Of a stretch of 34,174 nucleotides of DNA, positions 1 to 34,174 are shown one piece after another. Made by a program: the position numbers and the translations under genes. The DNA is taken from the IMG/VR virus record IMGVR_UViG_3300035181_000879, positions 1 to 34,174 of that record; one strand, 5' to 3'. Positions within the stretch are counted from its first letter, which is position 1. Every line of letters begins with the position of its first letter. The notes beneath the pieces were generated by a model. It was not told the origin of the DNA. It searched no databases and saw only the letters and a program-made list of their open reading frames with translations. This DNA comes from a virus.

Positions 1-127
1 GTAGAGGTGCTACGGCTCAAGCAGATTTCTTGGCTGGAAAGACATTAACATTGCCCTTATCATTAGGTCGCGCCCTAGCTGGTGCAGGTGCTGGTTCTGG
101 ATTGCCTACTTATGCACTTGGTGAAAA
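1..127. repeat. Direct terminal repeat, copy 1 (circular contig overlap)
   Basis: These 127 bases are identical to 34048-34174. The reading frame of the tail-fibre gene continues without a break when the two copies are merged, so the contig closes into a circle of 34,047 bp. A length of exactly 127 equals a common maximum k-mer of de Bruijn assemblers, so this is probably an assembly overlap of a circular or circularly permuted genome, not a packaged terminal repeat. P22-type headful packaging would give such a permuted genome. Confidence 0.95.
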
Positions 128-338
128 CGAAGGTGCGGCAACCTCTAGTGCATTAATAAACCATACTCATACGGTTGGAATTCCTACGGCATCATCAGTC
201 GGGGGTTCATCAGCAGCAATATCAGGGCCATTCATTCTTGGCGCAGCTACAACTTTAACAACAAGTACCGCAGGAACTGGGACATCATTTAGTCTGTTGC
301 AGCCCACATCATTTTTCAATGTGTTCATTAAATTATAA
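1..338 (+). CDS. Tail fibre protein with collar-like C-terminus, 3' part (continues from the window end)
   Basis: The reading frame is open from base 3 to the stop at 336-338 and is in frame with the gene starting at 32808 once the 127-bp overlap is removed, giving one protein of 525 residues. This part is rich in Gly, Ala, Ser and Thr. It ends in QPTSFFNVFIKL, close to the QP-x-SxxNxxIK ending of phage tail-collar and short tail-fibre proteins, and carries an INHTHTVG segment typical of collar C-termini. The apparent TTG start at 30 is only where the open frame begins. The next gene follows 9 bp later with an AAGGA-type site. It should be annotated as a single gene spanning the origin. Confidence 0.85.
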   Translation, partial: RGATAQADFLAGKTLTLPLSLGRALAGAGAGSGLPTYALGENEGAATSSALINHTHTVGIPTASSVGGSSAAISGPFILGAATTLTTSTAGTGTSFSLLQPTSFFNVFIKL

Positions 339-347
339 GGAATTAAA

Positions 348-650
348 ATGGCAGTACAATTAGTAATCGTTCCACCATTAGATCCAAACGCATACACAGG
401 CCCTACCCGTGTTATGGCAGGTGTTGCCCGAACAGGAACAGCAACATTAGACACCCTTTATGGCCCTAATGGCTCAGTAGAATTTGCACGCTGGTTATAT
501 ATTGGCGTGACCGGTAACATCTCTTATATGAAATGGGATGGTACGAATCAGACTCTTATTGGATTAGCTTCAGGTGTATGGCATCCTGTGTTTTCTATTA
601 AAGTGAACAGCTCAGGAACCACAGCGACTAATCTAGTTTGGGGAAGTTAG
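348..650 (+). CDS. Small tail-associated protein, spike-base-like
   Basis: A 100-residue protein starting at ATG 348 after an AAGGA-type site. The pattern ARWLYIGVTGNISYMKWDGT followed by FSIKVNSSGTTATNLVWG resembles the short phage spike base family (RCAP_Rcc01079-like), in which a YIG-x-x-GNI beta-hairpin is followed by a conserved SSGTTAT segment near the C-terminus. It has no signal peptide or membrane segment. It lies between two fibre genes in the same orientation, consistent with a structural or attachment role at the tail tip. The family call is from memory of the pattern and is moderate. Confidence 0.6.
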   Translation: MAVQLVIVPPLDPNAYTGPTRVMAGVARTGTATLDTLYGPNGSVEFARWLYIGVTGNISYMKWDGTNQTLIGLASGVWHPVFSIKVNSSGTTATNLVWGS

Positions 651-694
651 CTAACTTCAAATAGTAATATTACTAATTTAAAAAGGACTTTAAA

Positions 695-1516
695 ATGACT
701 ACAAGCTTAGGGCAAACAGTTTTAATGAATGATTTGACACCAGTTCGTGTTGTATCAACTGGCAATATAACCGCAACATATAGTAATGGCCAAACAAATA
801 ATGGTGTTGGGGCAACATTAGCTATTGCAGCTAGTTCTTTAACAGTTGATGGCATTGTTTTAGCAATTGGTGATAGATTGTTGCTAATAGGTCAAACATC
901 AGCATTGCAAAATGGTATTTATGTTGTTGCATCTATTGGCTCAACTGTAATATTGGTTCGCGCTTTTGATCAACAAAGTATTGAACAATTGAAAGGCGGT
1001 CAATTTGTATTTGTATCTGCGGGAACCGCTAATGCTGGTGAAACATTTGCATTGGTTGAGCCATTACCTCAAAGCATTGGTGTAGATTCATTTATCTACC
1101 TTCCATCAGGAACAATATCTACATCTGTTTCAATAACAGCCGCACAATTCAACGGCATGTACGCAGCTCCAATTTTATTAGTTCCATCTCCAGGATCTAA
1201 TAAGCTTCTTGTGCTTGACCGAATGGAATTAGTGCAGACTTATGGTTCTGCTGCATTTGCTGCTGGTGGTGTTGTTGCAGCTCAGTATGGTTCTACTGTA
1301 AATGGCGCGGGTCCTGCCGCATCAAATACAGAAGTAGCGGCTGATTTCTTTGTAACAGCAAGCAATACATACTTATTTAACAATGCTGTTGGTGCAAAAC
1401 CATTTTCGACTACTGCTAACCAAGGCATTTATTTAAGTAATATTACAGGCGCATTTACAACCGGTAATAGTACTTTTGTTGCTAAAGTACATTACTATAT
1501 CATTGCAACTGCGTAA
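695..1516 (+). CDS. Tail fibre protein with phage fibre repeat domain
   Basis: A 273-residue protein with a strong AAGGA site 8 bases before ATG 695. Residues about 16-137 show the widespread phage fibre module VRVVSTGNITATYSNG, then GVGATLAI, LTVDGIVLAIGDRLLLIGQT, QNGIYVVASIGSTVILVRA and a GTANAGETFAL segment. This module occurs in tail fibres and receptor-binding proteins of many tailed phages. Residues 140-273 form a separate C-terminal beta-rich region with no recognised motif, probably trimerising or receptor-binding (inference). It lies between small fibre-associated genes in one rightward unit. Confidence 0.75.
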   Translation: MTTSLGQTVLMNDLTPVRVVSTGNITATYSNGQTNNGVGATLAIAASSLTVDGIVLAIGDRLLLIGQTSALQNGIYVVASIGSTVILVRAFDQQSIEQLKGGQFVFVSAGTANAGETFALVEPLPQSIGVDSFIYLPSGTISTSVSITAAQFNGMYAAPILLVPSPGSNKLLVLDRMELVQTYGSAAFAAGGVVAAQYGSTVNGAGPAASNTEVAADFFVTASNTYLFNNAVGAKPFSTTANQGIYLSNITGAFTTGNSTFVAKVHYYIIATA

Positions 1517-1524
1517 GATATCTC

Positions 1525-1553
1525 ACCTAGTCTTTGCTTGGCATGGACTAGGT
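1525..1553 (+). terminator. Intergenic hairpin after the fibre gene, possible attenuator
   Basis: ACCTAGTC (1525-1532) pairs perfectly with GACTAGGT (1546-1553) across a 13-base loop, nine bases after the stop codon of the 695-1516 gene. It is followed by ATTATTTAAAA, not by a clean T-run, so it may be a weak terminator, an RNA-processing site or a 3'-end stabiliser in the late transcript. The ribosome binding site of the next gene lies 12 bases downstream. Confidence 0.5.
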
Positions 1554-1573
1554 ATTATTTAAAAGGATTTGTA

Positions 1574-1720
1574 ATGCAAGGTGCATACGGTGGATTGATA
1601 TGTATTTTAATGTATGGGGCTGTAGAAGCCGCTGCAGAAGAAGAGTATGCCATTCTTACAGAAGATAATATATTTATCTTAACAGAACTTTCTCAGGAAC
1701 TTTTCACCGAAACACCATAA
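1574..1720 (+). CDS. Small protein of unknown function in the fibre module
   Basis: A 48-residue protein. ATG 1574 is chosen because AAAAGGA lies 7 bases upstream; an upstream in-frame ATG at 1538 lies inside the intergenic hairpin and has no ribosome site. The N-terminal part (about 5-20) is mildly hydrophobic, GLICILMYGAVEAAA. The rest is acidic, with a repeated I-L-T-E pattern (AILTEDN and FILTELS). Tiny genes with an xILTEDxxxILTE pattern are often found between phage tail-fibre genes, but no function is known to me. The next gene starts 9 bp downstream. Confidence 0.6.
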   Translation: MQGAYGGLICILMYGAVEAAAEEEYAILTEDNIFILTELSQELFTETP

Positions 1721-1729
1721 GGATATGAC

Positions 1730-3502
1730 ATGTCGGGAATAAAAATTAGCGCATTACCAGTAGCCACGGTTGCCCAGTTAACCGATGTGTTCCCAGCAGT
1801 ACAAATACCGGGGCCCGTAACAAGGCAAGTGTCACTTCAGCAAGTAGCAACTCTTTTTAGCTCAAGTTCTGGTGTGACCAGTGTATCTGGAACAACAGAT
1901 CGCATTACATCAACTGGCGGTACGACTCCTGTCATTAATATTGCAAGCACCTACGTTGGTCAATCATCCATTACCACATTAGGCACCATTGCAACCGGTG
2001 TATGGAATGCAACCCCTATTGATTTGTCATTGTATGTCACAGGAAATCTACCTGTTGCCAATTTAAATAATGGCACGGGAGCTAGCTCGTCTACCTTCTG
2101 GCGGGGAGATGGTACATGGGCAGCACCTAGCGGAAGTGGTACGGTCAATTCAGGACTGATTAACCAAGTGGCTATTTATGCAGCAACTGGGACGGCTGTA
2201 TCAGGGCTTGCTACGGCAAACTCTGGTGTTCTGGTGACATCTGCTGGCGGCGTGCCTAGTATTAGTTCTACATTGCCAACAGGGCTGGCCTTAAGTACGC
2301 CCGCATCAATCACATTAACGAATGCCACAGGTTTACCCGTAGGCGGAATATCTGCAACCGGTACCCCCAGTGCATCGAATTACTTAAGAGGCGATGGCAC
2401 ATGGGCAACCAGTGCAACGGTAGTGCCTGCAGCCCTTACACAAGCCAATGATACCAATGTTACTTTAACGTTAGGCGGCACACCTGCCACAGCATTGTTG
2501 CAAGCTAGTAGTATTACCGCAGGCTGGACGGGGACGTTAGCAGGATCTAGGGGTGGGCTTGGTGCTTCCATTACCGCAAGCAATGGCGGAATTTATTATT
2601 CCACTGCTACTACGGGCGCATTATTAAACGGAACAGCTACGGCTAGACAGATGCTTCAGTCAGGCGCATCAACAACGCCTGCGTGGTCAACCACAACATG
2701 GCCGGCAACAACAACCGTTAACAGATTATTATTTAGTTCTGCTGCAAGCGTGATTGGTGAGGTAACGGTTGTTAACTCGGCAGGATTAACGACAACTGCG
2801 GGTGGCGTACCGACATGGGTGGCAGCAACGGGTACCGGTGCTCCGGTGTTTGCTACCTCGCCTACCATTACAACGCCTATTATTGCAACTATAAGAGATA
2901 CGGCTGGTCTAAGCATGCTAACTACAAGTGCCACAGCATCCGCCGTCAATAATGTGCAACTTAGTAATTCTGCAACAACACTGCCAGTTAATATAACGGC
3001 CGTTGGAACCGATGCAAATATAAATATGAATTTAATTTCCAAGGGTACCGGTGGAGTTGGAATTAAGGGCATTGCAGATGCGGGAAATGCTAGCACAGGT
3101 TATGTGGGCGAGTTTGTTAGTTCGGTGGTATTGATTGGAAGTGCGGTAGCTTTAACTACAGCGGTTACTGCAAACGTCACTAGTATTTCATTAACAGCTG
3201 GAGACTGGGATGTTTGGGGGGAGGTTTATTATACAGGTGCATCGTCCACCACCTACGCAGGACAATCTGCTTCAATAAATACAGTTTCAGCAACATTTCC
3301 AAGCACCCCGTCTGCATCGACATCAACCACAATTTCTGGATTTTCTGGCTCTTTTGTAACAACTGGAAGTCAGTTTATTACCGCGAATCCTTGCAGAATA
3401 AATGTATCGAGCACAACAACAGTTTACTTGCTTGCAAATGGAGCGTTTTCTGTTAGCACATGCTCTGCTTATGGGGTCATTAGGGCTAGACGTAAAAGAT
3501 AA
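1730..3502 (+). CDS. Large tail fibre / receptor-binding protein
   Basis: A 590-residue protein of low-complexity Thr, Ser, Gly and Ala beta-structure. The N-terminus ([20 protein letters not shown], residues 6-25) is a common attachment segment of phage fibres. Fibre-shaft signatures include [16 protein letters not shown] (82-97) and two copies of a W/L-RGDGTWA motif (125-131 and 220-226). Residues about 460-590 form a distinct C-terminal domain ([16 protein letters not shown], then [24 protein letters not shown]), like the jelly-roll heads of other fibres. It probably determines adsorption specificity. ATG 1730 follows an AAGGA site. Several long minus-strand open frames here are shadows of its biased codon use. 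Confidence 0.8.
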
Positions 3503-3521
3503 AAAAATAAAAGGAAGTAAC

Positions 3522-3986
3522 ATGACAGAAATGACAATAGTAGACGTAGTAAATATTTTATACCCCAACCAATTTACATTAGGGAATGTATCCTTTGGTG
3601 CAGAAACGCCAGATAATATTATTATTACCTCATGGAATGTACCTGATGTTGAGAAGCCCAGCGTTGAATCATTGGTAGCACAAATACCAGCGTTGCAATC
3701 AGATTTTAATTTAACATGCTTTAACCTGCAGGGAACGCCGCAATTAACAGTCTATATTGATAGTGTTGCGCAAAGTAGGCGTTATGACAATGCAGCTGTC
3801 TGTGCAAGCTATGTTAGTTCTACCGTGCCGTCATGGGCACTTGAGGCACGTACATTTATTGGTTGGCGTGATGCGCTATATATTTATGTTGCAGCCCAAT
3901 ATCAATTAATGGAAGCAGGTACTCGAACTGTGCCAACGTTTGCAGAGTTTCAGACTGAATTACCAGTGATTACATGGCCTAGCTAA
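3522..3986 (+). CDS. Fibre-associated protein, tail fibre assembly-like (DUF4376-like)
   Basis: A 154-residue protein. ATG 3522 is preferred over an upstream start because AAGGAAG lies 5 bases before it and 19 bp separate it from the fibre stop codon. Residues about 82-150 show the pattern SVAQSRRYDNAAVCASYV, then ALEARTFIGWRDALYIYV, then AGTRTVPTFAEFQTELP. This matches the C-terminal domain of many proteins encoded just after tail fibres. Such genes act in fibre assembly or as the last fibre component. It is the last gene of the rightward module and overlaps the converging WGR-like gene by 8 bp, with no terminator visible between them. Confidence 0.7.
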   Translation: MTEMTIVDVVNILYPNQFTLGNVSFGAETPDNIIITSWNVPDVEKPSVESLVAQIPALQSDFNLTCFNLQGTPQLTVYIDSVAQSRRYDNAAVCASYVSSTVPSWALEARTFIGWRDALYIYVAAQYQLMEAGTRTVPTFAEFQTELPVITWPS

Positions 3987-4215
3987 ATTGTGGCGCTATG
4001 AGTTCGTATCCACGACTCTTGCGTCGCTTCATCATATCATTAATATATTGTTGAACTTCTTCTTCAGTGCGCACTAGAAGGCTTTTATTGCCGCCACGGT
4101 TTGAATGGCAACCACCCCATTTGTATTTGAGTATGATGCTGTCTTTATCTTTTTTGATATTAATTGTGTAGTATCTTGATTTGGTATGATTAAGCCATTG
4201 ATAGGATTCAAACAT
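3979..4215 (-). CDS. Small WGR-like domain protein
   Basis: A 78-residue basic protein. ATG 4215 is chosen because it overlaps the stop codon of the upstream 40-residue gene (ATGTTTGA), indicating translational coupling; longer in-frame starts lack ribosome sites. Residues about 15-72 (YYTINI, LKYKWGGCHSNRGG, LLVRTEEEVQQYINDMMKRRKSRGYEL) follow the WGR-domain layout: short beta strands, a W-G-x motif, then a helix ending in K-x-x-GY. WGR domains in other proteins bind nucleic acid, often at DNA ends or nicks. DNA binding here is inference. It is the last gene of the leftward module. Confidence 0.45.
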   Translation of the reverse strand: MFESYQWLNHTKSRYYTINIKKDKDSIILKYKWGGCHSNRGGNKSLLVRTEEEVQQYINDMMKRRKSRGYELIAPQFS

Positions 4216-4330
4216 AATCGTACAACATTTCTTGGATTGCTTCATATTGTGCAAGCATGTGGTTTTCATCAATATATAATTTGGGATCGTTCACATCTAA
4301 TTCAGCACCGTCTATATCATAGAATCGCAT
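4208..4330 (-). CDS. Acidic 40-residue protein, coupled to the WGR-like gene
   Basis: An ATG at 4330 preceded by AGGATAAAAT gives a 40-residue acidic product starting MRFYDIDGAELDVNDPKLYI and ending QEMLYDYV. Its stop codon overlaps the start of the WGR-like gene by 8 bases in another frame, and the good ribosome site makes it a real coding candidate despite its size. No family is recognised. Its acidity next to a basic partner might suggest a regulator or DNA mimic, but there is no direct evidence. Confidence 0.6.
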   Translation of the reverse strand: MRFYDIDGAELDVNDPKLYIDENHMLAQYEAIQEMLYDYV

Positions 4331-4390
4331 ATTTTATCCTCGAAGTACAAAGGTTGTGCATATTACAAGAATGCGATCTCAGGTGCAAAT

Positions 4391-4573
4391 TTATTTTTTG
4401 TCATCATCAGAGTAAGGATAAGGATAAGGATAAGGAGGAAGAGGATACATTTTTACAAAATCTTCAAATGAATAATACTCAGCAGGATAGACAACAATCT
4501 TGTTTCCACACTTGTAACACATCTTTAATGTCTTCATGGGATACCAGTAGTGATGTTCACAAGATTTTTTCAT
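4391..4573 (-). CDS. Small Cys-containing protein with Pro-Tyr repeat tail
   Basis: A 60-residue protein starting 3 bases after the recombinase stop codon, with a GGA sequence 11 bases upstream inside the end of that gene. Residues 5-22 contain C5, H7, H8 and a CYKC pair (19-22), a possible zinc-binding knuckle. Residues 43-54 are a Pro-Tyr repeat (PLPPYPYPYPYS) encoded by a four-fold hexanucleotide repeat, followed by an acidic-basic tail SDDDKK. The repeat tract could change length by slippage. Function unknown. Confidence 0.6.
   Translation of the reverse strand: MKKSCEHHYWYPMKTLKMCYKCGNKIVVYPAEYYSFEDFVKMYPLPPYPYPYPYSDDDKK
4413..4436 (+). repeat. Tandem hexanucleotide repeat TAAGGA x4
   Basis: Four perfect head-to-tail copies of TAAGGA on the plus strand, which encode the Pro-Tyr dipeptide repeat of the minus-strand gene 4391-4573. 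The six-base unit keeps the reading frame, so copy-number change would only alter the tail length of the protein. Confidence 0.9.
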
Positions 4574-4576
4574 ATT

Positions 4577-5131
4577 TCAAGATTCCAGAATCTTGTATAT
4601 TGTTGCGCGTGATACATTTAATTTAAATGCAATTTGTCTAATACTAATGTTTTTATTTTTTAATTCTTTAGCCTCAAGAGAAAGTTTATTAGTAATTTTG
4701 GATGGTCTTCCGCAGTGTTTTCCTGAGCGTTTAGCGGCATCCAAACCTTCGCGCTGTCTAGCTCTAATCATGGTTCGCTCAAATTCTGCAAATGCACCCA
4801 TTATTTGTAAAGTTAGTGTATCCATTGGGTTTTTAGTGGCATTAAATGTAAGATTTTCTTTTATAAACTTTACTGACACACCTTTTTCAATCAATGTATT
4901 GATAATGCCTTGCAAGTCCAATAGATTTCTAGCTAATCTATCAATGCTATGAACAACCAGCATATCCCCTTCTCTTACATATTCCATACAAGCAACAAGA
5001 CTTTCACGGTCTTTAGTAGATCCACTCATAATGTCGACAAACTCCTTGTCTAATTTTATTCCAAATAACTGCCTATCTATACTTTGACCTTGAGATGAAA
5101 CCCTTATATATCCTACAATTTGACCACTCAT
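4577..5131 (-). CDS. Small serine recombinase (resolvase/invertase family)
   Basis: A 184-residue protein, the usual size of Tn3-type resolvases and Hin/Gin invertases. ATG 5131 is chosen because it overlaps the stop of the upstream membrane-protein gene (ATGA). The catalytic domain begins GYIRVSSQGQSIDRQ, with the nucleophile serine in the VSS motif. It continues with GDMLVVHSIDRLARN, which holds the conserved active-site arginines, and GAFAEFERTMIRARQREGL at the start of the long E helix. The C-terminus (about 135-184: GRPSKI, ISIRQIAFKLNVSRATIYKIL) is a Hin-type helix-turn-helix. It lacks the large C-terminal region of serine integrases, so it more likely resolves multimers or inverts DNA than integrates. 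It lies next to the tail-fibre module, as invertases often do. Confidence 0.92.
   Translation of the reverse strand: MSGQIVGYIRVSSQGQSIDRQLFGIKLDKEFVDIMSGSTKDRESLVACMEYVREGDMLVVHSIDRLARNLLDLQGIINTLIEKGVSVKFIKENLTFNATKNPMDTLTLQIMGAFAEFERTMIRARQREGLDAAKRSGKHCGRPSKITNKLSLEAKELKNKNISIRQIAFKLNVSRATIYKILES
4578..4595. repeat. Palindrome with 2-bp centre at the end of the recombinase gene
   Basis: CAAGATTC and GAATCTTG form perfect 8-bp arms around a 2-bp centre (CA on the plus strand). It overlaps the last codons of the recombinase and the ribosome site of the next gene. An inverted repeat with a 2-bp core is the geometry of serine-recombinase crossover sites. It could equally be a small RNA hairpin that tunes translation of the downstream gene. 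Confidence 0.5.
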
Positions 5132-5370
5132 GCTATATGCAAGTAATGAAGGATGGCAGGCAACCAAATAGATCCTAAAATAATACTAAACATTAACATA
5201 AATTTATTATCTAAATGTTTCAATCCAATATCTATTTTATTATCTAATCGCGATATCCCATTCTCTAATGAATCAAATCTTTTATCATTAATCTTAAATA
5301 ATTCTGAATGCAATCTTAATTGTATTTCATGCTCAATATAGCTTTCATCTGTTCTATTCAATATAGTCAT
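5128..5370 (-). CDS. Small coiled-coil membrane protein, copy A (paralogue of 12032-12184)
   Basis: An 80-residue protein with a strong AGGAGGG site before ATG 5370. Residues 11-27 read YIEHEIQLRLHSELFKI. Residues about 28-56 look like a coiled coil with LDN repeats (SRLDNKIDIGLKHLDNKF). Residues 57-76 are one membrane segment (FSIILGSIWLPAILHYL). Its ends match the 50-residue protein at 12032-12184. The topology resembles small phage holin, antiholin or hemolysin-XhlA-like proteins, but its place in the leftward module, far from the endolysin, leaves the role open. Its stop overlaps the recombinase start. Confidence 0.75.
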   Translation of the reverse strand: MTILNRTDESYIEHEIQLRLHSELFKINDKRFDSLENGISRLDNKIDIGLKHLDNKFMLMFSIILGSIWLPAILHYLHIA

Positions 5371-5701
5371 TTTACCCTCCTGTTGCCGTTTATTCTACCA
5401 CCTTTATTGGCAATGTAAATAAAGTACCGGTATTTAATTTATTACAGGGGTATTTTGGTGAAAATTTATAATTGTAACTCTGTGTACCTTTATGACATAC
5501 CAAGAAGGTGAGGGAATTCCACCCTCATTCACGTTTTGTTGCTGGCGTGTGTGCAAAGCTAATTAAGAGCGCGGCTCTCATCTGGCACGTTAGCTATAGC
5601 CTCTCAATCATCGGCTAGCATCCCGATTGAGTACTTTGGTACCGCAATTGCGGAACAATTTACCGCAATTGCGTTGACATTCACTCTTCAATCTCCGCTG
5701 G
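5371..5701. other. Gene-free 331-bp interval rich in inverted repeats
   Basis: No convincing coding frame lies here. Visible structures are TGAGGG/CCCTCA (5509-5527), AGAGC/GCTCT (5566-5578), CTCAATC/GATTGAG (5603-5631), and a crossing pair GTGC (5551) with GCAC (5585) plus GCTAA (5558) with TTAGC (5590) that could form a pseudoknot. Two copies of an operator-like palindrome lie at 5642-5673. It sits between the alpha-CTD gene and the membrane-protein/recombinase unit, so it should hold the promoter of that unit. It could also be the site of action of the recombinase or an origin. No clear -35/-10 pair was found. Confidence 0.6.
5642..5673. promoter_or_regulatory. Paired palindromic operator-like sites 21 bp apart
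   Basis: CCGCAATTGCGG (5642-5653) is a perfect 12-bp palindrome. The same TACCGCAATTGCG core recurs at 5661-5673, exactly 21 bp (two helical turns) further on. Identical palindromes on one face of the helix are typical of operators bound by two dimers. The binding protein is unknown; the recombinase, the RHH protein or a host factor are candidates. Confidence 0.6.
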
Positions 5702-6328
5702 TTAGGCGTTTTCTTTTCTGAGGCATGATTGACATTTGGAGTTATAGTCTTTGAATTTAGAATTAGAGTTTTTCCCAAGACTAAGATTTGCTCGCCCAAG
5801 AATTGTTTTTATTTCTACAAGAGACTTCTTTCCAAGGTTAGGAGTTTTGAGTAATTGGTGTTCACACCAGCACAGCAAATCACCTATGGTTTTTACTCCT
5901 TCCGTTTTCAAACAATTAACCGTTCTTGTTGATAGCCAATTATCGCGAGACCAGTTTTCAGACTCTATTTGAAAATCTGAAAGCAAGATGTCCTCTTGAG
6001 GAATTTTAGGGATGTATTTTTCTTTTAAAACCTTTACTGTTTTTTCATCAACAATATTATCAATATGCTTTTGAACCTTTCGTTCAACATTATAATCATC
6101 TACATATCTGCCAATAACGCTTAAAAATTCATTATTTATAAATGCCATCATTTTCTGTTCCATATCTGGCATTTTTATTTCATAAAACATTTTTCTAATA
6201 ATATTTTCAATTTTTGTTTCATTTATTTGCTCTAATATCATTTGATCTAAATTTCTATATAACTCTTCCTTATGTCTCATTAATATGGAAAATATCAACT
6301 GCTGGAACATAGACATTTCTTTGCTCAT
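5702..6328 (-). CDS. RNA polymerase alpha-CTD domain protein
   Basis: A 208-residue protein with an AAAGG site before ATG 6328. Residues about 130-185 match the C-terminal domain of the bacterial RNA polymerase alpha subunit: [20 protein letters not shown], then [20 protein letters not shown] and LSLG. The residues that in E. coli alpha contact UP-element DNA (R265, N268, C269, G296, K298, S299, E302) all have counterparts: R135, N138, C139, G166, K168, S169, E172. The alpha N-terminal assembly domain is absent. Residues 1-125 are a helical, charged region of no recognised family. A C-x-x-C pair lies near the C-terminus (199-202). It probably binds promoter DNA or host activators and so redirects host transcription (inference). 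Confidence 0.88.
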
Positions 6329-6355
6329 TGTTTATACCTTTACGACAATAGTAAT

Positions 6356-6604
6356 CTACTTGCTCTTTACCTTCTTTACCTTCTTTAGCTCGTCTCGCAA
6401 TGCTGTCTTATAAGGTCTGGTAATTCTAGTTTGCTTTTGAAAGTCCAAGCAATCCATGTAACCTGAGCTATAGAACCACAGCCCTATCTCTTGCATAGTA
6501 GGTTGACGCCCTTCAATGTTTTTTGAACACGCTATCATGGATTGTATAAATCCGGGGGATGTGGCTAGGTCAGATATTAACTGCTTACGTTCTATTGCAT
6601 TCAT
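6356..6604 (-). CDS. Hypothetical small protein
   Basis: An 82-residue protein with AAAGGATG before ATG 6604, 27 bp upstream of the alpha-CTD gene and probably in the same transcript. Residues 1-30 (MNAIERKQLISDLATSPGFI then QSMIACSKNI) look helical. The middle contains GLWFYSSGYMDCLDFQKQ, and the C-terminus is Lys-rich (DELKKVKKVKSK), suggesting nucleic-acid or acidic-partner contact. No family recognised. Confidence 0.65.
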   Translation of the reverse strand: MNAIERKQLISDLATSPGFIQSMIACSKNIEGRQPTMQEIGLWFYSSGYMDCLDFQKQTRITRPYKTALRDELKKVKKVKSK

Positions 6605-6614
6605 GTCGCATCCT

Positions 6615-6641
6615 TTGCGTTAAATAATTTTGTGCTAAACT
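6615..6641 (+). promoter_or_regulatory. Possible extended -10 promoter for the 6673 gene
   Basis: TTGCGT (6615-6620) and TGC-TAAACT (6633-6641) lie 15 bp apart, about 30 bases before the AAGGA site of the plus-strand gene at 6673. The block TTGTGCTA recurs before the endolysin gene (16675-16681), where it also precedes an AAGGATT site at similar distance, suggesting a shared promoter element. The spacer is short, so the call rests on the extended -10. Confidence 0.35.
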
Positions 6642-6672
6642 GTAGTTGAATTCCCAAATTAAGGATTTCATC

Positions 6673-6852
6673 ATGGAAAAGAAAATACACGAAACCCATA
6701 CTACTACATTGCGCGTTAACGCAGGATCTTGGCCTTATAGCTGCGGATTCTTTTGTCAACGATTAAGCACATCTGATGTGGTTGATCATACACGCACACC
6801 AAAACCTAAACCTGACAATCAGTCATCTACCAAAATGCCTGTATCAGGTTAA
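6673..6852 (+). CDS. Small plus-strand protein with FFCxRL motif
   Basis: A 59-residue product. ATG 6673 is chosen over an in-frame ATG at 6646 because AAGGA lies 7 bases before it. It is an isolated rightward gene inside the leftward module. Residues 26-32 read FFCQRLS, and the protein ends SSTKMPVSG. The minus-strand gene 7627-7806 has the same length, an FFCHRLN motif at the same place and a similar S-x-x-K-M ending, so the two may be diverged paralogues. Function unknown. Confidence 0.6.
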   Translation: MEKKIHETHTTTLRVNAGSWPYSCGFFCQRLSTSDVVDHTRTPKPKPDNQSSTKMPVSG

Positions 6853-6904
6853 TCGCTGTATAAACGATAAAGGTTGATGATACGATAATTAATGCTGTGA
6901 TCAT
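6827..6904 (-). CDS. Possible 25-residue membrane peptide
   Basis: ATG 6904 has an excellent AAAGGAG site 5 bases upstream and encodes MITALIIVSSTFIVYTAINL followed by IQAFW and a stop. The whole peptide is one hydrophobic segment. Its 3' end overlaps the converging gene 6673-6852 by 26 bp. The ribosome site is the main support. It might act as a small holin-like or toxin-like membrane peptide, but this is not shown by the sequence. Confidence 0.4.
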   Translation of the reverse strand: MITALIIVSSTFIVYTAINLIQAFW

Positions 6905-6956
6905 GTTAGCTCCTTTCTTATAGCAATTATGTACCAATGAAAACTAAATTAATAAT

Positions 6957-7156
6957 AGGTGGGGCGCATGGGAATCTAACCCATGGCCTATATTTCCATC
7001 AATCTCCTGTTCCACAATTTCACTTTTGCAAAAGCTTGATCGCTTCCACCTCAGATGGCAATTGTCACGTTACATAGTTTTCGGTATGCATCCCTTGAAC
7101 TAAGTTAGGCTTGACGTTCAATAACAAGCAGCATCTCTTCTACTGCGCTCGCCCCA
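6957..7156 (-). ncRNA. tRNA-like (possibly tmRNA-like) structured RNA, about 200 nt
   Basis: On the minus strand TGGGGCG (7156-7150) pairs perfectly with CGCCCCA (6966-6960), a 7-bp acceptor-like stem followed by CCT in place of CCA. Just inside the 3' side is a T-arm-like hairpin, CATGGG-TTAGATT-CCCATG, with a 7-base loop one change from the canonical TTCGATT. Just inside the 5' side GCAG pairs with CTGC across an 11-base loop, like a D-arm, and GCTTG/CAAGC follows. The centre, about 130 nt, holds further pairings (ATCAA/TTGAT, CTTTT/AAAAG). The length fits a tmRNA-like molecule, but the conserved tmRNA 5' sequence is absent. It lies within a 383-bp gene-free stretch (6905-7287). Confidence 0.4.
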
Positions 7157-7190
7157 TAAATTGTGCGGACTTTTTAATCTTCATTCTCGC

Positions 7191-7228
7191 GTGTGTTTTC
7201 CGCTTATATCCCGTATTCGGGAACACAC
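7191..7228. other. Nested inverted repeat in the gene-free stretch
   Basis: GTGTGTT (7191-7197) pairs with AACACAC (7222-7228), enclosing a second hairpin CCCG-TATT-CGGG (7210-7221). A T-rich run follows on the plus strand (TATTTTTCT). It lies just upstream of the tRNA-like RNA on the minus strand and may be part of its leader or a terminator for plus-strand transcription. Confidence 0.4.
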
Positions 7229-7270
7229 CATATTTTTCTCTAGTTAATAATAAGTTATTCATACGGATTT

Positions 7271-7289
7271 ACGTTCGGCAACGTTTTTT
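7271..7289 (+). terminator. Rho-independent terminator candidate
   Basis: ACGTT-CGGC-AACGT followed by TTTTT (7285-7289) on the plus strand. The stem is short (5 bp) but the tetraloop is tight and the T-run clean. It would stop rightward transcription coming from the 6673 gene, protecting the leftward genes beyond. It overlaps the end of the minus-strand gene 7288-7566 by two bases. Confidence 0.5.
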
Positions 7290-7566
7290 AGTACTCTATC
7301 TTATGTCGTTTAATATTACATAATCCAGCCGAATTGCATTGCATGTCAGAAATATAACGTGTATTTTTTAAATCTGCAAAACATTGCACGAAATATGTTG
7401 TCCGACTACCTTCATGATGAATGGTGTAATAATGTTTCCAGCTTTCTTTTGCTTGCTGCTCGCACGCATCCATGGATTCATAACCATAGTGTGACTCGTT
7501 TAGATGATAGTCATTTGATAGGATTGATAGCGTCCATACGACACTAGCAGCGATTGTATTTAACAT
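7288..7566 (-). CDS. Small probable exported protein
   Basis: A 92-residue protein. ATG 7566 is preferred over an upstream in-frame ATG because GGGGA lies 5 bases before it. Residues 1-18 (MLNTIAASVVWTLSILSN) form a hydrophobic N-terminus, a likely signal peptide or anchor. The mature part contains four Cys (in MDACEQQ, FVQCFAD, DMQCNSAGLC), consistent with disulfides in the periplasm, and a DACEQQAKESW pattern seen in several small phage exported proteins. Candidate roles include superinfection exclusion or envelope modification, but no family is recognised. Confidence 0.6.
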   Translation of the reverse strand: MLNTIAASVVWTLSILSNDYHLNESHYGYESMDACEQQAKESWKHYYTIHHEGSRTTYFVQCFADLKNTRYISDMQCNSAGLCNIKRHKIEY

Positions 7567-7626
7567 TGTTTTCCCCACTCGTTGAACTATTTCCATTTTA
7601 GAAATAATTGGATTAATATTTTTTCA

Positions 7627-7806
7627 TTACCCTTCGAAAGACAACATTTTTGATGCTCTTGATGTTTCTTGGATATCTTTTGATTTGAAAGAAGGGACTA
7701 TTGTATTAAGCCGATGACAAAAGAATTCAGCGGCGGTTACTATGCTATTCCTTGGCGTTGGCGGCGTTATATCGGTTGGGTGAATCTTAGTTTTGTTGTG
7801 CTTCAT
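7627..7806 (-). CDS. Small protein with FFCxRL motif (possible paralogue of 6673-6852)
   Basis: A 59-residue product. ATG 7806 is chosen because AGAGGG lies 6 bases upstream; a second ATG at 7812 abuts that site. It overlaps the end of the 64-residue gene by 20 bp. The N-terminus is Lys, Thr and Pro rich, with TPPTPRNS. Residues 28-34 read FFCHRLN, and the end is SRASKMLSFEG. Length and motif position match the plus-strand gene at 6673-6852. Function unknown. Confidence 0.55.
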   Translation of the reverse strand: MKHNKTKIHPTDITPPTPRNSIVTAAEFFCHRLNTIVPSFKSKDIQETSRASKMLSFEG

Positions 7807-7981
7807 TTTCATCCCTCTTTAGTTGTTGCATTAAAAACACCCTGTTATTGATATCTCCGTAATTTTGGTCAAAGTTAACGAGCACCATGGTGGCATCAAT
7901 GATGCCACGAATGGTTCCTTTCTTATCTGGTTCACCGGGTTCAGAAAATATTACCCTGTCCATTACTTTTAGTTTGTTCAT
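7787..7981 (-). CDS. Hypothetical small beta-rich protein
   Basis: A 64-residue protein with a very strong AGGAGGAG site before ATG 7981. Residues 3-56 alternate like a small beta barrel: LKVMDRVIFSEPGEPDKKGT, IRGIIDATMVLVNFD, NRVFLMQQLKRDE. The D-R-V opening followed by G-T-I-x-G-I-I-D resembles small SH3-like barrels of phages, but no family can be named. It overlaps the next gene by 20 bp. Confidence 0.65.
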   Translation of the reverse strand: MNKLKVMDRVIFSEPGEPDKKGTIRGIIDATMVLVNFDQNYGDINNRVFLMQQLKRDENEAQQN

Positions 7982-8011
7982 TTGTGTCTCCTCCTTAGTT
8001 TAATTTATTCA

Positions 8012-8203
8012 TTACCATTTTGCCGGACAGTCCATGCATTGATTGCAATTGTATCCTTCACAACTATTTTCATGCTCGCAGTAGTTTTCAATCATTGCAT
8101 CAATTTTCTTTAATAAAGCTGTCCGATATTCTATGTTTTTGTGCCGTACATATCCTATTCCATCTTCAATTACAATTAGCTCTTCTTTCGTGAAATCGTT
8201 CAT
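8012..8203 (-). CDS. Small helical protein with Cys-rich C-terminus
   Basis: A 63-residue protein. ATG 8203 overlaps the stop of the upstream 55-residue gene (ATGA), with GGAG 8 bases before it. The N-terminal half (FTKEELIVIEDGIGYVRHKN, then TALLKKIDAMIENYC) resembles the common small phage proteins made of two helices that count bound partners. The C-terminus has six Cys and His residues (YCEHENSCEGYNCNQCMDCP) that could bind zinc. Function unknown. Confidence 0.65.
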   Translation of the reverse strand: MNDFTKEELIVIEDGIGYVRHKNIEYRTALLKKIDAMIENYCEHENSCEGYNCNQCMDCPAKW

Positions 8204-8367
8204 TCTTCAATCTCCAAACATTGATAATGCTTACATGAAGTCCAGCCGTCCTTTGATTCCTTAAATTGTTTGCCAGCATTTATGCATTGATTTTTTGATT
8301 TAACATTAATATTAATCATTCCTTTTGAGTCGCATGTCATCCATAAAATTAAAATCCATGTGCTCAT
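8200..8367 (-). CDS. Small probable exported Cys-rich protein
   Basis: A 55-residue gene. ATG 8367 overlaps the stop of the oxygenase-like gene (ATGA), has GGAG 7 bases before it, and its own stop overlaps the start of the next gene. Residues 1-11 (MSTWILILWMT) are hydrophobic. Four Cys follow in a CDSKG, QCINAGKQF, GWTSCKHYQC pattern typical of small disulfide-bonded exported phage proteins. Coupling at both ends strongly supports translation. Function unknown. Confidence 0.7.
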   Translation of the reverse strand: MSTWILILWMTCDSKGMININVKSKNQCINAGKQFKESKDGWTSCKHYQCLEIEE

Positions 8368-8669
8368 ATGCAAACTCCAAAACTAAGTATTAGCCCCTTT
8401 TCCAATGTGACTCCAAAAGAGTGCATTCTATCTGCTCTAAATAAATCGAACCTTCCGCGCAACTTCAAAAAATTATCCGTATGGCATAATCTATTTTTGC
8501 CTAAAAGTTGTATATTTAATCTGTAATGTTTTTTGTTGGCAACATCATCTGTATGATACCCAACCGCACACCCTGCTGAGTAACCTATTAAATAACAATC
8601 AAAACGCCAAAATGAATAAATCTTTAGCTTATTATAGAAATAATTTTGACGGCCTTTAACCAATTTCAT
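8364..8669 (-). CDS. Minimal 2OG-Fe(II) oxygenase-like protein
   Basis: A 101-residue protein. ATG 8669 overlaps the stop of the zinc-ribbon gene (ATGA), with GGGGA 9 bases before it. The pattern GCAVGYHTDDV (35-45), YRLNIQLLG (49-57) and RGRFDLFRADRMHSFGVTLE (71-90) followed by KGLILSFG matches the core of 2-oxoglutarate/Fe(II) oxygenases. H39, D41 and H83 would be the metal ligands, and K91 would take the place of the usual co-substrate arginine. About 100 residues is shorter than most of the family, so only the double-stranded beta-helix core is present. In phages such enzymes modify nucleic acid or protein. The target here is unknown and activity is inference. Confidence 0.55.
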   Translation of the reverse strand: MKLVKGRQNYFYNKLKIYSFWRFDCYLIGYSAGCAVGYHTDDVANKKHYRLNIQLLGKNRLCHTDNFLKLRGRFDLFRADRMHSFGVTLEKGLILSFGVCI

Positions 8670-8794
8670 CTGTAAAATTCCCCGCACTTCTTGCATTTAA
8701 ATACACTGTCTTCTGCTTGCTGGTCTGTGATTGCGCGTACTTTTTCTTGGAAACAACTGGGGAATATGCAGTATGTTTTTTCGAAATTGGTCAT
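8666..8794 (-). CDS. Zinc-ribbon peptide
   Basis: A 42-residue gene. ATG 8794 overlaps the stop of the Tad2-like gene, and its stop overlaps the start of the oxygenase-like gene, so it is coupled at both ends. Residues 9-14 (CIFPSC) and 34-37 (CKKC, followed by GEFYR) give a Cys4 zinc ribbon. Such mini-ribbons often act as nucleic-acid adaptors. The specific role is unknown. Confidence 0.7.
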   Translation of the reverse strand: MTNFEKTYCIFPSCFQEKVRAITDQQAEDSVFKCKKCGEFYR

Positions 8795-9171
8795 TGAACA
8801 ATCATCCAATCTTCGGCCGCAAAATCATTAAATTGCGGCATAAAGGGGAAGCTATCCATTGAATGGATGACCAGCGTATTTTCTGATGTGTCTAAATATA
8901 TATAGCAATCAAGCCATGTCTTAATACGTGCACGATAACCTGATTGCAAAAGCGGTATAATCTCACTAAAACTATATTCATTCGATGTATCATCATCAAC
9001 AAGCCAACTATCTGATATCATAATGTCTTCGCTGTAATAATAGTTTTGCAAAACAGGCTGAAAGGATTTTACGTTTTCATCCTCCATAAGAAAATATAAA
9101 CCATTAGAATAGATTTGCCGAGTTACCTTTTTGCCTTCTTTCAAAGCATTCACCGCATCACAGAACTTCAC
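8791..9171 (-). CDS. Tandem Tad2-like (DUF2829) protein, candidate Thoeris anti-defence
   Basis: A 126-residue protein starting at GTG 9171, which overlaps the stop of the upstream gene (GTGA) with GGGGA 6 bases before it. Residues 2-19 (KFCDAVNALKEGKKVTRQ) and 119-126 (AEDWMIVQ) match the start and end of the Tad2/DUF2829 fold, in which F-x-x-A-x-x-x-L-K-x-G-K-K-V-x-R is followed by a closing A-x-DW-x-V. The protein appears to hold two diverged copies: 1-60 (ending DSWLVDD) and 66-126 (FSEIIPLLQSGYRARIKTWL to DFAAEDWMIV). Single-domain Tad2 proteins assemble into multimers that sequester cyclic ADP-ribose signals of Thoeris defence. Similar activity here is inference. Confidence 0.65.
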   Translation of the reverse strand: MKFCDAVNALKEGKKVTRQIYSNGLYFLMEDENVKSFQPVLQNYYYSEDIMISDSWLVDDDTSNEYSFSEIIPLLQSGYRARIKTWLDCYIYLDTSENTLVIHSMDSFPFMPQFNDFAAEDWMIVQ

Positions 9172-9506
9172 CTTTTTCCCCTTGGTTTATCGGCATTTAA
9201 TTGTGGCTTAATTAAGTGCTTAAATTTAAATGATTCATCTGATGGCCAAGTGCTAGGGTCTTCTTTGTCATAATCCCATAGCGGTGGTTCCATTCTTATT
9301 CCGCAATCATCTAAATAGGTGCTTATCTTTAATGCGATAACTTCAATTTCTTTTTGTAAATTAATTTGGTCATACGCACCCATAGGCTGCGGTGCTTCAT
9401 GCCACATCTTATCTTCATCACGGTAGGGTTGAGAATCCTTTAAACGCTTACCAAGAGACTGTGCTTTATCATAATCTTTGCGCCATTCGTTGATATTAAA
9501 TTCCAT
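9168..9506 (-). CDS. Hypothetical phage protein
   Basis: A 112-residue protein. ATG 9506 is chosen because AAAGGTG lies 6 bases upstream; the longer frame would start inside a 13-bp inverted repeat. Residues 1-60 are predicted helical and charged (FNINEWRKDYDKAQSLGKRL, YDQINLQKEIEVIALKISTY). The second half is Trp and Pro rich (PPLWDYDKEDPSTWPSDESF). The C-terminus is basic. No family recognised. Its stop overlaps the Tad2-like start, so the two are likely co-produced. Confidence 0.65.
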   Translation of the reverse strand: MEFNINEWRKDYDKAQSLGKRLKDSQPYRDEDKMWHEAPQPMGAYDQINLQKEIEVIALKISTYLDDCGIRMEPPLWDYDKEDPSTWPSDESFKFKHLIKPQLNADKPRGKR

Positions 9507-9536
9507 TTTCACACCTTTGCATTGTTTAATGTTGTA

Positions 9537-9574
9537 GGTAATTAACCCCATTATTTTACTAGGGGTTAATTACC
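9537..9574. repeat. 13-bp perfect inverted repeat between DUF669 and the next gene
   Basis: GGTAATTAACCCC (9537-9549) and GGGGTTAATTACC (9562-9574) pair perfectly across a 12-base loop. On the plus strand it is followed by TTTTAG. In the minus-strand transcript it would be a stable hairpin 10 bp after the DUF669 stop codon and 30 bp before the next start, suited to 3'-end protection or partial termination that sets the DUF669 dosage. Confidence 0.75.
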
Positions 9575-9584
9575 TTTTAGCTAA

Positions 9585-10067
9585 TTAAAATTGTATGTCA
9601 TCATCAGGGAACGGGGGAACGTCTGTTGCAGGTGACCCAGTAGACACAACAATGTAGTCATCAATCTTGTTTTTATCAGAATAACGACTTCCAGCTGGCT
9701 TGCCTTTAAGCTTATCTGCAGGGATTTCGTTACCTTGCTCAATAGCTACCTTTACACGCACACGATTACCGATAACTACATCAGAACAAAGCTTGCCCGC
9801 TTCATAATCTTTTGTAAGTCCTGCGGCATTTGCAAAACGGATAACCTTCCACATCATCGCCTTAGTAAAGACTAGAAAATCTCTAACATCATGACTTTTG
9901 CCCGTAGCATCAAATACCTGTATGGTCATATCCATCATAGGATTACCACTATTAGCTGACACCTTATCTTCTGATGATAGAATAACGGCATCATATTCGC
10001 CCTCTTTAAGCAGTTGAAACCGCTCTTGGTTTGCTTGTTGTTCTGTGTACACTTCATAATGAAACAT
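9585..10067 (-). CDS. DUF669 family, probable single-stranded DNA binding protein
   Basis: A 160-residue protein with AAAGGAG before ATG 10067. The pattern LKEGEYDAVILSSEDKVSAN, GNPMMDMTIQVFD, VRDFLVF and AGKLCSDVVIGNRVRVKVAI is that of the phage DUF669 family, an OB-fold-like group encoded beside recombination ATPases. The C-terminus (151-160) is PPFPDDDIQF, which imitates the acidic DDDIPF tail by which bacterial SSB recruits repair and replication proteins. Together with the neighbouring Sak4-like ATPase it forms a recombination pair. Confidence 0.8.
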   Translation of the reverse strand: MFHYEVYTEQQANQERFQLLKEGEYDAVILSSEDKVSANSGNPMMDMTIQVFDATGKSHDVRDFLVFTKAMMWKVIRFANAAGLTKDYEAGKLCSDVVIGNRVRVKVAIEQGNEIPADKLKGKPAGSRYSDKNKIDDYIVVSTGSPATDVPPFPDDDIQF

Positions 10068-10275
10068 CTATTTCTCCTTTAATGTGACTCCATCTTTTAT
10101 TTCGAACAATTCTATCTATGGTAGAAATTGATACCCCATAAATTACGGATAACTTAGTACAATTCATTTCTTTTGAATATAATTTTCTTATAGAAATAAT
10201 ATCCTTATCATTTAACTTTGATATTCCATTTTTGATTCCTGGCGATCCTCCATAACCGTTTAACCTTCTATTTGT
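10054..10275 (-). pseudogene. Remnant of an HNH-type homing endonuclease C-terminal HTH domain
   Basis: In the frame overlapping the end of the ATPase gene and the start of the DUF669 gene, the minus strand reads NGYGGSPGIKNGISKLNDKD, then ISIRKLYSKEMNCTKLSVIY, then GVSISTIDRIVRNKRWSHI. This matches the G-x-KNG-x-SKLT-x-x-x-V-x-x-IR linker and helix-turn-helix found at the C-terminus of phage HNH homing endonucleases. No ATG, GTG or TTG precedes the domain in frame and no HNH motif is present, so it appears to be the tail left by a deleted homing gene. An internal start at M48 would give only half the HTH. Confidence 0.6.
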
Positions 10276-11102
10276 TTTTTCAAATGGGAGATAATCTTTA
10301 AAATAGTATCTTCTGGAAGCTCATCAAAACTCATCGAATTAGACTTAGCTAGCCATTTATCAATGGTAGCCTGTGGTACATTTAATAAATCTACGATTCT
10401 TTTAAGTTCTGTTATTTGTTCATCGGTTGCAATTTTCTCTGGGACAGCTTCTTGTTCAAGAATATCTCTTCCATATCTTTTTGCTATTTCATCATAAGAA
10501 AAAGGAAATGTTTCTCCGTCTGGAAATGATGCTATCCTAGATTTTTTAACTAACCCCACCCTTTCTTTTCCACGCTTTTGTACTTCAAATACCAAATCAA
10601 AAAGAAAATCTAACTTTTTGTATCCATCATACGTTTTTCCAAGAACAGATAAATTAGAACCATATTCATTTTTTGAATGACACGTTAAAATTACATTCAT
10701 CGGTAGCCTTAAAAGCAGATTTAATAATTGCTTCATTTTTTTATTGCTATGCGCATAATGACGACCAAACTCAGAACCAACTTCTTTTTCAGACTTATCA
10801 AGTAAATCATTATAAAGTGTAGTCAAAGGGTCTATCACTACTGTTTTATATTCATGTTTTTCTGTTAATAACGATTTTACTTCTTGAATCAATTCATCAA
10901 AATCTGTAGTTTGAAATACAGCACCACCATTATCATTAATGGTATCTACATATTGATCGTTAACACTGCCTTTTTCTGTATCAATTAAATACACTTTTGG
11001 GAAACTTATTGCCGCAGTAGTTTTTCCAGCACCAGCATCACCATAAAACAACGCTTTTAATCTTTTTTCTGTTTTCTCAGGTTTAACGCCTCGTAATGCC
11101 AT
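10260..11102 (-). CDS. Phage RecA-like ATPase (AAA_24, Sak4-type recombinase)
   Basis: A 280-residue protein. ATG 11102 is chosen because AGAGAGG lies 7 bases upstream; the longer frame adds 27 residues without homology. Walker A is GDAGAGKTT (21-29), and Walker B is KTVVIDPLTT with D91. The layout is that of phage AAA_24 ATPases of the Sak4 single-strand annealing group: VYLIDTEKG after Walker A, NVILTCHSKNEY as sensor region, GYKKLDFLFDLVFEV in the C-terminal core. The last 60 residues are a helical extension. These proteins pair ssDNA in phage recombination with an SSB-like partner, here the DUF669 gene downstream. Confidence 0.85.
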   Translation of the reverse strand: MALRGVKPEKTEKRLKALFYGDAGAGKTTAAISFPKVYLIDTEKGSVNDQYVDTINDNGGAVFQTTDFDELIQEVKSLLTEKHEYKTVVIDPLTTLYNDLLDKSEKEVGSEFGRHYAHSNKKMKQLLNLLLRLPMNVILTCHSKNEYGSNLSVLGKTYDGYKKLDFLFDLVFEVQKRGKERVGLVKKSRIASFPDGETFPFSYDEIAKRYGRDILEQEAVPEKIATDEQITELKRIVDLLNVPQATIDKWLAKSNSMSFDELPEDTILKIISHLKKQIEG

Positions 11103-11192
11103 CTCAATTACCTCTCTTCTTAAATAACCATAAAGTCTTGCTTCTCTTGAAGCTGATACGTTCTTTAGCTTTAATACAGTCACGCATAACCA

Positions 11193-11432
11193 TTATTTGT
11201 CATCCTTTTCTAATTGGGTAATATGTCCGATTGCTGCAAAACGGGCTTCTTGTTCTGTGTCAAATCCATTACAATCTGACTCTGCTTTGAATTTTGAAAC
11301 ATGATCGAAATCGAAATTATGATTTTCATCATATATATTGTACGAGTACCATTTATCAGATGGATAATCATCGTCTGAATTCTCAAACACAATAAATTTA
11401 TGTGAACTAAAATATTCTATTAAATCCAACAT
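11193..11432 (-). CDS. Hypothetical small acidic protein
   Basis: A 79-residue protein. ATG 11432 overlaps the stop of the upstream gene by one base (TGATG), indicating coupling. It is acidic and aromatic in the N-terminal half (ENSDDDYPSDKWYSYNIYDE). The C-terminus FDTEQEARFAAIGHITQLEK follows the F-x-T-E-x-EAR-x-AAI-x-HI pattern seen in many small phage proteins of unknown function. Confidence 0.65.
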   Translation of the reverse strand: MLDLIEYFSSHKFIVFENSDDDYPSDKWYSYNIYDENHNFDFDHVSKFKAESDCNGFDTEQEARFAAIGHITQLEKDDK

Positions 11433-11959
11433 CAATATTTACTCCAGAATATTTCGCCTGAATCTTTGTCAGCGTATGAATGAAAACCATGCTCAGCCTG
11501 TAGATTGCATAATAGGTCATGACATGCCTCATCTAATACGTGTTGTAGGGGCTTTTTATAATATGCAATAATATTCTTGCGTGTAATGTCTGCAAACGTG
11601 TCTCGCGTCTCTTGGGTGTCTTCACGCATAAGTGACAACAAAGCGCATGTATAGTCATTATCTATAGCAATATCAGTGCCATGAACACATTCACCTGTTT
11701 CACGGTCTGTAGATTCCATATAGAGCCTAACTAGCTCCCCTTGCTCATCTTCTGGGATATTTAAGAATAGTAATTGATAGGCGTCACCATCATACTTACC
11801 GTATTGGTATGCTAATTCTTCTGCATAATCTGATAAATTTCTGGCGTTTGTCACAACGGTCAATCCTTTGAAAGTACCCTTTAATTCAAAAGGGTCATCA
11901 GTCCATGATGATTTTTCTTGATTGTTAATATATGTATACGGTACACTTTGTGCGTGCAT
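11432..11959 (-). CDS. Hypothetical phage early protein
   Basis: A 175-residue protein. ATG 11959 is chosen because GAGGGAT lies 5 bases upstream. It is acidic, with no signal peptide or membrane segment and no motif I recognise. Residues 33-65 (FKGLTVVTNARNLSDYAEEL then AYQYGKYDGDAYQ) look mixed alpha/beta. The C-terminal third is helical (VLDEACHDLLCNLQAEHGFH) with spaced Cys and His. It lies between the small membrane protein and the recombination genes of the leftward operon. Confidence 0.6.
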   Translation of the reverse strand: MHAQSVPYTYINNQEKSSWTDDPFELKGTFKGLTVVTNARNLSDYAEELAYQYGKYDGDAYQLLFLNIPEDEQGELVRLYMESTDRETGECVHGTDIAIDNDYTCALLSLMREDTQETRDTFADITRKNIIAYYKKPLQHVLDEACHDLLCNLQAEHGFHSYADKDSGEIFWSKY

Positions 11960-12031
11960 AGTAGATCCCTCAAGATTAATTATGTTCAGGGATGAAAGCC
12001 TGTAAACTTTCATCCCACTGCTTTATATCTT

Positions 12032-12184
12032 CTAAACCAATTTCAAATAATGTAAAACTACTGGAAATATCCAGCCCCCTACAACCAAACTAATAAGCCA
12101 ATTTAACTTGGACTCCATAATTTTAAATTTCACATCATGAACCCTTAACTTTACCTCATGCTCAATATATTGGTCGTTAGTCAT
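12032..12184 (-). CDS. Small membrane protein, copy B (paralogue of 5128-5370)
   Basis: A 50-residue gene. ATG 12184 has TAGG 9 bases upstream. YIEHEVKLRVHDVKFKI (6-22) and the membrane segment LISLVVGGWIFPVVLHYL (30-47) match YIEHEIQLRLHSELFKI and IILGSIWLPAILHYL of the 80-residue protein at 5128-5370, which has an extra coiled coil between them. The encoding DNA still shares the stretch ATGCTCAATATA. It is a duplicated membrane protein of the leftward module. Function unknown. Confidence 0.75.
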   Translation of the reverse strand: MTNDQYIEHEVKLRVHDVKFKIMESKLNWLISLVVGGWIFPVVLHYLKLV

Positions 12185-12210
12185 TTCTATACCTACTAAT
12201 TAAGAAGCCA

Positions 12211-12393
12211 TTATACCGTGGTATCTTTAGGTGTCAACCTTTTTTCTATTATTTTTCTATGTTTGTCTACACATTTAAGAATAATTTCAATCATGGATAC
12301 CTCTAATCGCAACGATTCGGTTCTCAAAAATATCCACATGTCTTTAGGCATTCTTACACTAAACGCTTTTAATTCTTGGTTGTTCTTTTTCAT
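12211..12393 (-). CDS. Ribbon-helix-helix (Arc/MetJ-type) repressor
   Basis: A 60-residue protein with AAGGG 9 bases before ATG 12393. Residues 8-50 show the RHH layout: beta strand LKAFSVRMP (8-16), helix KDMWIFLRTESLRLEV, a turn, then helix MIEIILKCVDKHRKIIEKRL. It is the first gene of the leftward operon. Palindromic ATACC-GGTAT type sites lie in its promoter region (12423-12458), at its own 3' end (12213-12224) and before the 16325 gene (16621-16636), so it likely represses itself and the second unit (inference). Confidence 0.8.
   Translation of the reverse strand: MKKNNQELKAFSVRMPKDMWIFLRTESLRLEVSMIEIILKCVDKHRKIIEKRLTPKDTTV
12213..12224. promoter_or_regulatory. Operator-like palindrome ATACC-GT-GGTAT
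   Basis: ATACCGTGGTAT overlaps the last codons and stop of the RHH gene, just upstream of the 50-residue membrane gene. Its half-sites are identical to those at 16621-16636. It may modulate the rest of the leftward operon. Confidence 0.5.
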
Positions 12394-12422
12394 TTTATTA
12401 GCCCTTGTTATTCAACATATAA

Positions 12423-12473
12423 ACTATGGTATCATTATTTATATTGCAATACCATAGTATTTTATAGATTATA
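12423..12473 (-). promoter_or_regulatory. Leftward operon promoter region with paired operator half-sites
   Basis: ACTATGGTAT (12423-12432) and ATACCATAGT (12449-12458) are perfect 10-bp inverted arms separated by 16 bp, 30 to 65 bp upstream of the RHH start codon. A consensus -10 hexamer, TATAAT, lies on the minus strand at 12473-12468, so the arms would sit at and just after the transcription start. No good -35 is visible (CTCTAT at the expected place). The arrangement fits autoregulation by the RHH protein. Confidence 0.55.
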
Positions 12474-12547
12474 TGAAAAGTGCTAGACGTATAGAGAGTA
12501 ATTAAGATTTGACATATTGATCTTATTTATTTTTAGCGTATATTGAT

Positions 12548-12598
12548 TGGCTTGATGAATGTAATGAGCATTCTACCAAGCCATGGGCGTAGCCCTTT
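12548..12598 (+). other. Structured leader with nested hairpins
   Basis: TGGCTTG (12548-12554) pairs with CAAGCCA (12577-12583), enclosing GAATG/CATTC (12557-12573). It is followed directly by GGGC-GTA-GCCC and TTT (12585-12598), a terminator-like stem. This lies in the 5' region of the rightward replication unit, after a TTGACA-like hexamer at 12509. It could be an attenuator or antiterminator leader. Confidence 0.4.
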
Positions 12599-12663
12599 GG
12601 CAATTTCAACCTACTAGAATAGGCGAAGTTTTTGATAACAACGTTTAAAAGGAACGTCATTAC

Positions 12664-12900
12664 ATGCCAGAATATTACTTATCACAGCCCCAAAAATCAA
12701 CCTTTAAATCATTATTATTTTTTATTTCACATACTGGAAGGATTCTTATTGTGCGTAAATTATTTATTATGTTGGCGATAATGCAGGACAGAAAACAAAC
12801 GTTGTCTTCGATAAAAGCTAGGGTTCGAGTATTTGAAAATAATAGAGTATATTTGGATGACTTGGTTTTACGAATTAGAGCAGAGCGAATCATGACTTAA
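12664..12900 (+). CDS. Hypothetical protein, first gene of the replication unit
   Basis: Up to 78 residues from ATG 12664, which has AAAAGGA 10 bases upstream. A GTG at 12751 with GGAAGGA before it would give a 50-residue form. It has a hydrophobic stretch (SLLFFISHTGRILIVRKLFI) and a basic C-terminal half (SIKARVRVFENNRVYLDDLV, LRIRAERIM). No family recognised. It might be a regulatory or leader peptide ahead of the replication genes. Confidence 0.4.
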   Translation: MPEYYLSQPQKSTFKSLLFFISHTGRILIVRKLFIMLAIMQDRKQTLSSIKARVRVFENNRVYLDDLVLRIRAERIMT

Positions 12901-12910
12901 ATTAGGTTTA

Positions 12911-12953
12911 TGGGCATCTAGCCCAAAATCCCAACTTGTTCAAGCAAGTGGGG
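12911..12953 (+). other. Two hairpins upstream of the replication initiator gene
   Basis: TGGGC-ATCTA-GCCCA (12911-12925) and CCCAACTTG-TTCAAG-CAAGTGGGG (12930-12953, one mismatch) lie back to back in the 159-bp interval before the initiator gene. They are followed by sequence without a T-run, so a leader or origin-structure role is more likely than termination. Nothing else is recognised in this interval. Confidence 0.4.
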
Positions 12954-13059
12954 TATCCATACAACGTGTTCTTCCACAGAACTGGACTACGAGCATCAAC
13001 GGTTCCTAGCAGGATGATACCGATAACAATCACAATCACTTTCACAAGGAAATTATAAC

Positions 13060-13860
13060 ATGAACTTAAATATAAATGAACAGTTAATGAATGACACTAA
13101 AGATGCTAATTTATGTATCTTTATGGCAAATCTAGCGACTTGGATAAGAACCAACGCCAAGAAAGACGACCCCAAGAACCGAAACTTCCATGAAGGCAGA
13201 TTCTGGTCATACAACTCCATACAAGAATTTGTACGATACTTCGGATTCTGGTCAACTAAGAATATCCGCACGATTATAGCTAATTGCATCAAGCTTGATT
13301 TGATTGCTACCAACTCATTTAACAAGAAAAAATATGACAATACTTTGTGGTATACCCTTACGGATAAAGGGCTAGAGTACTATCCATGCTTACGTGACTT
13401 TTTATCGAACATGCTTGCCGATTCCGGCAAGGGTCTTGCCGATTCCGGCAATGCTATACCAGAAGATCTTAACCATAAAACAAAACCCTATAGTCCCTTG
13501 TCGCCTTCGGCAACGGTGAGTGATCTTGAAAAACAATATTTTGAAAAATGGAACGAGTTAGCCAAGAAAGAAGGTCTTAGTCAAATAAGACTCAAGAACA
13601 AAGAACATATTAAAAAATGCAAACGACAGCTAACTAGGTTTCTTTCTTATTGGCCAGAACTAAACAGCGACCCTACTTGCAAAATAAATGATGACTATGA
13701 AATGCATCCAGATTATTTGATAGAAATCCTAGAAGCAGGAATTGCGGCTAAATCATTTATCCTCTCACCTGATAGAGACCCATACAGAACATTTGAAATT
13801 ATATTGCGACAAAATAACTTTGAAAAAATGCTACAAGAAATAAATCAGAGACTGAGATGA
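13060..13860 (+). CDS. Replication initiator-like protein (winged helix)
   Basis: A 266-residue protein with AAGGAA before ATG 13060. The N-terminal 110 residues (FMANLATWIRTNAKKDDPKN, GRFWSYNSIQEFVRYFGFW, NIRTIIANCIKLDLIATNSF, TLWYTLTDKGLEYY) are a winged-helix layout like those of phage replication proteins that precede a DnaB-type helicase. The central part holds a duplicated heptad LADSGKG/LADSGNA, encoded by tandem palindromes that may be the origin. The C-terminal third is helical and charged and could load the helicase. The stop overlaps the helicase start (ATGA). Comparable to lambda O or P22 gp18 in position, but not by sequence. Confidence 0.65.
   Translation: MNLNINEQLMNDTKDANLCIFMANLATWIRTNAKKDDPKNRNFHEGRFWSYNSIQEFVRYFGFWSTKNIRTIIANCIKLDLIATNSFNKKKYDNTLWYTLTDKGLEYYPCLRDFLSNMLADSGKGLADSGNAIPEDLNHKTKPYSPLSPSATVSDLEKQYFEKWNELAKKEGLSQIRLKNKEHIKKCKRQLTRFLSYWPELNSDPTCKINDDYEMHPDYLIEILEAGIAAKSFILSPDRDPYRTFEIILRQNNFEKMLQEINQRLR
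13414..13451. repeat. Tandem palindromes inside the initiator gene, candidate origin
   Basis: CTTGCCG-ATTC-CGGCAAG (13414-13431) is a perfect 7-bp-arm palindrome. The same 17 bases recur at 13435-13451, exactly 21 bp on. The repeat is in frame and gives the heptapeptide repeat in the protein. Iterons within the initiator coding sequence are the arrangement of lambda ori within gene O. Confidence 0.6.
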
Positions 13861-15236
13861 GTAAATTTATAAACATAAAGCTAGAAAAAATGGTGCTGGG
13901 TAATCTATGCGCTTTATCAGATCCAAATGACCCAATACTGATGGACGCTATGGATAGACTCCATACTACCTGCTTTACAGGCCACGATAGACAAATGTTA
14001 TTTGAAATAATGGTTAAAAATCACATCAATGGAAAAGAAATAGCCGACTATGCTATCGCTATGGACATCTATGAAAATAGCCACGAATTGATGGATGTCC
14101 TTCTCGATATTATTCCTGATAAAAAAGAACCAAATTCCCTGTTAAAATGGATATGCGATTTAAACGCTCTACGAATCGATAGAGGGCACTTAAATCTTAT
14201 GGATGACCTACGTACAAGTTTTGATTTAGAAATCGATAGGGACGCTAGAGAAGCCCTTATATCAACATTTACAGATAAGGTTGTCACTTTAAGAGATAAT
14301 GCTGGGTCTAATAGCAGTTATATGCGTTCATCTTCTGAATGTATTGATGATTTAATTAACGAATTGAAGAACGGTAACATACGCGTTAAAACTGGTCTAC
14401 GGGATTTAGATTCTTTTTTGCAAGGCGGTCTTGATTCTGGCTCGCTTGTTGTCATTGGTGGTGCGCCCTCTTCCGGTAAAACACATATGGCATTAAAAAT
14501 GTTATTGGAGTGTCATAAATTACAATTAGGAAAAGAGGCGCTTGTTTTTTCATTAGAAGGTAAAGCCTCCAATGTAACTCAAAGACTGATATCTCATCAT
14601 CAAGGTGTTTTGTTTAAAAAAATAGATTTTTCTCAACAGTTATTGATGATGGAAGATTATAGGGAAATAAATATTTCTATTAGCGATAAACAAAACTTAA
14701 CTGTTGACCAAATTTACAGCACATGCAAGCGCGCTTATTTACGTAATAAAATTTCTGTGGTGCTCGTTGATTACCTTGATAGAGTTAAAAAACCAAATGG
14801 AGACATGCGGCAAGATGAAAAGCTTGCAGAAATATCTAATCAACTGGCTAATATGGCGATTGAATTTAATTGCATTGTTATTTTAACTACTCAGTTAAAC
14901 AAAGAGGCGATAAAGCGCCCAGACCATAGGCCAACACCGGTCGATTCAAAGAACTCTAGCGGACAATCAGAGGCTGCTAGTTACTGGTTTGGTATTAAAC
15001 GAATTTCGCAGTGGGATAATGGAACCCGCTATCCTGATTCAAATTTAGTTGAATTAATTGTGGGCAAGAACAGAAATGACGAACTGGAAGGAATTGTATA
15101 TTTTGAAACGGAAAATTCATTGTATTTAGATATTGATCAAAACAGAGCACTACAGCTTGTTTTGCAGTCCGATTTAAATAGAAAAGCTGAGATAAAAAGA
15201 TTTGATAATTTATTTAACAAAGGAAAAAAGCAATGA
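13857..15236 (+). CDS. DnaB-type replicative DNA helicase
   Basis: A 459-residue protein whose ATG overlaps the initiator stop by 4 bases. The N-terminal 150 residues resemble the helical DnaB N-domain (LEKMVLGNLCALSDPNDP and on). The RecA-like core starts at TGLRDLDSFLQGGLDSGSLV. Walker A is GGAPSSGKT (201-209), FSLEG (231-235) is the H1a-like motif with the catalytic glutamate, and Walker B is VVLVDYLDRV (D305). ILTTQLNKEA and the KNRNDELEG segment complete the DnaB pattern. It unwinds the replication fork of the phage and is probably loaded by the upstream protein. Confidence 0.93.
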   Translation: MSKFINIKLEKMVLGNLCALSDPNDPILMDAMDRLHTTCFTGHDRQMLFEIMVKNHINGKEIADYAIAMDIYENSHELMDVLLDIIPDKKEPNSLLKWICDLNALRIDRGHLNLMDDLRTSFDLEIDRDAREALISTFTDKVVTLRDNAGSNSSYMRSSSECIDDLINELKNGNIRVKTGLRDLDSFLQGGLDSGSLVVIGGAPSSGKTHMALKMLLECHKLQLGKEALVFSLEGKASNVTQRLISHHQGVLFKKIDFSQQLLMMEDYREINISISDKQNLTVDQIYSTCKRAYLRNKISVVLVDYLDRVKKPNGDMRQDEKLAEISNQLANMAIEFNCIVILTTQLNKEAIKRPDHRPTPVDSKNSSGQSEAASYWFGIKRISQWDNGTRYPDSNLVELIVGKNRNDELEGIVYFETENSLYLDIDQNRALQLVLQSDLNRKAEIKRFDNLFNKGKKQ

Positions 15237-15526
15237 GTATTTTTTGTACTAAAGAAGAGTTAATGCAGGAAATGTTTTGTGACAGAATGGTTGAAGTAAT
15301 TTTAAGTTATCCATTGAAATGGATGCAAATGACCCCGACCGCAGAAGATGGCATTTTTTTTATCGAAGGAATCAGAAAGGATGATTTTAATATTCAGTTA
15401 ATTACTTTTGAGCCAGACTTAGAAGGTCATATGGATTTGTATAGAGAGTTTAAACGCCATTACTTATCTTTGAATAAAATTAAATTTGGCGATCTTTGTC
15501 ATTTTGAAATTAGTCATTTAAGGTAG
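15233..15526 (+). CDS. Hypothetical protein
   Basis: A 97-residue protein overlapping the helicase stop (ATGA), with AAGG-rich sequence before it. Mixed alpha/beta with a central hydrophobic strand (DGIFFIEGIRKDDFNIQLI). No motif recognised. Its coupling to the helicase suggests a replication accessory role (inference). Confidence 0.65.
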   Translation: MSIFCTKEELMQEMFCDRMVEVILSYPLKWMQMTPTAEDGIFFIEGIRKDDFNIQLITFEPDLEGHMDLYREFKRHYLSLNKIKFGDLCHFEISHLR

Positions 15527-15530
15527 TTTT

Positions 15531-15731
15531 ATGAATCCCGGCCTATACGAATCACGAAAAAAATATCTATTTGGGTTAATTAAAAGGATATCAAACATAG
15601 CGGGTGGAGATGATGAAGCTTGGCTGATAGAATATTTTAACGAAGTATTGAGTAAGTATTCTTGTGAACGCATAGAAATCGCAATCGCTAAATACAAAAA
15701 ATGGATTGAACAATTAGAGAATGTGCAATGA
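15531..15731 (+). CDS. Hypothetical small helical protein
   Basis: A 66-residue protein with an AAGG site 8 bases before ATG 15531. Predicted all-helical (SRKKYLFGLIKRISNIAGGD, AWLIEYFNEVLSKYSCERI, AIAKYKKWIEQLENV). It overlaps the next start by 4 bases. No family recognised. Confidence 0.6.
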   Translation: MNPGLYESRKKYLFGLIKRISNIAGGDDEAWLIEYFNEVLSKYSCERIEIAIAKYKKWIEQLENVQ

Positions 15732-15931
15732 AGAAACGTAGCAAAGGACTGTATACCAATCTACATGACCATCAAGCTATGATGGACTTTTTACAGCAGC
15801 TATATGGGGTCAAGGATGACAACAGCGAAGAAGGCGGCTCCTCCATTGGAGCGAGACGAACAAAAAGCACTGGTTCGATGGCTAAACATGCATGCGAAAC
15901 TAAAGAATCTTTATTGCAAGATTCACAATGA
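15728..15931 (+). CDS. Small protein overlapping the nuclease gene
   Basis: A 67-residue frame whose ATG overlaps the preceding stop (ATGA). The first 36 residues (HDHQAMMDFLQQLYGVKDDN) look like a plausible small helical protein. The remainder overlaps the nuclease gene by 116 bp in another frame and has low-complexity composition, so its C-terminus may simply be read-through to the next available stop. Confidence 0.45.
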   Translation: MKKRSKGLYTNLHDHQAMMDFLQQLYGVKDDNSEEGGSSIGARRTKSTGSMAKHACETKESLLQDSQ

Positions 15932-16208
15932 AGGCAAGCGAACGCCTTTACAAACGCATTTCTTGAAGCTTGAAGGTTTGAGGCCACATGTTAGCGACAT
16001 ATTTATTTACTGCCCTACCAACACTTACCACGGTCTATGGTTGGAAGTGAAACGCAATAAAAAATACACTCAGTCTGAACGCTCGACAACACACTGGATT
16101 GGACAGGAAACTTTTCAAGAAACCGTAAAAAAAGTTGGCTATGAAGCTAAGTTCTGTTATGGTTTTATGGACGGCATCCATATTATTGAAAGTTATCTCC
16201 TGACTTGA
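15816..16208 (+). CDS. VRR-NUC domain nuclease
   Basis: A 130-residue protein. ATG 15816 is preferred over ATG 15804 because GGGG lies 6 bases before it. The PD-(D/E)XK-type VRR-NUC pattern is visible: RDEQKALVRWLN (13-24) with the first acidic and Gln residues, IHNEGKRT, then GLRPHVSDIFIY with the catalytic Asp, GLWLEVKRN with the E-x-K pair, and a QETFQETVKKVGYEAKFCYG segment. Stand-alone VRR-NUC proteins in phages are thought to cut branched or Holliday-type DNA. Here it ends the replication operon. Confidence 0.85.
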   Translation: MTTAKKAAPPLERDEQKALVRWLNMHAKLKNLYCKIHNEGKRTPLQTHFLKLEGLRPHVSDIFIYCPTNTYHGLWLEVKRNKKYTQSERSTTHWIGQETFQETVKKVGYEAKFCYGFMDGIHIIESYLLT

Positions 16209-16239
16209 TGTAATATCCGTTGACTTCCTTATTTTATGA

Positions 16240-16257
16240 CCCCCTTGAAAGAGGGGG
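16240..16257. terminator. GC-rich hairpin after the nuclease gene
   Basis: CCCCCT (16240-16245) pairs with AGGGGG (16252-16257) over a 6-base loop, 31 bp after the nuclease stop codon and between converging units. It is followed by CTTATAT on the plus strand, so the T-run is poor. A bidirectional terminator is the likeliest role. Confidence 0.6.
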
Positions 16258-16258
16258 C

Positions 16259-16324
16259 TTATATATCGTATCCACGGTCTTTGTTCCACCAATAAATAAT
16301 AATTAATATTAATATAATGCCCAT
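16259..16324 (-). CDS. Possible 21-residue membrane peptide
   Basis: ATG 16324 follows the stop codon of the 87-residue gene directly, with GGAG 6 bases before it. The product MGIILILIIIYWWNKDRGYD plus Ile is one short hydrophobic segment with a charged tail. The ribosome site and tight linkage support it; size alone makes it uncertain. Confidence 0.4.
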   Translation of the reverse strand: MGIILILIIIYWWNKDRGYDI

Positions 16325-16588
16325 TTATTTCTCCATCCAGTCGTTAAACATTTCATATAAAGTGTCTTTTGAATAACCGATACCTTCATAGAGATTGCCT
16401 GATTCAAAACCGGATAATTCCCAATAATCGTATAGCGCATCTGTATCATGAAACATTTGATAACGGTTGTCAGGTTCCCACCCGTAGTTATCACTCATTG
16501 CATATGATGCGTAACTAGCATCAGGGTATTTTGTTTGTATTTTAAATTTTTTGGTGTCTACGATATATGCTGTGTGATTTGGGTTCAT
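16325..16588 (-). CDS. Hypothetical acidic Tyr-rich protein under a palindromic operator
   Basis: An 87-residue acidic protein with many aromatic residues (YPDASYASYAMSDNYGWEPD, FHDTDALYDYWELSGFESGN). The C-terminus DTLYEMFNDWMEK is helical. No family recognised; the composition resembles DNA-mimic or anti-restriction proteins, but this is only a resemblance. It has its own promoter, with a perfect 16-bp palindrome between -35 and -10. Confidence 0.6.
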   Translation of the reverse strand: MNPNHTAYIVDTKKFKIQTKYPDASYASYAMSDNYGWEPDNRYQMFHDTDALYDYWELSGFESGNLYEGIGYSKDTLYEMFNDWMEK

Positions 16589-16619
16589 TTTATTTGCTCG
16601 ACTTGGTTAATATGCATGT

Positions 16620-16647
16620 ATAATACCATGGTATTAAGGTATGTAAA
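16620..16647 (-). promoter_or_regulatory. Promoter with embedded 16-bp operator palindrome
   Basis: On the minus strand TTTACA (16647-16642), a 16-bp spacer and TATTAT (16625-16620) form a sigma-70 type promoter for the 16325-16588 gene. The perfect palindrome TAATACCATGGTATTA (16621-16636) covers the spacer and the -10. Its ATACC/GGTAT half-sites match those near the RHH gene, so the RHH protein is the likely repressor. The divergent endolysin promoter lies about 45 bp away. Confidence 0.7.
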
Positions 16648-16676
16648 TAGGATTATTTATATTATTTTAATAATTG

Positions 16677-16685
16677 TGCTACGAT
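16677..16685 (+). promoter_or_regulatory. Extended -10 promoter candidate for the lysis/late genes
   Basis: TGC-TACGAT lies 27 bases before the endolysin start codon, in the block TTGTGCTA that recurs at 6631-6637. No -35 is visible, as in many extended -10 or activator-dependent late promoters. Confidence 0.35.
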
Positions 16686-16712
16686 TAAATATTACTGAAT
16701 ACAAGGATTGTT

Positions 16713-17126
16713 ATGCCAAAATTTAGTCAAGCATCATTTAGCAAGCTATCTACGTGTCATCCTGATTTACAAGTATTGTTTTATGAAATAATTAAAAACT
16801 ATGATTGTACGATCCTTGTTGGTTATCGAGACGAAGAAGACCAAGAGGCTGCCGTTAAGGCAGGTAAAAGCAAGTTGCATTATCCATTTGGTAATCACAA
16901 TAAAAACCCATCTATGGCTGTTGATGTGACGCCATACCCTATCGACTTTAACAACACGAAGCTAGCATTATGGTTTGGTGGCTATGTGATGGGTATTGCT
17001 CAGAAACTTAAGGATGAGGGAAAAATGTCTCATTCTGTGCGCTGGGGTGGGTCATGGGATGGTACGGGGAAGATGAATACTGCGGGTATGTTGTGTGATT
17101 TAGATCATTTCGAGCTGATTATTTAA
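16713..17126 (+). CDS. Endolysin, M15 family L-Ala-D-Glu / D-Ala peptidase
   Basis: A 137-residue protein with AAGGA before ATG 16713. The zinc peptidase M15 signatures are TILVGYRDEEDQEAAVKAGK (33-52), the H62-to-D71 segment HNKNPSMAVDVTPYP, VRWGGSWDG (109-117) and the closing DLDHFEL (H132). H62, D71 and H132 are the expected zinc ligands. It lacks a signal peptide, so it relies on a holin, and the next gene fits that role. The length equals T5-type single-domain endolysins. It cleaves peptidoglycan stem peptides during lysis. Confidence 0.9.
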   Translation: MPKFSQASFSKLSTCHPDLQVLFYEIIKNYDCTILVGYRDEEDQEAAVKAGKSKLHYPFGNHNKNPSMAVDVTPYPIDFNNTKLALWFGGYVMGIAQKLKDEGKMSHSVRWGGSWDGTGKMNTAGMLCDLDHFELII

Positions 17127-17138
17127 AGTGAGGGAGTG

Positions 17139-17360
17139 ATGCTGCACTGGCTTCGAGGATTATTAAAAAATAAATCACATGTTGTTTTATCAGCACCGGC
17201 ATTATTGTGCTTTATTACATTTTGCACAAATTTGTATGCCGCATTAAGTGACGGTAAAATTGACTCCAATGAATTTTCAGCGTTATTGTCTACGGCCGAT
17301 GGATTTGAAACAGTTGTATTATTTGTGCTGATAATGGTATTGAAAGACAAGAGTAAGTAA
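17139..17360 (+). CDS. Putative holin
   Basis: A 73-residue protein. ATG 17139 is used in preference to the adjacent GTG 17136, with GAGGGAG upstream. Two hydrophobic segments (VVLSAPALLCFITFCTNLYA, about 15-34, and TVVLFVLIMVL, about 58-68) flank an acidic loop DGKIDSNEF, with a charged C-terminus KDKSK. Size, topology and position right after the endolysin fit a class II-like holin. No sequence family is recognised. Confidence 0.65.
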   Translation: MLHWLRGLLKNKSHVVLSAPALLCFITFCTNLYAALSDGKIDSNEFSALLSTADGFETVVLFVLIMVLKDKSK

Positions 17361-17407
17361 GATACATTTACACCATATTACCAATAACTACTAAAGGATT
17401 AGTACGA

Positions 17408-17881
17408 ATGGCTGGAAAACCGAACCCCCCAAAAGTGTATGCCAAAGAAACGACTGGCAGACCCACTAAATTCACGCCTGAACGACGAGCAGCTATCATT
17501 GACGCTGTATCTCATCGCATCCCCTATGAATTTGCTGCCGAAGCAAATGGTATCAGTCAAGACACATTGTATGAATGGTTAAAACTCGGAAAGAAGCATC
17601 GTGATGAGTGCATTGAGTCTGATTACAGTATCTTTACCGAGGCTTTTAAAAGAGCAGAAATGGAAAAAATTAGACAACATAATGATATGATTGCTGCTAA
17701 ACCTGAACGCTGGCAGGCGGATGCGTGGATATTAGAACGTAGATGGCATAAGCATTACAGCTCAAATGCTCAATTAAGCGAACTCAATAACAAGTTGGAT
17801 AAACTCATGGATGGGGATATAACAAATGAAGAACGCAATCACAAAATCGGCCGTAAAAACGATGATCAAGAAAACGGATAA
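17408..17881 (+). CDS. terS: Terminase small subunit
   Basis: A 157-residue protein with AAAGGATTAG before ATG 17408. The N-terminal part carries TGRPTKFTPERRAAIIDAVS, then IPYEFAAEANGISQDTLYEW, a helix-turn-helix like those of phage small terminases that recognise pac or cos DNA. The second half is helical and probably oligomerises (WQADAWILERRW, QLSELNNKLDKLMDG). The large terminase follows after a cluster of small genes. It starts packaging by binding the phage DNA. Confidence 0.85.
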   Translation: MAGKPNPPKVYAKETTGRPTKFTPERRAAIIDAVSHRIPYEFAAEANGISQDTLYEWLKLGKKHRDECIESDYSIFTEAFKRAEMEKIRQHNDMIAAKPERWQADAWILERRWHKHYSSNAQLSELNNKLDKLMDGDITNEERNHKIGRKNDDQENG

Positions 17882-17966
17882 AAAGGCTGTTGCTAAAGAC
17901 AAGATACAAGATAAGAAGATGATGGGCAATGGCGTTTTAAAGAAGGCAAAGGATTGTAAATATTAA
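17826..17966 (+). CDS. Small Lys-rich protein overlapping terS
   Basis: A 46-residue frame starting within terS, with GGGGAT 7 bases before ATG 17826. The product is very basic (KSAVKTMIKKTDKKAVAKDK, DKKMMGNGVLKKAKDC). It continues 85 bp past the terS stop and ends 9 bp before the next gene, filling what would otherwise be a gap. Basic small proteins in this region recur (18381, 18785) and may be capsid or DNA-associated. Confidence 0.55.
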   Translation: MKNAITKSAVKTMIKKTDKKAVAKDKIQDKKMMGNGVLKKAKDCKY

Positions 17967-17975
17967 GGGGTTAAT

Positions 17976-18185
17976 ATGAGTGGAAAATATGTATCTCAGA
18001 AACCGACAAGTGGCTTTAACGATCTTGCACCTGAAGTCGTTCGTGGTAAACGTGTTAAAGAAGAGGCGTTTGCAAAGAGTGGTGCGTGTCGTAATTTGGC
18101 ACCTCAGACGATGGATAACTATGGTAAGACGGATTATTTATCAGATGTTGACATGGCCATCACTAAACAATTAAGTGGTAAGTAA
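17976..18185 (+). CDS. Hypothetical small protein
   Basis: A 69-residue protein with AAGGGG 6 bases before ATG 17976. Contains PTSGFNDLAPEVVRGKRVKE and ACRNLAPQTMDNYGKTDY. No signal peptide or membrane segment and no family recognised. It belongs to the cluster of small genes between the terminase subunits. Confidence 0.6.
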   Translation: MSGKYVSQKPTSGFNDLAPEVVRGKRVKEEAFAKSGACRNLAPQTMDNYGKTDYLSDVDMAITKQLSGK

Positions 18186-18204
18186 TCGATAAGGATATCG
18201 AATC

Positions 18205-18378
18205 ATGAGTTTATTATCATCATTTTTAATCAGTCATTTTATCCCGGCATTAGAGTCAGCATTTGTAGCGCATGAGCCAGAGCTACAAGCAGCGTTGCTT
18301 CAGGAAGTCGAGGCATTTGGTGGTCAATTGGGTGTGTGGATTGCTAGTAAGATGGACGAATCGGCTCCTAAGGAATAA
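18205..18378 (+). CDS. Hypothetical small protein
   Basis: A 57-residue gene with AAGGATATC before ATG 18205. The product is mostly helical and mildly hydrophobic at the start (SLLSSFLISHFIPALESAFV), then acidic (EPELQAALLQEVEAFGGQLG). It ends 2 bp before the DUF6582-like gene. No family recognised; small phage capsid- or tail-associated proteins have this look. Confidence 0.6.
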   Translation: MSLLSSFLISHFIPALESAFVAHEPELQAALLQEVEAFGGQLGVWIASKMDESAPKE

Positions 18379-18380
18379 TC

Positions 18381-18590
18381 ATGGCAAAACTTGACACAAA
18401 AGAACGGAAGAAATTGCCTAAGAGTGAATTTGCTCTGCCTGAATCAAGGAAATATCCTGTAGATACAAAAGCAAGAGCTGCTAACGCAAAAGCTCGTGCA
18501 TCTGAGATGGCTAATAAGGGAAAGCTTTCCATATCTGCCAAGACAAAGATAGACGCTAAAGCCAATAAGGTGCTAGGTAAAAAGAAATGA
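18381..18590 (+). CDS. DUF6582-like small basic protein
   Basis: A 69-residue protein with AAGGA before ATG 18381. The segment LPKSEFALPESRKYPVDTKA followed by RAANAKARASEMANKGKLS is the R-x-LP-x-S-x-FALP-x-x-RKYP-I/V-D-x-x-HA-x-NA-x-AR pattern of DUF6582, which occurs as a short domain in phage and protease-linked proteins. The function of the domain is unknown. The C-terminus is Lys-rich (KANKVLGKKK). Confidence 0.65.
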   Translation: MAKLDTKERKKLPKSEFALPESRKYPVDTKARAANAKARASEMANKGKLSISAKTKIDAKANKVLGKKK

Positions 18591-18772
18591 CATTGCCGTT
18601 TAAGCCCTCTGAAGGTAAAGACAGAAGCTATAGCAAAAAGCTTAAACGTGATGACATTTCTTTGTTAAAGGATAAGTTGCCGAATGAGTTTAGATATGCG
18701 CTGAACGATTACAATCACAGTAACATTGATGGAATAGGTTACATTGACACGAACCATTATGACTATGAATAA
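18587..18772 (+). CDS. Hypothetical small protein
   Basis: A 61-residue protein whose ATG overlaps the preceding stop (ATGA). The N-terminal half is basic (GKDRSYSKKLKRDDISLLKD) and the C-terminal half acidic and Tyr-rich (YNHSNIDGIGYIDTNHYDYE). No family recognised. Confidence 0.55.
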   Translation: MTLPFKPSEGKDRSYSKKLKRDDISLLKDKLPNEFRYALNDYNHSNIDGIGYIDTNHYDYE

Positions 18773-18784
18773 GGATGTTAATAC

Positions 18785-18970
18785 ATGGCAGTCATACAGA
18801 ACAATTGGGTCGAGAAAGAAAAGAAGAAGCGCGTAGCTGAGACAGCCCCTGCATTTCAATCAGTACCCGGCGATGAATGGCTACCAACTAACACAAAGAA
18901 GAAAACTGAACGCCACACGAATGCTGCACGGGCGACCATGCGTAAAACATTGCGTGGGGTAAGACGATAA
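18785..18970 (+). CDS. Hypothetical small basic protein
   Basis: A 61-residue protein with AAGGATG before ATG 18785. It is strongly basic at both ends (VEKEKKKR and ARATMRKTLRGVRR) with a middle segment ETAPAFQSVPGDEWLP. Its stop overlaps the next start. No family recognised; DNA or scaffold contact is possible from charge alone. Confidence 0.55.
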   Translation: MAVIQNNWVEKEKKKRVAETAPAFQSVPGDEWLPTNTKKKTERHTNAARATMRKTLRGVRR

Positions 18971-19164
18971 TGCAATGCAAATCCTGTAATTACCCAGATT
19001 CTCGTGTTGTTAAAACCACCCATGACGATAAAGTTAATCAAATCTATCGCAGACGCGAATGCATCAAATGTGGAGACCGATTCACGACTCAAGAGCACAT
19101 GCGCGAAAACTACAAAGGGTCTGACTATAAGACTCAGCCACCACGGGCGATATTAGATAAATGA
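18970..19164 (+). CDS. NrdR-like zinc-ribbon protein without ATP-cone
   Basis: A 64-residue protein overlapping the previous stop by one base. Residues 1-42 match the zinc-ribbon of the transcription regulator NrdR: MQCKSCNYPDSRVV, then IYRRRECIKCGDRFTTQE, with ligands C3, C6, C31, C34 and the RRREC-x-x-CG-x-RFTT signature. The ATP-cone that follows in bacterial NrdR is absent. NrdR represses ribonucleotide reductase genes through this ribbon. The phage fragment could bind the same boxes or act as a late-gene activator like Ogr (inference). Confidence 0.75.
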   Translation: MQCKSCNYPDSRVVKTTHDDKVNQIYRRRECIKCGDRFTTQEHMRENYKGSDYKTQPPRAILDK

Positions 19165-20717
19165 GAACAGCATCCGAGATACGGCATCGTATTGCAGAAA
19201 TAGAGCATCAGCGCAAGAAAGGATTCGAGTGTCAGATCACAATCAAGAACAAAGGAATGGTTATACATGCAACCAATGAAGATAAAATCTACGTCCCTAC
19301 AAACACGGGTCTTATTGCTCATAACGATGATAGCTTTGTGCGTGTCATTATGGGGCCTTATGGTAGCGGAAAAAGTACATGGGCTCTCACTGAAATTGTA
19401 CAGCGCGCCTGTAGTGTGCCCATCTGGCATGCCGGAAGACGACGAAGCAGATGGGCAATCGTTCGGAACACGTCTGGGGAACTATCCAGTACCACTTTAG
19501 CATCGTGGTTATCATGGTTTGAAGAACTAGGAGACGTGCGAAAGCGTCAAAAACCTATCATGACCTATGAACACAGCTTTAATGACGGGCATGGCATCGT
19601 AGAACTAGAGTTGTTGTTTATAGCCCTTGATAGGCCCGAGGATGTACGCAAGATTAAATCCTTGGAGTTAACTGGTTGTTACATCAACGAGCTGTCAGAG
19701 GTTCCACAAGCAGCTTTAGCGCATATGAAAGGCCGTGTAAATCGTTATCCTAGCAAAGCATTTTGTCATGAGCCTTATTGGTCGGGCATTATTGCAGATA
19801 CGAACCCGCCAGAAGACGATCACTGGATATATAAAGACTTTGAATTAAATACATATGAGCACCATAAGCTATTTAAACAACCTCCGGGTTTAATCAAAAA
19901 TGATGATAACAAGTGGGTTAGAAACCCTAGTGCAGATAATGCTAGTCATTTACCTGACAATTACTATGAGATGTTGGCAGAGGGACAATCTCAAGAATTT
20001 ATTAAAGTATTTTGTCTTGGCGAATATGGTTCTGTGGGTTTTGGTAAGCGTGTCTATCCAGAATTTAACCCTGATTTTCACGCAGTGGATTCTCTGGCTG
20101 CTATCCAAGGTGAGCAACTTATTCTTGGTTGGGACTTTGGTCTTACTCCTGCTTGCGTGGTTATACAGCTCTCTGCCCGTGGACAACTATTGATATTGAA
20201 GGAATATGTAGGCGATGGTATGGGCATTAGAACCTTTGCGGAAGCCATTGTTGTTCCGGGTATTGCAAGAGATTTTCCATATTGTAAAGTAGGGTTATCG
20301 ATTGGCGACCCTGCAGGTAATGCACGCAATGAAATCGTTGAAGAAATGTCATGTATTGGTGAGCTTAATAGTCTGGGCATACCAACCCATAGTGCGCGTA
20401 CTAATGATATTGACCCGCGCCTTGGTTCAGTTCGCTACTTCCTTAATCGCATGGTGGATGGTAAGCCCGGATTGGTTCTTGATAGGAAGCTTTGCCCATC
20501 TTTATTTAAAGGATTTGTTAAAGATTATGTTTTTGCACGTATTGCTGTATCAGGGGAAGAACGTTACAAAGACAAGCCCAATAAAAACATGTCATCTCAC
20601 CCTATGGATGCGCTCGGCTATGCGTGCCTTGAGGTGGCTAGTGATAGGATAACCGCTGATAAAATGGGCGAACAGAAGCATGAGAATATGTATAATCCAG
20701 TGATGAGAATATTTTAA
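19161..20717 (+). CDS. terL: Terminase large subunit
   Basis: A 518-residue packaging motor whose ATG overlaps the preceding stop (ATGA). ATPase domain: Walker A GPYGSGKS (65-72), Walker B with catalytic glutamate CYINELSE (E177), and the coupling segment IIADTNPPEDDHW (210-222). Nuclease domain: GWDFG (D325), IGDPAGNARNE (D383) and HPMDALGYA (D483), which should coordinate the metal ions of an RNase H-like fold. It cuts concatemers and drives DNA into the prohead through the portal. The synteny with P22 suggests headful packaging, in line with the circular contig. Confidence 0.95.
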   Translation: MRTASEIRHRIAEIEHQRKKGFECQITIKNKGMVIHATNEDKIYVPTNTGLIAHNDDSFVRVIMGPYGSGKSTWALTEIVQRACSVPIWHAGRRRSRWAIVRNTSGELSSTTLASWLSWFEELGDVRKRQKPIMTYEHSFNDGHGIVELELLFIALDRPEDVRKIKSLELTGCYINELSEVPQAALAHMKGRVNRYPSKAFCHEPYWSGIIADTNPPEDDHWIYKDFELNTYEHHKLFKQPPGLIKNDDNKWVRNPSADNASHLPDNYYEMLAEGQSQEFIKVFCLGEYGSVGFGKRVYPEFNPDFHAVDSLAAIQGEQLILGWDFGLTPACVVIQLSARGQLLILKEYVGDGMGIRTFAEAIVVPGIARDFPYCKVGLSIGDPAGNARNEIVEEMSCIGELNSLGIPTHSARTNDIDPRLGSVRYFLNRMVDGKPGLVLDRKLCPSLFKGFVKDYVFARIAVSGEERYKDKPNKNMSSHPMDALGYACLEVASDRITADKMGEQKHENMYNPVMRIF

Positions 20718-20725
20718 GGTTTTAG

Positions 20726-20878
20726 ATGAATCGAGTCAGATGCCTTTATTGTCGTAAGTTCTACAAGAACGCTAAAGATAATAATCGCTGTAAAGATTGC
20801 GATAAACAGTTCGATAATATTGTTATAACTATCACGCAAAAGACATCCTCAATGTTAAAGCGTTTGGCACAAGGTTAA
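20726..20878 (+). CDS. Small Cys4 zinc-ribbon protein
   Basis: A 50-residue gene with AAGG 6 bases before ATG 20726. RCLYCRKFY (5-13) and RCKDCDKQF (22-30) form a Cys4 zinc ribbon, followed by a helix with TSSMLKRLAQ. It lies 8 bp after the large terminase. A nucleic-acid binding role is likely from the fold; the target is unknown. Confidence 0.7.
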   Translation: MNRVRCLYCRKFYKNAKDNNRCKDCDKQFDNIVITITQKTSSMLKRLAQG

Positions 20879-20937
20879 TAATTCAGTATAGTTCAAGGAC
20901 AGGATGTAATTAATATTAATTAAACGGAGTTAAAGTC

Positions 20938-21195
20938 ATGTCAATTCAATCTAAAACTACATTAGTGCTTAATTTTGCAGGCGAAGGCAGTGTTATTCCC
21001 CGTCTTGGACGACTATATTGCCCATCAAATACACTATCACAAATCACAGCTGCAGGTTTTCTAGATAACTACTTAAAAACCCAGTCTGTCAGCTTATTGG
21101 CAACTGATTTTGTCTTTGCAGTAGCATCGAATGGTCATCAAACATATAAACCCGTATTCACAAATGGATCGTGCCAATTAGTGGTTAATCCATAA
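20938..21195 (+). CDS. Hypothetical phage structural-region protein
   Basis: An 85-residue protein, with a GGAG site before ATG 20938. The segment LSQITAAGFLDNYLKTQSVS, then LLATDFVFAVASNG and a beta-rich end (PVFTNGSCQLVV) follows a pattern common in small proteins of podovirus head regions, LxxITxxGFLNxY...LLxTDFVxVA. Its function is not known to me. It lies beside the second Tad2-like gene and before a strong terminator. Confidence 0.55.
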   Translation: MSIQSKTTLVLNFAGEGSVIPRLGRLYCPSNTLSQITAAGFLDNYLKTQSVSLLATDFVFAVASNGHQTYKPVFTNGSCQLVVNP

Positions 21196-21225
21196 ACACT
21201 TTTATAAACCATAGGAGTAGTACCG

Positions 21226-21471
21226 ATGTTGTTATCTGATACAATGGTAGAATTACATGCAGGTCATTCAATGTGTCGTGCTGCATGGACATTAGAGGAT
21301 GGTTATCTGATGCTAATGCCGGGCATGAAGCATGTTTGGAAAATTGTATTGAATCCAGCACCCAATGCAGGAAATTACATATTTTCCGTAGAAGACTTAG
21401 AAGCTTCAGACTGGCAAGTGTTCGAGTTTCCCAGTGCGCCCATTGAAGCAGTATTAGCAGACGCTGCGTAG
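21226..21471 (+). CDS. Second Tad2-like (DUF2829) protein
   Basis: An 81-residue protein with AGGAG before ATG 21226. The pattern MVELHAGHSMCRAAW (7-21), GYLMLMPGMKHVWKI and FSVEDLEASDWQVFE (53-67) fits the DUF2829/Tad2 layout: helix with A-G-x-x-x-x-R-x-x-W, a Y-L strand, then S-x-x-DL-x-A-x-DW-x-V. It is a single-domain form, unlike the tandem protein at 8791-9171, and lies in the structural region just before a terminator. In other phages DUF2829 proteins sequester Thoeris or related nucleotide signals. Activity here is inference. Confidence 0.6.
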   Translation: MLLSDTMVELHAGHSMCRAAWTLEDGYLMLMPGMKHVWKIVLNPAPNAGNYIFSVEDLEASDWQVFEFPSAPIEAVLADAA

Positions 21472-21495
21472 TACCCTCTTAGATTAGAGGTTAGA

Positions 21496-21532
21496 AGACG
21501 GTCTTAACATAGATTTGTTAGGCCGTCTTTTT
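21496..21532 (+). terminator. Rho-independent terminator
   Basis: AGACGG (21496-21501) pairs with CCGTCT (21523-21528), and the stem extends inward through TTAACA/TGTTA. A TTTTT run follows to 21532. A smaller hairpin CCTCT/AGAGG (21475-21490) precedes it. It separates the terminase segment from the portal-to-ejection segment and would reduce read-through into the head genes. Confidence 0.85.
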
Positions 21533-21555
21533 AGTATCGTTAATTAACCCAACGG

Positions 21556-23769
21556 ATGGGGCAAGACATGGAAATCATAGCCGAAGGAATGGCGATAGAC
21601 GATTTAGATAGTATCAACGAAGAATTACGCCAACGCCTAGATGACGCAGGCATCGATGAAGCCGAAGTATTAAAAATGGCTCGTGATGACATGGTTCTAT
21701 GGGACGGTTATTTTGGTGAGAATTCTGTTCGTGGAAAGGATGACATGAACTTCCTTTTGCGTGACCAATGGTCAGCAGTTGAGCGTTCGGAATTTAGTCG
21801 TCTATTTAAACCAGCTATGACATTCAACAAGCTTTATGACACCATAAAAAAAGTAATCGGTGAGCAACGTAAGAACAAACCTGACTTAATGGTTCGCTCA
21901 TTAACAGGCAAAGCCACACAGAAACAAATTGATTTACGCGCAGACTTAGTACGAACCATATCATACCAATCACAAAACGATTTAATCTACCAAACAGCTT
22001 TTAAACAGGCAATGATGATGGGCTACGGGGCATTTGAAATATGTCTTGAATACGAGAACCCCAAATCATTTAACCAAATTATTAAATACGAATTAATTCC
22101 TGATGTAACACGCACATCTTTTGACCCTACCGCATTAAAGCCCCATAAAGGCGATGGTAACTTTTGCGCACGTCAATATGTTTACACCAAAGAAGAATTC
22201 TATGCGACATATCCGCATGTCATGAATCCGGTATCATATTCTGACCCACGTTCTTTACTGGATTTCCAGTGGGAAACGCGAGACACCATTGTTGTCTGTA
22301 AATATACCTGCAAAGAATGGTATCCCGTAAAACTCTATCTTTTATCTGATGGACAGTCGGTCACTGAAGATGAATGGGAAGACATGCAAGAAGACATTAA
22401 GATGCAGACAGACCTTGCAGATGCGTCGGAAGTGGTAGGCGATATTATTCGCAAAAGCATCCCTGAAATCGTTGGGGAGCGCATGAGCAAAGATTATAAA
22501 ATACGCCAGTATGTACTCACACAAAATCAAATCATTGAATTTAATGACTGGCCTTCTAAATACTTACCCATAATCTTTGTGGATGGTGATTCGAATTACA
22601 TTAACGGTCAACAATATACGCGCTCGTTTATCCATGAGGCCAAAGATGCGCAAAAGTTTGTCAACTATGTAGGTTCTGAAATTGCAGCGGAAATTAAAAA
22701 CCGTAGACGCGAACAATGGATGGGTACACCGGATAATATTTTAGGCAATGAACAAATGTGGCGTAACCCTGAATTACAGTCAGGTATTCTAATAGCAAAA
22801 CCCGATCCTAAAACAGGCGCTATGCCGAATAAGCTACCTGCATGGGAACTATCACCAACCCTTCTGCAACAATTCCAACGTGGCTCGCAAGATATTCGCG
22901 AGATTCTTGGGTTCTCAGAAAACGAGGCTCTTCAAGGCCATGACATGTCAGGCAAAGCTCGTCGTGAGCGTAAAATTGAAGGATCAATGTCAGCATATGT
23001 GTGGTTTGATAATCTTAATCAGTCTATTGAACAAGGTGGGCGTGTTGTATTGGACTTATTGCCTGTAATTGCCGGTGAAAATGAGCGTCATATGGTGATA
23101 TCTAAAGCCGACGGTCGCAGTGATTCTATTACCTTGAATAAGGTTACAGGTGAAAACGAAAACGGTGAGAAAATACTTGAAAATACGCTAGATGCCGGTA
23201 ACTATGATATTGAAATTGATACAGGGCCAAGTTTTGCTGTACAGAAAGAAGTCGCATTAGAGTTCATGCAGCAGACCTTGCAAGCCAATCCTACTGTTTT
23301 CCCATTAATTGCAGACCTTTGGGCGAAGAATTTAGATGTGCAATTTATGCCACAGATTGCTGAAAGATTTAAAACGCTGGTTCCTCCTGAGGTATTGGCC
23401 AAAGAAGCAGGTCAACCACCACCGCCTCCTAAACCTAATCCTCAGCAAATGATGGCAGAGCAGCAGATGAAAGCTCAACAACAGCAAATGATGATTAATG
23501 AACAGAAGATGCATCTTGAAGAGCAGGCATTGATGGAGCGTGCAGAAGAGTTAAAGATTCGCAAAGAGAAGCATATGTTAGATCAGGCCGAAATGATTCT
23601 AAAAGCACAAGAAATGAAAATTAAAATGGGTCTAGAACAACAGAAGATTAAGGTTGAGCATGGAAAGTTATTGCTTGATGCAGATAAGGCAGAAAAAGAC
23701 TTTAGTACGAAAATTGCAGGTGTAATGTCAGATTTACATCGACACAATAACCCACATGAACGTGGGTAA
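21556..23769 (+). CDS. Portal protein (P22 type)
   Basis: A 737-residue protein; P22 gp1 is 725. ATG 21556 has only a weak ribosome site. ATG 21568, preceded by GGATGGGG, would give 733 residues and may be the true start. Signatures of the P22 portal family include NFLLRDQWSAVERSEFSRLF, TFNKLYDTIKKVIGEQRKNK, FKQAMMMGYGAFEICLEYEN and FDPTALKPHKGDG. The last 130 residues are Gln, Met and Lys-rich coiled coil (QQMMAEQQMKAQQQQMMINE), corresponding to the barrel of P22 portal. It forms the dodecameric vertex for packaging and ejection. Confidence 0.93.
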   Translation: MGQDMEIIAEGMAIDDLDSINEELRQRLDDAGIDEAEVLKMARDDMVLWDGYFGENSVRGKDDMNFLLRDQWSAVERSEFSRLFKPAMTFNKLYDTIKKVIGEQRKNKPDLMVRSLTGKATQKQIDLRADLVRTISYQSQNDLIYQTAFKQAMMMGYGAFEICLEYENPKSFNQIIKYELIPDVTRTSFDPTALKPHKGDGNFCARQYVYTKEEFYATYPHVMNPVSYSDPRSLLDFQWETRDTIVVCKYTCKEWYPVKLYLLSDGQSVTEDEWEDMQEDIKMQTDLADASEVVGDIIRKSIPEIVGERMSKDYKIRQYVLTQNQIIEFNDWPSKYLPIIFVDGDSNYINGQQYTRSFIHEAKDAQKFVNYVGSEIAAEIKNRRREQWMGTPDNILGNEQMWRNPELQSGILIAKPDPKTGAMPNKLPAWELSPTLLQQFQRGSQDIREILGFSENEALQGHDMSGKARRERKIEGSMSAYVWFDNLNQSIEQGGRVVLDLLPVIAGENERHMVISKADGRSDSITLNKVTGENENGEKILENTLDAGNYDIEIDTGPSFAVQKEVALEFMQQTLQANPTVFPLIADLWAKNLDVQFMPQIAERFKTLVPPEVLAKEAGQPPPPPKPNPQQMMAEQQMKAQQQQMMINEQKMHLEEQALMERAEELKIRKEKHMLDQAEMILKAQEMKIKMGLEQQKIKVEHGKLLLDADKAEKDFSTKIAGVMSDLHRHNNPHERG

Positions 23770-23850
23770 AGTGGTTAATGGGTATACATATAGGCTACAA
23801 ATGAATTAACAATGGCCTATAATTATAAATAACAAGTGACGGATTCACTT
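23750..23850 (+). promoter_or_regulatory. Three hairpins between portal and scaffold
   Basis: ACCCAC-ATGAAC-GTGGGT (23750-23767) runs into the portal stop codon. ATAGGC/GCCTAT (23790-23820) and AAGTGA-CGGAT-TCACTT (23834-23850) follow in the 141-bp interval before the scaffold gene. None has a T-run. P22 scaffold synthesis is regulated post-transcriptionally, and structured leader RNA here could serve a similar purpose (inference). Confidence 0.45.
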
Positions 23851-23910
23851 GGGGTTTCAGGCCTACCGTATGGTCTAGGGCACATTAAGTGTCAGACGGA
23901 GACAGATGTT

Positions 23911-24738
23911 ATGGACGACGAACAGAATGCACTTGCAGGACAGGTAAACGGTGATGATGGAGAAGGTCAAACTGGGGCTGTAGATCCGGGTTTTTCAGAT
24001 GAGGCAGAAGCCAACGCTCAAGAACACGACTCAGGCGAACAAGATGACCCGTATGGCGTTAAAAAACGCCTAGGTATGCAAGCAAAGAAGCATCAGCGTG
24101 AAATGCGGCAAATGCAGGAGCAGATGATGCACATGCAAGCCCAGTTTCAAAGTGCTCATGCCGATAGTGCGAACCCTGCCAATCATCAAAACCATAATAG
24201 CAATCCCTATAATTCCCCAGGCCAACCCAACTCACCGGGAATGTCTGAAGAAGATAGGATTCAAACGGCCGTACGCTATGCTCTTGGTGCGAAGGATCAC
24301 GCCGAAAGACAAGCTAAAGAAGCTGAACATGCAACTCATGTACATAAACAGTATCAACGTTTAAATAGTGAGTTCGATAAAGCATCTGATAAATACGACG
24401 ATTTTGACGACGTGGTACGTGGCGATGATATCCCATTTACCCCACATGTGCGGGATGCACTGTTGCTCGTTGAGAATCCAGCCGAAGTTGCTTACCGGTT
24501 AGGCAAGAATAAATCTGAACTCGAACGTATATCTAAACTCCACCCGCTAGACCAAGCACGAGAAGTTAATAAACTGTCATTTAGTTTAATGGGGAACCAC
24601 GGGAAACCGACTGCTAACCAAAAATCTACCCCTATGGGTAGCATTAAACAAAATCCAGCGCATTCTTCAACTGCTGTTACGGATAAAACACCTCCTTCTG
24701 CTATCAGAGCGAGGATGAAAGCCGGTACATGGAAGTAA
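23911..24738 (+). CDS. Scaffolding protein
   Basis: A 275-residue acidic protein; P22 gp8 is 303. ATG 23911 is chosen (GGAG upstream); the longer frame has no ATG start. An acidic N-terminus (DEQNALAGQVNGDDGEGQTG) leads to a coiled coil (AKKHQREMRQMQEQMMHMQA) and a low-complexity Asn/Pro linker. A helical region (DRIQTAVRYALGAKDHAERQ) and a conserved ENPAEVAYRLGKNKSELERI motif follow. The basic C-terminus (PPSAIRARMKAGTWK) is the expected coat-binding helix. It guides coat assembly and leaves before DNA enters. Confidence 0.85.
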   Translation: MDDEQNALAGQVNGDDGEGQTGAVDPGFSDEAEANAQEHDSGEQDDPYGVKKRLGMQAKKHQREMRQMQEQMMHMQAQFQSAHADSANPANHQNHNSNPYNSPGQPNSPGMSEEDRIQTAVRYALGAKDHAERQAKEAEHATHVHKQYQRLNSEFDKASDKYDDFDDVVRGDDIPFTPHVRDALLLVENPAEVAYRLGKNKSELERISKLHPLDQAREVNKLSFSLMGNHGKPTANQKSTPMGSIKQNPAHSSTAVTDKTPPSAIRARMKAGTWK

Positions 24739-24791
24739 TGACGGGGTTTTAAGGATAAAACTCTAGGAACCCGATAGTTACATCCAAGTAC

Positions 24792-24811
24792 CCATTTAAC
24801 GGATTAAATGG
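24792..24811 (+). promoter_or_regulatory. Hairpin overlapping the coat-gene ribosome site
   Basis: CCATTTAA-CGGA-TTAAATGG forms a perfect 8-bp stem that ends in the GG of the coat gene's GGAG ribosome site (24810-24813), 10 bases before ATG 24824. It could tune translation or protect the 5' end of the most abundant late message. Confidence 0.55.
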
Positions 24812-24823
24812 AGACTTGCCCAA

Positions 24824-26035
24824 ATGGCTAACCAATTTATTACAACCGACCTCGTGTCGAACACCGCTTTAGCAATGTTTGCTAATAACGCGCCTTTCGT
24901 AATGACAGCAAGCCGTATTTATCAAGATGACTTCGTATCATCTGGTTATAAAATAGGTGACACATTACAAGTTAGACGACAAAACCATTTCATCGTTGGT
25001 GATGGTAGCGTTGCAACACCTCAGTCAATCATTGAAACTGTAGAAACAATCGTTATTGCGCATCAATACCACGCATTGATTGCCTACACTATTCAAGATT
25101 TATCATTACGTATTGAAGACTTCTCTCGCTTGTTTATTGCTCCTGCTATTCAAGAAGTAATTACCCAGATGGAAAAAGACATTGCTTCATCAGCTGAGCA
25201 ATCTCTGAACTTCTTCACAGGTACTGCAGGCGTTGCGATTAACTCGTTTACAACAGTTGATACAGCAGGTGCAAAATTGCTTGAGCAAGGTGTTAATATT
25301 GCATCTGATGCTTATATGGCAATGACCGTACGTGATGGTTCAAGCTTGAAAGGTGCATTGTTAAATAACTTCACACCTGTATTCAACGAAGACATCGTAC
25401 GTTCTTCTGCAATCGGTCACTTGTCATACTTTGACATTTTCCAATCTCAGAATATTAAACGCCACCAAGCCGGTGCCGGACCTACTTTATATTCATCAGA
25501 TACATTGCTTGTTAATGGTGCCGTGTCTTCTGGTGGTACGATTGTAATGGATGGCGCAACAGTCAGCATTACTAACTACTTCCTAGTTGGCGATGTTATT
25601 TCAATTGCAGGCGTACAATCTGTTAACCCAGTGGGACGTGCATCAACTGGTCAAGATATGCAATGGGTTGTTACAGCCAATGCTAGTTCTGATTCAAGTG
25701 GTAATATCACGGTATTGGTAGCACCTACCATTATCTCTGATACACAAAACCCTAACCGTAACGTAAGTAACTCAATCCCTGATAACTCTCCTGTTACCAT
25801 GGTTGGCACACATAACGTAAACGTGGCATACCCATCACGTGGTTTGGATATTGTTTGTCCTCCTCTTTACAAGTTGCAAGTACCATATGCATCTGTAGCT
25901 GTAGATCCTGAAACAGGCTTGTCACTTGCGGTAACGCAAACCGGTGACATTCTAGGTTATCAGAACTATATGCGTATTGACCTGCTGTGCGGCTTCTCTT
26001 GGCATCCACAGTATGCAGTTCGCGTACTTTCATAA
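24824..26035 (+). CDS. Major capsid (coat) protein, P22 gp5 family
   Basis: A 403-residue protein; P22 gp5 is 430. The start MANQFITTDLVSNTALAMFA and the segments YKIGDTLQVRRQNHF, SLRIEDFSRLFIAPAIQEVI and MEKDIASSAEQSLNFFTGTA match P22 coat. A beta-rich inserted region at about 220-340 (GAVSSGGTIVMDGATVSI, GDVISIAGVQSVNPVGR) corresponds to the I-domain location. The C-terminus (PYASVAVDPETGLSLAVTQT, MRIDLLCGF) is typical. It has an HK97 fold by family and forms the icosahedral shell. Confidence 0.93.
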   Translation: MANQFITTDLVSNTALAMFANNAPFVMTASRIYQDDFVSSGYKIGDTLQVRRQNHFIVGDGSVATPQSIIETVETIVIAHQYHALIAYTIQDLSLRIEDFSRLFIAPAIQEVITQMEKDIASSAEQSLNFFTGTAGVAINSFTTVDTAGAKLLEQGVNIASDAYMAMTVRDGSSLKGALLNNFTPVFNEDIVRSSAIGHLSYFDIFQSQNIKRHQAGAGPTLYSSDTLLVNGAVSSGGTIVMDGATVSITNYFLVGDVISIAGVQSVNPVGRASTGQDMQWVVTANASSDSSGNITVLVAPTIISDTQNPNRNVSNSIPDNSPVTMVGTHNVNVAYPSRGLDIVCPPLYKLQVPYASVAVDPETGLSLAVTQTGDILGYQNYMRIDLLCGFSWHPQYAVRVLS

Positions 26036-26046
26036 GGACTGGCCCA

Positions 26047-26244
26047 ATGCTAACGTGTGTGCATCATCCCATCGACCCAATGAGGGTAGTTGAAAGCGAA
26101 GAAGCAGATAAATTTTATGCAACGGGTGTCTGGTTTGATTGTCCTGCAAAGGCTAAAGCCTACAGAACAACAATTGAAGATGAGATAAAACAAGAATCTG
26201 AGGCGGCTTTATTGTCGCCAAAGTCTAAATCAAAGGGAAAATAA
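26047..26244 (+). CDS. Small protein after the coat gene
   Basis: A 65-residue protein. ATG 26047, 11 bases after the coat stop with AAGGA between, is preferred over a frame starting inside the coat gene. Contains VHHPIDPMRVVESEEADKFY, then GVWFDCPAKAKAYRTTIEDE and a basic end (SPKSKSKGK). The pattern P-M-R-V-V-x-x-x-EA-x-x-x-x-A-x-GVWFD is a recurring small phage protein near the coat gene; function unknown. Confidence 0.65.
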   Translation: MLTCVHHPIDPMRVVESEEADKFYATGVWFDCPAKAKAYRTTIEDEIKQESEAALLSPKSKSKGK

Positions 26245-26245
26245 A

Positions 26246-26449
26246 ATGAAAGATAATAAAATGGTTCAATCCAATAATGCTTTCGTTAGAGCTGAACAGT
26301 CTAAAATGAAAGATAAAATGGGAAACCGTCCCGTTATGAAACGTGAAATGCAAGAATTTGATGCGTTCATGAGTAATGACGGTGAAAATGCGCAAGACTT
26401 CGCCCGCAAACTTTGCCGTGGCATGGAAGACGCATATCCATTGAAATAA
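26246..26449 (+). CDS. Hypothetical small protein
   Basis: A 67-residue protein one base after the preceding stop, with AAGGGAAAA upstream. Met, Lys and Asn rich at the start (KDNKMVQSNNAFVRAEQSKM). The C-terminal half (REMQEFDAFMSNDGENAQDF) is acidic and helical. No family recognised. Confidence 0.55.
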   Translation: MKDNKMVQSNNAFVRAEQSKMKDKMGNRPVMKREMQEFDAFMSNDGENAQDFARKLCRGMEDAYPLK

Positions 26450-26460
26450 TATATACATGG

Positions 26461-26489
26461 CTTCGACATGTCCTAAAGATGTGTCGAAG
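26461..26489 (+). terminator. Hairpin between head and connector genes
   Basis: CTTCGACA (26461-26468) pairs perfectly with TGTCGAAG (26482-26489). TTCGACAT recurs at 26502-26509, just before the next ribosome site. No T-run follows, so this is more likely a processing or attenuation hairpin than a full terminator. Confidence 0.5.
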
Positions 26490-26521
26490 ATATGCAATTA
26501 TTTCGACATAAGGAGTATGCG

Positions 26522-27256
26522 ATGGCTCAGGTTGTTAAAACTACGAATCAACTGATAATTAATTCCCTATATCTTCTAGGGGAACTTGGTGTAGGCGAAA
26601 CACCTGATGCTTTTATGTTGTCTACTGGCTTAGAACTCATTAACGAGTTACTAGCCAAATTTGCTTCCGATAGTATTTATATCCCCTATTTAACAGAACT
26701 AGCGTTTAACCTGATTGCAGGGCAAGCAGCCTATACTATATCCGATATGGTTCCAGCAGATGTTATTGGCAATCGCATCGTAGATTTGTCATACGCTAAC
26801 TACACTGTTCCAAGTGCGGGACAAGGTATCATTTATCCTCTCCAAATCATTAATAAAGCCCAATATTATGGGGTAACACGACTTACGCCTTTAAATACAC
26901 GGCCCGGTTTTATATTACTTGATAAGCAGGACGAAGAAAGCATCATTACCTTATATCCTGCACCAGACCAGCCTTATCCATGCCTATTAGGCGTAAAAAC
27001 AATGATAGATAGCCTGGCACAAAATTCAGATTTATCAGAATTACCGCCTTTCTATTATGGATTTTTAAAATATTGCTTGGCAAGAAAGTTCTTATCATAC
27101 TACCCATCAGGTAATTGGAATGACCAAGCCGAATCAGAGTATCAAGATTATTTTGAGACAATAAAAAATGCCAATGAAACCGATGTGACCGTAAGAACAT
27201 CTGCAATATTAAGCCGTCCCGAACCATTCTACTGGCAAAACATTCTGGCGTATTAA
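26522..27256 (+). CDS. Head-tail connector, P22 gp4-like
   Basis: A 244-residue protein. ATG 26522 is chosen for its AAGGAG site; a longer frame starts before that site. The N-terminal segment INSLYLLGELGVGETPDAFM followed by LSTGLELINELLAKFASDSI and PYLTELAFNLIAGQAAYTIS is characteristic of the P22 tail accessory factor gp4 and related adaptor proteins. P22 gp4 itself is shorter (166). The position between coat and the gp10-like gene agrees. It would bind the portal and start tail assembly after packaging. Confidence 0.8.
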   Translation: MAQVVKTTNQLIINSLYLLGELGVGETPDAFMLSTGLELINELLAKFASDSIYIPYLTELAFNLIAGQAAYTISDMVPADVIGNRIVDLSYANYTVPSAGQGIIYPLQIINKAQYYGVTRLTPLNTRPGFILLDKQDEESIITLYPAPDQPYPCLLGVKTMIDSLAQNSDLSELPPFYYGFLKYCLARKFLSYYPSGNWNDQAESEYQDYFETIKNANETDVTVRTSAILSRPEPFYWQNILAY

Positions 27257-27257
27257 T

Positions 27258-29072
27258 ATGACTCGTAAAGATTATGACCTCGTAGGCAGTTATGATAATC
27301 AACGTGTGAGCACGATAAATGCTGAACGTACGGTAAATATGTTTGAGTATTTAGACGCCAATGGAAAGCGTCCTAAATCTTTATTGCCAACCGCAGGTTT
27401 AATAAATGCTAATTTAAATTTTGGCTCTGAAACAGGTGGAGCACGAGGTAGTTTTGTATTTGATAATGGTATTTTTAATGTATATGGTTCGTCCGTGTTT
27501 CTTACTACCGGAACGACAGGCGCATTAACAACATCGCTTATTGGAACATTATCGACTACAACAGGATATGTTGGCATTGATGCAAATACCTATCAAGTTA
27601 TTTTTGTAGACGGGATACAGGGTTGGATTTGGGATATAGACCAGAATACATTTGCACAAATCACAGATACAAGCTTCCCCACAGCACCCATTGACGTATG
27701 TTATCTTGATGGATTCTTTCTGGTTGCCAACGGTGGCACAAATACGTTTCAGTTATCGCAGATTAACCAAGGTCTTGTATGGGGAGCTGCTTCATCGACT
27801 TTTACTGCTGATAGCACGACTGACATTTTAACGTTAACGATTAGCAACGCAAACTTTCAAACAGGAACGCCCTTTACCGTATCAACGACTGGCACATTGC
27901 CAGCACCGTTAACAACAAGCACAACCTACTATGCAATTATGGTAGGTCCTGTAACCACTAATCCCGGAACAATAAAACTGGCTACAACCTATGCCAATGC
28001 GATTGTAGGAACTGCAATCAACTTAACAACAAATGGAACAGCCACTAATACGATATTAAGCACAGGACAATTGCAATTAGGTAGCATTACATCACATCCG
28101 GGTACGATTGTTGCGTGCAATACACTACATAGGCGTATATTTCTATTTTCACAGAACTACACAGAAGTGTGGGAAAATGCAGGCCTTGGTACTAACTTGC
28201 CCTTTAGACGCAATAATTCCTTATTGATGGAGGTTGGAACGCCTGCGATAGGTAGCGTATCACTAGGCTTTGATAGAATGTTCTTTCTAGCGCAAGATAA
28301 AGACGGACTGGCTGGCGTTATGGAAGTACGAGGCACCGAATCAATTCTTGTAAGCAACAGAGCACTTGATTATCAGCTAGCGCAATATGCTGCAGACCCA
28401 TTAACAGGGGTTGCGGATGCAAGAGGCGTTTTAATCAAAGAAAATGGTTTAATCTTCTATCGTATTAATTTCACACTAGCTAATCACACCTTCGTATTGA
28501 ACGTATCTATGAGCACTGCAGAAGCCCCTAAATGGCATGAAGAAGAAGTACTTAATGGCGATAGGCATCCAGCCCAGACTCACGCATATTTCGATGGTGT
28601 GAACTATTATGGCGATTATGAAACAGCTTTGTTTTATATCGTAGATGACCAAACATCTACTAATAATAACGAGATGATAAGGCGCATGCGTATTGGTAGA
28701 CAAATGAGTCCCGAAGGATATTCAAGGCTTCGCATAGACCGCTTTCAGGTTGATTTATTGCAAGGGTCTCTACAAACTGGTTCGCTAGGATTTACAGAAA
28801 CAAACGGGATTGACACGATTCTAACAACGCCTTATGCCCCAAATGCAGAGCCTACTGTTTACCTATCTATATCTAAAGATGGTGGTCAAACATATGGAAG
28901 TAATTTGCATGCGACCATGGGCAAGATTGGTGAGCGCACGCACAGGACGGTGTGGCGTAAATTAGGAACGACTCCCCGTGGTCAAGGATTTGTACCAAAG
29001 ATAGAATTTTTTAATGAAATACCGTTTGTGATATTGGGTGCAGCATGGGACTTTGATGTATTACCGGAGTAA
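27258..29072 (+). CDS. Packaged DNA stabilisation protein, P22 gp10-like, with inserted domain
   Basis: A 604-residue protein; P22 gp10 is 472. It begins one base after the preceding stop. The start YDLVGSYDNQRVSTINAERT and later segments CNTLHRRIFLFSQNYTEVWE, RRNNSLLMEVGTPAIGSVSL, FYRINFTLANHTFVLNVSMS and RMRIGRQMSPEGYSRLRIDR follow the gp10 beta-propeller tail-hub pattern. Residues about 178-272 (FTADSTTDILTLTISNANFQ, PFTVSTTGTLPAPLT, GTIKLATTYANAIVGTAINL) form an inserted beta-domain seen in other phage surface proteins and explain most of the extra length. It plugs the portal and holds the fibres. Confidence 0.85.
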   Translation: MTRKDYDLVGSYDNQRVSTINAERTVNMFEYLDANGKRPKSLLPTAGLINANLNFGSETGGARGSFVFDNGIFNVYGSSVFLTTGTTGALTTSLIGTLSTTTGYVGIDANTYQVIFVDGIQGWIWDIDQNTFAQITDTSFPTAPIDVCYLDGFFLVANGGTNTFQLSQINQGLVWGAASSTFTADSTTDILTLTISNANFQTGTPFTVSTTGTLPAPLTTSTTYYAIMVGPVTTNPGTIKLATTYANAIVGTAINLTTNGTATNTILSTGQLQLGSITSHPGTIVACNTLHRRIFLFSQNYTEVWENAGLGTNLPFRRNNSLLMEVGTPAIGSVSLGFDRMFFLAQDKDGLAGVMEVRGTESILVSNRALDYQLAQYAADPLTGVADARGVLIKENGLIFYRINFTLANHTFVLNVSMSTAEAPKWHEEEVLNGDRHPAQTHAYFDGVNYYGDYETALFYIVDDQTSTNNNEMIRRMRIGRQMSPEGYSRLRIDRFQVDLLQGSLQTGSLGFTETNGIDTILTTPYAPNAEPTVYLSISKDGGQTYGSNLHATMGKIGERTHRTVWRKLGTTPRGQGFVPKIEFFNEIPFVILGAAWDFDVLPE

Positions 29073-29074
29073 TA

Positions 29075-29377
29075 ATGGCTCGTGATTTTGATAACTTTCC
29101 TACATACGATCCTGTTATTAAAAAGGACGATGTTTACTTAAGTAGTATTTGGTCTGACTTTATGGCGACATTTGTAGAGTCGCTGCAAGGTTATTTATCT
29201 TCTTTAGGAAACTTCGTCCCGGTTCTGACATTAGCGCAACGTAATTCTATACAAACCCCGCAAGAGGGTCAGATGATTTATGTATCCAACGCCAATACAC
29301 CAGCATTGCCGCGTACTGCACAATTGCAGATATGGAAGGTCACTGCTGGTGTTGGCGCATGGACATTAATTGTATAG
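29075..29377 (+). CDS. Short tail protein at the gp26 (needle) position
   Basis: A 100-residue protein two bases after the gp10-like stop. The start MARDFDNFPTYDPVIKKDDV and YLSSIWSDFMATFVESLQGY, then LGNFVPVLTLAQRNSIQTPQ and GQMIYVSNA are typical of a conserved small protein next to gp10 homologues. The C-terminal part (Q-x-x-EGQMIYVSN... LQIWK) has the usual fibre-cap strand pattern. P22 has its tail needle gp26 (233 residues) here, so this may be a short functional substitute (inference). Confidence 0.6.
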   Translation: MARDFDNFPTYDPVIKKDDVYLSSIWSDFMATFVESLQGYLSSLGNFVPVLTLAQRNSIQTPQEGQMIYVSNANTPALPRTAQLQIWKVTAGVGAWTLIV

Positions 29378-29410
29378 AATAGATAAATAAAACATCACAA
29401 GGAATGTGAA

Positions 29411-30016
29411 ATGGCTTTTGACTCGAATATGTTTGGTAGTGGGTTAGGTGGTTTTTTAGGCGGCATATTTGGCGATTCTGGTCGTCCTTATGATAAGGCC
29501 CAACAACAATACCAACAATGGACAGACAAGGGGCAAGGAACACAACAACCATTTGTAGACGCAGGACATGGAGCCATTGGTGATTATCAAAAGTGGCTTC
29601 AATCCCAACAAGACCCGAGCAAGTTCATTAATGACCAAATGAATAACTATCAAGAATCACCTTATGCGCAATATTTACAACGCCAGTCACAGAATGCGGG
29701 ACAAAATGCAGCATCCGCTAGCGGATTAATGGGCAGTACGCCCATGATGCAACAAATGCAGCAAAATTCACATGATATTGCTTCGCAAGATCAAAATCAG
29801 TGGCTACAACATGTTCTTGGTATTAATACCCAATATGGTCAAGGCCAAGAAAACCTAATGAATGGTGGTCGTGGGGCCGCTAATTCATTGACTAATCTTT
29901 ATGCAGATACAGGACACAATATGGCCGAACAAGCCTATAATAAAGAGGCATCGAAACAAAATAATTTTTGGAACACCATTGGTGGTGGCGTTGGTATGAT
30001 TGGAAGTTTTTTATAA
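29411..30016 (+). CDS. DNA ejection protein, P22 gp7-like
   Basis: A 201-residue protein (P22 gp7 is 229) with AAGGA before ATG 29411. A Gly-rich hydrophobic N-terminus (FGSGLGGFLGGIFGDSG) and matching C-terminus (TIGGGVGMIGSFL) enclose a Gln- and Asn-rich helical middle (QQYQQWTDKGQGTQQPFVDA, AQYLQRQSQNAGQNAASASG). This build is typical of internal virion proteins that form the ejection channel across the envelope. It is the first of three in gp7-gp20-gp16 order. Confidence 0.7.
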   Translation: MAFDSNMFGSGLGGFLGGIFGDSGRPYDKAQQQYQQWTDKGQGTQQPFVDAGHGAIGDYQKWLQSQQDPSKFINDQMNNYQESPYAQYLQRQSQNAGQNAASASGLMGSTPMMQQMQQNSHDIASQDQNQWLQHVLGINTQYGQGQENLMNGGRGAANSLTNLYADTGHNMAEQAYNKEASKQNNFWNTIGGGVGMIGSFL

Positions 30017-30025
30017 GGATTTAAA

Positions 30026-31420
30026 ATGGCAATTCCATCAGTTAAATTATTTTCCAACGAACCGGGAGGTGGTTTGGTTACATCGCTGAATGGTATTAAT
30101 TCATTAGCAAATAATAATATTCTACGTCAGATTAATTCTATTAAAAAAGACTATATGCCCCGAACAACGGAAGCAGAGATTAATTCTAAAAACGCTTATG
30201 CGCGTTTAGTTGGCTTGCAACCGTTAGGAAAATTATTAGCTAGTGATCCTGCGTATGCCAATCTGTCTGACGCACAAAAAGAAGAAATTAATAATAGATT
30301 TTACAAGGCGGGAACGGGTCAGGGTGGCAATGCCATGAACCAGATCCCGACACATTCTGGGGTTGGTCAGCCATCTAGCAATTCATTTTCATGGTGGGTT
30401 CAGAATGCAGCTAAAAATTTATTTGGTCAAAAACCACCTCAAGGTAATAATGCTATAAATCAGCGTCCCAATGCTTATGATAATAGCTCTAATCAAGGCG
30501 TATCTGCAGAAGGCCCCGGGCCTATTAATAATGGAAGCCCTTTCGTCGGTAGAGAAGGATATAAACCAACCGCGCCCCAAGAAAATGATGGTATCGATCA
30601 TGAATATGATGCGTTCATTAATAACTGGTTAAAAACTCCAGAAGGACAAAGAGAAATAGCAAAAGGTGAACAGGCTAATATACCAAGTCCAGAAGATTAT
30701 AGACGTGCTAAACAAGGCAGTCCTTCAATGGAAATGGATTTAATAGGTGGTCAACAACCAGTTCGCCAACCTACATTTGCTGAAAATACCGCTAATTATA
30801 AAGGCACCATAGAAGAAGGAAAAGAGTCTGGAAAAATTCGCGCTCAAGATATAGATAAATTAAATACATCTGTTTTCAATGCTGAAACAAGCCAAAATAC
30901 ATTAAATGAATTATCGGATGTTGTTGCGTCACCTGTGTTTGAAGGAATTCGCCAAACTCCATTAGCCGGACATCATGAGTTGGCGTATTACGCTAAAGAA
31001 GGAACGCCTGAGCAGCAACAAGTGGTTGGTAAATATTACACTTTAACAGGTAATATAATTAAAGACTCATCACGTGATTTTGCTGGTCAATTCAGAAAAG
31101 GTGAGCAGCAATTATTAACAGGAATGAAGGCAAACCCTGATGATACGGTTGATACAGCAAAAGGAAAAGTGCAAACTTTAAGTGTTCTTAATAGAATGTT
31201 AATGGAACGTTCGAGACTAACCTCTAAATATATGTCACAGCATCATGCTAATAAATTAGAAGCGTCTGAATGGGCTGACAAGCACGTTGATGGCGAGAAA
31301 ATCAGGGAAGAAGCTCATGATAGACTAAACCCAACAGTATCTATTCGAGATCCAAGAACAGGTAAAACCATGACACTTTCTATATCTGAAGCTAGAAGAA
31401 GAGGGGTTCCAAATGTCTGA
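30026..31420 (+). CDS. DNA ejection protein, gp20-like by position
   Basis: A 464-residue protein (P22 gp20 is 471) with AAGGA before ATG 30026. The N-terminus is helical (SLNGINSLANNNILRQINSI). Residues 95-175 are Gly, Asn and Gln-rich low complexity. The C-terminal half is helical and charged (SKYMSQHHANKLEASEWADK). No clear sequence family; the call rests on length, composition and gene order. It overlaps the next gene by 8 bp. Probably ejected with the DNA. Confidence 0.6.
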   Translation: MAIPSVKLFSNEPGGGLVTSLNGINSLANNNILRQINSIKKDYMPRTTEAEINSKNAYARLVGLQPLGKLLASDPAYANLSDAQKEEINNRFYKAGTGQGGNAMNQIPTHSGVGQPSSNSFSWWVQNAAKNLFGQKPPQGNNAINQRPNAYDNSSNQGVSAEGPGPINNGSPFVGREGYKPTAPQENDGIDHEYDAFINNWLKTPEGQREIAKGEQANIPSPEDYRRAKQGSPSMEMDLIGGQQPVRQPTFAENTANYKGTIEEGKESGKIRAQDIDKLNTSVFNAETSQNTLNELSDVVASPVFEGIRQTPLAGHHELAYYAKEGTPEQQQVVGKYYTLTGNIIKDSSRDFAGQFRKGEQQLLTGMKANPDDTVDTAKGKVQTLSVLNRMLMERSRLTSKYMSQHHANKLEASEWADKHVDGEKIREEAHDRLNPTVSIRDPRTGKTMTLSISEARRRGVPNV

Positions 31421-32636
31421 TTTATCAGGATGGGAAGTGGTGACTAATAATACCCCTAAAAAATCTGCAAAAACTAAAGGTGACTTATCTGAATGGTCTA
31501 TTGTTCCTAAAATAGCACCATCTGAACAAGAAGAACCTGAAAGTATTGGTAAATCACTAATGAAAGCCCCGTTTAGGGTAGCCGAGGACTTATACAAAGG
31601 TGCCGCGAATCTTGTGCAAAATGCCCCTTCTTATTGGAATAAAGCAAAAACAGAAGTCCCTGCAGCAGTTAATCCAATGGAATTTTGGAGCCATCCCGGA
31701 CATTCATCGATGCAAGCATTTGCAGGGGCAAATGAAGCCGTTAATAACTTAAATCATGTTCCTGTTGGTTTAGCTAAATATGCTAACGAACGTCTTCATT
31801 TATTACCTAAGAGCGTTCCTGATTTTTTAAATAAAATGACTCCTGACTCAACATCGGCAATTGAGGACTTATTTGGGAAACCAAAATATCCGGGCGAAGC
31901 ATTTACACGAGGAGCATTTAGACATGCCCCAGACTTGGGTGCCGCATCTGTTTTAAGTCCTATGAAATTAACGCACGCAGGTATTGCAAAAAATGTAGTC
32001 AATACACTACATAAACAAGAGGCACAGCATACCCATATGTACAATAACTTATGGAAAGCTGCAGAGCATGAAGGAATAAATACGGTTCCCGTTAGCAATC
32101 ATTTAATTGATACTAATCTTAATTTCATTAAACAATATAAAACACCAAAAGAATACTCTGGCTTGGAAGAGTTTAGAAACAAACCTACATTACAAAATGC
32201 GCAAGCTGCTACTAGTGAAATGAAGGCAATAAAACGTAGTTTGCATGAAAAATCAAAAAGTAGCTCATTATTGCCTGAAGAAAAAAAACTATATGATGCG
32301 GCAGAACATACAATCAATCATATTGAAGGAAATATGTTTTTAAAACCTAATGGAGATGTACATCAACCTTTAGCCAATCTTCATAGGCAAATAAACGGGA
32401 GTTACAGGAATAATGTCGTTCCATATAAATACAATAAAGACATTCAAGACTTTATCGACGAAAAGAAAACACCAAAAGAATTAATAAATAGTTTAAGTAG
32501 AGGCGAATTTGCAGTTAAAAAAAGCCGTAAACATCCAGCACTTAAAATAAGAAACTCGCTTCCCGCAATTGTTAGCGGATTAGGCACTATTGGTGGTCTA
32601 GGATGGTTAGGCAATAAAGCATTAAGCAATCAATGA
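31413..32636 (+). CDS. DNA ejection protein, gp16-like by position
   Basis: A 407-residue protein (P22 gp16 is 609). ATG 31413 lies inside the previous gene with GAGGGG upstream. The start DLSGWEVVTNN and the repeat DLSEWSIVPK (residues 3-13 and 24-33) are a duplicated D-L-S-x-W motif often seen at the N-terminus of phage internal proteins. The body is helical (HIEGNMFLKPNG, YKYNKDIQDFIDEKKTPKEL). A Gly-rich hydrophobic segment near the C-terminus (LPAIVSGLGTIGGLGWLGNK) could insert in membrane. Assigned by context. Confidence 0.6.
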   Translation: MSDLSGWEVVTNNTPKKSAKTKGDLSEWSIVPKIAPSEQEEPESIGKSLMKAPFRVAEDLYKGAANLVQNAPSYWNKAKTEVPAAVNPMEFWSHPGHSSMQAFAGANEAVNNLNHVPVGLAKYANERLHLLPKSVPDFLNKMTPDSTSAIEDLFGKPKYPGEAFTRGAFRHAPDLGAASVLSPMKLTHAGIAKNVVNTLHKQEAQHTHMYNNLWKAAEHEGINTVPVSNHLIDTNLNFIKQYKTPKEYSGLEEFRNKPTLQNAQAATSEMKAIKRSLHEKSKSSSLLPEEKKLYDAAEHTINHIEGNMFLKPNGDVHQPLANLHRQINGSYRNNVVPYKYNKDIQDFIDEKKTPKELINSLSRGEFAVKKSRKHPALKIRNSLPAIVSGLGTIGGLGWLGNKALSNQ

Positions 32637-32807
32637 TTTAAATAATAAGCAGCACTAAAACACGTCAACATGAATACTAGGCAAAACATAATTAATCCCC
32701 TCAATAAGTTGGTTAATTATAAGGCATAGATAGGATAAAAAACAAGCATTATTTTTAATATAAGAAATAATATACAATAGATTAACAATGTCACAAGGAA
32801 TCAGTGA

Positions 32808-34174
32808 ATGTCTATAACTTACATACAAGCAGCGCAGCCAATTTGGTATGTAGCCGGTCTAGATGGATTGGCCGCGGGTGGGGCACAACTATTTACTTAT
32901 GATTCATTAACGAGAACGCCTCGTGCGGCATATCAAGACCCTGCGGGAAATGAACCCTATCCTAATCCTATTATATTTAATCTTAATGGCACAAATCCTC
33001 CTATCTATTGGCAAGTAGATACTACAAAGCCTAATGGTTACTATATTGAAATGTATGATTCAAATGGTAATTTATTATGGGATGAGGATAATTTTCCCGG
33101 AGCAAGTTCAGGTGGTGGAAGTGATGTTACGACATATATACCGATTGTAAACTACATCACCAATAACCAGTTTATTAATCATATAGCACCTACAACTACC
33201 GCATTAACAACTAATTTTGTGGTTGCCCCATCTAATCATAAAGGATTCACCCCTTCACTAATTAACCCAATTATTAGCACGTATGGGGTTGTGGGGCCAG
33301 ACATACAATTTAATAAGAATAATACAAATGCTACGGATAATATTACATTTCCTTTATTTGCATTATCTAGTGCTCCATTAACAGGTGATGTTACGCCAGT
33401 GGAGTATGTTCATTATCAATGCACCAACAGTCCTACAGGTGAAACATATAAGAATTTTCAGTTCCCCATCACTCAGAAAGTAAAAAATCTATCTGGGCAA
33501 GCGATGACATTTAATATTTGGGCGGCTGTTACATCATCACCTGTGACAATTAATATTTATATCAGGCAATATTTTGGTTCTGGCACTTCTGCAAGTCCTG
33601 ACTCACGCACACTGATAGGTTCATGCGTATTATCGAGTACTTGGACATCATTTCCTTTCCAATTTACAGTGCCTTCTGTAGCTGGCTTATCTATTGGTAC
33701 ACCCGGATTGCAGACAGACGATGATGCTGTTTATATTCAGGTTGAAATGCCTTTAGGGGCACCGTGTGAAGTATCATTTATAAAACCTTGCCTATATTTA
33801 GGGACAATAGATCCAAAATTAGAATTTGAAATATACGACCAAATCGATTCCATTGATTCGACTGCAAGAACAGGCGATATAAAAACAAGTCTTATCTCAT
33901 CACATCCTCAGGGATGGGTAGCTATGAATGATGGATCAATCGGAAATACAGGCTCAGGTGCTACTAATGCGGCAGGTGCTTATACATTCCAACTTTACAA
34001 AACAATCTGGGATGGGGTCATTGATACATGGGCACCGGTTTCTACCGGTAGAGGTGCTACGGCTCAAGCAGATTTCTTGGCTGGAAAGACATTAACATTG
34101 CCCTTATCATTAGGTCGCGCCCTAGCTGGTGCAGGTGCTGGTTCTGGATTGCCTACTTATGCACTTGGTGAAAA
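32808..34174 (+). CDS. Tail fibre protein, 5' part (continues at base 1)
   Basis: The gene starts at ATG 32808 with AAGGA 9 bases upstream, after a 171-bp AT-rich interval without recognisable genes. It stays open to the window end and continues at 1-338, giving 525 residues. The N-terminus (QPIWYVAGLDGLAAGGAQLF, TYDSLTRTPRAAYQDPAGNE, PIIFNLNGTNPPIYW, YYIEMYDSNGNLLWDEDNF) is a common phage fibre attachment domain. Residues about 175-345 form a carbohydrate-binding-like beta domain. From about 360 (RTGDIKTSLISSHPQGWVAM, then NDGSIGN) the tail-collar domain begins. It is probably the main adhesin in the position of the P22 tailspike. Confidence 0.85.
   Translation, partial: MSITYIQAAQPIWYVAGLDGLAAGGAQLFTYDSLTRTPRAAYQDPAGNEPYPNPIIFNLNGTNPPIYWQVDTTKPNGYYIEMYDSNGNLLWDEDNFPGASSGGGSDVTTYIPIVNYITNNQFINHIAPTTTALTTNFVVAPSNHKGFTPSLINPIISTYGVVGPDIQFNKNNTNATDNITFPLFALSSAPLTGDVTPVEYVHYQCTNSPTGETYKNFQFPITQKVKNLSGQAMTFNIWAAVTSSPVTINIYIRQYFGSGTSASPDSRTLIGSCVLSSTWTSFPFQFTVPSVAGLSIGTPGLQTDDDAVYIQVEMPLGAPCEVSFIKPCLYLGTIDPKLEFEIYDQIDSIDSTARTGDIKTSLISSHPQGWVAMNDGSIGNTGSGATNAAGAYTFQLYKTIWDGVIDTWAPVSTGRGATAQADFLAGKTLTLPLSLGRALAGAGAGSGLPTYALGE
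34048..34174. repeat. Direct terminal repeat, copy 2
   Basis: Identical to bases 1-127; see the entry there. Genes in this stretch are counted once in the circular genome. Confidence 0.95.

Follow-up and report, generated by a model that had tools for sequence, protein, structure and literature searches.

A predicted tandem Tad2-like protein in the early operon of an uncultured podovirus-like phage group

The window analyzed here, a stretch of viral DNA of 34,174 nucleotides, encodes on its minus strand a 126-residue protein whose product almost certainly folds as two Tad2-like units in tandem. The Tad2 domain is used by some phages to soak up bacterial alarm molecules. A fused double version of it appears not to have been described before; we found no mention of a tandem Tad2 in the open-access literature, and an earlier description elsewhere is possible. 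Our overall reading, which we hold with confidence evenly divided for and against, is that one ancient duplication and fusion gave rise to an obligate two-domain Tad2-like (PF11195) protein that is made early and acts as a sponge.

The tandem gene and its two Tad2-like copies

The gene and its parts are as follows.
8791..9171, minus strand: tandem Tad2-like protein, 126 aa, GTG start, matching PF11195 in two stretches (E = 8.9e-13)
8998..9171, minus strand: predicted N-terminal Tad2-like copy, residues 1–58 (helices 3–11 and 49–52; strands 15–18, 26–30, 33–43 and 56–58)
8977..8997, minus strand: short acidic linker between the copies, residues 59–65, placed by alignment and model
8797..8976, minus strand: predicted C-terminal Tad2-like copy, residues 66–125 (helices 68–76 and 114–118; strands 80–83, 90–94, 99–108 and 122–125)

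The reading frame runs from the GTG at 9171 to the stop at 8791, in agreement with the boundaries of the initial annotation. A homolog of 75% identity on contig L002, where the upstream gene order is identical, has an ATG at the equivalent residue, and we therefore judged both the GTG start and the gene to be real.

In Pfam, the whole protein matched PF11195 (Tad2-like, formerly DUF2829) over two stretches with 49.0 bits, well above the curated cut-off of 25 bits. When the halves were searched separately, each matched this family and no other Pfam family: residues 61–126 exceeded the cut-off (28.7 bits, E = 1.9e-6, profile positions 2–73), and residues 1–63 fell slightly below it (24.5 bits, E = 3.9e-5, profile positions 1–46). 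A PF11195 match was present in all 14 of the first homologs collected, and four distant homologs (L061, L087, L097 and L100) each showed two stretches. The best sequence matches in the PDB were Tad2 proteins; a search with the window sequence found them at E ∼0.01, a weak match, and one with a 14-sequence profile at E = 3.4e-4. PADLOC returned no match for the gene, NCBIfam nothing relevant, and Rfam no match within 8000–10200.

Direct comparison of the halves depended on which protein was used. The two halves of the window protein are too diverged for a pairwise test (30% of shuffles gave an equal score), and only 0.15% of shuffles scored as high for the halves of the L002 homolog. Profiles of the N and C halves built from 14 homologs matched each other at E ∼5e-8 over 28 columns. 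Taken together with the two PF11195 stretches and the repeated order of secondary structure in the model described below, this bears out the initial annotation, which had seen two diverged DUF2829 copies in one product. The motif on which that proposal was based is present less evenly: the N copy has the pattern A-x-x-L-K-x-G-K-K-V-x-R, with D-S-W or D-G-W in place of the expected DW, and in the C copy no more than L-x-x-G and a DW close to the end are left.

An AlphaFold model computed from 14 sequences had a mean pLDDT of 90.1 and a pTM of 0.70, and showed the order helix, three strands, helix, strand (alpha-beta-beta-beta-alpha-beta) twice over. The first 11 Foldseek matches in the PDB were all Tad2 chains (probability 0.87–1.00), with noise thereafter, which supports a Tad2-like predicted fold; the E-values were 3e-3 at best, none passing 0.001, and identity in these alignments was only ∼20%. 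Judging by these E-values and by the large rmsd, the search seems to have stretched one Tad2 chain over both units of the model. For the tandem as a whole, no matching structure or viral model was found (TM-score by query ≤0.43). Folded alone, the N half gave as its top six matches in a PDB fold search Tad2 chains (probability 0.82–0.99); its pLDDT was 71, as against 90 in the full protein, a loss that may mean that the N copy relies on its C partner.

Published structures provide the frame in which the residues of the two copies can be read. A review (PMC12043709) describes V-shaped Tad2 dimers, paired via helix alpha2 and strand beta2, which in turn interlock along alpha1 to make a tetramer. 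It places gcADPR in pockets walled by loops of two protomers, the beta1-beta2 loop among them, and describes binding of cyclic dinucleotides by an insertion located between beta2 and beta5. In the model, the position expected for alpha2 and the insertion is taken up in both tandem copies by a tight hairpin of beta2 and its following strand. The alignment showed that the motif GWNGK of the beta1-beta2 loop (G20, W21, N22, G23, K24), nearly invariant in the canonical Tad2s sampled, is missing from both copies. Since two structural hallmarks of classical Tad2 are thus missing, we use the name Tad2-like rather than Tad2.

What is conserved instead differs between the copies. Across the 46 distinct sequences of the family (see below), the N copy keeps R18 in 46 of 46 and W21 in 44 of 46 (the window has Y), and W56 is invariant; the C copy keeps W86 in 46 of 46, has lost the counterpart of the arginine, and has invariant D121 and W122. 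The suggestion in the initial annotation that one site might be degenerate is therefore supported in part, in that the C copy lacks the arginine while retaining its tryptophan and the N copy keeps both positions.

Operon, phage group and family history

The tandem gene belongs to a leftward operon of closely spaced genes, with gaps of −31 to 33 bases except for 192 bases before the DUF669 gene, and a perfect promoter consensus stands ahead of the operon.
12210..12237, minus strand: sigma-70-type consensus TTGACA-N16-TATAAT, 12 of 12 positions matching
10260..11183, minus strand: AAA ATPase of the Sak4-like annealing protein family (PHROG 124, E = 1.2e-25)
9585..10067, minus strand: DUF669/single-strand DNA-binding-like protein (PF05037, E = 1.3e-9; PHROG 378)
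9168..9551, minus strand: upstream ORF of 127 aa with no assigned function, sharing 4 bases with the tandem gene; only 4 loci have homologs
8666..8809, minus strand: small CxxC ORF of 47 aa, called a zinc ribbon in the initial annotation; not conserved beside the tandem gene
8364..8696, minus strand: ORF of 110 aa, called oxygenase-like there (PHROG 13746, function unknown); not conserved beside the tandem gene

Of 47 relatives, 8 have a perfect promoter site ahead of the homologous first gene, compared with 1 of 470 shuffles. In 24 of 26 loci the tandem gene has the AAA (Sak4-like) and DUF669 genes upstream of it; its immediate neighbors vary between phages. This does not support the earlier proposal that coupling to the zinc-ribbon and oxygenase-like genes marks an anti-defence island: neither gene is conserved beside the tandem gene in other loci (the ORF at 8364..8696 also had no Pfam match and no PDB sequence match), and we rejected the apparent linkage, the conserved part being the replication block upstream. 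In 7 of the 26 loci (among them L024, L030, L031, L037 and L040), an ORF of ∼129–227 aa that by eye resembles a metallophosphoesterase (TSDxHFGHxN, GDF, GNHD) stands just upstream of the tandem gene. The operon position suggests early expression, which fits a counter-defence protein and equally a role near replication.

First profile scans of viral contigs yielded 25 full-length tandem homologs at 41–75% identity. A second survey, anchored on the neighboring DUF669 gene and not on the tandem gene itself, added many more, and the number of environmental homologs with full-length tandem organization is now at least 45. Counting the window, there are 46 distinct sequences, all with two domains per chain and with chains of 124–133 aa. 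Among 27 related near-full-length phage records (33–40 kb), 21 carry the tandem gene, in single copy each; the other 6 are without it, and no single-domain Tad2 occupies its position in any of the 27. Among the 16 records picked solely by their DUF669 gene, regardless of the tandem gene, it was present in 10. We read it as a conserved, regular member of the early gene set in an uncultured group of 34–36 kb podovirus-like phages. Scans of bacterial and archaeal genomes gave no relative of the tandem protein, and hence the host was not found.

In a tree of the halves and single-domain proteins, the N halves, the C halves, the canonical Tad2s and copies from a late module (see below) formed one clade each, and the N and C halves grouped together; supports in this tree were 0.81–0.88, values not to be over-read because the halves are short (∼60 residues). 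A single duplication that preceded the family's spread explains the four separate clades and the pairing of the N and C halves, and this duplication, judged from the separate clades, is old. Between the window and L002, dN was 0.12 and dS 1.54 (dN/dS ∼0.08) with little difference between the halves, and by this measure both are under purifying selection.

The same phages carry a third Tad2-like unit.
21226..21471, plus strand: single-domain Tad2-like protein of 81 aa in the late module, PF11195 21.6 bits

This gene sits between the terminase (19161–20717) and a portal-like ORF (21556–23769), and in the window its module and that of the tandem gene run in opposite directions. In relatives, its PF11195 score rises to as much as 42.6 bits. 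The late protein carries NAGN as a nearly invariant motif and has a DW close to the end, belongs to a clade separate from the tandem copies, and is present in 24 of the 27 related records. In 3 of the 27 the late gene occurs alone, and the late protein therefore does not need the tandem protein.

Several further features of the record were noted. Its two ends (1–127 and 34048–34174) are an exact 127-base repeat, and the contig is accordingly either a complete circular assembly or bounded by direct terminal repeats. A serine recombinase of the resolvase family (PF00239, E = 5.4e-37) is encoded at 4577–5167 on the minus strand, with homologs at a similar place in 12 of 26 loci. The 208-aa product of 5702–6328 (minus strand) matches the bacterial RNA polymerase alpha C-terminal domain at residues 132–177 (PF03118, E = 2.1e-16), with ∼57% identity to Salmonella and Acinetobacter alpha over 57 residues and a weak match in 1 of 26 relatives. 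Going by this likeness, the product may redirect host transcription, and it hints at a proteobacterial host.

Proposed assembly and function

We propose that one ancient duplication and fusion of a Tad2-like domain produced an obligate two-domain protein in which the fusion takes over the role of the V-shaped Tad2 dimer. The alpha2 insertion through which Tad2 protomers pair has been lost from both copies, which argues that the fusion replaces the dimer interface; we consider this replacement probable. Two tandem chains would then meet along helix alpha1 to form a pseudo-tetramer. The idea in the initial annotation that a fused duplicate builds the same assembly from fewer chains receives indirect support from this loss and from the lower pLDDT of the N half alone.

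By analogy with Tad2, the tandem protein would act as a counter-defence sponge for a nucleotide-type immune signal, with pockets between copies, and we regard the chances of this function as evenly balanced. The candidate binding site would be altered and asymmetric; because the GWNGK loop is gone, it differs from the classical Tad2 site. Because the tandem protein lacks the insertion by which Tad2 grips cyclic dinucleotides, we would expect an ADP-ribose derivative, not a cyclic dinucleotide, as the ligand. Standing against the sponge are the absence of the GWNGK loop from both copies, fold E-values that miss 0.001, and the lack of a structural match for the whole tandem.

A rival reading is a role outside defence, in which a Tad2-fold protein has been repurposed for an early function and binds a nucleotide or a protein partner of the adjacent replication machinery. 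The AAA (Sak4-like) and DUF669 genes that nearly always lie upstream, the fact that most of the group's records have the tandem gene and the loss of the signature pocket loop from both copies all speak for such a role, and the late single-domain gene suggests that the fold serves more than one task in these phages. High conservation within one phage group would likewise fit a house-keeping role in replication or transcription. However, the closest experimentally characterized relatives (SPO1 Tad2, ModTad2 and SptTad2) are immune-signal sponges, the direct neighbors of the gene change between phages as they do in accessory regions, and 6 of the 27 records are without it. We consider repurposing possible but doubtful.

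A more elaborate form of the sponge would combine both Tad2-like genes: the two copies of the fused pair, acting early, would have diverged to form one or two asymmetric hybrid pockets for an immune signal that known Tad2s do not bind, and the late single-domain protein would act when capsid proteins appear. This extension seems to us rather unlikely; if true, it would amount to a two-stage Tad2 system within one small phage.

Alternatively, the fold might bind no ligand and serve as a protein-protein adaptor, for example in mixed assemblies with the late single-domain protein. Mixed assemblies are conceivable because, in five other viral contigs, a Tad2-like gene of ∼70 codons directly precedes a full-length Tad2 gene, and the third Tad2-like unit at 21226–21471 would supply a partner in the same phages; yet the late gene occurs without the tandem gene in 3 of the 27 records, and in the window the two genes belong to modules of opposite direction, so that we consider an adaptor quite improbable. 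An anti-CRISPR of the AcrIIA7 type is very improbable: AcrIIA7 is reported to carry a DUF2829 domain (PMC6739104), and PDB chains named AcrIIA7 and inhibitor of type II CRISPR-Cas were among the weak profile matches, but at E-values of 0.4 and 0.04, weaker than the 3e-4 of Tad2, and AcrIIA7 is defined by a Cas9 assay.

Comparison with known Tad2-containing proteins

A canonical Tad2 query against 50,697 phage records hit 383 places in 381 records, which makes two canonical copies in one record rare, and none of 80 viral contigs with canonical Tad2 had two complete units in one frame. Double HMM matches in canonical loci were split alignments of one unit and were rejected as tandems. The long profiles PHROG 1048 and PHROG 872 were likewise set aside as tandem families, the long members examined having accessory domains and one Tad2 unit. 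The PHROG 6670 profile, with 120 positions, is matched by the tandem protein in two stretches and, judged from this match, could represent a tandem family.

Other proteins share the domain in different contexts. AcrIIA7 resembles the tandem protein in its reported DUF2829 domain, but it is not known as a tandem and is defined by Cas9 inhibition. In N4-like gp49 and in proteins of phages Pmp13, BS162P1 and SopranoGao (161–208 aa), a Tad2-like unit forms the C-terminal part of a longer protein; the other part is unrelated (Phage_gp49_66 or crAss001_48 where named). The N4-like DUF2829 proteins had been candidates for tandem relatives by their length and tblastn span, and were rejected because of the unrelated N-terminal domain. 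The five contigs mentioned above (L118, at 1259–1770, L121, L122, L123 and L156) present a two-gene counterpart, with a short Tad2-like unit and another Tad2 unit sharing an operon; there, however, the units are not fused, and the downstream one is a canonical Tad2 that has GWNGK.

The reference system is the anti-Thoeris sponge Tad2 of Bacillus phage SPO1, together with its relatives (PF11195; PDB 8sme/8smf, 8v3e, 9eib and 8wjd), which share their Pfam domain with both tandem halves. The likeness lies in the best PDB sequence and fold matches, in the R and W of the N copy and in the DW near the end of the C copy. Whereas Tad2 is a single unit of ∼90 aa that assembles as a homotetramer of single-domain chains, the tandem chain of 124–133 aa holds two domains, each of ∼60 residues, without the alpha2 insertion and GWNGK and with ∼20% identity to Tad2. 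This uncultured phage group uses Tad2-like domains twice, in an early and in a late module, and its tandem protein offers a small target for ligand screening and structure determination. In known Tad2 sponges the pockets lie between separate chains, and a conserved fusion is in this respect a natural experiment on the way in which such assemblies acquire asymmetric sites and new ligands.

Follow-up and report, generated by a model that had tools for sequence, protein, structure and literature searches.

The 60-aa protein encoded on the minus strand at 12211..12393 of a viral DNA stretch of 34,174 bases, referred to here in its entirety as the window, is probably an autoregulated RHH repressor of a small early regulon, its binding, repression and timing being predicted from sequence, register, conservation and synteny. 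In the proposed mechanism the operator ATACCNNGGTAT is joined, always in the same register, to strong sigma-70 promoters. One of these occupies the closing codons of the repressor gene and drives a leftward recombination operon, and the other precedes an isolated 87-aa gene at 16.6 kb. By binding the ATACC and GGTAT half-sites, RHH dimers would mask the spacer and the -10 box and so block RNA polymerase; looser autorepression would come from two weaker sites upstream of the repressor gene. On phage entry, with the repressor absent, both strong promoters would fire at once, and repressor accumulating from its own weaker start would subsequently shut both of them.

Exact ATACCNNGGTAT cores occur twice in the window, at 12213 and 16623, each inside a strong sigma-70 promoter (scores are out of 12 for the sigma-70 boxes). 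The first core forms the putative operator ATACCGTGGTAT at 12213-12224 within the minus-strand promoter TTGACA-16-TATAAT (12237..12210, score 12/12), which overlaps the last codons and the stop of the RHH ORF and points into the leftward operon; the first-pass annotation had reported the 12213 motif correctly and had missed this promoter embedded in the 3' end of the gene. The second lies in a putative operator that is a perfect 16-bp palindrome, TAATACCATGGTATTA (16621-16636), within the minus-strand promoter TTTACA-16-TATTAT (16647..16620, score 10/12), just as that annotation had proposed. Both promoters share the register TTKACA-N7-ATACCNNGGTAT-NAT, that is, a -35 box, seven bases, ATACC, two free bases and a GGTAT that enters the -10 box. 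Two exact cores compare with a mean of 0.025 in shuffled sequence and are reached by one in 1000 dinucleotide shuffles, and none of 1000 such shuffles reaches two cores inside promoters scoring at least 10/12. The concern that the motif might occur at chance frequency elsewhere is thereby met for the exact sites and borne out for the relaxed motif, since matches with up to two mismatches stand at chance level in the window (12 found against 15 expected); these were set aside, and only exact sites and sites supported by relatives are counted.

Upstream of the RHH gene lie an 8/10 site at 12421-12432 and the 9/10 site ATACCATAGTAT at 12449-12460, 28 bp apart from start to start, which had been described as separated arms at 12423/12449 and are better regarded as two near-palindromic 12-mers. 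Judged alone the pair is not unusual (185/1000 shuffles). A weight-matrix scan had been proposed as a check on the motif. When the window was scored with a matrix derived exclusively from 14 sites in relatives, those at 12212, 16622, 12448 and 12420 ranked 1, 2, 3 and 5. Shuffled windows seldom reach the scores of ranks 1 and 2 (means of 0.002 and 0.010 per window); each shuffled window reaches the thresholds of ranks 3 to 5 on average 0.25 to 0.36 times, so that the upstream sites lean on their position and on a close relative, L007. Ranks 4 (21238-21251) and 6 (25703-25716) fall inside ORFs, are unsupported by relatives and were not counted. As the exact sites lie on the targets and the weaker ones upstream of the repressor, the targets would be shut tightly and the repressor gene loosely. 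A promoter scan of the window found no sigma-70 promoter of the RHH gene itself over the upstream site pair. The divergent promoter-like sequence TTGATC-16-TATATT (12517..12544, plus strand, 9/12), which is kept in L007, carries no operator and faces the replication genes, with a replication protein at 13060 and a DnaB-like helicase at 13857.

Searched alone against Pfam and PHROGs, the RHH protein of the window matches no family, and a phage collection queried both with the protein and with the DNA from 9.0-17.5 kb gave no match. The assignment of the gene as a putative Arc/CopG-like repressor comes from the family profile, which matches RHH chains including 9kkd (E 0.0016) and Arc 1b28 (E 0.012), and from the predicted fold. 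RHH_4 is matched, weakly, by three of eight family members (best E 0.0067). An RHH protein is expected to have a beta-strand followed by two helices and to dimerise through a two-stranded sheet. The AlphaFold model (pLDDT 84) places helices at 17-30 and 34-52, where they are expected for RHH. Its top PDB matches in Foldseek include Arc, CdbA and CopASO, with probabilities above 0.9 at E-values of at least 0.15, and CopG is also among the fold matches, whose probabilities reach 0.99; in the monomer model the strand cannot pair, and no fold match has an E-value of 0.001 or lower. Profile and model together make membership of the RHH superfamily likely, at E-values short of proof. Arginine occupies the strand residue aligned to an arginine of Arc in the 11 members with a site of at least 8/10, a post hoc observation; L035 and L036, in which the site is poor or missing, have lysine there. 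The Arc arginine has a contact role.

The association of operator and gene was recovered from DNA alone. A scan of viral contigs with the pattern TTKACAN7ATACCNNGGTATNAT returned 12 stretches, eight of which (L004, L007, L008, L009, L011, L012, L013 and L014) fall at the 3' end of a gene encoding an RHH homologue of 56-60 aa; these encode seven distinct proteins, that of L012 being the same as that of L008 and not counted as a distinct member. The remaining four stretches (L005, L006, L010 and L015) lie outside RHH genes of this family, a number close to the three returned by a mirrored control pattern, none of which falls in such a gene. When genome_contigs were scanned with a slightly stricter pattern, eight stretches were obtained, none of them within a gene of this RHH family. 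Records that duplicate others (L001, L028-L030, L032, L033, L037-L039, L041, L052 and L053) were dropped.

L007, which is the same as L001, was first found by protein search and encodes an RHH protein 85% identical to that of the window. It keeps all four window sites and their register, with a 3'-end operator-promoter of 12/12, an identical 12-mer at the second upstream site, and the 28-bp upstream spacing retained although some of the intervening bases differ. Protein-only searches with alignments of subsets of the family added five new members (L031, L034, L035, L036 and L040), and a third scan yielded no further member; the seeds of these alignments being mostly DNA-pattern finds, it is these five new rows that constitute a fair test. 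The 3'-end promoter is present in four of the five, with a site of at least 9/10 in L031 and L040. L031 carries an exact site within the final codons of its RHH gene, and L040 has an exact site upstream of the gene and a 9/10 site just past the stop. The sites of L034 (8/10) and L035 (7/10) are degenerate, and L036 lacks a site.

Thirteen distinct members are thus available, among which the 3'-end promoter is present in 12 and the operator is exact in nine and at least 8/10 in 11. The 3' site of L004, like that of L040, lies just past the stop codon, which indicates that it is the place and not the peptide that is conserved. The window, L007, L004 and L040 also have sites upstream of the RHH gene; in the records of the other relatives, which may be fragments from uncultured viruses, no exact site was seen away from that gene, and a second target of the 16.6-kb type is known in the window and L007 only. 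Where two members share a residue, they also share the codon in 178 of 188 pairs at the end of the RHH gene and in 399 of 708 pairs in its body, a comparison that is not an independent test because five of the nine genes were chosen by DNA pattern. Searching 369 genomes from a single class with the profile yielded nine weak matches, none with an operator at the 3' end.

All the genes of the leftward operon described here lie on the minus strand. The first after the 3'-end promoter encodes a 50-aa protein with a hydrophobic C-terminal segment (12032..12184), which has no Pfam or PHROG family and is 58% identical over the aligned segment in L007. It is followed by a 193-aa protein (11432..12013; 96% identical in L007, and 42% over 159 residues in L036), a Sak4-like recombination ATPase (10260..11183; phrog_124 E 1e-25, PF13479 E 1e-22) and a single-strand-binding-like protein (9585..10067; phrog_378 E 6e-9). 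A same-strand Sak4-like gene lies downstream of the RHH gene in 12 of the 13 loci searched, the match being weak (26%) in L008 and L012; the one locus that lacks it is L011, whose sequence ends soon after the RHH gene. This synteny suggests that the repressor gene heads a recombination operon into which its 3'-end promoter points. The window genome also encodes a P22-type portal (phrog_156), a terminase, a major head protein and the DnaB-like helicase.

The second operator-promoter precedes a gene for an 87-aa protein (16325..16588, minus strand) that is 70% identical in L007; the ORF of the small operator-controlled unit formerly placed at 16259-16588 is shorter than that span. The protein has no Pfam or PHROG family, and its AlphaFold model (pLDDT 76) gave no confident match against viral folds. 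At the matching place L007 presents TTGACA-16-TATAAT with ATACCAAGGTAT before the 87-aa homologue. In a third homologue, L042, a strong promoter at the matching place has no ATACC site and instead a different palindrome, CCAAG-A-CTTGG, adjoins the -10 box, so that the gene is possibly under another repressor there. Shared early regulatory sequences mark anti-defence genes in archaeal viruses, according to the portion available of PMC11065993, and on that analogy the 87-aa gene is a candidate early or anti-defence gene. An operator shared between the repressor's own gene and other promoters is present in the window as four sites, all of them kept in L007, and with one RHH-type protein to serve them the leftward operon and the 16.6-kb unit would be coordinated, as the first-pass annotation had argued.

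It is conceivable that some other, unrecognised regulator of the phage or its host binds ATACCNNGGTAT and that the RHH gene merely carries one of its promoters. Binding by the RHH protein is predicted, and where a tandem second RHH-like gene is present (L004, L011, L013, L034, L035 and L040) the second protein could be the binder. The statement that no other repressor lies nearby holds for HTH_3, of which no candidate exceeded the cut-off; that family alone was examined, and several small ORFs of the window belong to no family. The DNA pattern nevertheless predicts RHH genes across contigs, in 8 of its 12 stretches, and sites also stand upstream of the gene in the four loci named above, which together make another regulator unlikely. 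Still harder to credit is a toxin-antitoxin-like module in which the RHH protein would be antitoxin and autoregulator, the small membrane protein its partner, and the operon context incidental. RHH antitoxins are common, and what comes after the RHH gene or genes is a small protein, coiled-coil or hydrophobic, in the window, L004, L007, L008, L012, L013, L014, L031 and L034; these small proteins are, however, not matched by one family, that of the window has no known toxin family in Pfam or PHROG, and L036 continues to the operon without one. A strong second promoter between the two genes also departs from the usual co-transcribed layout of antitoxin and toxin, and a gene 4 kb away is preceded by the same operator.

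With recombination and replication operons diverging on either side of it, the RHH gene occupies a place like that of a lambda-type immunity region. It might accordingly be read as a switch for maintenance or immunity that keeps early genes off in the carrier state of a phage that is temperate or plasmid-like. A maintenance switch was among the possibilities raised by the first-pass annotation, and as a lysogeny function it finds no support here. A tyrosine integrase (PF00589) was found in none of the 12 records searched and a CI-type HTH_3 repressor (PF01381) over cut-off in none of 10, records that may be fragments, and these absences make a maintenance switch less likely; the rightward promoter lacks an operator, and none of the eight genome_contigs pattern matches fell in an RHH gene of this kind. 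We consider such a switch improbable and early shut-off by the RHH repressor the more likely function. The earlier interpretation as a whole is partly supported.

Several known systems resemble the proposed regulon. Reg of the Bacillus plasmid p576 is an autoregulated RHH protein that shuts the strong promoters of other units through the same operator, its own promoter being less strictly controlled, with transient expression on entry into cells without repressor; the dispersed shared operator and the stronger sites on targets than on the repressor's own gene are features in common, as far as the available portion of that report describes them (PMC8708921). For Reg the operators consist of dual motifs, placed either ahead of the -35 box or immediately past the start site (PMC8708921), whereas here the palindromes overlap with the -10 box and the 3' end of the repressor gene contains one of the operator-promoters. 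Arc, from the immI region of phage P22, is likewise a small phage RHH repressor, to which the present protein shows profile and fold similarity, and its autogenous regulation is indicated by the title of a reference cited in the available text (PMC2629481). The gene under Arc control is ant, which belongs to a moron within the late operon of temperate phages (PMC2629481), in contrast to the present repressor, which would head a recombination operon in a phage for which no integrase was detected. Among archaeal viruses, SvtR and AvtR are RHH repressors that bind their own promoters and several dispersed sites; they act, however, at archaeal TATA/BRE promoters through other operator sequences, and the features described in the accessible part of the source include no promoter embedded in the repressor gene (PMC5569661). 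In anti-CRISPR operons, Aca repressors also shut a strong early promoter by means of a small protein, and there too early or anti-defence genes are marked by a regulatory sequence that they share, but Aca8 is a predicted wHTH protein and the regulator here is RHH-like (PMC11065993, available portion). Our literature search, in which subscription journals were thinly covered, returned no case of an RHH repressor gene whose 3' end contains an operator-promoter.

We would tentatively go further and suggest that this lineage may have written an early-operon operator-promoter into the stop-proximal codons of its repressor, in which case the C-terminal LTxxDTxV/S would be dictated by DNA control and not by protein function, and that the repressor's regulon, recognisable by the 28-bp module alone, might mark unknown small genes, such as the 87-aa gene, as early or anti-defence. 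The DNA signature TTKACA-N7-ATACCNNGGTAT-NAT finds a repressor family that single-protein Pfam and PHROGs searches of the window miss. The arrangement would be a compact means of having a repressor that is weakly expressed followed by an early promoter under tight control, and it nominates the 87-aa protein as the product of an early gene that may be relevant to host defences.

A DNA invertase and a tail-fibre-like region lie together in the window (4577-5167, minus strand; 1730-3502 and 3402-3986, plus strand), the invertase matching phrog_125 in PHROGs (E 3e-58) and the nearby tail-fibre-like gene phrog_11393. Two inverted repeat pairs, of 21 nt at 3399-3419/4600-4620 (86%) and of 18 nt at 1263-1280/2970-2987 (89%), might both be components of a tail-fibre switch. 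Elsewhere in the window, the weight matrix built from the relatives' operator sites ranks fourth a match at 21238-21251 (GATACAATGGTAGA), close to the start of the ORF at 21226-21471, a match without support from the relatives.

Six relatives (L004, L011, L013, L034, L035 and L040) carry after the first RHH gene a second, different small RHH-like gene; the window showed no such second gene. The loci of five relatives encode, 3' of the RHH genes, small proteins that combine a coiled-coil-like part with a hydrophobic C-terminus, at L004:7636-7869 and L008:5839-6075 (both weakly matching phrog_17872), L013:3492-3725 (weak matches to phrog_17872 and a CCDC90-like protein), L031:1513-1809 and L034:3380-3634. 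In L007, the close relative of the window, a second relative of the 50-aa hydrophobic protein (27% identical) is located far downstream, at 11570-11791.

The homologue of the 87-aa gene in L042 (3900-4170) has the promoter TTGACA-17-CATAAT, where the palindrome CCAAG-A-CTTGG adjoins the -10 box in place of ATACCNNGGTAT; this may be the same gene controlled by a different repressor. In a bacterial genome (L050:1471-1653), another RHH-like gene presents a 12/12 sigma-70 promoter, TTGACA-17-TATAAT, that begins at the stop codon and is without the ATACC motif, and the 3'-end promoter design may therefore be broader than the RHH family of the window.
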